Shown: in pieces, positions 1 to 39,309 of the stretch
Position numbering within the stretch: position 1 is the stretch's first letter
Layout of the letters: the number at the start of each line of letters is the position of its first letter
NCBI GenBank assembly: GCA_945903645.1
Contig: CAMDOM010000034.1
Location: 1 to 39,309, forward strand
Length of the DNA: 39,309 nucleotides
Direction: 5' to 3'
Source of the DNA: Chryseobacterium gleum
Lineage (GTDB): Bacteria > Bacteroidota > Bacteroidia > UBA10329
Made by a program: the position numbers and the translations under genes
The notes under the pieces: generated by a model
Told to the model about the DNA's origin: nothing
The model's input: the letters and a program-made list of their open reading frames with translations, nothing else
Databases searched by the model: none

Positions 1-54
1 TGCGCCACGGTCAAGTTTGGAGATTATTTGGGCGAACAGCGTTAGATTTGCCAT

Positions 55-119
55 GGGAGAAGCGCGGTTTTGTTGTGCAACTCAAAGTTAACTTTGAGAT
101 ACAGACTATCGCTTCTCCC
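55..119. terminator. Nested inverted repeat, possible terminator or folded site
   Basis: A perfect 10-bp inverted repeat (GGGAGAAGCG at 55-64, CGCTTCTCCC at 110-119) encloses a second, perfect 18-bp palindrome, CTCAAAGTTAACTTTGAG, at 81-98. The right arm is followed by a T-rich stretch, so it could terminate an upstream gene. An open frame from base 1 ends at a TAG at 43-45, but it is too short to call. The long spacer and nested design are also compatible with a folded recombination site. The sequence is certain; the function is inferred. Confidence 0.45.
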
Positions 120-142
120 TTTCTTATTCGTTTAGGACGGGA

Positions 143-640
143 TTGAGAAATATTATTTTATTATTCGCACTTATTGCGACAACCTCTATTTCCTTTGGGC
201 AGAATACTGATTCTATAACTCCAAAAATTGACAGTATAGATTGCAGTAGCATTTACAAAGAGGTAGACGAATTCTCTGGAGAAATAAAATTTGATGCCCA
301 AATCACTGCTAATGTTAAGTTTTTAAAGACAAAAAAGGACGGAGTTAGTAAATATTTTTTGAGTTTGTGGGTAAAATCAACGGGAATTTATACTGGCACT
401 GGTGTAACAATAATTTTGAAAAACGGAAGAAAGATAAATAAGCCAAGTGCTAAAGTACATTACAGTTATGCTGGTAGTAGCTTTTACACCACTACATTCA
501 TTCAACTTACTAATGAAGACATTTCCTTATTCAAACAAAGTGGAATAGCAAAATATAAACTTTATATTTCAACAGGAGAAATAACGGATAACTCAGACCT
601 TTCAAAAGACCTTTTTAACTGCCTTGTAAATGCTAAATAG
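143..640 (+). CDS. Small secreted protein of unknown function
   Basis: A 165-residue protein of no family I recognise. Residues 1-20 form a signal peptide (basic MRN, then a hydrophobic stretch, with likely cleavage after SFG), so it should be exported. The mature part is mostly beta-like and hydrophilic, with cysteines near residues 34 and 161. The start is TTG at 143: it sits just before the signal peptide, the purine-rich AGGACGGGA lies directly upstream, and no ATG fits. The gene is AT-rich compared with the housekeeping genes further right and is flanked on both sides by strong hairpins, so it may be an acquired single-gene unit. Confidence 0.6.
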   Translation: MRNIILLFALIATTSISFGQNTDSITPKIDSIDCSSIYKEVDEFSGEIKFDAQITANVKFLKTKKDGVSKYFLSLWVKSTGIYTGTGVTIILKNGRKINKPSAKVHYSYAGSSFYTTTFIQLTNEDISLFKQSGIAKYKLYISTGEITDNSDLSKDLFNCLVNAK

Positions 641-992
641 ATTAATAGAAACGAGAAAATGTTAAAATTATATACCCCCGCTGGTTTAAGTGTTAATTCT
701 CGTTGAAGAGTTCCGTAGGGTCTCTTCAATGGAATAGTACACGGACGGTTTTCTGCCAAAGGCAGAGAGACCGCTACGCTAAGTAGCAACCATCCAGAAC
801 TACATGACACCTAACCAATACAACAACTTTTTACAAACCTGAAAACAGCAGCTTAGTGTCTTATCTATCTGTCTAAATTAAAGTTGCAAGTCCACCAAAC
901 ACCTTTCGATAAAATTGAACTCTGCGGTTAGACTTATTTGTAGGAAATCTACGATTTGAATTCTAGTTGTAGAGAATATCTATGCAACAACT
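641..992. other. Intergenic region with two tandem hairpins
   Basis: No convincing gene is visible in this 350-base gap. Two hairpins stand out. The first pairs TTGAAGAG (703-710) with CTCTTCAA (722-729). The second pairs TCTGCC (752-757) with GGCAGA (761-766), extended by CGGT (746-749) with ACCG (770-773). They lie 17 nt apart, downstream of the small secreted protein. This could be a structured RNA, a terminator region or part of a dispersed repeat; the sequence alone does not decide. A minus-strand open frame covering 562-810 is probably spurious. Confidence 0.4.
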
Positions 993-1739
993 CTACTTCC
1001 CCTTGTAAATCTTGTAAGTAAATAGCCCCCACAAATGGAGGCGGTGCATTATAGCGGTGTGCAACACGCCTAGCCCGTAAGTGGTACTGCGTTTGAAATT
1101 GATGCTGCTTGCTTCTTCAAAATACTTGGTGGGGCACGATACTTCACCCACCTCGAAACCCGCCATAAAAATTTGACTCAGCATTTGGTTGTCAAACACA
1201 AAATCGTTGGAATTGGCTTCGAGGTTAATGGCCTCCAAGACTTCGCGCGAAAAGGCCCGATAGCCCGTGTGGTATTCCGATAGCTTTTGGTTGATGAGGA
1301 TGTTTTGCGCCAGCGTTAGAAACCGGTTGGCGATGTATTTATACAGGGGCATGCCGCCTTTGAGAGCGCCTTTGCCCAATATGCGCGAACCACACACCAC
1401 AGGATACACCTCGTTGGCAATCATGTAGGTCATTACGGGAATGAGCTTTGGAGTGTATTGATAGTCGGGATGCAGCATCACTACAATGTCAGCACCCAGC
1501 TCCAACGCCTTGTGGTAACAGGTTTTTTGATTGCCGCCATAGCCCAAATTGGCTTCGTGGCGAATGATGTGTTTAATACCCAAGCGTTGGCCTTCTTTCA
1601 CCGTTTCGTCAGGACTTGCATCATCCACCAACACCACTTCGTCCACCACATCGAAAGGGATTTCGCGATAGGTGCGCTCCAATGTGCGCGAGGCATTGTA
1701 GGCAGGCAGCACTACAACCACTTTTTTTCCATTCACCAT
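993..1739 (-). CDS. Family 2 glycosyltransferase (dolichol-phosphate-mannose-synthase-like)
   Basis: A 248-residue GT-A fold transferase. The nucleotide-sugar site reads VVLVDDASPDET at about residues 36-47, and the usual DxD region is MLHPDYQY around residue 90, the HPD variant seen in one GT2 subgroup. HTGYRAFSREVL near 160 matches the acceptor-side motif of this subgroup. There is no transmembrane anchor, so it is probably a cytoplasmic-face enzyme adding a sugar to a lipid or surface glycan; the donor cannot be told. The ATG start at 1739 is supported by a TACATTTG box 4 nt upstream. It stands alone, with no glycan cluster nearby. Confidence 0.85.
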   Translation of the reverse strand: MVNGKKVVVVLPAYNASRTLERTYREIPFDVVDEVVLVDDASPDETVKEGQRLGIKHIIRHEANLGYGGNQKTCYHKALELGADIVVMLHPDYQYTPKLIPVMTYMIANEVYPVVCGSRILGKGALKGGMPLYKYIANRFLTLAQNILINQKLSEYHTGYRAFSREVLEAINLEANSNDFVFDNQMLSQIFMAGFEVGEVSCPTKYFEEASSINFKRSTTYGLGVLHTAIMHRLHLWGLFTYKIYKGK

Positions 1740-1743
1740 GCGG

Positions 1744-1751
1744 CAAATGTA
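1744..1751 (-). promoter_or_regulatory. -7 promoter box of the GT2 gene
   Basis: TACATTTG on the minus strand matches the Bacteroidota -7 consensus TAnnTTTG. Only CCGC separates it from the ATG at 1739, so transcription should start at or next to the start codon. No clear -33 TTG was found at the usual distance. Confidence 0.5.
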
Positions 1752-1893
1752 AAGTACCGAAGATAAACTTCGAAGTGTGAAGCATAGAATACAAAAAGAC
1801 GCAGCTTCAATGGCATTGATTTTTTTTGAACCTACTGTTTCAAATTAGATTCGTTCTTTGCCCCTGCATAACGCAAACCGAAGGAACAGAGCG

Positions 1894-2724
1894 ATGATAA
1901 ACACAGTATTTAAATCGGGGATATTTGATGGAAAAGTGGCCTTAATAACAGGCGGAGGCACGGGCATAGGCTTGCGAACCGCCCGCGAATTGGGACTGTT
2001 GGGCGCCAAAGTGGTTATAGCCAGCCGAAAAATGGAAAAACTTGCAGCAGGATTGACCCTATTGCACGCTGATGGCAGCGATGCCATTGCCTTAGAATGC
2101 AACATACGCGAAGAGGAAAGCATGAAAGCCTGTGTGGCAAAGGCCTTGGCACACTATGGCCGTATTGATTTGTTGGTGAACAATGGTGGCGGTCAGTTTC
2201 CATCGCCAGCAGAACTGATTACTCGCAAAGGATTTAAGGCTGTGGTAGAAACCAATTTGGAGGGTACATTTTTCCTTACGCAAGAGGTGTTTAACCAATG
2301 GATGCGGGCCAATGGAGGCAGCGTAGTAAATGTGGTGATGAACAACCGCAACGGATTTCCGATGATGGCTCACTCTGCAGCAGCTCGCGCTGGGGTAGAA
2401 AACCTAACCATTACTCTAGCTAACGAATGGGGGCGCTATGGTGTGCGCATAAACAGCATTGCCCCAGGCACCATCAATAGCAGTGGGTTGAAAAGCTACG
2501 CCCCCGAATTTCAATCTTTTGTAATGAGCTACGGTAAGAATAACCAAACCTATCGCCTAGGCACCGAAGCCGAAATTGCTTCTTCTATTGTGTTTTTGCT
2601 TTCGCCAGCCGCTTCGTTTGTAACTGGAATCACTATGGCAGTAGATGGCGGAGAATCGATTTACAACCCGTTGTTTGTGCCTGTAGAAAACAGTCAGAAC
2701 ACGAGTTTTGGTGGTGAGGAATAG
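1894..2724 (+). CDS. SDR-family oxidoreductase, PECR/2,4-dienoyl-CoA-reductase-like
   Basis: A 276-residue Rossmann-fold short-chain dehydrogenase. The dinucleotide site TGGGTGIG is at residues 19-26, and NNGGGQFPSPAE (about 100-111) and SAAARAGVENL (about 162-172) closely resemble peroxisomal trans-2-enoyl-CoA reductase. As in that atypical group, the classical YxxxK dyad is absent: the Tyr position is Ala. That points to reduction of an unsaturated acyl-CoA with NADPH in the cytoplasm; the exact substrate is unknown. The frame extends up to a TTG at 1858, but I chose the ATG at 1894 because an AAGGAACAGAG stretch precedes it and the fold begins soon after. It is a single gene, divergent from the GT2 gene. 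Confidence 0.85.
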   Translation: MINTVFKSGIFDGKVALITGGGTGIGLRTARELGLLGAKVVIASRKMEKLAAGLTLLHADGSDAIALECNIREEESMKACVAKALAHYGRIDLLVNNGGGQFPSPAELITRKGFKAVVETNLEGTFFLTQEVFNQWMRANGGSVVNVVMNNRNGFPMMAHSAAARAGVENLTITLANEWGRYGVRINSIAPGTINSSGLKSYAPEFQSFVMSYGKNNQTYRLGTEAEIASSIVFLLSPAASFVTGITMAVDGGESIYNPLFVPVENSQNTSFGGEE

Positions 2725-2796
2725 GTAAATGTCGAAGATTAGAATCCCTTACAAATCGCTGATTAGATTTGTAAAATCACCCTTAAATTAGCATTA

Positions 2797-3180
2797 GTGG
2801 AACACCTTACTATCGAATACCTGACTGACTTTGTGAAAGAAAACGAAATTGAATTATACCCTTCTCACAGTAAATTGTGTTTCCCCATTATTGCCCGAAT
2901 TTTTAGAAAAATGAAGCATGGTATTCGATTTTCAGGAATCAAAATAGATGGTGATATAATTATTGATGGACACTATAGATATTTAGCGGCACTATTGGCT
3001 GATGTTGCTCTTGAAAGATACCCTTACAGTAAAACATCTGCAACTAATGTTGGAGAATGGAACACCGTTCTTTTTGATACCAACGATTGGGATACAGAGG
3101 CAAAAATTTCGATGTTAAACGCCTTAGATGCGGAGTATAACAGCATTAGTATTAAGACAATCAATGCGTTACTGAAATAA
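2797..3180 (+). CDS. Hypothetical protein with ParB/sulfiredoxin-like motif
   Basis: A 127-residue soluble protein starting at GTG. The centre reads IKIDGDIIIDGHYRYLAALLADV (residues about 48-70), which resembles the DGHHR..AA core of ParB/Srx-fold domains, where that segment binds nucleotide. No HTH or other domain is visible, so it is not a partition protein. It is followed after 16 bases by a small HAD-like gene on the same strand, so the two may be co-transcribed. Function is unknown. Such stand-alone ParB-like domains occur in accessory gene sets, but nothing here shows a mobile origin. Confidence 0.6.
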   Translation: MEHLTIEYLTDFVKENEIELYPSHSKLCFPIIARIFRKMKHGIRFSGIKIDGDIIIDGHYRYLAALLADVALERYPYSKTSATNVGEWNTVLFDTNDWDTEAKISMLNALDAEYNSISIKTINALLK

Positions 3181-3196
3181 TCCGTTTCTTTGTGTC

Positions 3197-3661
3197 ATGT
3201 TAATCTTCTTAGACATAGATGGTGTAATGGTTCCTGCCAAAAGCTGGGCGAGTCCTGTCATTTTAGAAGATGGCTTCCCTGATTTTAGCGCAAAAGCCAC
3301 TAATACACTTCGAAATTTGATTTCTGAGGATGTCACCATTATGCTCACCACATCTCACAAATGGCGCTACAGTATTGAAACTTGGAAAACCATCTTCGCC
3401 AAAAGAGGTATACTCCTTCACAAATTAGATAGGTTGGATGATAATGTTTCTCATCTCAATAGAAAGGATGAAATCATGCAATGGATTGATGCTCATCACC
3501 AGCATGAAGATTTTGTTATTTTAGATGATGACACGTCTTTAAACGACCTTCCTGATTTATTGAAGAAGCATTTAATCCTGACAAGTCCAATAATCGGACT
3601 AACAGAAAATCATCTTGAAGCCGTCAAGTCGATGATGAACAAAAGAGTGCAAGCTGCCTAG
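3197..3661 (+). CDS. HAD-like domain protein (Swiss-army-knife RNA repair HAD type)
   Basis: A 154-residue small HAD-fold protein. Motif I is FLDIDGV at residues 4-10 (nucleophile Asp6, acid Asp8), motif II lies in MLTTSHKW near 50-57, and the acidic metal motif is VILDDDTSLNDLP near 107-119. The layout without a cap domain and the LTTSHKWR segment match the HAD domain found with Swiss Army Knife RNA-repair proteins; some relatives act on nucleic-acid ends. The activity here is inferred. TTTCTTTG lies 4 nt upstream of the ATG, a one-mismatch version of the -7 box. It forms a likely pair with the ParB-like gene. Confidence 0.7.
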   Translation: MLIFLDIDGVMVPAKSWASPVILEDGFPDFSAKATNTLRNLISEDVTIMLTTSHKWRYSIETWKTIFAKRGILLHKLDRLDDNVSHLNRKDEIMQWIDAHHQHEDFVILDDDTSLNDLPDLLKKHLILTSPIIGLTENHLEAVKSMMNKRVQAA

Positions 3662-3711
3662 TTTCTCATTAAATTTTGCTCCTTGTGGTTTCCTCAATTG
3701 TTATTCGACAA

Positions 3712-4848
3712 TTAAGCACTCAAAGCCTGTTTCAGCGCAGCAACTAAAGCCTTCACTTCGGCAGGAGTATTGAACTCGTGCAGGCAAATGCGAATGCGTT
3801 CTTGACCATCAGCAACGGTGGGCGCTACAATGGGCCGCACATCAAAACCAGCATCCCAAACCTGTTGTGCCACCGCCCTGCATCGGGCTGCTCCGGGCAC
3901 AATAAGGCAATGAATGGCGCTGGTACTCGGAATAAGCGTTGCACCTTCTATTTCCTTCAATTCCTGTTGAAGTAAATCAATAATAACCCTGATTTTCAGG
4001 TTATTAAAATTAAAAACTGACAACATGTCATACGCGCATTTTACCGAAATAAGGGCATGTGGCGAGGTGAAAGTGGAGTAAATAAGTGGTCGTGCATAGT
4101 TGATAAGATACTGCCGCAGCACATCGCTACCCAGCACGGCAGCACCATGACATCCGAGCGCTTTTCCGAAGGTGACCAGGCGTGCTGTCACCTTTTGTTG
4201 TAGTTGAAGCTGATGCACCAATCCCCTACCCTGTTCGCCATAAAGTCCAATTGCGTGCGCCTCGTCAACAATTAGAAACGCTTTATGCAGCTCGCAAACC
4301 GCTGCAATGGCTTCCAGCTGGCAAGCATCGCCATCCATACTATAGATGCTTTCTACTGCTACCAATGCAGGTGCATTTATGGAACTTAATATCGCATCGA
4401 GATGGTCGGGATCGTTGTGCTTAAACGATTGACATGAAGCCTTGGACAACCGCATACCATCATGCACCGAGGCATGAATGAGTTCATCATACACAACGTT
4501 TTTAACTACGCGATTGAGGGACGAGAAAAGTCCCACATTGGCATCATAGCCCGAATTGAACAACAGTGCTGCAGGACTATCATGAAAAGCGGCAATGGAA
4601 TGTTCGAGATTTTCGGCCAACTTGCTATGCCCCGTTAGCAAGCGAGAGCCCGTTGAGCCTACTGAAAGGTGAATACTTTCGAATTGAATGCGATTGTGAA
4701 GCGCTGTGCTACGGGCAAAGCCAAGATAATCGTTGGAACAAAAATCTATCTTACCCTCGGCTGTGCGCAATTGGCGCAGTAGGCCTGCTTGACTGCGCTT
4801 TTCGAGCTGCGCATGTAGAAGGTCATCCAATGCATCACTTTCGTTCAC
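3712..4848 (-). CDS. bioF: 8-amino-7-oxononanoate synthase
   Basis: A 378-residue PLP-dependent alpha-oxoamine synthase. It condenses pimeloyl-ACP/CoA with alanine to form KAPA, the first committed biotin step. FCSNDYLG (36-43), GSTGSRLLTG (64-73), DEAHAIG (195-201) and TFGKALGCHGA with PLP-binding Lys229 are all present, and the length is normal. The ATG overlaps the bioB stop by 4 bp, indicating translational coupling in a bioB-bioF operon. KBL and serine palmitoyltransferase are paralogues, but pairing with bioB settles the call. The other biotin genes are not in this window. Confidence 0.95.
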   Translation of the reverse strand: MNESDALDDLLHAQLEKRSQAGLLRQLRTAEGKIDFCSNDYLGFARSTALHNRIQFESIHLSVGSTGSRLLTGHSKLAENLEHSIAAFHDSPAALLFNSGYDANVGLFSSLNRVVKNVVYDELIHASVHDGMRLSKASCQSFKHNDPDHLDAILSSINAPALVAVESIYSMDGDACQLEAIAAVCELHKAFLIVDEAHAIGLYGEQGRGLVHQLQLQQKVTARLVTFGKALGCHGAAVLGSDVLRQYLINYARPLIYSTFTSPHALISVKCAYDMLSVFNFNNLKIRVIIDLLQQELKEIEGATLIPSTSAIHCLIVPGAARCRAVAQQVWDAGFDVRPIVAPTVADGQERIRICLHEFNTPAEVKALVAALKQALSA

Positions 4849-5939
4849 TCCGAAACAGTCTTGGATTTTTGCGCAGCTTGCTGATTGCGTTCAATGGTAT
4901 GCCCAGGCCTCGACCATTTCACTTTTTCGATTTCCTCTGGGCGATTTTTGTAGGAATCGTTCACCTCTGGACGGCCACCTTTCTTGTAGGGCGATTTGGG
5001 CAGCAATCCAAGATGGGCAAATAACGTCATATCGCGATCGAAGCTTGGATTTGGGGTGGTAAGCAGCTTATCCCCTGCGAAAATAGAACCCGCCCCAGCA
5101 AGAAAACACAAGGCTTGGCCCTCGTCTGTCATTTCAGTTCTACCAGCAGAAAGGCGCACCGTAGTAGCAGGCAATATGATGCGTGTGGTGGCTATCATGC
5201 GCACCATGTCCCAAATTGGCACTGGCTTTTGCTCTTCCATGGGCGTGCCTTCTACCGCTACCAAGGCGTTTATTGGCACCGATTCGGGATGAGGATTCAA
5301 ATTGGCCAACGCTACAAGCATCCCGCAGCGATCTTCGGGCTTTTCGCCCATGCCAATTATACCTCCCGAACATACGGTAAGCTTGGCATTGCGAGCGTTT
5401 TCAAGGGTTTTCAGACGGTCGTCATACCCACGGGTAGAGATAATTTCTTTGTAGTAATCTTCTGAAGTATCGAGGTTGTGGTTGTAAGCATACAACCCAG
5501 CAGCAGCAAGACGTTGGGCTTGGTTTTCGGTAATCATGCCCAAGGTGCAGCACACCTCCAAATCGGCATCATACACCACGCGTACCATGTCCAACACTTG
5601 GTCAAACTCCTCGTTGTCTTTCACATTTCGCCACGCAGCACCCATGCACAACCGCGAAGAACCCGCAGCTTTTGCTTTTAGGGCAGCTTCTTTCACCTGG
5701 GCCACTGAGAGCAAATCGTTTTTCTCAATTTTAGTTTGATAGCGAGCAGCTTGCGGGCAATACGCACAATCTTCGGGGCAACCACCTGTTTTTATAGAAA
5801 GAAGCGTGCTCACTTGTACTTCACGCGCATCGTGATATTGTCTGTGAATGGTAGATGCTTGGTAGATAAGATCGATAAGCGGTTGATTATAAACCTCAAG
5901 TATTTCCTCTTTAGTCCAATTGTGACGAATGGCTTCCAT
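4845..5939 (-). CDS. bioB: Biotin synthase
   Basis: A 364-residue radical SAM enzyme that inserts sulfur into dethiobiotin. The 4Fe-4S/SAM motif is GGCPEDCAYCPQ with Cys54, Cys58 and Cys61. CSGGIIGMGE (residues about 191-200), NALVAVEGTP and the conserved arginine in TVRLSAGR (auxiliary 2Fe-2S region) follow. It is the first gene of the bioB-bioF operon and is divergent from trmD across 98 bases. A TAAGTTTG -7 box precedes the ATG by 15 nt. I found no BirA-type TTGTAAAC palindrome. Confidence 0.96.
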   Translation of the reverse strand: MEAIRHNWTKEEILEVYNQPLIDLIYQASTIHRQYHDAREVQVSTLLSIKTGGCPEDCAYCPQAARYQTKIEKNDLLSVAQVKEAALKAKAAGSSRLCMGAAWRNVKDNEEFDQVLDMVRVVYDADLEVCCTLGMITENQAQRLAAAGLYAYNHNLDTSEDYYKEIISTRGYDDRLKTLENARNAKLTVCSGGIIGMGEKPEDRCGMLVALANLNPHPESVPINALVAVEGTPMEEQKPVPIWDMVRMIATTRIILPATTVRLSAGRTEMTDEGQALCFLAGAGSIFAGDKLLTTPNPSFDRDMTLFAHLGLLPKSPYKKGGRPEVNDSYKNRPEEIEKVKWSRPGHTIERNQQAAQKSKTVSE

Positions 5940-5954
5940 GCGATGAATTTACCA

Positions 5955-5962
5955 CAAACTTA
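5955..5962 (-). promoter_or_regulatory. -7 promoter box of bioB
   Basis: TAAGTTTG on the minus strand fits TAnnTTTG exactly and lies 15 nt before the bioB ATG, giving a predicted leader of about 10 nt. No well-spaced -33 TTG is seen. Confidence 0.45.
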
Positions 5963-6025
5963 CGGCATATCGAATTAGCGAACATCTTCAAAACGTCTTT
6001 GCTCGCGTTATTGAGTTGGCAATAG

Positions 6026-6033
6026 TAGCTTTG
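6026..6033 (+). promoter_or_regulatory. -7 promoter box of trmD
   Basis: TAGCTTTG fits the Bacteroidota -7 box and is followed by CCCA and then the trmD ATG. With the start point a few bases after the box, the mRNA would begin at the start codon. Confidence 0.5.
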
Positions 6034-6037
6034 CCCA

Positions 6038-6715
6038 ATGCGCATCGATATTATCACTATACATCCACAATTACTGTCAGGTCCGTTAGATCACAGCATT
6101 CTAAAACGTGCGCAAGACAAGGGTTTGGTGGAAATACATATCCACGATTTGCGGCAATGGTCGGAAGATAAGCATGGTCGTTTGGATGATTATCAGTTTG
6201 GCGGTGGTGCAGGCATGGTGATGCGCATTGAGCCTATTTTCAAGTGTATTGCGTCATTAAAGGCCGAACGAGAGTACGATGAGGTAATTTACATGACTCC
6301 CGATGGGCCAACGTTTACCCAGCCTACTGCCAACCATCTAAGTACAAAGCAGAACATTATGATACTTTGCGGGCACTACAAAGGTGTGGACGACAGAGTG
6401 CGGCAGAACCTCATTACCAGTGAAATCTCTATTGGCGATTATGTGCTAACTGGTGGCGAATTGCCAGCTGTGGTGGTTTGCGATGCGATAATTCGGCTAA
6501 TTCCGGGCGTCATTTCGGACGAGACCTCTGCCCTATTCGACAGCCATCAAGATGGATTACTTGCACCACCTGTATTTACCCGCCCTGCGGAATATAATGG
6601 ATGGACCGTGCCGGAAGTACTGCTATCTGGCAACGACCGTTTAATTGAAGAATGGCGTATGAACCAAGCCATAGAACGCACCAAAGAGCGCAGGCCAGGA
6701 ATGTTGGAGGATTAG
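6038..6715 (+). CDS. trmD: tRNA (guanine-37-N1)-methyltransferase
   Basis: A 225-residue SPOUT methyltransferase that makes m1G37 in tRNAs and so prevents +1 frameshifting. The N-terminal [25 protein letters not shown] (about 50-61), [13 protein letters not shown] (about 108-120) and the SAM-binding trefoil-knot segment [12 protein letters not shown] (about 131-142) are all intact. The length is normal for Bacteroidota. It stands alone rather than in the rpsP-rimM-trmD-rplS operon common elsewhere, and it ends 4 bases from the convergent truA stop codon. Confidence 0.97.
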
Positions 6716-6719
6716 TCTC

Positions 6720-7472
6720 CTAGCGATTTAAGAAGATAGAATCCGGATAAACAACCTGGCTAAGATAAAGTCCTTGCGCTGGTGCTGATGAACCAGCCTC
6801 AGAACGATTTCCGCTGCTAAGCACGCGTTCCATTTCTTCAATTCCATGGCGCCCACGACCAATATCCACCAAAGTGCCCACAATAGCCCGCACCATATTG
6901 CGTAAGAATCGATTTGCCGTGATGTGAAAAATGAGGAAATCGCCATCTTCTTCCCAATACGCTTTAGTTACAGTGCAGATATTGGTTTTATTGGCCGCGT
7001 GCGATTTGCAAAAACAAGCAAAGTCCTTTTCCCCAATTAAAAGCTGTGCAGCGGCATTCATTGGCGTAATATCCATATCGTACATGCACCGCCACGACTG
7101 GCTCTGATGAAAGGCGTCTTTCCTTTTAATGATAAAATATTTATAACTGCGCCATTGTGCAGAGAATCGCGCGTGTGCATTGGGCACCATCTCATAAATG
7201 GCGTGAAGAGCAATGTTCGGATGCAACATATTATTCAACTTAAAAAGAAAAAGTGAGGATTCTTCCGTTAAGGATTCCGTATCAAAATGAGCGAAAAATT
7301 GCTTTGCATGAACTCCAGAATCAGTTCTTCCACAGCCAATTACGGTAGTTGTATTCCGCAATAGCGTGCTAATCTTATCCGTTAATTCTTGTTGAATGGT
7401 AATGCCGTTGGGCTGAATTTGCCACCCATGAAATCCAGTGCCGTTGTAAGAAAGTTCGAGGAAATAACGCAC
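6720..7472 (-). CDS. truA: tRNA pseudouridine synthase A
   Basis: A 250-residue enzyme forming pseudouridine at tRNA positions 38-40. The catalytic aspartate lies in CGRTDSGVHAKQ (near residue 51), preceded by YNGTGFHGWQIQPN. ITANRFLRNMVRAIVGTLVDIGRGR near 182-206 is the conserved C-terminal RNA-binding motif. It is the last gene of a minus-strand cluster, 2 bp after the eIF1-like gene, and faces trmD tail to tail, so two tRNA modification genes converge with almost no space for a terminator. Confidence 0.96.
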   Translation of the reverse strand: MRYFLELSYNGTGFHGWQIQPNGITIQQELTDKISTLLRNTTTVIGCGRTDSGVHAKQFFAHFDTESLTEESSLFLFKLNNMLHPNIALHAIYEMVPNAHARFSAQWRSYKYFIIKRKDAFHQSQSWRCMYDMDITPMNAAAQLLIGEKDFACFCKSHAANKTNICTVTKAYWEEDGDFLIFHITANRFLRNMVRAIVGTLVDIGRGRHGIEEMERVLSSGNRSEAGSSAPAQGLYLSQVVYPDSIFLNR

Positions 7473-7474
7473 CG

Positions 7475-7828
7475 CTATCCTCCGCTTCGTTTGGCTTTGT
7501 ATCCTTCTTTATGCAAAATATCTAAGACCCGAACTGCGTGGTCGCCTTGCACAATTATTTCTCCATCCTTGGCCGACCCACCTACTCCACACTTGGTCTT
7601 AAGCATTTTACCAAGTTCGCTTAGCGCTTCTTCCGAGCCTTGAAATCCAGTGACTACAGTAGCAATTTTGCCTTTTCTATTTTTTCGATCTAGCACCACT
7701 CTCAAATCTTGTTGACGTGGTTGCAAAACTGCATCTTCCTCCTGCTCTTCATGCAATGGAAGGTCGCGATTGGTGCTAAATACCAATCCACCTAGGCTTT
7801 CCAATCCTTTTCCCATCTTCTTATTCAT
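7475..7828 (-). CDS. YciH/SUI1-family translation initiation factor-like protein
   Basis: A 117-residue protein with the eIF1/SUI1 fold. The C-terminal core runs from LRVVLDRKNRKGKIATVVTGF through LKTKCGVGGSAKDGEIIVQGDH to the end, with the typical GGSaKdGeIivQGdh signature. In eukaryotes eIF1 checks start codons; bacterial YciH is poorly defined and thought to influence initiation fidelity. The frame opens at 7837, but I favour the ATG at 7828 (MNKKMGKG); the ATG at 7816 is also possible. It overlaps the end of the lipid kinase gene, consistent with one operon with truA. Confidence 0.85.
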   Translation of the reverse strand: MNKKMGKGLESLGGLVFSTNRDLPLHEEQEEDAVLQPRQQDLRVVLDRKNRKGKIATVVTGFQGSEEALSELGKMLKTKCGVGGSAKDGEIIVQGDHAVRVLDILHKEGYKAKRSGG

Positions 7829-8720
7829 AGGGCACAATTACGCTGAGCGATAAAGGATTTACAGTGAAATGCATCACTTTTCCCAAATCAAATGGGTCAC
7901 CGTCCAAATGAGCCGAGTCGTTGCGCTCTTGAGTTATGGTTAATTCGGTGAATCGCATGGTTTTCACCAAAGGACTCTTGTGCAAATTCCCTAGGAACAG
8001 GCGAATAATTAGCCCAATGTTTTGAAGCAAAGAGGCGTCTTTGGCAATTACCAAATCCAACTGACCATCATTCATTAAAGCATTCGGGGCAATCAAAGCA
8101 TTGTTACCATATTGAGGTGAATTTGCCACACTAATTACATTGGCGATTCGCTCAAATCTGCGACCATCTGCTTCAAAAATGTAACGTTGAGGCTCATATC
8201 CACCAACGGAGCGCAGCCCAAGTAATAAGTATTTAAACAAGCCACGCATTTTGGCTTTGTGAAATTTGTTGGCCACATACGCATCAAACCCAACGCCAGC
8301 CACATTCATAAATGGTTTGCCATTGGCTATTCCCGTGTCTATAGTTCGGAGATGGTAATCATTCAGGTTATCAACGGCTTTGGCAATGTCCATGGGCACT
8401 TTCAGCGAACGACACAATCCGTTTCCAGATCCTGCGGGAATTATTCCAAGTGCCACTTGCGTGCCAGCTAATGCCGAACCCACCTCATTTATTGATCCAT
8501 CACCACCTACAATAACTACGGCATCATAGCCCAACTTAACTGCTTCTTGAGCCAATGTGTGGGCGTGACGTCTATATTCCGTATGGACAATATCCGTGAT
8601 GAACAGGTTGGCATCAAGCCGCTCATTAAGCAAACGTGCTGCTTTCTTTTGCTTTCCAGTTCCTGACACGGGATTGATAATAATACGCAATCGCTTCTTC
8701 ACTCCTTTTTCCCCTGCCAT
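7821..8720 (-). CDS. Diacylglycerol kinase-like lipid kinase (YegS/DgkB type)
   Basis: A 299-residue lipid kinase with a DAGK catalytic domain. IIINPVSGTGKQKKA near residues 13-27 and the ATP-binding VIVGGDGSINEVGSAL near 69-84 and IIPAGSGNGLCRSL near 93-106 are intact. VAGVGFDAYVANKF is the family's second-domain signature. It probably phosphorylates diacylglycerol or a related lipid at the inner membrane, recycling DAG into phospholipid synthesis. It overlaps the LTA-synthase-like gene by 22 bp, a meaningful pairing because LTA-synthase-like enzymes release diacylglycerol. Confidence 0.9.
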   Translation of the reverse strand: MAGEKGVKKRLRIIINPVSGTGKQKKAARLLNERLDANLFITDIVHTEYRRHAHTLAQEAVKLGYDAVVIVGGDGSINEVGSALAGTQVALGIIPAGSGNGLCRSLKVPMDIAKAVDNLNDYHLRTIDTGIANGKPFMNVAGVGFDAYVANKFHKAKMRGLFKYLLLGLRSVGGYEPQRYIFEADGRRFERIANVISVANSPQYGNNALIAPNALMNDGQLDLVIAKDASLLQNIGLIIRLFLGNLHKSPLVKTMRFTELTITQERNDSAHLDGDPFDLGKVMHFTVNPLSLSVIVPYE

Positions 8721-10591
8721 GTCTCAAGTGTCATTCTATTTTGCACCAATGCCTTTGAATAATTCTGCAAATATCCTTTTAAGATGCGTTCCTGTTGAAG
8801 TACTTCTTGCGGCTGCGACTCAAAAAGGTTGGAATGCATAATGGGGTCCACACGCACATCATGCAATCCAACGCTATTTTCTCCATCAAAGGAAAGGAGA
8901 TTTCCATTTTGGAGCATCTGATATTGATCAAACTTAAAAGCTACCGCAAAGTGATTTGCAGTAGTATCAAAAGCGTTTTGACCAAGGCAGAAATACAGTT
9001 TATCAAATCCCAGAAGCGAAAGCACCGATGGCATAATGTCAATTTGCTGGGTTACAACATCGCTTTTTCCTCGTAGCAAACTATCGCCAGGGAAGAAAAA
9101 AAGTATTGGAATGGAAAGTGAGCTAAGCTTAGTTTGAAATTCTGGTATTTCGGATAACGAAGTATGGTCAGCGGTAATGACAAACAAGGTGTTAGCGTAC
9201 CAGTCTGTCTTTCTCGCTTCCTGAAAGAACATTTTTAACGAGTAATCAGCATATCCAATGCTTTCATGAATTGGAAGTGTGCCAAGCGGGAATTTCCCTT
9301 TCAACTCTTGAGGAACGGTGTAGGGATGATGGCTAGAAAGCGTAAATATCCCGGCCATAAAAGGCTTTGGTGATTGACTGAATACCTCGGTGGTGTACTT
9401 TAGGTAGTTATGATCAAAAATACCCCAGTGCATATCGTAATGGCCTTCATAGGGATATTCGTGGCGGCCTAAATACTTTTGAAATCCAGCTTGGCGGGCA
9501 AAGGAAGACAATCCCATCGTTCCGTTTTCGCCACCATGCAAGAAATACGTGCTATAGCCCTTTGGCTCCAACAAATTGGGCAGGCTACTAAACCGATTCA
9601 TAGCAAAACGAGAAGTGATGTAAGGTTCGTACATCAACGTGGGTAATGCTGCCAAGCAGGCAGGAACGCCTTCTATAGAGCGATGTCCGTTAGCATAGGC
9701 ATTAGTAAAAAGCAATCCTTCGCCACTTAGCGAATCCATAAATGGCGTGTATCCCAATCCAGTACCATTTAGCGAACCCATGTACTCACTTGCTAAACTT
9801 TCTACAATGAGAACAACTACGTTTTTGCCCTGTAAATGTCCTTGCCATTTGCCAGTTGGGCCCAAAATTGGACTAATCGAATTTTCGCCCTCGGCAAAAA
9901 ACTCCATTTCATTCAAGTCAGGCTTCCCAAAAGTTTTTATAATCGTAAAGGCCGTATTCAGTTCTAAAACACTGAATTTCGGATTGTTTTCTTGACCAGC
10001 ATCTATTATTCCAATTGGAATGCGCTGAAAACCACCACGCATTCCCACAACCAAAATCGAACTTATAGCAATGAAACTAAGGACAAGAAAAGCTGGCTTG
10101 GTTTTCTGTGTTTGAGTTGATTCGGCATGAACCCATTTGTTATACAACACCAATACCACTAGCATTATGGCAATAAAAAGCAATAGCAAATACCAAAACG
10201 ATTGGATTAGATTGAAGCCAATATTGAAAATGTCGTTGCTGAGAAAAGCAAACTGAAACAAATCGTCTGTCGAACGTCTGGCAATAAAACGGAAGAACTC
10301 AGCATCAGTGCAGTTCAGGAGGTTCATGGCGCCTACTGCCACCAAATAATATAGCCGCACAAACCAACTAATACGTGCATAGAAAACAAGCAGAATAGCA
10401 AATGGAACCAACAGATAGGCGGTAGAAACGGCATCGAACCGAATACCATGAAGGAAGCTAAACGCTATGGTTAAACCATCAGCTTGAAACGCTTCGAAAT
10501 TATTCAGAAAGAATACAAGCCTAGAAAGGCTCAGCGACATAAGCGCTATGCAGATGCCTGCGCCAAATCGCCTCCACAACGCACTATTCAT
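8699..10591 (-). CDS. LTA synthase-like membrane sulfatase/phosphotransferase
   Basis: A 630-residue membrane enzyme. Residues 1 to about 190 contain five predicted transmembrane helices, followed by an extracytoplasmic sulfatase/alkaline-phosphatase domain: VVVLIVESLASEYMG (metal-site Glu), GHRSIEGVPACLAALP (nucleophile region), TLSSHHPYTVP and ITADHTSL (metal ligands). LtaS-type enzymes transfer phosphoglycerol from phosphatidylglycerol. Gram-negatives lack LTA, so here it may modify a glycan or a periplasmic polymer; this is inferred. The overlapping lipid kinase gene downstream fits recycling of released diacylglycerol. It starts at ATG, 24 bp after the fourth tandem lipoprotein gene, probably in the same transcript. 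Confidence 0.88.
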   Translation of the reverse strand: MNSALWRRFGAGICIALMSLSLSRLVFFLNNFEAFQADGLTIAFSFLHGIRFDAVSTAYLLVPFAILLVFYARISWFVRLYYLVAVGAMNLLNCTDAEFFRFIARRSTDDLFQFAFLSNDIFNIGFNLIQSFWYLLLLFIAIMLVVLVLYNKWVHAESTQTQKTKPAFLVLSFIAISSILVVGMRGGFQRIPIGIIDAGQENNPKFSVLELNTAFTIIKTFGKPDLNEMEFFAEGENSISPILGPTGKWQGHLQGKNVVVLIVESLASEYMGSLNGTGLGYTPFMDSLSGEGLLFTNAYANGHRSIEGVPACLAALPTLMYEPYITSRFAMNRFSSLPNLLEPKGYSTYFLHGGENGTMGLSSFARQAGFQKYLGRHEYPYEGHYDMHWGIFDHNYLKYTTEVFSQSPKPFMAGIFTLSSHHPYTVPQELKGKFPLGTLPIHESIGYADYSLKMFFQEARKTDWYANTLFVITADHTSLSEIPEFQTKLSSLSIPILFFFPGDSLLRGKSDVVTQQIDIMPSVLSLLGFDKLYFCLGQNAFDTTANHFAVAFKFDQYQMLQNGNLLSFDGENSVGLHDVRVDPIMHSNLFESQPQEVLQQERILKGYLQNYSKALVQNRMTLETWQGKKE

Positions 10592-10615
10592 GAGTGCAAA
10601 TTACGAAGTCAAAAC

Positions 10616-11134
10616 TTATTCGATTGGTGTGGAAAACACCACGCAGTTATCCAAAATCAAATCACCATTTGGCAACCATGTTGAATAACGAATAGTCAGG
10701 TAACCTTCATCATCTATGTGCCCTTGCCCGCGAAAGGTCATTGGTATTCCGCGCACACTAAGATCCTGGCGAGGAATAGTTAATTCATTTTTACTAATTA
10801 AGGCACGCACCGTAATGCTATCTGAACCAAAGTTCAATAGTTTGACATCATCCTTTTCCTCTAATCGAATATTGTCCTCGGCAACAGTTATGAAACGTGG
10901 TTGCGGAAGTAGGGTATCCGGCCAACATATTTGTAACACGTTGTAAACACCAAGAAATTTATCTCTGGCGTTAATACAAGCTCCGTCATCGCGGACAGCG
11001 TCTGGATTGTAGTTGTCTGCACGTCTATCGGTGCAACCAACTTCTTCCTCGCAACTAGAAAGCCCAAGAACTAAACAAACTACAAGTGCTAAAAACGAAT
11101 ATCGAAAACTGAGCATTTGATTAAATCGAGTCAT
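10616..11134 (-). CDS. Tandem lipoprotein paralogue 4
   Basis: A 172-residue lipoprotein. A signal peptide of about 27 residues ends in lipobox LSSC. Next comes the motif GCTDRRADNYNPDAVRDDGAC, then INARDKFLGVY and a beta-rich domain of about 120 residues. The Cys-D-x-N-Y-x-x-x-A-x-x-D-D-G-x-C motif resembles a short acidic, probably metal- or disulfide-stabilised module repeated in many marine Bacteroidota surface proteins. Function is unknown. It is the last of four related genes and is followed 24 bp on by the LTA-synthase-like gene. Confidence 0.8.
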   Translation of the reverse strand: MTRFNQMLSFRYSFLALVVCLVLGLSSCEEEVGCTDRRADNYNPDAVRDDGACINARDKFLGVYNVLQICWPDTLLPQPRFITVAEDNIRLEEKDDVKLLNFGSDSITVRALISKNELTIPRQDLSVRGIPMTFRGQGHIDDEGYLTIRYSTWLPNGDLILDNCVVFSTPIE

Positions 11135-11152
11135 ATAAACGCGTTTAATAAG

Positions 11153-11671
11153 TTATTGAACATCCTTAAATCCATAAAGATTCAAGTATAGCGTGTCGTA
11201 TTCAAACACTTCTGGCTCAATTTCAATTTTCTCAATGCGCCTATAATTCATCTCAATCACGGTTCCGTTAACATTCATCTCTCCAGAATATGTGTATGCC
11301 CCAATAGTTTGATTAGTAATACTCAACTTGTACTGAGAAACAACTAATGTGCTTAATTGATAAATGGGTACTTCAAAATTTGTTAACCCCAAAATCAATT
11401 GATCAGGTTCGCTAGCAGTTTCATCAGTAATGCTTAAGGAAACTTGTTCGAAAGAAGTAAGCACGTTATCTCCAGCATGGATAGTGCCATGCGCATCATA
11501 CTCGCCAATAAATTTTAGGCGAGTAGGAATGCATGTGTCGTCATCCTCCGTTGCTTCAGAGTCGTAGTTATCGGAATACACATCGGTACAACCACGAATT
11601 TCACCGCATCCGTATTGCATAAATACCGACATTAAAAGCAGTAGTCCAATGGGAAGAAGTTTTGTTCTCAT
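11153..11671 (-). CDS. Tandem lipoprotein paralogue 3
   Basis: A 172-residue lipoprotein with lipobox QYGC and then GCTDVYSDNYDSEATEDDDTC, followed by TRLKFIGEY and a beta-rich C-terminal domain. It has the same architecture and length as its neighbours, but outside the N-terminal motif the sequences have diverged strongly, so these are old duplications rather than recent copies. There are 18 bp between it and paralogue 4. No enzymatic motif is visible. A ligand-binding or envelope structural role is possible but unproven. Confidence 0.78.
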   Translation of the reverse strand: MRTKLLPIGLLLLMSVFMQYGCGEIRGCTDVYSDNYDSEATEDDDTCIPTRLKFIGEYDAHGTIHAGDNVLTSFEQVSLSITDETASEPDQLILGLTNFEVPIYQLSTLVVSQYKLSITNQTIGAYTYSGEMNVNGTVIEMNYRRIEKIEIEPEVFEYDTLYLNLYGFKDVQ

Positions 11672-11750
11672 CTAAATGAAGCTTGTTCTGAGGTGAATTG
11701 GACGGTGAAGTTAACTAAAAGTATTTTCGATGCTATTTTATTGTAACCCT

Positions 11751-12269
11751 TCAGTTTTTTGTGCACCATTCCAAACAGTTGTGAATCACTTCTGTGCCCG
11801 ACCGTATGTCTCTTATTCTATACGAGAGAGACACTGCATTTGCTGTTGTATCATAAACTCCAGCTCCGTCTATCGTTATTCCGTTACGAACTATTTGAGG
11901 GTCAATAATTATGTTATTCATTGAAACCCGCGCATTCACCAATCCTAAAGTATCTGAAATATTAGAGATGGAAACTATAAAGCGTTCACTGGTTATTTCA
12001 ATTGTTCGCAAATAGGATTGAGTAAAGCAGTCGCTAGAAACAATAAAAGAACCGAGAAATTTATCGCGTACCTCTATGCAAGAACCATCATCAATGGTTG
12101 CTTCTGAGTCATAATTCTCTGCTCCAAAAGCATTACAACCCTCTTTTCTGTTGCATGAATTCAAAAAGAACGCTGCAATCACGAAAACAGCAAGTGATTC
12201 TGTAGAAGGAAGAAAATTATGTCTGTTTAACATCGGGCGAAGCTTACGCTGACTACTATCAAAAATCAC
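11751..12269 (-). CDS. Tandem lipoprotein paralogue 2
   Basis: A 172-residue lipoprotein. A long basic N-terminus (MIFDSSQRKLRPMLNRHNF) precedes the hydrophobic stretch and lipobox LNSC, so the true start may be the internal ATG encoding MLNRHNFL. The motif here is GCNAFGAENYDSEATIDDGSC, followed by VRDKFLGSF. The Asp after the first Cys is replaced, but the acidic DDGSC end is kept. The C-terminus has two more cysteines (NCLEWC). The gap to paralogue 3 is 79 bp and contains no obvious terminator. Confidence 0.75.
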   Translation of the reverse strand: MIFDSSQRKLRPMLNRHNFLPSTESLAVFVIAAFFLNSCNRKEGCNAFGAENYDSEATIDDGSCIEVRDKFLGSFIVSSDCFTQSYLRTIEITSERFIVSISNISDTLGLVNARVSMNNIIIDPQIVRNGITIDGAGVYDTTANAVSLSYRIRDIRSGTEVIHNCLEWCTKN

Positions 12270-12273
12270 GGTG

Positions 12274-12801
12274 TTATTCTACTTTAGTAACGTAATAAAT
12301 GTATGTCTGCGGAAGCTGGGTCAGAGCTTCAGGAGCTCCTGTCACTTCCAATCGTTGCGTTGAAAGTGATAATGAGAAATCTACAGTATCTTCAAGTAAC
12401 CATTCGCCAGCACCAATATAGGTTCTAGTGAAATCAAAGCCTTCGAAAACTTCTTCCTCTGAATACGAATACATGACCAAATCGAACACAGAAACCGCAC
12501 CTCTTAGAATGACTTGGCCATCCAAATTGAGTACAAAATCATTTTTGGCAAGACCCGATTCTGTTATCTGCATCACTCCAAATCCCACGCTATCGCCTGT
12601 GGTCACCACATCTGTCCAAAGTTTAGTGTAGGTGTAATCGCCAATCAATTTTGCCCGTGAGTCAATGCATGAACCATCATTTTCCTCTGCTTCGGGGTTA
12701 TAGTTTTCGGCAGTTAAATCCATGCATCCTGGCTCGGGCAAACAGGAATTGAACACTAGAAGTGAACCGCTAAAAAGTAGAAAGTGTGAAAGTGATTTCA
12801 T
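12274..12801 (-). CDS. Tandem lipoprotein paralogue 1
   Basis: A 175-residue lipoprotein, first in the four-gene array. Lipobox FNSC comes at about residue 19, then GCMDLTAENYNPEAEENDGSC and SRAKLIGDY, then a beta-rich domain. The next paralogue starts 4 bp after its stop, so the two are probably co-transcribed. TAGGTTTG, a perfect -7 box, lies upstream at 12818-12825 and is the likely promoter for the array and perhaps for the downstream sulfatase, kinase, YciH and truA genes. Confidence 0.8.
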   Translation of the reverse strand: MKSLSHFLLFSGSLLVFNSCLPEPGCMDLTAENYNPEAEENDGSCIDSRAKLIGDYTYTKLWTDVVTTGDSVGFGVMQITESGLAKNDFVLNLDGQVILRGAVSVFDLVMYSYSEEEVFEGFDFTRTYIGAGEWLLEDTVDFSLSLSTQRLEVTGAPEALTQLPQTYIYYVTKVE

Positions 12802-12817
12802 GGGATAATTTAGATTT

Positions 12818-12825
12818 CAAACCTA
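12818..12825 (-). promoter_or_regulatory. -7 promoter box of the lipoprotein array
   Basis: TAGGTTTG on the minus strand matches TAnnTTTG and lies 16 nt upstream of the first lipoprotein ATG. It could drive the whole eight-gene minus-strand cluster down to truA, since no gap in the cluster exceeds 79 bp. Confidence 0.45.
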
Positions 12826-13029
12826 CAAGATTTTCTGTTTGCTTCATGATTAGTTAAGAAATCATGGATGCTCGGTTAAGCAGCATGTATTTTCCATGTT
12901 TCAAATACTAATTATTGAGATGTCGTCTCCAGCTTCTCCCGTCCCGAGACTTCGATGCCTTAGGGAAATTTGGGGTTTAGGTTTAGACTCCAACTGCGTA
13001 TCATTCTCATCTTCAACTTCCCCATAAAT

Positions 13030-13404
13030 CATATCTCAGTGGTTGTAAGAGGTGGTACTATCGTCAAGAACCCACGGCAAGTTTTTTTCAACCCCGATGC
13101 CTTGACAGCACTACACCTTAGAAACAAAGATTAGCTAGTAACCTGAATTCGGGTTAAGCCACCAAGCATAGTTGAGTTTCGATAGCTTGAATCAGCTGAG
13201 GTCTATTTTCTCGCCTTCGGTGTAGTTGAGGACTAGCTCACCGAACTGCAACCTTTCATGGTTGGACCAGAAGGCTGAGAAACCGCTGGCGACAAATTCA
13301 ATCCCGATGGAAGCACTTATTTCATTTCTATTCAACATCCCAAAACTATCTCCTTCAACCGTTCTGGTGTCATGGCAATTGACTTTACTCCCGCTTTGAA
13401 GTGA
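13030..13404 (+). pseudogene. Decayed DUF839/PhoX-like gene remnant
   Basis: Reading the plus strand in a single frame from about 13030 to 13404 gives protein-like sequence broken by several stops (at 13135, 13147 and 13231 among others). The last part reads VGPEG, stop, ETAGDKFNPDGSTYFISIQHP and then a short tail. This matches the C-terminal signature of DUF839/PhoX-like proteins (PEG-E-TG-x-F-x-PDG-x-x-x-F-x-x-IQHP). An earlier segment, VVVRGGTIVKNPRQVFFNP, is in the same frame. It is a degraded gene, opposite in direction to its neighbours. The rest of the 12802-13580 gap shows nothing I can identify. Confidence 0.6.
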
Positions 13405-13580
13405 CCGCCTGGGCCTGTTATTAAAGAGATTTATCAGTTTTTACTTAAAAACTTTGTTCAGCACTTTGTAAGGATTACTTCCGAGGTACCAGAATAAGCA
13501 CTAAAGAGTTCCGAATCTACCAAAGGGTCTGCAACAAGGAAGCACTTACAAAACCTACGAATCCTAGAATCGGAGGAACT

Positions 13581-14846
13581 TTAATCCTCAGAAGCCAAAG
13601 GCACACTATTTTTAAACGGCCTTCTCTGCTCCCACTCTTTTACTTTTATGTTGACCATAAAGCGCTTTACGATGCTGTTGGTTAGGCCGTTTAGGTGTTT
13701 CACCATCAGACGATAGCTTACAGGTTCGGCACCCATGGTGCTTTTTATTTCCATTGCTGTGCGGGCCAAATCGACAGACGAGACACCTTCCTTAATTGCA
13801 TCATCCAGAATTCGATATAAAATGTTTTGATACAAAGCGCAATCGCGATTATAGGCGTAATCGAGGCCTACAAAACCTGCATAGTTATGCCCCATTCCGC
13901 GGATATAGGAATAGAATCCAATCAATTTATTTTCAATAAAATAGCCCCGAAGAATAAACACATTTTCTAATACCGCTTTCATATCCAAGAAATAGCTTGG
14001 ATGAATACTCACCATGTGAAAATCAGACTGACTTTCCACGTTTTTGAACAGCTCCATAATACGGTCGTTATACAGCTGTATGTCTGCTTCGGTGAAATCG
14101 CGCAGCTCCAAGTGCGCCACTTTCTTTATGGCTGCCTTAGCCCGCACGCGGTATTTGGAGGAATAATCTTCCATCACATCCTCAAAAGATGTCCAATGCG
14201 GTCGTATGCGCACTTCCATATTGGGCTGCACCTCAAATGCCGTTAGGTCCGCATCAATCAGCTGAATTTGCGCTTCCACTTCTGGCGAAATATCTTTTAA
14301 TAGCAATCCACGAATCTTCTTGCCCGAACGGTCTGATGCTATCACCAATTTGCAGCAGGCATCAATGGCGCGCGCCCGTGCAGCTTCATCAAACGATGGG
14401 TTGAAATACGCAGCATGGTCGCCTGATTGCAAGAGGTTACCATGCACCAAAAGGCGAAGTTTTACACTTTCCATGCCTTTCATCACTAAGCCTTTGGCCA
14501 TGCTAAACACCGAGGTATCGCCCACTTTGCTGGTGTCTACGTTTTGGTCCACATTGGCAATATGAATATCCGTTTCCTGAAAATAGAGCAATGCCACAGG
14601 ATTGGTATCGGCATAAGCCAAAACGTAATGAAAGCCCATACCGCGATAGGGATGCTGCTCTAAGGCTGCGAAATAGGGCGCAGACAGCAGCAAATTGCCA
14701 CTTTGCTGCACCAAGGAACTCCAATGGACAGTAGGAACATCAAATATGGAGGTGAAATGCGCGAACGAAATGCCATCGGGACCTTGTCCACCATCGCAGC
14801 GGGTGCGGAGGTCGGAAATGCGTTTACGAATCAGAGATAACGACAC
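13581..14846 (-). CDS. GNAT-fold acyltransferase-like protein
   Basis: A 421-residue soluble protein. The C-terminal half resembles the GNAT/BioF2-like fold: FILRGYFIENKLIGFYSYIRGMGHNYAGFVGLDY (about 298-331) followed by YQNILYRILDDAIKEGVSSVDLARTAMEIKSTMGAEP, where the acyl-CoA site is expected. The N-terminal half is unassigned. Family members transfer amino-acyl or acyl groups; the substrate here is unknown. The start codon is GTG at 14846. It is probably a single gene, 41 bp downstream of the DUF885 gene on the same strand. Confidence 0.75.
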   Translation of the reverse strand: MSLSLIRKRISDLRTRCDGGQGPDGISFAHFTSIFDVPTVHWSSLVQQSGNLLLSAPYFAALEQHPYRGMGFHYVLAYADTNPVALLYFQETDIHIANVDQNVDTSKVGDTSVFSMAKGLVMKGMESVKLRLLVHGNLLQSGDHAAYFNPSFDEAARARAIDACCKLVIASDRSGKKIRGLLLKDISPEVEAQIQLIDADLTAFEVQPNMEVRIRPHWTSFEDVMEDYSSKYRVRAKAAIKKVAHLELRDFTEADIQLYNDRIMELFKNVESQSDFHMVSIHPSYFLDMKAVLENVFILRGYFIENKLIGFYSYIRGMGHNYAGFVGLDYAYNRDCALYQNILYRILDDAIKEGVSSVDLARTAMEIKSTMGAEPVSYRLMVKHLNGLTNSIVKRFMVNIKVKEWEQRRPFKNSVPLASED

Positions 14847-14887
14847 GAATAATGGATTTAGGGTTTTACGCGAGCTTTGATTTCGGG

Positions 14888-16672
14888 TTAGGCAGCCATT
14901 TTTTGCTTTCCGAGCATCAAATTACGAACGTATTGCACAGGAGCCGAGCCGAAGGAAAGAAATTCCTCATGAAAGGCTTTTAGGCTAAAGGCCTCGCCTT
15001 CTTGCATGCGCACTTCTTCGCGCAGCAGCATTATTTCTCTAAAGCCAGTAAAGTAGCTGCACAACTGCACTTGACTTAGTGTGGCTCTGCGCCATTTGCC
15101 CTTGGCCTCTGCCTCTTGCTGAAATGCCTGATTCATCAATAAATCCAATCCTTGTTGTTCCGTCATGCCATTTACGTGAATGCCATAATCGAGAATGGTA
15201 TTGCACACCACGCGCAGGTTCCATTTGCTATACATAAAGGCCATTTCGGAGGATGTGTTTGGCGCAGATTTCGCGGTGGCACCATAGCCTTGTTCCAACA
15301 TCATCTTTTCGGTATATACGGCCCAACCTTCAATCATAGCGCCATTTCCAAATACTGATTTCACCTTGCTGGGCGGTTTGTTGGCATACACCAATTGGGC
15401 ATAATGCCCAGGTATGGCTTCGTGAATGTTGAGCACTTGAAGAATGTAACTGTTGTATTCGCGCAGGTAACTTTCAGCTTCCGCATCGGTGTAATGCGCC
15501 AGTGAGCCTACATTGTAGAAGGTTTGGCCGTTGGTTTCAAACGGGCCAGGCGAAGAAATGGAAGCACCCGCCACACCAGCCATGTAGGCAGGTTCTTTGC
15601 GTACCACCAAAGGCTGAGTTGAGTCGAGGTCTAGAATATCATGTTCTTTCACAAATGCCGTGAGTTGGGGAATTTGCTGTTCAATGGCAGTTTGAAAACT
15701 ATCGCGATGCACATGCACCAACGACAACCGTTCTACCATAGCACGAATTGCCGTTAAGCTATCCGCAGGCATGGTTTTCTTTGGGAAATAGGTGGCCCAC
15801 ATACTTTGCGCAGCTACAAACATATCCTTGTGTAATTGCTTTTTGGCATCCAAAGCCATGTCATATACTTCACTTGCAGCCAGAGATGATTGAATGTCGT
15901 GCTTGAATTTCTGGGCAAACAACTCCTTTCCTATTCTAAAATCGCGCGGATTGGCCTTGGCCTGGGGCAGTACAGTTTTCTCCAAATGGTTCGCGTAATC
16001 TTCTATGGCTTCTTTGGCCAATTCGATACCTATAAGGATGTTCTCTTCTTCCACATCGCTTAAACCTGAATCGTAAACGCTGTCTATCATAGCTGAGCCA
16101 AACACATCCATGCCTCCTCTACTCTGCTGAATGGCCAATTCGGTGTGTTCCACGGTTGGTCTGTTCAAGTTTGCTTTTGCCGCAGTGTAATAATCTTCCA
16201 CGCCATTTAGTTTGAGTGAAATTGCGCGCAACCGCTCATCCAATGGGGCATATTTCCCATTCAAGATTTCGGCAAATGCTCCCGCAACGTTGTAAGACGA
16301 TGGATTCCACTCGTATTCCTTAAATACCTCTACATTCCAAATGGTAGCTTGTAATTGATCGCGCACCATCCAGTAGTCTGTGAGTGATGAGGGAGATAAT
16401 TTGGTGGTATCGAACACAGACAAACTGTCCAGATACTGCTTGCAAAAAGCAACTTCTGCTGCGCGAAATGCGGGAGTAGGAATGCTTAGAATGGAGTCGT
16501 ACTGATGCAAGCCCAGCGATGCCGCCCATCCGGGATGCTGTTGCCAAAAAGCGGTTAGAAACCGCTCTTGAAATTGAAGATAATCTTGCTCTGTGCTTGA
16601 ATCTTTAGACGAAGTGTCTGAGCATGAATTGAGTAGTGCAGCGAAACCAAAAAGAAGGATAATGTGGCGCAT
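14888..16672 (-). CDS. DUF885 family peptidase-like lipoprotein
   Basis: A 594-residue lipoprotein with signal peptide and lipobox LLNSC (Cys17), so it should be anchored in the periplasm or outer membrane. The DUF885 domain fills the rest. NIHEAIPGHYAQL, with His417, Glu418 and His423, is the family's zinc-metallopeptidase-like signature, and EGWAVYTEKMMLEQGYG follows as expected, supplying a third ligand. It probably trims peptides in the envelope. TACTTTTG at 16689-16696 on the same strand is a perfect -7 box 16 nt before the ATG. It is complete and intact. Confidence 0.9.
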   Translation of the reverse strand: MRHIILLFGFAALLNSCSDTSSKDSSTEQDYLQFQERFLTAFWQQHPGWAASLGLHQYDSILSIPTPAFRAAEVAFCKQYLDSLSVFDTTKLSPSSLTDYWMVRDQLQATIWNVEVFKEYEWNPSSYNVAGAFAEILNGKYAPLDERLRAISLKLNGVEDYYTAAKANLNRPTVEHTELAIQQSRGGMDVFGSAMIDSVYDSGLSDVEEENILIGIELAKEAIEDYANHLEKTVLPQAKANPRDFRIGKELFAQKFKHDIQSSLAASEVYDMALDAKKQLHKDMFVAAQSMWATYFPKKTMPADSLTAIRAMVERLSLVHVHRDSFQTAIEQQIPQLTAFVKEHDILDLDSTQPLVVRKEPAYMAGVAGASISSPGPFETNGQTFYNVGSLAHYTDAEAESYLREYNSYILQVLNIHEAIPGHYAQLVYANKPPSKVKSVFGNGAMIEGWAVYTEKMMLEQGYGATAKSAPNTSSEMAFMYSKWNLRVVCNTILDYGIHVNGMTEQQGLDLLMNQAFQQEAEAKGKWRRATLSQVQLCSYFTGFREIMLLREEVRMQEGEAFSLKAFHEEFLSFGSAPVQYVRNLMLGKQKMAA

Positions 16673-16688
16673 GAGATTCTATTTATTG

Positions 16689-16696
16689 CAAAAGTA
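16689..16696 (-). promoter_or_regulatory. -7 promoter box of the DUF885 gene
   Basis: TACTTTTG on the minus strand fits TAnnTTTG and lies 16 nt upstream of the DUF885 ATG at 16672. Confidence 0.45.
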
Positions 16697-16774
16697 CAAC
16701 CATGCCAAACGAACGCACCTATAGAATATGCCGCAAACTGTATCTTCGACCCCGTACTTTTAACACATCCCACA

Positions 16775-17323
16775 ATGTTTCGCAAAGCTTTCACAGTTGC
16801 AATAGCCCTAGTGCTAGCCCTTAGCGCTGTGGCTGCGCCTCCCATCACACTTTATGTTACGCTAAAAGACTACCAAAGCGGTAAAGGCAAAGTGATTGGC
16901 GAATTTGAAGGCTACGAATGGAGCAAGGATGCCGTGCTGCTACTCACTCCACCCGTGAAAGGGAAGAAGCCTGTGGTACACGATATCACAGCTTATTGGG
17001 GCTATAGCATTGGCGACCAGTTATACCGCATGTTTGAAGGATTACCCCACATTATTTTTAAGCAAGGCAAAGGCATTTATTACGAAAACGGATTGGCCCA
17101 CATGGACATCGCGATGGACAAGAAAGATGGTGGCGACCTTGTTTACGGCAAGTATTGCTTCCTTTCCAAAACCATCGATTCTCCCATCGTGTATGTGCCC
17201 AGCAAGGATGCAAAAAAAGCATTTGAAGCAGAAGCGAGCCTTGCCCCATTCCTAGAGTGCATTGACAAGTATAAGTGGACAGATGCCAAGAAAATTAGGG
17301 CGTGTATGGAGAAATTGGATTAA
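16775..17323 (+). CDS. Secreted protein of unknown function
   Basis: A 182-residue exported protein. The signal peptide MFRKAFTVAIALVLALSAVAA has a clear cleavage site after AVAA. The mature domain is basic, with three cysteines (YCFLSK, FLECIDK, RACMEK), and has no family I recognise. The open frame extends upstream to 16664, but that would put 37 residues before the signal peptide and overlap the divergent DUF885 start; the ATG at 16775 is therefore correct. It is a single gene between divergent and convergent neighbours. Confidence 0.75.
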   Translation: MFRKAFTVAIALVLALSAVAAPPITLYVTLKDYQSGKGKVIGEFEGYEWSKDAVLLLTPPVKGKKPVVHDITAYWGYSIGDQLYRMFEGLPHIIFKQGKGIYYENGLAHMDIAMDKKDGGDLVYGKYCFLSKTIDSPIVYVPSKDAKKAFEAEASLAPFLECIDKYKWTDAKKIRACMEKLD

Positions 17324-17358
17324 GTGTCAAGCCTATTTGCGGTAGATGGTAATTTAGA

Positions 17359-17742
17359 TTAATTCAATTTCCAAGGCGGATTCTTTCGATTTTCTCCAGC
17401 ATGACATATTATCAGCTGATTGTTGTCTAAATCCTTAAGTCGAGCTTCTCGCCATAGCCAAGGTTTGTCTTCAGGCAGCGACTCAAATTCCACTCCTAGC
17501 GCTTGTAGCGTTCCCACGTCTTCATCCAAAGTTTCAGATTCGAAGTAAATCCACGTGGAATTTGATGAGTTATCAGCGTCTGATTCATGCAATGAAAAGG
17601 TAGTTTCTCCCGTGACACATTCAAATCGGGCATATTTGGCTATAGATTTTACAATTAGACGCAGCCCCAATTGCTCATAGAAAGTGATAGCTTTCTCCGC
17701 GTCCTTTACCAGAATGGTTATTTGATTGATATTTAAATTCAT
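17359..17742 (-). CDS. VOC-superfamily (glyoxalase/bleomycin resistance-like) protein
   Basis: A 127-residue single-module VOC protein. ITILVKDAEKAITFYEQLGLRL (residues 8-29) is the typical first beta-alpha-beta unit, and ARLKDLDNNQLIICHAG (about 102-118) closes the fold. The usual first metal ligand His/Gln is Thr or Ile here (NQITILVKD), so metal binding is uncertain and it may be a binding protein rather than an enzyme. It starts 69 bp after the convergent stop of plsC lies on its other side; no operon partner is evident. Confidence 0.8.
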   Translation of the reverse strand: MNLNINQITILVKDAEKAITFYEQLGLRLIVKSIAKYARFECVTGETTFSLHESDADNSSNSTWIYFESETLDEDVGTLQALGVEFESLPEDKPWLWREARLKDLDNNQLIICHAGENRKNPPWKLN

Positions 17743-17810
17743 TCTGCGCTATTTCGTTACACCATCAATTCCATGTTGGAACAATTCAATTTTTTATTGA
17801 TGTGGGTTTT

Positions 17811-18539
17811 TCATTGGATTACAAAACGCCTCAATCGTACCACTTCACTTTCAATCCATGCTTTCACTTCCTCAATAGCCAATTCAGGCTCATTTACCAC
17901 GATGGGCTCGCCAAAAGAAATATGTGCAGTGGTAGAAAACCGTCCAAAATTGCGAAAGAAATTTGCACCAATAGATTCGTCTCCCACCCACGAAAGGTTG
18001 TCATCTTCATAGTAAATAGCCACAGGAGCTATAGGAAATCCTTCCTCAGCAGCGATGTAAAACATGCCCGGTTTGAGTGGCAATAGCTCTGGACCAAAGT
18101 GCGTGGTGCCCTCTGGAAATATAACCACCGAACGGCCCTTGCGCAGTCTGTCGGCAATTGCATCGCGGGTTTGCTTGCGACTTTCAGCACTGCTACGGTC
18201 CACATAAACAGTGTTTACAGCACTTGCTCCCCAACCCACCAATGCCATTTTGCGAACTTCTGCCTTTGCTACAAACACGCTTATGGCATACTTCGGAATC
18301 ATCCAAATATCCAGATAGCTCTGATGATTGGCCATCAATAATCCGCCTTCTGGAGCTTTGCCATGCAACACGGTTCGGACTCCCCAACTCCACAACATGG
18401 CGACAGACCAAAACTGCTGCACCGACAAGCAGAATTTGTGACTACCTCCCAACGCCCTTCCAATCAAAACAGTTAGCGTGCACCCCAAAGTGAGCAGCAC
18501 GAAGGCAAGTAATCGGAAAAATAATAGGATGTATTTCAT
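17811..18539 (-). CDS. plsC: 1-acyl-sn-glycerol-3-phosphate acyltransferase family
   Basis: A 242-residue membrane acyltransferase converting lysophosphatidate to phosphatidate. An N-terminal hydrophobic helix (residues about 4-28) is followed by the catalytic HX4D motif NHQSYLDIW (His71, Asp76) and the acceptor-binding VVIFPEGTTHFG (about 136-147). Length and motifs are normal for the family, although several paralogues exist in Bacteroidota and one could act on another acceptor. It is divergent from the OmpH/Skp gene across 75 bp. Confidence 0.88.
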   Translation of the reverse strand: MKYILLFFRLLAFVLLTLGCTLTVLIGRALGGSHKFCLSVQQFWSVAMLWSWGVRTVLHGKAPEGGLLMANHQSYLDIWMIPKYAISVFVAKAEVRKMALVGWGASAVNTVYVDRSSAESRKQTRDAIADRLRKGRSVVIFPEGTTHFGPELLPLKPGMFYIAAEEGFPIAPVAIYYEDDNLSWVGDESIGANFFRNFGRFSTTAHISFGEPIVVNEPELAIEEVKAWIESEVVRLRRFVIQ

Positions 18540-18614
18540 TGGGAATGTTCGGATGGCTTCAGCTAACTATATTGCAGACGAAATAAGCAATCGTAACTCA
18601 TATTAAAAAACGCA

Positions 18615-19145
18615 ATGAAAAACGTAACAATAGTGCTTTTAGTTGGTCTGTTGGCCTTGTCCATGTCGGTAGATACTACCACTCGCGTGGGCTATGTTTA
18701 TATGGAACAAGTGCTTGACCGCATGAACGAAGCGCAAGAGATGAACCGAATTCTAGAACGTTTCACCGCAGAACGCCAAATGGAATTAGAAGCCATGCAG
18801 CAAAAGTTAAGCACCAAGTATCAAGAATACCAAGACAAAGACCGCAAAGGTGAACTTACCGAAGCGGGACGTATTATTGGAATGACAGAATTGAAAGCGC
18901 TTCAAGCCGAATATGAGGCATCGAAAGCTAATGCCGAACAAGAACTGATGACCAAGCGCTCGGATTTGATACGCCCCATAGCGCTCCAATTGCAGACAGC
19001 AATGAAAGAAGTAGCCGCAAAAGAAGGCTATACCCATGTGTTTAACTCTGCCGATGGCACAGGAAACTCTATTGTTGTGGTTGCCCCAGAATCAGACGAC
19101 CTTACAAAACGCGTGATGAAACACGTAGGGATTAAAGTTGATTAA
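18615..19145 (+). CDS. OmpH/Skp-family periplasmic chaperone
   Basis: A 176-residue protein of the OmpH (Skp) family, which holds unfolded outer-membrane proteins in the periplasm. There is an N-terminal signal peptide (to about residue 19), then RVGYVYMEQVLDRMNEAQ, and a long charged coiled coil (about 45-135) forming the tentacle helices. The C-terminal segment TRVMKHVGI closes the trimer body. No strong promoter was found in the 75-bp divergent region with plsC. A hairpin terminator follows directly. Confidence 0.85.
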   Translation: MKNVTIVLLVGLLALSMSVDTTTRVGYVYMEQVLDRMNEAQEMNRILERFTAERQMELEAMQQKLSTKYQEYQDKDRKGELTEAGRIIGMTELKALQAEYEASKANAEQELMTKRSDLIRPIALQLQTAMKEVAAKEGYTHVFNSADGTGNSIVVVAPESDDLTKRVMKHVGIKVD

Positions 19146-19147
19146 CA

Positions 19148-19171
19148 TATTGAAAAATAAGCGTTTCAATA
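19148..19171 (+). terminator. Hairpin terminator after the OmpH/Skp gene
   Basis: TATTGAAA (19148-19155) and TTTCAATA (19164-19171) form a perfect 8-bp stem with an 8-nt loop, followed by CTTTT. It begins 3 bases after the stop codon and also faces the convergent ars operon. Confidence 0.5.
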
Positions 19172-19226
19172 CTTTTACCTATACCTAAAGGTTTAGCTTA
19201 ATTCAAACTCCGAAAACAAGTAAACA

Positions 19227-19850
19227 CTATAAATGCTCGCGTATCTTGAGCATGAGATAAAGCATTTCGCAGCCAATTTGCGCTACACGTTCATCATAGC
19301 GTTCTTGTTCGTGGGGCGTATCATCTGCTTCCTTGGGGTCGAGGTAGGAAATGGAAACTCGATGTGAGGTACCACCAACAAAAGGGCAGTTTTGCTCGGC
19401 ATCTGTGCAAACCATAACGGCAATAAACGCGCTTTTAGGATTTGCATCATCATCATAGGTTTTGGAAAAACAGATGGCTCTGCTGCCATGTTCATCCAAT
19501 TTCACTTCGTAGTGCGGATTATCCCCAGTTCCTGAAGAAATGATAAATCCCGATCTGCGCATGGCTTCCACTGCGCGCGGGTTGAAACTGGTCACTTCCA
19601 CTCCACCCGAGTAAAACTCAGCATTCTTCAGTTGAACATACGTAGCAGTCGCCCAAGCCCATAATTGGGCAATGTGACTTCTTCGCGAATTGTGGGTACA
19701 AATAAAATTGAGCCGCAAAACCTTGTGCGCTTCAATTTCCTTCTTTGCCAAAACCGCCAACGCATCCAATTGCTTTATGCGAGCTTCGGGTATTTGATTG
19801 AGGTTGGATGCCATGGCATCCAACCTCAATTTTAGAGTGTCGTTAATCAC
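19227..19850 (-). CDS. Low-molecular-weight phosphatase / ArsC-like arsenate reductase
   Basis: A 207-residue protein of the LMW-PTP/ArsC fold. The P-loop is FICTHNSRRSH with Cys51-X5-Arg57, and the general-acid DP motif is in ISYLDPKEADD (about 168-178). Its place after arsR and arsI points to arsenate reductase, although a true tyrosine phosphatase remains possible. The start is GTG at 19850, 12 bp after the arsI stop. Codons about 7-18 contain a perfect 34-bp palindrome that would form a very stable hairpin in the mRNA just after the start codon. There is no efflux gene downstream. Confidence 0.82.
   Translation of the reverse strand: MINDTLKLRLDAMASNLNQIPEARIKQLDALAVLAKKEIEAHKVLRLNFICTHNSRRSHIAQLWAWATATYVQLKNAEFYSGGVEVTSFNPRAVEAMRRSGFIISSGTGDNPHYEVKLDEHGSRAICFSKTYDDDANPKSAFIAVMVCTDAEQNCPFVGGTSHRVSISYLDPKEADDTPHEQERYDERVAQIGCEMLYLMLKIREHL
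19797..19830. repeat. 34-bp perfect palindrome inside the arsC-like gene
   Basis: Each half reads ATTGAGGTTGGATGCCA on its own strand, and all 17 base pairs match. In the ars mRNA this gives a hairpin of about 15 bp with a CAUG loop, starting 20 nt after the GTG start codon. It is in frame and encodes LRLDAMASNLN with flanking residues, so the gene is not interrupted. Confidence 0.9.
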
Positions 19851-19862
19851 AATGGACAGTTA

Positions 19863-20360
19863 TTAGCAGCAGCCACCACCTGGAGCGCAGCAGGCTTCTA
19901 CTTTAGGTTCTGGTTTGACAGCCATTGCAGGCGAGCAACATGCTACAGCATCGGTTTGGTAATGAGGGTCATTCCATTCCACATCGGCATGGAAATAATA
20001 CACCTCCCAACGATAGCCATCTGGGTCAAGTACCCAAAACTTGTCTTGAGCGGCATAGCAGCAATTGGTCCCCATTTCCTCTAAGGAAGAAAGACTGGCT
20101 TTTTTTACTGCTTCAAGTCTGTTTTGCAACTCTTGCTCTGTAGCCACTTGAAATCCTAGATGGCCGAAAAGTGGCGCTACTTCGGCACTATTCTCCACAA
20201 AGGAGATGATTAGCGCAGGTTCATCCAAGTGAAACTTGGCATATCCTGGTTTGGTTTTAGCCGCCTTTTGACCAAAGAAAGCTTCGTAAAAAGCAACGGT
20301 TTTGTTAATGTCAGCCACATATAGGCTTACATGCATTCGAGGGAAATTGTCTGTTTTCAT
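19863..20360 (-). CDS. arsI: ArsI/CadI-family C-As lyase-like VOC protein
   Basis: A 165-residue VOC dioxygenase-like protein. ArsI cleaves the C-As bond of trivalent methyl and aryl arsenicals using Fe(II). Likely metal ligands are His10 (RMHVSLYV), His67 (FGHLGF) and Glu119 (RWEVYYF), and the arsenical-binding vicinal pair is Cys100-Cys101 (GTNCCYA). The C-terminal tail adds three further Cys pairs, 141-142, 157-158 and 164-165 (ending CCAPGGGCC). The frame is open to 20420, but the ATG at 20360 starts the conserved domain. It is the second gene of the ars operon, 66 bp after arsR. CadI-like cadmium-inducible proteins share this fold. Confidence 0.88.
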   Translation of the reverse strand: MKTDNFPRMHVSLYVADINKTVAFYEAFFGQKAAKTKPGYAKFHLDEPALIISFVENSAEVAPLFGHLGFQVATEQELQNRLEAVKKASLSSLEEMGTNCCYAAQDKFWVLDPDGYRWEVYYFHADVEWNDPHYQTDAVACCSPAMAVKPEPKVEACCAPGGGCC

Positions 20361-20426
20361 GATGATTGGTTTTATTTGGCTTAGGTTAGTTAATCGGTTT
20401 TTTACGATGAATAAATTCAAATTTTT

Positions 20427-20753
20427 TTAACAGCAAGATGGACTACAGCACTCGTTTAATAAGCCATTGAGCATTTGCCTTAAGGTTTGTACCCCTTCAG
20501 GATTCAAGCAATAGCACGTACTGGTGCCGTCAATAGTTCCTTTTATCAGTCCAGCATCCTTAAGTGCTTTCAGATGCTGAGAAACCGTAGCTTGAGCCAA
20601 TCCAAGCTTATCTACAATGCTGCCACATACACATTGCTCTTGCTTTGCCAAAAACTGGAGAATGGCAATACGTGCAGGATGCCCCAATGCTTTGACCAGT
20701 TCTGCCATTTGGTTTTGCTGCATTGAAAAGTGTTCTGCTTTTGTGGCTCCCAT
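20427..20753 (-). CDS. arsR: ArsR-family As(III)-responsive repressor
   Basis: A 108-residue winged-helix repressor. ALGHPARIAILQFLAKQEQ is the helix 1-2 signature. The metal-sensing CVC is at Cys41-Cys43, and LAQATVSQHLKALKDAGL (about 52-69) is the recognition helix region. Cys80 and Cys82 lie in the wing, and the C-terminus is CCSPSCC. The ORF opens at 20876, but the ATG at 20753 is where homology should begin, and a 16-bp operator palindrome sits 4 nt upstream of it. It is first of three genes with arsI and the arsC-like gene, and should repress its own operon until As(III) or Sb(III) binds. Confidence 0.9.
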   Translation of the reverse strand: MGATKAEHFSMQQNQMAELVKALGHPARIAILQFLAKQEQCVCGSIVDKLGLAQATVSQHLKALKDAGLIKGTIDGTSTCYCLNPEGVQTLRQMLNGLLNECCSPSCC

Positions 20754-20757
20754 TTCA

Positions 20758-20773
20758 ATCGCAATATTACGAT
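20758..20773. promoter_or_regulatory. ArsR operator palindrome
   Basis: ATCGCAATATTACGAT is a 16-bp near-perfect palindrome; only one symmetric pair differs. It lies 4 nt upstream of the arsR ATG and resembles known ArsR-family operators with an AATATT core. Repressor bound here would block transcription of arsR-arsI-arsC. The position so close to the ATG suggests a very short or no leader. Confidence 0.65.
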
Positions 20774-20977
20774 AAAATAGAATACAACTACTTCCAGTGA
20801 AAAAATATTTTGAATGTTGTGAAAAACCACTTCGAAACAATAGCACATGCAGTCCTGCCATTTGGTTCACCATCACTTGTAAAACTGTTTATCCATTGTG
20901 AACAAGAGATTCATTACAGTGCCCTTCCCTCCTATTCTATTGCCTATTTTTCGGCATCGAGGTAGAAGTAATCAGTC

Positions 20978-23900
20978 ATGAAAATCAGAAAAGTTCTTGT
21001 TGCCAATAGAGGCGAAATTGCGATACGCATATTGCGGGCTTGTGTGGAGTTGAAGCTGCGCACTGTAGCCATTTACACTTTCGAGGATCGCTATTCATTG
21101 CATCGCTACAAGGCTGATGAAAGCTATCAATTAGGCAAAGAAAACGAGCCGTTAAAGCCCTATCTCGACATAGACGAGATCATCAATTTGGCCCGTGAAA
21201 AGAACGTGGATGCCATTCATCCAGGCTATGGATTTCTTTCTGAAAATGTAGAATTTGCTCAAAAGTGCAAAGACAATGGTATTGTTTTTATTGGTCCAGA
21301 ACCTGAAGTAATGGCCCAATTGGGCGATAAGGTTGCGGCCAAATTGGTGGCGCAGCTATGCAATGTTCCCATTATAGAAAGCAGTATTCCTCTATTGGAA
21401 AATGCTGAAATTGCCCTGAAAGAAGCCGAACGCATTGGTTTTCCAGTAATGCTAAAGGCTGCCTCGGGCGGTGGTGGGCGCGGGATGCGTGTGATTCGCG
21501 AGGCAAGTGCGCTCGAAAACTCCTTTAATGAAGCCAAGCGTGAAGCTGTGCGTGCTTTTGGTGACGATACCGTATTTCTCGAAAAGTATATTGAACATCC
21601 CAAGCACATTGAAGTGCAGATTGTGGCCGATAACTTCGGAAATATCGTTCACTTACACGAGCGCGATTGTTCCGTGCAGCGCAGATTTCAAAAAGTCGTT
21701 GAAGTAGCTCCCGCCAAAGGATTGGACGACACCGTTCGCCAGCAGCTGTTTGATTATGCCATTCGTCTTGCCAAGGCTGTAAACTACAATAACGTAGGCA
21801 CAGTCGAGTTTTTGGTAGACCGCGATGGTAGCATCTATTTCATTGAGGTAAATCCACGCATTCAGGTGGAGCATACAGTTACCGAAATGGTGACAGGCAT
21901 CGACATTGTGAAGCTGCAAATTCGCATTGCAATGGGCTTCAAATTGGCGGAGGATGAAATTGCAATTCCAGACCAAAGTGCCATCAGTGTAAATGGTTTT
22001 GCCATTCAGTGCCGCATCACAGCCGAAGACCCTGAAAACGATTTCAAACCAGACCATGGCACCGTAATTACCTATCGTGCGGCAGAAGGATTTGGCATTC
22101 GCCTCGATCCCGGAAGTGTTTACAGCGGTGTGCGCATTAGTCCCTATTTCGATTCGCTGTTGGTAAAAGTGTGTGCCCACTCGCGCACATTGGACGGTGC
22201 TGCGCGAAAAATGACCCGCTGCTTGCAGGAATATCGCATTCGTGGGGTGAAGACTAACATCCGGTTTTTGGAGAACATTGTCAATCACAAGGTCTTTATT
22301 GAAGGCAAAGCCACAGTCAATTTCATATCCGAACACCCTGAGTTGTTTGTTTGGGTAAAAGGCCGCGACCGTGCCACGCGCATTGCCAAGTATTTAGGTG
22401 AAGTGACGGTGAACGGGAATCCTGATGTGTCCAGTTTTGACCGCGATAGGAAGTTTGTACGGCCCTTGGTACCCGAATTTCAACGCTATGCACCTTTTCC
22501 AAAAGGAACCAAGGACTTGCTGAATGAAGTTGGTCCAGATCGTTTTTGCGACTGGTTGTTGAAAGAGAAAGCCATTCAATACACCGATACCACCATGCGC
22601 GATGGGCACCAAAGTCTGCTGGCCACGCGCATGCGCACTTTCGATATGCTGGCTGTGGCCGAGAGTTATGCCAAGCATCATCCCGAGATATTTAGTCACG
22701 AGGTGTGGGGCGGTGCCACGTTTGATGTTGCCCTCCGTTTCTTGCACGAAGACCCTTGGGATCGATTGGCGCAATTGCGCAAAGCCATACCCAACACGCT
22801 TTTGCAAATGCTAATTCGGGGGTCAAACGGTGTGGGCTACAAAGCCTATCCCGACAATGTGGTGGCTGAATTTGTAGAGAAATCGTGGGAAACAGGCGTA
22901 GATATATTCCGCATTTTCGACTCGCTCAACTGGATGAAAGGCTTGGCGCCTTGCATTGGCTATGTACGCAACCGCACCGAAGCCATTGCTGAAGGTTCCA
23001 TCTGCTACACTGGCGATATTCTCGACCCTTCGCGCACCAAATACACCTTGGCTTATTATCTGCAATTGGCGAAAGATTTGGAAAATGCAGGTGCACATAT
23101 TCTCGCCATTAAAGACATGGCTGGATTGCTAAAGCCTTATGCTGCAACGGAATTGATAACCGCATTGAAAGCAACTATTAAGATTCCAATTCACCTGCAT
23201 ACTCACGACACATCTTCTCTGCAAACTGCCACTTATATAAAAGCCATTGAAGCTGGTGTTGACGTGGTGGATGTATCGCTTGCAAGCCTTAGCGGACTAA
23301 CATCGCAGCCCAATTTTAATAGTGTAGTGGAGATGATGCGCTTTCATGAGCGCGAAAATCCTATGGATGTAAAAAGCCTCAATCGTTTCTCCAACTATTT
23401 CGAGAACGTGCGCGATTTTTACTATCCTTTCGAAAGTGGCATGAAAGCCAGCACAGCAAGTGTGTATGAGCATGAAATACCTGGAGGACAATATAGCAAT
23501 TTGAAGCCTCAAGCCTACGCACTTGGTTTGGCCGAAAAATTTGAAGACATCAAATTGATGTATGCCGATGTAAACATGCTCTTTGGCGATATAGTGAAGG
23601 TAACTCCTACCTCCAAAGTGGTGGGCGACATGGCGCTTTACCTTGTAAGCAATGGTCTCACGGTGCAAGATGTGTTGGAAAAAGGGGAACATATCAGTTT
23701 CCCAGAAAGTGTTGTGGAGTTCTTTAAAGGTCACCTGGGACAGCCTGTGGGTGGATTTCCTCTCGAATTGCAAAAAATTATCCTCAAAGGAGAAGCGCCA
23801 TTTAAAGACCGCCCCAACAGCCACTTGGCACCCATTGATTTAGAAGCTGGTTTCGTTGCCTTCCAAAAGCAATTTGAGGGCTCTGTGAAATACACCGATT

Positions 23901-24421
23901 ACTTGAGCTACCTCATGTATCCCAAGGTATTTGAGGGCTATTGGACCAAACGTTCAGAGTTTGGAGATATGTCTAAAATACCTACCAAGAACTTTTTCTT
24001 TGGCATGAAGCTGCGCGAAGAAACCATGATAGAACTTGGGGAAGGCAAGAATATGGTGTGCGAACTGCAAAGCATTGGCCCCGCTGATGAAGATGGTAGG
24101 CGCACGCTCTTTTTCCGTGTTAATGGGCAAACCCGCAATATAAAAGTGATTGACAAGAGCTTGAATATTGTTCGAAAAGAACACCTCAAAGCCGACAAAG
24201 CCAACCCATTGCACATGGGTGCTCCATTGCAAGGATTACTGAGCAATGTGTTTGTAAAAGAAGGTCAGCGGGTAACCAAAAACCAACCGCTGTTCGTTAT
24301 TGAAGCGATGAAAATGGAAACCACCGTTATCGCTCCCACCGATTTAACCATACGCAGATGCGTTCTTTCTGCTGGCACGTTGGTGGAAGCCGATGATTTG
24401 GTGCTTAGCTATGAAGAATAA
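20978..24421 (+). CDS. pyc: Pyruvate carboxylase
   Basis: A 1147-residue single-chain pyruvate carboxylase, making oxaloacetate from pyruvate, bicarbonate and ATP in the cytoplasm. Order: biotin carboxylase (RKVLVANRGEIAIRI at the N-terminus, the ATP-grasp loop KAASGGGGRGMR around 163-174, and FIEVNPRIQVEHTVTE about 288-303); carboxyltransferase (TTMRDGHQSLLATRMR from about 541, LHTHDTS with the metal-binding His pair about 743-749); and the biotinyl domain with EAMKMET and biotinylated Lys1112. It is full length and intact. It needs biotin, whose synthesis genes bioB and bioF lie 15 kb upstream. No operon partner. Confidence 0.97.
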   Translation: MKIRKVLVANRGEIAIRILRACVELKLRTVAIYTFEDRYSLHRYKADESYQLGKENEPLKPYLDIDEIINLAREKNVDAIHPGYGFLSENVEFAQKCKDNGIVFIGPEPEVMAQLGDKVAAKLVAQLCNVPIIESSIPLLENAEIALKEAERIGFPVMLKAASGGGGRGMRVIREASALENSFNEAKREAVRAFGDDTVFLEKYIEHPKHIEVQIVADNFGNIVHLHERDCSVQRRFQKVVEVAPAKGLDDTVRQQLFDYAIRLAKAVNYNNVGTVEFLVDRDGSIYFIEVNPRIQVEHTVTEMVTGIDIVKLQIRIAMGFKLAEDEIAIPDQSAISVNGFAIQCRITAEDPENDFKPDHGTVITYRAAEGFGIRLDPGSVYSGVRISPYFDSLLVKVCAHSRTLDGAARKMTRCLQEYRIRGVKTNIRFLENIVNHKVFIEGKATVNFISEHPELFVWVKGRDRATRIAKYLGEVTVNGNPDVSSFDRDRKFVRPLVPEFQRYAPFPKGTKDLLNEVGPDRFCDWLLKEKAIQYTDTTMRDGHQSLLATRMRTFDMLAVAESYAKHHPEIFSHEVWGGATFDVALRFLHEDPWDRLAQLRKAIPNTLLQMLIRGSNGVGYKAYPDNVVAEFVEKSWETGVDIFRIFDSLNWMKGLAPCIGYVRNRTEAIAEGSICYTGDILDPSRTKYTLAYYLQLAKDLENAGAHILAIKDMAGLLKPYAATELITALKATIKIPIHLHTHDTSSLQTATYIKAIEAGVDVVDVSLASLSGLTSQPNFNSVVEMMRFHERENPMDVKSLNRFSNYFENVRDFYYPFESGMKASTASVYEHEIPGGQYSNLKPQAYALGLAEKFEDIKLMYADVNMLFGDIVKVTPTSKVVGDMALYLVSNGLTVQDVLEKGEHISFPESVVEFFKGHLGQPVGGFPLELQKIILKGEAPFKDRPNSHLAPIDLEAGFVAFQKQFEGSVKYTDYLSYLMYPKVFEGYWTKRSEFGDMSKIPTKNFFFGMKLREETMIELGEGKNMVCELQSIGPADEDGRRTLFFRVNGQTRNIKVIDKSLNIVRKEHLKADKANPLHMGAPLQGLLSNVFVKEGQRVTKNQPLFVIEAMKMETTVIAPTDLTIRRCVLSAGTLVEADDLVLSYEE

Positions 24422-24462
24422 TGCGGGATGACTTTGGGGTAAGGTCAAGTGAACCCCATAGT

Positions 24463-24884
24463 CTACTTGCCATTTAACTTATCTCTGTAAAAAGTGGCTT
24501 GTGATTTATGACCCAAACGCTCGTTTACCTTAATAAGAGCCGCAAGTAGTTTTCGGTTTTCCGAATCGGTCAATTCGGTATCCTCAAAAGTAAGTAAGGC
24601 TTTGACAAGATGTCGGCTCACTTTCTTTTCGTTCAAGTTTTTGGGCTTTTGAAGTATTCTGCACGAGCGAAATATCCAGCTCTAAGACTATACATCGCCA
24701 TTAAATCTTTTGGTGCAAATTCGTCCGACCCTTCGGGGTAGCGCAGCTCTTCTTCTTGGTTGCTATGACTTAACACCTTCTCATAAATCACGCGCAATTC
24801 CATATCACCAGGATAGCGCTCTATGGACCTCCTACAATTGATTTGAAAGTGCGTTAAGTCGTAGCATAGCGGTTTAACCTTAAA
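24463..24884 (-). pseudogene. Frameshifted helical protein gene of unknown family
   Basis: The minus strand reads as one protein split by a single-base frameshift near 24640-24655. The 5' part starts about KPLCYDLTHFQINC, passes through ELRVIYEKVLSHSNQEEELR and LRAGYFARAEYFK, then meets a TGA. In the next frame it continues as KPKNLNEKKVSRHLVKALL to a TAG at 24463-24465. The two parts join naturally into a helical, TPR-like C-terminus. The 5' end is missing: an in-frame TGA lies at 24885-24887 and no start is present. I do not recognise the family. Confidence 0.5.
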
Positions 24885-24897
24885 TCAAATGGCATAA

Positions 24898-25182
24898 ACA
24901 AGAAGAAAATATGACAGGGAGTTCAAGCTCAAGACAGCGGATCTGAGCTATCAAAATAATAATAATAATAGAGAACGGGCGTTTGACCTAGTAGGTCGAC
25001 CGGAGTTAATTTACCGATGGCGTAGCGAGCTTGCCTCTCTACGTGGCAAAAGTTTCCCTGGTAATGACAACAAGAAGATGACCGAGGAAGAAGCTGAAGT
25101 TGCTCGCCTAAAAAAGCAATTGGCCAACATGACTTTAATCAAATTTAAGAACCACCTAAATCAATCAAAAATTGCCGCCTAG
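24898..25182 (+). mobile_element. IS3-family transposase OrfA remnant
   Basis: Translation of the plus strand without a start codon gives RRKYDREFKLKTADLSYQ, then an Asn run, then RPELIYRWRSELASLRGKSF and KMTEEEAEVARLKKQLAN before a TAG at 25180. This matches IS3-group OrfA (HTH followed by a leucine zipper). The second helix of the HTH is replaced by (AAT)5, a trinucleotide microsatellite, and the last 20 residues diverge. No OrfB and no clear terminal inverted repeats remain, so the element is dead. The next 220 bases before the DUF4476 gene contain nothing identifiable. Confidence 0.75.
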
Positions 25183-25347
25183 TTTTGTTATAACTGGATG
25201 TTCAAAATATTGTTGCAAGTACAGGTTTTCTAGAACAGTTCATTGGATCGAATTACAAGAGTCTCTTATATTCTATTGCGACACAAGGAAAGTCGAGATA
25301 ACCTTGTACCTTCCCAGAATTCAATGTATTTTATATGCTCAAGTTGT

Positions 25348-25355
25348 TTTTTTAC
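25348..25355 (+). promoter_or_regulatory. -7 promoter box of the DUF4476 gene
   Basis: TACCTTTG matches TAnnTTTG after a T7 tract and lies about 50 nt upstream of the ATG at 25406. A -33 element is not obvious. Confidence 0.4.
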
Positions 25356-25405
25356 CTTTGAAGTTGATTACAACTACACTTTTGCCCAACTAAAACCTTT
25401 TTAAA

Positions 25406-25933
25406 ATGAAAAAACTAGTTACAGTTATTGCTACCATTTGCTCAACAGTTGTCTTTGCTCAAGACACAGATATCAACATTGATATGAATATGGGCGGAAT
25501 GGGAATTGATATGAATGTGAACGTGAGAGAAACCCGCACCGAAACCTACACCACAACAACTACCACAACAACAACTCCCGCCTCAATTGGCAGCGGCACA
25601 ACGCAGTATAGTATGCCAGGGTATTCTGGCCCAATTGGTTGTCCTTGGCCGATGAATGAACCAGATTTTACTGAAGCGCAGAGGTCGGTTAGTTCAAAGA
25701 ACTTCGAAGATTCAAAAATGACTATTGCCAAGCAGATAACAGGAGCCAATTGCCTCACTGCAGATCAGGTGAAACGAATGATGCGAACATTTGCCTTTGA
25801 GGATTCCAAATTGGAGTATGCCAAGTTTGCTTACCGTAAGACCTTCGATATTGGTAACTACTATAAACTCAACGATGCGTTTGAATTTGAATCAAGCATC
25901 GAAGAATTGAACGAACATATCAATGGGAATTGA
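25406..25933 (+). CDS. Secreted DUF4476 domain protein
   Basis: A 175-residue exported protein. The signal peptide ends around VVFAQ (residue 19). A low-complexity segment follows: DINIDMNMGGMGIDMNVNV, then a run of nine threonines (ACN codons) near residues 49-57. The C-terminal half, from FTEAQRSVSSKNFEDSKM through FAYRKTFDIGNYYKLNDAF and SIEELNEHI, is the DUF4476 module, whose function is unknown. The Asp/Met/Asn repeats suggest a metal-binding or flexible linker role, which is inferred. It is a single gene between two debris regions. Confidence 0.85.
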   Translation: MKKLVTVIATICSTVVFAQDTDINIDMNMGGMGIDMNVNVRETRTETYTTTTTTTTTPASIGSGTTQYSMPGYSGPIGCPWPMNEPDFTEAQRSVSSKNFEDSKMTIAKQITGANCLTADQVKRMMRTFAFEDSKLEYAKFAYRKTFDIGNYYKLNDAFEFESSIEELNEHINGN

Positions 25934-26494
25934 TTGCATATTTAATCGCAATCACACGCTACCGCTTTTTTAAAAAGTGGTTTTAGATAACTCGCTAAAC
26001 TTTTCTGAGGTCAGCTTAAAAAAATAAAAGGTACTGCCAAAATGAGAAAGAACATGTCAAATGTGGACGGTCGAATTGATTCAAAAAAAGCGGTAGTAGA
26101 TATTTCGATAGAAATGAACGAAGGTCCTTTCCTTACGGCAAACCACACTTAAACAGTACGTTATTAAGTTAATTTCTAGACTATTTAGTACCCAAAAAGC
26201 AGCAATTAGGACTGTAAAGGGGCGCTAGGCGGTTGCATGGCGTGCAACTTCTATTTGAACCTCTGGATGTAAGTTCGAGCCAAAAGGAGCAAATCCTTTA
26301 CCCTCATGATAATAGTAATGATGTTTCGGTATTATCCGAATTACCGCAATTGGTTCAGGGCGAAGTGTTGAGTTTGCTCATGTTGGTAGTTCAGTATTGA
26401 TGTTTTGAAACTGGGCTTAGAATTATTCTTCTGCTTAAATCTCAAAGTTCAAAAACACTCATTTTGTTTAATTGGAATAGTGAACTTTACGACC
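25934..26494. other. Intergenic stretch with coding-like scraps and a weak hairpin
   Basis: A weak hairpin, ACCGCTTTTT with AAAAAGTGGT (25961-25981), follows the DUF4476 stop and may terminate it. Two short coding-like pieces follow on the plus strand: a 36-codon ATG frame at 26042-26152 (with DGRIDSKKAVVDISIEMNEG) and an open stretch ending with TGA near 26400 (with LLFEPLDVSSSQKEQILYP). Neither is recognisable or clearly translated. They are probably remains of older genes. Confidence 0.35.
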
Positions 26495-27325
26495 ATGACA
26501 ACGAAACTTTTTTTTGGGACACTGTTGCTGTTTCTGTTTTCCAGTTGCACGCAAGAAATCTATCAAAGCAAATGGATGGAGCCTTCCGCCAATTCAGAAA
26601 CGTTTCGGTTTTATAATGCAGATTCTAAAATTCGATATAACGTAAGAAATGACAGTACTATGCTATACGTGAGTATGGACATGGCAGATAGGCTTACGAT
26701 GATGAAAGTGCTTCAAACTGGAATGCGCATTTTTTTGGGCGGTTCGAAGAAGAAATCGGAACGTAATGAATTGCAGTTTCCCATTTATGTAGATAAATAC
26801 GAGATAACAGCTACGGACCTAAATCCCAGCCAATACGAATATGATTTGGTGACTGGCGCATCGAGCAAGCTATCTAGTATGCTACCTACGGAGGGATATT
26901 TGAAAATGAACGGTACAGTTACGTCCGTGTTTAATGGTCAACCAGCCGATAATGGTACGCAGGTAAGCATGCGTTTGGATAAGGACCGTGCATTGGTATA
27001 CGAAGCCATTATTCCCCTAAAACTGTTGGGCGAAATAACGGGTCCAGTAGCCTTGGGTATAGAAACTGGCGCATTCAAATTCCCTGATGGAGACGTTATC
27101 TCTCAAAGCGACATTACCTCTGGACAGCAATTAACGGCTGGAGATCGGGCTATGGGTCGCGGCCAAGGCATGGATCCAACTGGCATGAACGGTCCGAATG
27201 GAATGAACAGCCCTACGGGAAGCGCCAATATGGGCATGAACCAACGCGCAATGCCGAAAACCAATATGATGGAAGAGCCAATTCGGTTTTGGATAAGTGT
27301 GGAACTTGCAAAGCCTGTGCGCTAA
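26495..27325 (+). CDS. Lipoprotein of unknown function
   Basis: A 276-residue lipoprotein. MTTKLFFGTLLLFLFSSC gives a lipobox FSSC. A beta-rich domain covers roughly residues 25-210, and a Gly/Met/Asn-rich low-complexity segment (MGRGQGMDPTGMNGPNGMN onward) sits near the C-terminus before a final strand RFWISVELA. The frame is open from a TTG at 26405, but the signal peptide fixes the ATG at 26495. No family is recognised. The stop codon overlaps the end of a reversed glycosyltransferase fragment. Confidence 0.75.
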   Translation: MTTKLFFGTLLLFLFSSCTQEIYQSKWMEPSANSETFRFYNADSKIRYNVRNDSTMLYVSMDMADRLTMMKVLQTGMRIFLGGSKKKSERNELQFPIYVDKYEITATDLNPSQYEYDLVTGASSKLSSMLPTEGYLKMNGTVTSVFNGQPADNGTQVSMRLDKDRALVYEAIIPLKLLGEITGPVALGIETGAFKFPDGDVISQSDITSGQQLTAGDRAMGRGQGMDPTGMNGPNGMNSPTGSANMGMNQRAMPKTNMMEEPIRFWISVELAKPVR

Positions 27326-27546
27326 GCACTCATGGCAGCAAAGGTGGCGTCATACAGGGAAGCCATCTGATTCCAGTCGTATTTGGTTACATAGGCTTTC
27401 GTTTCCTTTTTGCGTAAGTCTTGTACGTTTCGTAGCGCATGCTCTAGGCATTTAGCGAAGTCTTCTTGACTGTAGAAAAAATATGAATGAAATAATTGCT
27501 GTACATGCTCAGGATAAGCTAGTCGATTTGGGGGAGTTCGGTTACT
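27322..27546 (-). pseudogene. Glycosyltransferase (GT1/GT4 type) C-terminal fragment
   Basis: The minus strand is open for about 74 codons without a start, ending at TAG 27322-27324. It reads NRLAYPEHVQQLF, then FFYSQEDFAKCLEHALRNV, RKKETKAYVTKYDWNQM and SLYDATFAAM. The closing YDWNQMA-x-x-YD-x-x-F pattern is typical of the last helix of GT4-type glycosyltransferases. The catalytic domains are absent and an in-frame TGA lies directly upstream, so only the 3' end of a former gene survives. Confidence 0.6.
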
Positions 27547-27665
27547 TCAAAACAGACGGTTTACTAAAAGTTTAACGATAACCGAACCCCTATACCGTTA
27601 CCTCGATATATTATTGGGCCAATTAGTTGTCTTTATCGTATCATTGTTGTTCAACATCATAACAC

Positions 27666-28547
27666 ATGATTCGTTCAGCTATTCTATTACTCGCTGCAAT
27701 GGCATTATCTTCTTGCAACAAGCAAATGATTCAATTGCTGCATTTAAAACCAATCGGAAAGACGATTATTGAGGAAAAAGATGGGTTTGTATTTGAAAAT
27801 GATACAGTAAGGATTTCTTATTTCTTTTGGGCACATCATGGGAAATTCGAGTTCACCATTGAGAACAAAATGAAAACACCCATTTATATTGATTGGAAAA
27901 AATCAAATCTCGTCTACAATGCAAATCCCAATGTTTATTGGACTGATGTTACGGTCGTTAGTTCGGCATCCGTTTCCGTTGGCGTTGGTTTTAGAGGTTC
28001 TTACGGAATTTCAACAGGTGCAGCCGTCACAGCAGGAGAGTCGGTAATTCGCCCAAAGGAGCGAATCACATTTCTTCCTCCATCATCCAAAATCACCCGA
28101 AATGAATACTCCATTAATAATGCTGCATATTATTTTCTAAATCCTAATAACACAACCATTGAAAATACCTTGAATGATTCTAAACCTTCCAAAGCAACAG
28201 CTATTTATAAAGAATCCTTTAATGAAGCCTCATCGTTAGCACACCTTACAAACTTTCTTACTTTTTCTACAAAAGAAAACTTTGAAAACGAATGGTTTAT
28301 TGAAAACAAGTTCTTTATGAATGAAGTGAATGAAATGGAAATAACACATTTCAGAGGTATCTGCAAAGGTGTCGATGAAAATGAAAATTCAATCTGTCCA
28401 AGAGTATTAAAGTCAAACAAGAAGTATTATTTAATGGTACCTAAATTGTATGACTTTGAAAATCGAAAAAAAAGGAATATGACAAAGTATGAAGAGCCGG
28501 AAATCCACGTTCAGTGGTGGCTTTATACCATTAATATGACTCAGTAA
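27666..28547 (+). CDS. Lipoprotein of unknown function
   Basis: A 293-residue lipoprotein with signal peptide and lipobox LSSC (MIRSAILLLAAMALSSC). The body is beta-rich. The segment FEFTIENKMKTPIYIDWKKSNLVYN (about 60-84) suggests an immunoglobulin-like strand pair, and SSASVSVGVGFRGSYGIS is a glycine/serine-rich loop. The C-terminus has WWLYTINMTQ. No domain is recognised. The gene is distinctly AT-rich compared with sucD or pyc and sits in a region of gene debris, compatible with acquisition. Confidence 0.72.
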   Translation: MIRSAILLLAAMALSSCNKQMIQLLHLKPIGKTIIEEKDGFVFENDTVRISYFFWAHHGKFEFTIENKMKTPIYIDWKKSNLVYNANPNVYWTDVTVVSSASVSVGVGFRGSYGISTGAAVTAGESVIRPKERITFLPPSSKITRNEYSINNAAYYFLNPNNTTIENTLNDSKPSKATAIYKESFNEASSLAHLTNFLTFSTKENFENEWFIENKFFMNEVNEMEITHFRGICKGVDENENSICPRVLKSNKKYYLMVPKLYDFENRKKRNMTKYEEPEIHVQWWLYTINMTQ

Positions 28548-28654
28548 CTCGGAATCCTTATAAGCCTAATATAGAATCTATTACACTCCAAATTTGAGAT
28601 GCTAATCAAATTATTAGATTAGTTTGCAAATTTCCAACTAAAAATTTCGAGTCA

Positions 28655-28740
28655 TTTCTAATACAAAACTTGCTTAAGATAGTGCCCAGCAAGTCGTCTG
28701 TAGTAATCTGGCCAGTTATCTCACTTAGAAACATGACGAG
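28655..28740 (-). pseudogene. Displaced 3'-end fragment of mnmE
   Basis: The minus strand encodes FLSEITGQITTDDLLGTILS and then KFCI, which aligns with the last residues of the intact mnmE 1.4 kb to the right (FLGEITGHITTDDLLGNIFS, KFCIGK). By eye, DNA identity is about 75% over some 75 bp, with many synonymous changes. It is in the same orientation as mnmE, and similarity stops where mnmE stops. Its position on the far side of the HTH/Fic pair is what an insertion at the mnmE 3' end leaves when the incoming element restores the gene end. The preceding 28548-28654 shows nothing else. Confidence 0.65.
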
Positions 28741-28810
28741 CGCAAATTTAGCGGAAAGTAATACGCTTCCAATTTGGTCTTTTAATGACTGAAATAGATG
28801 GGCATATTAA

Positions 28811-29407
28811 TTATGACCTAGCAAAAGCCAAAAGCAAAATGTAATCACCTTTATCCGCAGTTCGAACCGCTTTGAGGTAAGCTGCGCGTGCATCGCTCTC
28901 GCTAATAAGGTTGGCAGCTCCCCAACTAAAAACAGATCGCTTGTAGAGTTTTTGTATAATAATATCGGCCATTAATCTGCTGTGCCTTCCGTTTCCATTG
29001 GCAAAGCAATGAATACTTACAATACGGTGCTTAAACCTTACGGCAATTTCATCTGGTGGGTAGGTATTGTTTTCATGCCAAAACTTAGCATCATTCAACA
29101 GGCATCTTAAATCTGTGGGTATTTGCCATTTGTCCACCCCTAGGTTCTTGTTGTTTTTCCTAAACTCACCTGCCCAAGCCCATACATCGCTATACATCCG
29201 CTTATGCACTTTGCGGATAAAGTCTTCGCTAAATACCACTTCTGGTTTAAAAGAACGCCCCAATGTCCATTGCACCGCTTGTTCAATATTCTGCTGTTCA
29301 AATTCGTCTAACTCTCCACGGGTGGCAATGGTAGGAATGAGCAAGCCATCTTTTTCCTCTTCATCTAAAGGCGTTTGCCCATCTGCATAATCTAAATCTA
29401 ATCCCAT
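28811..29407 (-). CDS. Fic-domain protein, mobile mystery protein B
   Basis: A 198-residue Fic-fold protein of the mobile mystery protein B family (TIGR02613). Fic enzymes usually transfer AMP to hydroxyl side chains. The active-site motif is HCFANGNGRHSR (His133 to Arg144), matching HxFxxGNGRxxR with Cys in place of the usual Pro, so catalysis is probably retained. The N-terminal ATRGELDEFEQQNIEQA helix is typical of the family. The start overlaps the stop of the HTH partner by 10 bp, indicating coupling. This family is nearly always found next to mobile mystery protein A and on mobile DNA. The target is unknown. Confidence 0.88.
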   Translation of the reverse strand: MGLDLDYADGQTPLDEEEKDGLLIPTIATRGELDEFEQQNIEQAVQWTLGRSFKPEVVFSEDFIRKVHKRMYSDVWAWAGEFRKNNKNLGVDKWQIPTDLRCLLNDAKFWHENNTYPPDEIAVRFKHRIVSIHCFANGNGRHSRLMADIIIQKLYKRSVFSWGAANLISESDARAAYLKAVRTADKGDYILLLAFARS

Positions 29408-29856
29408 AAAATTTTAGGCATTTCGTTTTTTAGAGATTCTGTCCTTTCTTCAATGGCTTTTTGAATGCGCTTTTTGGAATTACCCTGATCTTCTAACTTC
29501 ATGGTATTGGATGTGCGCAACACAATCTGGGTAGCCAACTCTTGCGCTTTTCTCTCAATCAATGCTTCGAGCGAGCCATCTTTTGGAACAAACCCATATA
29601 CCAGTTCCATATCCAAACCATTGGCAGCATCCCTAAGGGTTTTGATGGTGATTAATCCGTCTTTTTCCCTACGCTCAATATCAGTAATGCTTTGTTTAGT
29701 GATGGATAGTTTATTACCCAATTGCTGCAGGGACATTCCTAAAGCAGCGCGCACCGCTTTTATCCAACCAGTAGGTGGCGGAGCAATTTTTCGAATAGAT
29801 GCAACTACCAGCATTTTACTACTAAGCTGCTGTATCTGTAATGATTTCTTTCCCAT
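29398..29856 (-). CDS. HTH protein, mobile mystery protein A
   Basis: A 152-residue XRE-type DNA-binding protein of the mobile mystery protein A family (TIGR02612). GWIKAVRAALGMSLQQLGNKLSITKQSITDIERRE (residues about 32-66) forms the HTH, with ITKQSITDIER as recognition helix. MELVYGFVPKDGSLEALIER follows, and a charged helical tail ends the protein. It probably acts as repressor and antitoxin for the Fic partner, because three phased palindromes lie directly upstream. The N-terminal 30 residues are an unassigned extension. It is the first gene of a two-gene operon. Confidence 0.88.
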   Translation of the reverse strand: MGKKSLQIQQLSSKMLVVASIRKIAPPPTGWIKAVRAALGMSLQQLGNKLSITKQSITDIERREKDGLITIKTLRDAANGLDMELVYGFVPKDGSLEALIERKAQELATQIVLRTSNTMKLEDQGNSKKRIQKAIEERTESLKNEMPKILWD

Positions 29857-29887
29857 AATCGCAGATGTATAAGCGAAAAAACAACTG

Positions 29888-29895
29888 CAAATGTA
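29888..29895 (-). promoter_or_regulatory. -7 promoter box of the HTH/Fic operon
   Basis: TACATTTG on the minus strand fits TAnnTTTG and lies 31 nt upstream of the HTH gene start. It overlaps the first palindromic repeat by 3 bp, so a protein bound there should block transcription. Confidence 0.5.
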
Positions 29896-29976
29896 AGCTT
29901 ATAAACTGACAATAAAAATAAAAAAGTAAGCCTATAGACTGACGAAATTATTATAAAAGTAAGCTCATAGACTAAC
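29893..29976. promoter_or_regulatory. Three phased 18-bp palindromic operator repeats
   Basis: Repeats start at 29893 (GTAAGCTTATAAACTGAC), 29926 (GTAAGCCTATAGACTGAC) and 29959 (GTAAGCTCATAGACTAAC), exactly 33 bp apart. The first two are imperfect palindromes (14 of 18 positions symmetric) around TTATAA or CTATAG. They differ from each other only at two symmetric positions, so symmetry is preserved. The 33-bp period is about three helical turns, placing all three on the same DNA face. This strongly suggests cooperative binding by the dimeric HTH protein encoded directly downstream. Confidence 0.7.
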
Positions 29977-30070
29977 GAAATACTACATACATCAAAATAG
30001 TCCAGTAGTCGAAATAGGGAAATCTACTGAAATTCAACATTACCGAGCGTTACTGCTTATGAAAGTAAGA

Positions 30071-31456
30071 CTACTTCCCGATACAAAACTTACTGAAGAT
30101 ATTCCCCAGTAAATCGTCTGTGGTAATATGACCTGTTATTTCACCTAAGAAGAAAAGGGCTCTGCGAATGTCTATGGCAAGCAGGTCGCCCGGGATAAGG
30201 TTGTCCAAGCCAATGAGTACTTCTTCCAAGGCTTGTTTCGCTCCCGAAAGTGCTTCAATGTGGCGAATGTTGGTCACTATGGTTTGGTCTTCTTGCAATG
30301 CGGCAAGGTTCACTTTATCGGTAATTGCAAGAAGCAAAGTTTCCAATCCACGCTTCTCTTTGGCAGAAATAGCCACGGCATTCACTTCTGGAAATTTGAG
30401 CTGAATATCGCTAGTGGTGCGGTCGGTTTTATTGGCCACCGCTATCAGCCGCTTGTCGAGGTCGGGCATCCTTAGGCGCAGGGCATCGAGTTCGCTGGTC
30501 AGCTGACTTGCGGTGTAGGTAGAGGCATCAAAAAGAAACAACACAATTTCTGCTTGCACCGATTTCTGATAGGTACGCTCAATGCCTAGGCCCTCAATAA
30601 GGTCGGTAGTGTGGCGAATTCCAGCAGTATCTACGAAGCGAAACTTAACGCCTTGCACCACCAGTTCGTCTTCAATGGTATCGCGTGTTGTGCCAGCTAT
30701 ATCCGAAACAATGGCACGTTCCTCGTTCAAAAACGCATTCAATAAGGTCGATTTTCCAGCGTTGGGCTCGCCAATTATGGCTACTTGCACGCCTTCTTTT
30801 ATAACATTTCCCAATTCAAACGACCCAATCAACTTGGCAATGGCCGTCACCATGCGGTTTATGAGCGCTTTCATTTGCGAGCGGTCGGCAAACTCCACAT
30901 CTTCTTCTGCAAAATCGAGTTCCAACTCTATGAGCGAAGCAAAATGAATCAGCTCATCGCGAAGCAATTGCAGGTCGCGACTAAAACCACCACGCATTTG
31001 ATGCATGGCTACTTTGTGAGCCGCAGCCGAGGTAGACGCCACCAAATCGGCAATGGCCTCGGCCTGCGAAAGATCCATTTTGCGGTTCAAAAACGCGCGC
31101 ATGGCATATTCACCGGGCTTGGCCATGCGGCAACCGTTGGCGTTAAGCAAATTGAGAATGCGCTTTTGGATATAGACCGAACCATGGCAGCTAATCTCCA
31201 CCGAATCTTCGCCAGTAAACGACTTTGGATTGCGAAAAACGCTAATCAGAACTTCATCCACGGTTTCGGTGTCCTCCATAATGTGCCCAAAAAGGATGGA
31301 ATGGCCTATAGCTTCGATCAGCAGTTTCTTCCCTTTAGACACAAAAATGCGCTGCACATTGGCAAACGTATCCTTGCCCGATACGCGAATAACTGCAATA
31401 GCACCTGACCCAGAAGGTGTGGCTAAGGCCATTATGGTGTCGTCAAGTGGGTTCAA
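30071..31456 (-). CDS. mnmE: tRNA modification GTPase MnmE
   Basis: A protein of about 461 residues that, with MnmG, makes the cmnm5U34 wobble modification. It has the N-terminal formyl-THF domain (DDTIMALATPSGSGAIAVIRVSG), the G domain with P-loop GEPNAGKST, DTAGIRHT and NKTD, and the C-terminal motif FCIGK. The frame is open to 31582, but that would cross the sucD promoter. I chose TTG at 31456 because it gives the family's normal N-terminus and length, and a -7 box lies about 70 nt upstream. ATG 31432 would remove conserved residues. The 3' end may have been supplied by the neighbouring insertion. Confidence 0.95.
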   Translation of the reverse strand: MNPLDDTIMALATPSGSGAIAVIRVSGKDTFANVQRIFVSKGKKLLIEAIGHSILFGHIMEDTETVDEVLISVFRNPKSFTGEDSVEISCHGSVYIQKRILNLLNANGCRMAKPGEYAMRAFLNRKMDLSQAEAIADLVASTSAAAHKVAMHQMRGGFSRDLQLLRDELIHFASLIELELDFAEEDVEFADRSQMKALINRMVTAIAKLIGSFELGNVIKEGVQVAIIGEPNAGKSTLLNAFLNEERAIVSDIAGTTRDTIEDELVVQGVKFRFVDTAGIRHTTDLIEGLGIERTYQKSVQAEIVLFLFDASTYTASQLTSELDALRLRMPDLDKRLIAVANKTDRTTSDIQLKFPEVNAVAISAKEKRGLETLLLAITDKVNLAALQEDQTIVTNIRHIEALSGAKQALEEVLIGLDNLIPGDLLAIDIRRALFFLGEITGHITTDDLLGNIFSKFCIGK

Positions 31457-31525
31457 TTTGCTAGGGTTGTGAGGATGAAAACATGAGGTGATACGAAACG
31501 GCTTTAGGCCAAAAAAAACTTCGCG

Positions 31526-31533
31526 CAAAAGTA
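31526..31533 (-). promoter_or_regulatory. -7 promoter box of mnmE
   Basis: TACTTTTG on the minus strand fits TAnnTTTG. It is 69 nt upstream of the chosen TTG start and downstream of the alternative start at 31582, which argues against the longer reading frame. Confidence 0.45.
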
Positions 31534-31543
31534 CGTTTATCCC

Positions 31544-31575
31544 TTGGGCATCCACCTCGAAAAGACTACTTTCGC
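31544..31575 (+). promoter_or_regulatory. sucD promoter (-33 TTG and -7 box)
   Basis: TTG at 31544-31546 and TACTTTCG at 31568-31575 are separated by 21 nt, in the range for Bacteroidota promoters (one mismatch in TAnnTTTG). The ATG of sucD follows after 31 nt. It lies back to back with the mnmE -7 box. Confidence 0.55.
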
Positions 31576-31606
31576 AGCCCAATTTATAGGAACTAATTAA
31601 AGCAAC

Positions 31607-32491
31607 ATGAGCGTTCTAGTAAACAAAGATTCTAAGGTAATTGTGCAAGGTTTCACAGGCAGTGAGGGAACTTTTCACGCTTCGCAAATGATAGAGTATG
31701 GAACCAACGTGGTGGGTGGAGTGACGCCAGGAAAAGGCGGACAAACCCATTTAGACCGCCCAGTATTCAATACTGTAGCCGAATCGGTGGCAAAAGCTGG
31801 AGCTAATGTGAGCATCATATTTGTGCCGCCAGCATTTGCAGCAGATGCTATTATGGAAGCTGCTGAGGCTGGAATTGCCCTTATTGTTACAATAACAGAA
31901 GGAATTCCAGTGGCCGATATGGTAAAAGTGAAGGCTTATCTTCAGGGTCGCAATGTTCGCTTAATTGGTCCAAATTGCCCGGGTGTAATCACTCCAGGCG
32001 AGGCTAAAGTGGGCATCATGCCTGGCTTTGTTTTCAAAAAAGGCCGCATCGGTATTGTTTCCAAATCAGGAACATTAACTTACGAAGCTGCCGACCAAGT
32101 GTCGAAAGCTGGATTGGGCATAAGCACTGCTATTGGCATTGGTGGCGACCCCATTATTGGAACTACCACCAAAGAAGCTGTTGAACTTTTCATGAATGAC
32201 CCCGAAACTGATGCCATTGTAATGATTGGCGAAATTGGTGGAACACTTGAGGCCGAAGCATCACGCTACATTAAAAGTACGGGCAACAAAAAACCTGTAG
32301 TAGGTTTCATAGCTGGACAAACTGCCCCAAAAGGCCGAACAATGGGCCACGCAGGTGCTATTGTTGGTGGTGATGAAGATACTGCCGAAGCCAAAATGAA
32401 AATTATGGCCGAATGTGGAATTCACGTAGTAGCGTCTCCTGGTGATATTGGCGAAACCATTGCAAAAGTGATGGGCAAAGTGACTGCTTAA
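31607..32491 (+). CDS. sucD: Succinate-CoA ligase alpha subunit
   Basis: A 294-residue alpha subunit of succinyl-CoA synthetase (TCA cycle), interconverting succinyl-CoA and succinate with nucleotide phosphorylation. The CoA-binding N-terminal Rossmann domain ([18 protein letters not shown]), [18 protein letters not shown] and the phosphorylated His248 in [13 protein letters not shown] are intact. sucC is not adjacent, as is common in Bacteroidota. A broken pmp3-like gene begins 3 bp after the stop codon. It is a single-gene transcript from the promoter just upstream. Confidence 0.97.
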
Positions 32492-32494
32492 GGC

Positions 32495-32628
32495 ATGTCG
32501 CTTTGGCGTGTGATTCTCTGCATTATCTTCCCACCATTGGCTGTGGCTCATTTCTAATCGTGTTTATCCTCACTTGCTTAGGATGGATTCCGGGTGTTAT
32601 CGCAGCGTTGATTATCAACAATAAATAG
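32495..32628 (+). pseudogene. Broken Pmp3/YqaE-family membrane protein gene
   Basis: The ATG at 32495 opens MSLWRVILCIIFPPLAV, the N-terminus of a Pmp3/YqaE-type two-helix membrane protein. That frame then hits TAA. Two bases off, the second helix follows intact as GSFLIVFILTCLGWIPGV and then AALIINNK with a TAG at 32626. The family's DKGCG loop between the helices is missing, so about 16 bases were deleted at a GTGG-like repeat, shifting the frame. A sequencing or assembly error in the loop cannot be ruled out. It would have been co-transcribed with sucD. Confidence 0.75.
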
Positions 32629-32650
32629 GTTTTACTACTCCAAAATTTCT

Positions 32651-32685
32651 CAATCCCCGAATGGATTTATTCTATTCGGGGATTG
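32651..32685. terminator. Strong bidirectional hairpin terminator
   Basis: CAATCCCCGAAT (32651-32662) and ATTCGGGGATTG (32674-32685) form a perfect 12-bp stem with an 11-nt loop, flanked by T-rich sequence on one side and A-rich on the other. It lies between the sucD unit and the convergent aldehyde dehydrogenase gene and can serve both. Confidence 0.75.
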
Positions 32686-32708
32686 GTGTTTTAAAGATGT
32701 GTCAAGCG

Positions 32709-34121
32709 CTATTTCACCAAAACTCTAGGCTCCAGCATATCGAGCATGGCGTATTTCACGCCTTCGCGGCCTAAACCACTGTCTTTCACGCCACCATAAG
32801 GCATGTGGTCCGCACGAAAAGTGGGCACATCATTTATTATCACACCCCCACATTCAATATGTTGAAAGGCGAAATCCATCTCGGAAATACTGTCGGTATA
32901 GACACCCGCTTGCAATCCGAAACGGGAATCATTAAGTAGTGCAACCGCCTGTTCAAATTGGTCGAATGGCTCGATGGTAATTACTGGGCCAAAAACTTCT
33001 TCGGAGAACACCCGCATGGATTTCTTCACATTGGTCAAAATAGTAGGCGCATAAATTCCATCTCGCTCAAAACCACCAGAAATAAGCACGGTTCCTGCAT
33101 TTATCGCTTCCTGCACCCACTGCCCTACCCGCTTCGTGTTTGCGGCATCAATCATTGTAGAGAATTCTGTCGACTCATTTTCAGGTTCTCCCCAAACAAG
33201 TTGTTCGGCTGCAGTTTTCATCATTTCACAGAAATTATGAAAGTGAGTGCTGTGTACAAAAAACCGTTGGGCATGAATACACACTTGCCCTGAATAACTG
33301 AAAGCGCCCATAGCACAGCGCAAAATTACTTTAGACAAATTGGCACTTTGCGCAAGAATAACTCCAGCATTTCCGCCTAATTCGAGCACAACTTTTTTCT
33401 TTCCAGCACGCGATTTCATATCCCAACCCACATCTGGAGAACCTGTAAACGATAGTAGCTTGAATCGCGTGTCTGTTACCAACCGATTGCCCGTTTCGCG
33501 CGTCATGGGCAAAATGGAAACTGCTCCTTTTGGGAGGTCGGTTTCATTGATTATGTGAGCAAGTACAAGTGCAGACAATGGAGCTGACGAAGCAGGCTTT
33601 AACACAATGGGACATGCAGCTGCAATGGCAGGAGCAATTTTGTGCGCCACTAAGTTCAATGGGAAATTGAAAGGCGAAATGCCTGCAACCAATCCCACAG
33701 GGAAGTATTTCACAAAACCTTCTTTTCCTTCGCCAGCCGCAGTCCAGTCCAATTGAATTATTTCGGAGGGAAAACGCTTGCACTCTTCTGCTGCGATTCG
33801 AAAGGTTTGCACCGAACGGGAAATTTCAATTCGAGCATATTTCAATGGTTTTCCACTTTCTCTGGCAAGCAAAACAGCAAGTTCTTGAGAACGCAACTCC
33901 AATTGCTGGGCAATACTTATTAGTGCGATTTCTTTCTTGTAGCTAGGCAAGACTGCCAGTTCATTTTGACAACTTACTGCTGCCAAAATAGCCTGTTCCA
34001 ATTCATATTCTCCTGCCAAATACGTGGTTCCAACCAAGCTATCATCAAATGGATTTCGCACTTCAAGAACGCTTGAAGTACAAACCTCTTCTCCGTTAAT
34101 AAGTGCGGGATAATGTGTCAT
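32709..34121 (-). CDS. NAD(P)-dependent aldehyde dehydrogenase
   Basis: A 470-residue ALDH-superfamily enzyme oxidising an aldehyde to the acid. The oxyanion/cofactor segments GISPFNFPLN (about 147-156) and VLKPASSAP (173-181), general base Glu247 in LELGGNAG and nucleophile Cys281 in YSGQVCIHAQRFFV are present. The VCIHAQRFFV signature resembles lactaldehyde, succinate-semialdehyde and phosphonoacetaldehyde dehydrogenase-like groups, so the substrate cannot be fixed. The length is normal. It is a single gene ending next to a strong bidirectional terminator. Confidence 0.9.
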   Translation of the reverse strand: MTHYPALINGEEVCTSSVLEVRNPFDDSLVGTTYLAGEYELEQAILAAVSCQNELAVLPSYKKEIALISIAQQLELRSQELAVLLARESGKPLKYARIEISRSVQTFRIAAEECKRFPSEIIQLDWTAAGEGKEGFVKYFPVGLVAGISPFNFPLNLVAHKIAPAIAAACPIVLKPASSAPLSALVLAHIINETDLPKGAVSILPMTRETGNRLVTDTRFKLLSFTGSPDVGWDMKSRAGKKKVVLELGGNAGVILAQSANLSKVILRCAMGAFSYSGQVCIHAQRFFVHSTHFHNFCEMMKTAAEQLVWGEPENESTEFSTMIDAANTKRVGQWVQEAINAGTVLISGGFERDGIYAPTILTNVKKSMRVFSEEVFGPVITIEPFDQFEQAVALLNDSRFGLQAGVYTDSISEMDFAFQHIECGGVIINDVPTFRADHMPYGGVKDSGLGREGVKYAMLDMLEPRVLVK

Positions 34122-34183
34122 TTCATAAGTTTAATCGCTACGTGTTGGCAATCCAATTCCACTAATTTGCGAGGCTACTGGGC

Positions 34184-34208
34184 AAAAAAAAAGCACGGTT
34201 TCCCGCGC
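34184..34208 (-). terminator. Rho-independent terminator of the copZ/HMA operon
   Basis: On the minus strand GCGCGG, a GAAA tetraloop and CCGTGC (one G-U pair) are followed by nine T residues. It lies 26 bases after the HMA lipoprotein stop codon and is the clearest factor-independent terminator in the window. Confidence 0.75.
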
Positions 34209-34233
34209 TAATTTAGTTCGATAATCTTAAATT

Positions 34234-34674
34234 CTAAACACTTGCTTTTGATTCGTCAACCACTTCATGCACAGCTTCCTCATCTGTTGGCTTATCGCCA
34301 TTCAATGTTTTTTTCACGTTCAATTTCACTTCGGTCACTTTATAAATGCCACCACCATTTGTGGATTCAATGCACTTAATGATGTCCTTTTCATTCAATT
34401 TGGCTCCATCGTATGTAAAATATCCCATGCCTTCTGCAAAGTCCACTCTACTCTCTGCAATTCCCGTCAGTTTAGAACAGCCGCTTGCAATTGGTTTTGC
34501 GCAGCCATCAGGGCAAGCCATTCCCTCAATTTTAACGGCCAATGTGGTTGGTATTTCCAATTCATCCACGCTCAACATGGGAACCGCTTCGTTCGTTTCT
34601 GGCTGTTCGCCCCCGCAGGAAGCAATAAAACCAGCTGATACAATGGCTAAGACTAGAAAAAAGTTCGTTTTCAT
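34234..34674 (-). CDS. Lipoprotein with heavy-metal-associated (HMA) domain
   Basis: A 146-residue lipoprotein. The signal peptide ends at lipobox IASC (Cys20), and an HMA ferredoxin-like domain covers about residues 44-118. The metal loop is GMACPDGCAKPI with Cys54 and Cys58, CxxxC rather than the standard CxxC, and an extra Cys66 follows in SGCSKL. The acidic C-terminal tail is disordered. It is probably a membrane-anchored periplasmic Cu(I)- or other metal-binding protein. Its ATG overlaps the stop codon of the copZ-like gene by 4 bp, so the two are made together. Confidence 0.82.
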   Translation of the reverse strand: MKTNFFLVLAIVSAGFIASCGGEQPETNEAVPMLSVDELEIPTTLAVKIEGMACPDGCAKPIASGCSKLTGIAESRVDFAEGMGYFTYDGAKLNEKDIIKCIESTNGGGIYKVTEVKLNVKKTLNGDKPTDEEAVHEVVDESKASV

Positions 34675-34892
34675 TTTAAAGCTGCTTTGTAATTACTGTT
34701 TGAGTTTATATGCTGAATAACTTCTGTAGCATCAACCGAATTATCGGAGAAGGTAACTACAGCCTCCTTGTTATCGAGACTGACGTGCACTTCTGTAATG
34801 CCCTCTATTTCCTCAATCAACTCTTTAACCGCACGAGAGCAATGACCGCAAGTCATGCCATCTACTGTTAAAGCAAGGGTTTGATTCTGCAT
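34671..34892 (-). CDS. CopZ-like copper chaperone (HMA domain)
   Basis: A 73-residue cytoplasmic HMA protein. The metal-binding loop is GMTCGHCSRAV with Cys15 and Cys18, and the beta-alpha-beta-beta-alpha-beta pattern fills the rest. It probably binds Cu(I) and passes it on to an ATPase or regulator, neither of which is in the window. The frame is open to 35090, but the long extension has no domain and overlaps the divergent transporter gene. The ATG at 34892 is preceded 4 nt upstream by a perfect -7 box. It is coupled to the HMA lipoprotein by an ATGA overlap. Confidence 0.88.
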   Translation of the reverse strand: MQNQTLALTVDGMTCGHCSRAVKELIEEIEGITEVHVSLDNKEAVVTFSDNSVDATEVIQHINSNSNYKAALK

Positions 34893-34896
34893 TGGA

Positions 34897-34904
34897 CAAA
34901 GGTA
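34897..34904 (-). promoter_or_regulatory. -7 promoter box of the copZ-like operon
   Basis: TACCTTTG on the minus strand is a perfect TAnnTTTG match separated from the ATG at 34892 by four bases (TCCA). This predicts a leaderless or nearly leaderless mRNA. No CueR- or CopY-type operator was recognised. Confidence 0.5.
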
Positions 34905-34992
34905 ATCCCACAAAACCGAATAGTCATGAGTAAAGTCAAATTGAATCGAATTTTCACAAAATTTCTGAGCGCTTAAGTTGTTCTTTTGCCGG

Positions 34993-35865
34993 ATGGGGCA
35001 AAGCATAAAAAATTGGTTGGTACTGCTGCTCATTGGGTTAATTTGGGGAAGCTCTTTCATTTTGATGAAAAAAGGGCTAGTCGTGTTCACCTATACGCAA
35101 GTGGCAGCATTGCGTATAGGCTTGGCGTGGCTCGTAACTATGCCTTTTATACTATTTAAACTTAAGGCTATTTCCGCCAAAGAATGGGGCGTGTTACTAG
35201 CTGCAGGGCTTTTGGGAACTGGCATTCCAGCATTTTTATTTACCGCTGCGCAAAAGCATCTAGACAGTGCGGTAGTCGGGATGTTAAATTCTATGGTTCC
35301 TGTTCTTACCATGATTGTGGGAATTCTTGTTTTTGGAGTGCGAATACGGGCATTACAAGCCATTGGTTTAGTGGTTGGGCTATTCGGGGCCTTGATGCTT
35401 ATTCTACCCCAAGGAATATCAGGATTTCGCTGGCAGGCGCTGTTGGTGGTTTTAGCCAGTACCTGTTATGCGTTTAATATCAATATAGTCAAGCGGTATT
35501 TGCAAAACCTTCCAAGCGTTCTGATTACTGCTGGAGCATTCCTTTGGGTTGGACCATGGTGCGTTCTGTATCTTTTTCTAACCGATTTCACCTATCGTGT
35601 TCAAATGCCAGGAGGCGCATTTGCCTTTGGCGCAATTGCATTGCTCGCCATAGTAGGAACTGCTATTGCACTCTTGCTTTTCAATGCACTAATTCAGCGG
35701 GCAGGCTCGCTTTTCGCATCGCTCGTCACCTACATCGTTCCCATTTTTGCAGTGATGTGGGGTTACTTTGATGGGGAGCAAATTCTAACCATTCAGATCA
35801 TTGGTGTAAGCGTAATTCTACTGGGTGTTTACCTTGTAAGTAAAATGCCCAAATTGGACAATTAA
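34993..35865 (+). CDS. EamA/DMT-family transporter
   Basis: A 290-residue inner-membrane protein with ten predicted transmembrane helices in two EamA repeats. The N-terminal repeat opens with LIGLIWGSSFILMKKGL (about 12-28), and the second ends ILLGVYLVSKMPK. These transporters export or import metabolites; the substrate cannot be told. The frame extends to a TTG at 34978, but the ATG at 34993 is more natural and has TTCTTTTG (a one-mismatch -7 box) 4 nt upstream. It is divergent from the copZ-like operon across 100 bp. Confidence 0.87.
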   Translation: MGQSIKNWLVLLLIGLIWGSSFILMKKGLVVFTYTQVAALRIGLAWLVTMPFILFKLKAISAKEWGVLLAAGLLGTGIPAFLFTAAQKHLDSAVVGMLNSMVPVLTMIVGILVFGVRIRALQAIGLVVGLFGALMLILPQGISGFRWQALLVVLASTCYAFNINIVKRYLQNLPSVLITAGAFLWVGPWCVLYLFLTDFTYRVQMPGGAFAFGAIALLAIVGTAIALLLFNALIQRAGSLFASLVTYIVPIFAVMWGYFDGEQILTIQIIGVSVILLGVYLVSKMPKLDN

Positions 35866-35914
35866 GTTCGTATTCCCAGTGTAACTTCGCCCGAAATTTT
35901 TTTAAAAACCATTC

Positions 35915-37609
35915 ATGAAATACATCTTTACTATTGCAGCGCTATTCGCAAACGCAAGTATTGTATCTGCTCAGAGCACGCTTTCTTCGGTTAATAGCAT
36001 TTTTCAAGCAAATTGTACCGTTGGCTGCCATAATGCAGCAAGTCCAAGTGGTAATCTTGTTTTGGACACAGATGGAGATTTGAATGCTTTGTACGCCAAT
36101 TTGGTGAATGTAACTCCAACCAATCCTGCCGCTGCGATCAAAGGATACAAGTTGGTTGACCCTGGTTATCCAGCAAATAGTTTTCTTGTGCGAAAATGCG
36201 CCTACAATGCATGGGATGACGCCTATGACCTCCCAGCAAATCAAGGGTCTGTAATGCCTCAAAATCAAAACGCGTTGGCCAAAGAAGACATCGAACTTAT
36301 TCGTCAATGGGTTCTTTATGGCGCTCCACAATCTGGTCAGGTAGTAGATCCTCAAGTCCTCGATAATTACTACAATGTTAATGGAATGGCACGTATTGCC
36401 CGTCCTGCACCACCAGCAGAAGGAGAAGGTTACCAATTGCATTTGGGACCATTTTTCCTTGCTCCAGGCGAAGAAGTTGAGTTTTATAAAAAGGAGAAAT
36501 TGCTTAATCCTGAAGCTTTGAACGTGGTTCGATATGAAGCCACATTCAATGATGAATCTCACCACTACCTTCTATTCCAATTTGACCCTGGAACTGATGC
36601 TGCAATTGAAGAAGGCATGCGTCCAGTTACGGTTCAAAATGCGTTTCAAGACGCGAAATACATTGCTGGTTGGGTGGATTCGGATGTAACCAATCTACCT
36701 ACTGGAACAGCCTACAAGATTAGGCAAGATGGAGTTTTAGACCTTAACTATCACCTTATCAATTATGCATCTAATGGAGATTCAGTTTTGGCTGCTGACG
36801 CCTATGTTAATTTCTATGTAGATAACGCCCCTGAACTTATTGAAATGAAGAGCGAACTTCTCATCAATATTCAGCTATTCATTTTAAACAACGGTCAAGA
36901 ACAATCCTATTCTGACCCAGTGTATTGCAATGGAGGCGGAAATGGCCCTGGTTTCTGCGATCTCGCTGGCGATTCTATCTATGTGTGGTTCCTATCGTCT
37001 CATACGCACAAGTATGGAACAGATTATGACTTGTATAAGCGCAATGCTAATGGCAGCAAAGGTGAACAGATTTATGAGGGATTCTACAATACCACTTACG
37101 ATTTCAATCAAGGGTACTACGACTGGGAACACCCTGGCAACCTATATTTTGATGAGTTAATGCCAATTGCTAAAAACACTGGTATTATTCAAGAAGCGAA
37201 ATTCAGAATAAACAACCCCAACGAAACTGCTCCTTTCATCAATTTCGGATTAACTACAGATGATGAAATGATGCTTGCCTTTGTGCAATATACCACTGAG
37301 CCATTGCCAGAGAATGTATCTGTTGCTGATGCGAGTGATTCAAAACCATCAATGATTTCAGTATATCCAAACCCAAGTCAAGGGCAAACATCCATTTCTT
37401 ACACACTTACTGAAGCTAAATCAGTGAACTTGGAAGTGTATAATGGAGTTGGTCAACTTGTATCAACCATTTATAATGGGACACAAGCTGCTGGTCGTGC
37501 TACGCATGTTTTCGCGCCACAAGCCAATGAAATAGCCAATGGGCTTTACTTTATCCGCCTAAATGTAGACGGTGAAATGCATACTCAACGGTTTGTTTTG
37601 AATCAATAA
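35915..37609 (+). CDS. T9SS-secreted cytochrome c / PHM-type copper monooxygenase-like protein
   Basis: A 564-residue exported protein. The signal peptide ends around VSAQ (20). A cytochrome-c-like domain follows (heme motif CTVGCH, Cys34-Cys38-His39, a CxxxCH variant; axial Met in GSVMPQNQ; then IELIRQWVLYGAP). A type II ascorbate-dependent copper monooxygenase-like region then has CuA ligands His216, His217 (ESHHYLLF) and His280 (LNYHLINY) and CuB ligands His363, His365 (SSHTHKYG) and Met452 (DDEMMLAF), spaced much as in PHM. The C-terminus (VYPNPSQGQ to QRFVLNQ) is a type A T9SS sorting domain. It is probably a secreted redox enzyme; the substrate is unknown. It is a single gene. Confidence 0.85.
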   Translation: MKYIFTIAALFANASIVSAQSTLSSVNSIFQANCTVGCHNAASPSGNLVLDTDGDLNALYANLVNVTPTNPAAAIKGYKLVDPGYPANSFLVRKCAYNAWDDAYDLPANQGSVMPQNQNALAKEDIELIRQWVLYGAPQSGQVVDPQVLDNYYNVNGMARIARPAPPAEGEGYQLHLGPFFLAPGEEVEFYKKEKLLNPEALNVVRYEATFNDESHHYLLFQFDPGTDAAIEEGMRPVTVQNAFQDAKYIAGWVDSDVTNLPTGTAYKIRQDGVLDLNYHLINYASNGDSVLAADAYVNFYVDNAPELIEMKSELLINIQLFILNNGQEQSYSDPVYCNGGGNGPGFCDLAGDSIYVWFLSSHTHKYGTDYDLYKRNANGSKGEQIYEGFYNTTYDFNQGYYDWEHPGNLYFDELMPIAKNTGIIQEAKFRINNPNETAPFINFGLTTDDEMMLAFVQYTTEPLPENVSVADASDSKPSMISVYPNPSQGQTSISYTLTEAKSVNLEVYNGVGQLVSTIYNGTQAAGRATHVFAPQANEIANGLYFIRLNVDGEMHTQRFVLNQ

Positions 37610-37651
37610 AATGAATTTTTGATGCATTCATATTTCAAAAGCATCTTTTAT

Positions 37652-37659
37652 TAAATTTG
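37652..37659 (+). promoter_or_regulatory. -7 promoter box of rplU-rpmA
   Basis: TAAATTTG is a perfect -7 match, 42 nt before the rplU ATG. The leader contains small complementary segments (CCCT-GTTG-AGGG at about 37664-37675), possibly a regulatory hairpin of the ribosomal protein leader. No good -33 spacing was found. Confidence 0.45.
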
Positions 37660-37701
37660 CAGCCCTGTTGAGGGTAACCTCATTTAACAATAACGCATAG
37701 C

Positions 37702-38013
37702 ATGTACGCAATAGTAGATATTCAAGGTCAGCAGTTCAAAGTTGAGAAAGATGCAAAAGTTTACGTTCATCGCCTAGAAGGTGAAGAAGGAGCTAAAGTT
37801 GATTTCGATAAAGTTCTTTTGCTTGACGATAATGGAAAAGTAACAGTGGGCGCTCCTACAGTAAGTGGCGCTAAAGTTTCAGCAACTATCGTTTCTCACT
37901 TGAAAGACAAGAAAGTAATCGTTTTCAAAAAGAAAAGAAGAAAAGGCTACCAGAAACAAAATGGTCATCGCCAGTATCTTACTCAAGTTCTAATTGAAGG
38001 CATCACAGCCTAA
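37702..38013 (+). CDS. rplU: 50S ribosomal protein L21
   Basis: A 103-residue L21 protein of normal length, binding 23S rRNA. It starts [17 protein letters not shown], and the basic [22 protein letters not shown] segment near the C-terminus is the RNA-binding signature. It is the first of rplU-rpmA, 43 bp apart, in the conserved order with L27. Confidence 0.97.
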
Positions 38014-38056
38014 AGTTTTCAGTTAAGTTAAATTTTAGCTTTAAAAGCACAATACA

Positions 38057-38317
38057 ATGGCACATAAGAAAGGAGCGGGTAGTTCCAAAAACGGTAGAGA
38101 ATCGCAAAGTAAGCGTCTAGGAGTAAAAATTTACGGAGGTCAAGCAGCTATATCTGGCAACATCATTGTTCGTCAGCGTGGTACTAAGCATCACCCAGGT
38201 GAAAATGTTGGAATTGGTAAAGACCACACATTATTTGCTTTGGTTGATGGAACTGTTGAATTTAGACAGCGTAAAGACGAGCGTTCGTTTGTTTCGGTGA
38301 TTCCCGCACAGGCCTAA
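38057..38317 (+). CDS. rpmA: 50S ribosomal protein L27
   Basis: An 86-residue L27. It begins [24 protein letters not shown] and includes [26 protein letters not shown], the classic L27 signature near the peptidyl-transferase centre. The Firmicutes-type N-terminal extension that needs Prp cleavage is absent. A strong terminator follows 22 bases after the stop. Confidence 0.97.
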
Positions 38318-38339
38318 GTTCTCTTTGGTAAAACAATAG

Positions 38340-38376
38340 AAATCCCTTAGGGCTAATTGGCCTAAGGGATTTTTTG
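38340..38376 (+). terminator. Rho-independent terminator after rpmA
   Basis: AAATCCCTTAGG (38340-38351) pairs with CCTAAGGGATTT (38361-38372), a 12-bp stem with a 9-nt loop, followed by further T residues. It ends the rplU-rpmA transcript before serS. Confidence 0.8.
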
Positions 38377-38461
38377 TTTCCACGAATTTCAACGTCTGAT
38401 TTTGAGTAAAGCAGTTTACTTTCTATGGAAGTCAGATTCACTAAAATAACTACCTTTTTCA

Positions 38462-39309
38462 ATGCTCCATACTACATATTTAAGAGATAATCGCCAAGAA
38501 GCTATAGACCGACTTGCCAAGCGTGGATTTGATGCCACTGTATTGGTTGATGAAATTATTTCGTTAGATGATTTGCGCAAGAGCAGTCAGACCACCTTGG
38601 ATAGCATTCTTGCTGAATCAAACAAACTAGCTAAAGAAATTGGCGACTTATTTAAACTAGGAAAAACTGCTGAGGCAAACACCGCAAAGCAAAAAACCGT
38701 GGAATTAAAGGAGCAATCTAACGGCTTGCAGAGTTTACTGCAAACTACAGAAATTGCACTACAAGAGAAATTGTATTTGCTCCCAAATACACCGCACAGT
38801 TCTGTTCCTAAGGGGAAATCGGCTGAGGATAATGAAACTGTTAGCGAGCATGGCACTATGCCAAAATTGCCTGTAAATGCCCTTCCGCATTGGGAACTTG
38901 CAAAAAAATACGGCATTATTGATTTTGAAATGGGTGTGAAAGTTACTGGGGCAGGTTTTCCTGTTTATGCTGGACAAGGTGCACGGTTGCAACGTGCTCT
39001 CATAAATTTCTTTCTTGACGAAGCACACAAAGCAGGATACAAAGAATACATTCCTCCATTTATGGTAAATCAAGCTTCAGGCTATGGAACCGGACAATTA
39101 CCCGATAAGGAAGGCCAGATGTATTATATGCCCGCTGACGACTTTTACATGGTACCAACCGCTGAAGTTCCTTTAACGAACTTTTTCCGCGATGTAATCT
39201 TAAAAGCAGAAGAATTGCCAGTAAAACTGACCGCTTACACGCCATGTTTTCGCAGAGAAGCTGGATCTTACGGTAAGGACGTGAAAGGGCTAAATCGCCT
39301 GCATCAATT
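38462..39309 (+). CDS. serS: Seryl-tRNA synthetase, 3' part cut by window edge
   Basis: The first 282 codons of a class II aminoacyl-tRNA synthetase. The N-terminal long coiled-coil arm (about residues 25-110) recognises the tRNA variable arm. The catalytic part begins near residue 130 (PHWELAKKYGIIDFEMGVKVTGAGFPVYAGQGARL), with PTAEVPLTNFFRD and motif 2 TPCFRREAGSYGKDVKGLNRLHQ at the end. Motif 3 and the C-terminus lie beyond the window, which stops about 140 codons short of the usual 420. The ATG at 38462 starts the arm with MLHTTYLRDNRQEAI. Confidence 0.95.
   Translation, partial: MLHTTYLRDNRQEAIDRLAKRGFDATVLVDEIISLDDLRKSSQTTLDSILAESNKLAKEIGDLFKLGKTAEANTAKQKTVELKEQSNGLQSLLQTTEIALQEKLYLLPNTPHSSVPKGKSAEDNETVSEHGTMPKLPVNALPHWELAKKYGIIDFEMGVKVTGAGFPVYAGQGARLQRALINFFLDEAHKAGYKEYIPPFMVNQASGYGTGQLPDKEGQMYYMPADDFYMVPTAEVPLTNFFRDVILKAEELPVKLTAYTPCFRREAGSYGKDVKGLNRLHQ

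Follow-up and report, generated by a model that had tools for sequence, protein, structure and literature searches.

A mobile mystery A/B gene pair between an intact and a degraded mnmE 3′ end in Chryseobacterium gleum, at an insertion hotspot of Bacteroidia

The window, that is, the whole 39,309-nt stretch of Chryseobacterium gleum DNA that was analysed, contains an intact mnmE gene on the minus strand (30071–31582), with the Pfam domains TrmE_N, MMR_HSR1 and MnmE_helical and 70–75% identity to relatives in the genus; its end at 30071 is where the initial annotation had placed it. The annotated start codon is a TTG, and homologues start about 126 bases inside this frame, near codon 43. Read along the minus strand, mnmE is followed by a 214-bp spacer, an HTH gene, an overlapping Fic gene, a second and degraded mnmE 3′ end (the “stump”) and finally gene X, which encodes a predicted lipoprotein and is convergent, on the plus strand (27666–28547). 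The last codons of mnmE form an 18-bp sequence, TTTTGTATCGGGAAGTAG (30071–30088, minus strand), that is the attachment core of integrative elements in relatives. Terminators were looked for behind both copies of mnmE in the window, with no convincing candidate.

The two genes between the mnmE ends encode mobile mystery protein A (TIGR02612, Pfam HTH_3; 29398–29856) and mobile mystery protein B (TIGR02613, Pfam Fic; 28811–29407), both on the minus strand. The genes are adjacent, in the usual order, and both exceed the NCBIfam cut-offs (mob_myst_A, 145.9 bits against 122.6; mob_myst_B, 245.9 bits against 124.4), which agrees with the earlier placement of this pair between the intact gene and the fragment. 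Compared with other Fic-type pairs of these families, the proteins themselves are unremarkable. Protein B has the Fic loop (HxFx(D/E)GNGRxxR) in the form HCFANGNGRHSR, in which the catalytic His and GNGRxxR are present and the usual P and acidic residue are replaced. The promoter of the gene for A contains three operator-like repeats with a 33-bp period and the motif GTAAGCYYATARACT (29875–29973, no strand assigned). Of eight further mystery A cassettes, including those of other families, seven have a period of 32–33 bp, which is clearest in genomes G037, G133, G066 and G054. Operators, A and B form a conserved unit (28805–29954, minus strand) shared with G037 at 76.7% identity over 1156 columns, and the similarity stops at both ends. 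The literature searched held no description of the three-repeat array and nothing on point for the A/B proteins.

These features suggest that the cargo is probably a self-regulated addiction or anti-phage Fic module, a function deduced from sequence. Protein A would repress the operon via the operator-like repeats and would restrain B, while unchecked B would be expected, from general knowledge of Fic proteins, to attach AMP to a host target. The effect of the module would be to stabilise the island that carries it or to act against phages.

Between the two mnmE ends there are only the genes for A and B, with no genes for recombination or transfer. The initial annotation had reported that no integrase remains in the window, and a profile of mnmE-associated integrases likewise found no match there at E≤1.

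A degraded second mnmE 3′ end had been proposed at 28655–28740, in the same orientation as the intact gene, and this proposal held up. A blastn search of the whole genome with a 121-bp query aligned stump positions 28661–28727 to mnmE positions 30081–30147, with 82% identity over 67 bp (E 1.3e-12). With tblastn, 24 residues of the stump match mnmE at 83%, aligning LSEITGQITTDDLLGTILSKFCI against LGEITGHITTDDLLGNIFSKFCI, and an ungapped comparison gives an 86-nt direct repeat with 76% identity and a spacing of 1420 bp. The location is therefore as first given; the extent is slightly longer, since in-frame similarity continues to about codon −30 from the end, corresponding to approximately 28655–28748 on the minus strand. 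The attachment core is exact at the proximal end and degenerate at the distal end (28651–28668), with six mismatches, and the repeat as a whole measures 70–95 bp. The stretch is short and lies outside any open gene, as might be expected of a chance similarity or a piece of an unrelated gene. We rejected this explanation, the probability of which is negligible: mnmE is the best other match in the genome, at E ~1e-12, with no unrelated gene aligning better, and the stump also resembles the mnmE ends of many relatives.

If DNA was inserted at the 3′ end of mnmE, one of the two tails would be native and the other imported. Alignment of the fragment with mnmE from close relatives had been put forward as a way to tell them apart. 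When both tails were aligned with six relatives from the genus, they did not separate, because these genes are too divergent and third-position identity is too low to be decisive on the native end. Codon composition leans one way. GC3 is 0.53 in the body of mnmE, 0.35 in its last 25 codons (within the lowest 2.2% of windows of the gene) and 0.48 in the stump. In the six same-genus mnmE genes, by comparison, the tail roughly matches the body in GC content or exceeds it. The intact tail is thus unlike the gene body and the stump is like it, which fits an imported tail (30071–30160, minus strand) and a native stump; as a weak signal from 23 codons, GC3 suggests this assignment. At all six same-genus loci, a second mnmE end was absent from the 3–16 kb of flank examined.

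In Bacteroidia, the 3′ end of mnmE is a genuine hotspot for insertion. In another genome of the genus (G003), mnmE is directly followed by genes for an excisionase-like HTH protein and a tyrosine recombinase with Arm-DNA-bind_5, Phage_int_SAM_5 and Phage_integrase domains. Used as a query, this recombinase has relatives in 45 of 395 genomes of the class; of the 30 best loci, 26 have the 3′ end of an mnmE gene immediately upstream and in the same orientation. The other four loci (L096, L097, L092 and L110) adjoin what we take to be the 3′ ends of secA (two loci), dxs and dnaK. Within groups of these elements, the sequence just past the mnmE stop codon is similar. Elements of 13.5 kb (G058), 24.5 kb (G196) and 40 kb (G012) are closed by direct repeats of the final 16–22 bp of mnmE, and exact or near copies of the 18-bp core close elements in these three and nine further genomes. 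The expectation that relatives would carry a tyrosine recombinase or other cargo at this site has therefore been borne out.

Smaller islands were sought by surveying up to 17 kb behind mnmE in 80 additional genomes, selected for the length of contig available there; 71 of them offered at least 3 kb. A same-strand downstream copy of the last 18 bp of the genome’s own mnmE, with at most two mismatches, was present in nine of the 71, compared with none on the opposite strand and none for shuffled cores (20 rounds). One or two of the nine may be chance occurrences, for example that in G129, which falls within an open frame, or that in G052, which has two mismatches. No integrase of the mnmE-associated group lies between mnmE and the repeat in any of the nine. 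Mystery A, together with other toxin–antitoxin islands, recurs at this site. The island in G133 contains Septu PtuA and PtuB, an intact mystery A with 68% identity to that of the window and a 60-residue remnant of mystery B; the occurrence of the A/B pair at an mnmE 3′ end thus extends to another family. Given the rate of mystery A/B in relatives, nine loci in 59 genomes, ~0.0025 such loci would be expected in the nine islands. Elsewhere, the cargo consists of a type I restriction–modification system with TmtA (G047), a DrmD-like helicase with a methylase (G072), a Fib_succ_major lipoprotein (G062), an HTH gene with a weakly ParE-like gene (G135), or an HTH_3 gene with separate genes for the N- and C-domains of HipA (G086). 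In the last case, the HTH and split HipA genes, a HipBST-like arrangement (L264, 868–2373), fill nearly the whole of a 2.2-kb island.

The closest parallel in form is G135, where mnmE is followed by 1.4 kb of antitoxin- and toxin-like genes and then by a displaced mnmE end of 48 bp at 94% identity, with a hairpin–T-run terminator and a convergent groEL beyond it.

Taken together, these data moderately favour the interpretation that the HTH/Fic pair constitutes a small island without an integrase, either a relic resembling a cis-mobilisable element (CIME) or a passively moved unit, at the mnmE 3′ hotspot. Incoming DNA would have brought its own mnmE tail and replaced the resident tail, keeping the gene intact, and the resident tail would have shifted 1.4 kb downstream, beside convergent X, and then decayed. 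That a site-specific recombinase made the insertion, and that the stump is the native end, is what we infer from the duplicated end and its surroundings. The initial annotation had read the locus as integration at a gene’s 3′ end with the gene restored. This is supported by the hotspot, the duplicated end, the other cargo found at the site and GC3; what does not fit is the length of the stump and its degenerate core. An integrase acting in the final 18 bp should displace no more than these bases; a stump with ~70–95 bp of coding sequence and a degenerate core departs from textbook integration. Further observations that count against the island reading are a third mnmE end accompanied by a relative of X, the small number of codons (23) behind the GC3 values, and the presence of the A/B unit in several genomes at loci unrelated to mnmE, where no integrase was seen in the neighbouring frames. 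From the last of these it follows that the pair is able to spread by other routes.

The length of the stump bears on how the duplication arose. Integrase-bearing elements are bounded by mnmE repeats of 16–22 bp. In contrast, displaced ends vary widely, measuring 48–58 bp in G135, at least 114 bp in G083, where the contig ends, and 240 bp in G196, where a terminator is duplicated as well. Two explanations offer themselves: a crossover further upstream in some elements, or homologous recombination of imported mnmE ends. The latter could dispense with a site-specific recombinase altogether: a donor fragment or circle with an mnmE 3′ end and the HTH/Fic genes would have recombined by homology within mnmE, through a single crossover or through one-sided homology and end joining, to give a full-length gene, the cargo and a 5′-truncated copy. 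The wide variation among displaced ends and the degenerate core of the stump are consistent with such an event. However, the site is exactly where the recombinases of relatives act, and some small islands have proper 18-bp repeats while lacking an integrase. We regard homologous recombination as a serious but less probable route.

The 240-bp mnmE 3′ fragment of G196, with its terminator-like copy, lies in the region 24.5–30.8 kb behind mnmE (L154/L155). It was considered as a simple attR and rejected, being 6 kb past an exact 16-bp repeat and having a second terminator-like sequence. These features indicate a separate event, suggesting an older duplication or a crossover-type insertion.

A third mnmE 3′ end is present in the genome of the window, on contig C13 (2545–2604). 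It reads ITTDNLLGNIFSKFCIGK, ends in a perfect core and carries a strong hairpin (z −3.4). A PAS S-box gene is broken by this end, with the junction at a stretch, ATTACCAC, common to both sequences. The truncated PAS S-box (FixL-like) gene is fused to the last 50–60 bp of mnmE (L005, 2343–2604); the fusion point is an 8-bp stretch found in both, and the remainder of the PAS gene is absent behind it. The PAS gene and kynU were also considered as conserved neighbours on C13 and were rejected, a PAS relative being beside kynU in none of five relatives. A frameshifted copy of X, 77% identical to X of the window over 920 bp, lies 60 bp from the C13 mnmE end. Each of the two X copies in the genome is thus separated by 60–115 bp from an mnmE 3′ end, and the relative orientation is the same in both places. 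Since an mnmE end adjoins X elsewhere in the genome too, part of the history of the stump involves X and not the HTH/Fic pair.

This arrangement raises the possibility that the stump belongs to X, with a mobile or duplicated unit consisting of an mnmE 3′ end and X having come to lie both behind mnmE and on C13, and the HTH/Fic pair having been inserted separately. The shared spacing and orientation of the two X copies would be accounted for. We nevertheless consider this improbable: relatives of X in other genomes, including one with 60% identity in the same genus, are located away from mnmE, the GC3 of the stump resembles that of the mnmE body, and a native mnmE–X neighbourhood with one copying event accounts for these facts too. 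In the simplest reading, the native mnmE end had X as its convergent neighbour, and X was subsequently duplicated along with a piece of mnmE. X as a gene of the hotspot itself was rejected on the positions of its relatives.

Islands at mnmE (trmE) are known in Gammaproteobacteria (PMC5704250, PMC12016545, PMC3091717), and Salmonella genomic island 1 (SGI1), which had been cited as precedent for this integration site, does sit within the last 18 bp of trmE (PMC5006074). The island described here resembles these elements in its insertion at the mnmE 3′ end, in the last-18-bp core of its integrase-bearing relatives and in its defence or toxin–antitoxin cargo. It differs in belonging to Bacteroidota, in lacking integrase, xis and mobilisation genes, and in having a long stump in place of the 18-bp repeat; the SGI1 backbone (int, xis, mpsAB, traNHG) is absent from the window, where the 1.4 kb holds just two genes. 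CIMEs are decayed integrative elements of 1.2–13 kb that keep their att sites (PMC7563491). The ~1.3-kb island is like them in size, in cargo without recombination genes and in occupying a site that full recombinase elements use, both in the genus and at the 26 class loci; unlike them, it has a degenerate distal att site that includes a long segment of the target gene. In the variable rpiA–trmE locus of Streptococcus suis, defence genes are exchanged beside trmE (PMC5398294), a parallel in cargo and position from a different phylum. The literature searched, with incomplete coverage, contained no account of mnmE integration in Bacteroidetes.

The island of the window is accordingly of a kind already known from mnmE islands and CIMEs, with two untypical traits, the long stump and the third copy linked to X. 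We regard the Bacteroidia-wide use of mnmE, by a recombinase group of its own and by small toxin–antitoxin and defence islands, as the more interesting result. It suggests that in Bacteroidia mnmE commonly serves as an insertion site for genes of defence and toxin–antitoxin systems. It also brings the uncharacterised mystery A/B pair, with its conserved operator array, among the cargo of a hotspot, and a second downstream copy of the last 18 bp of mnmE provides a simple means of finding islands. More speculatively, the Bacteroidota mnmE 3′ end may be a standing dock, into which small integrase-less toxin–antitoxin or anti-phage islands, mystery A/B included, move in trans via mnmE-specific recombinases, with long displaced ends (48–240 bp) reflecting a second crossover mode that swaps more of the mnmE tail. 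We offer this proposal as conjecture and consider it unlikely in this full form.

Finally, a short contig of another assembly (L057; G006, contig C1) terminates within a second and divergent copy of the mnmE 3′ end, behind which come excisionase and integrase genes; this may represent a foreign element or a contaminant contig.
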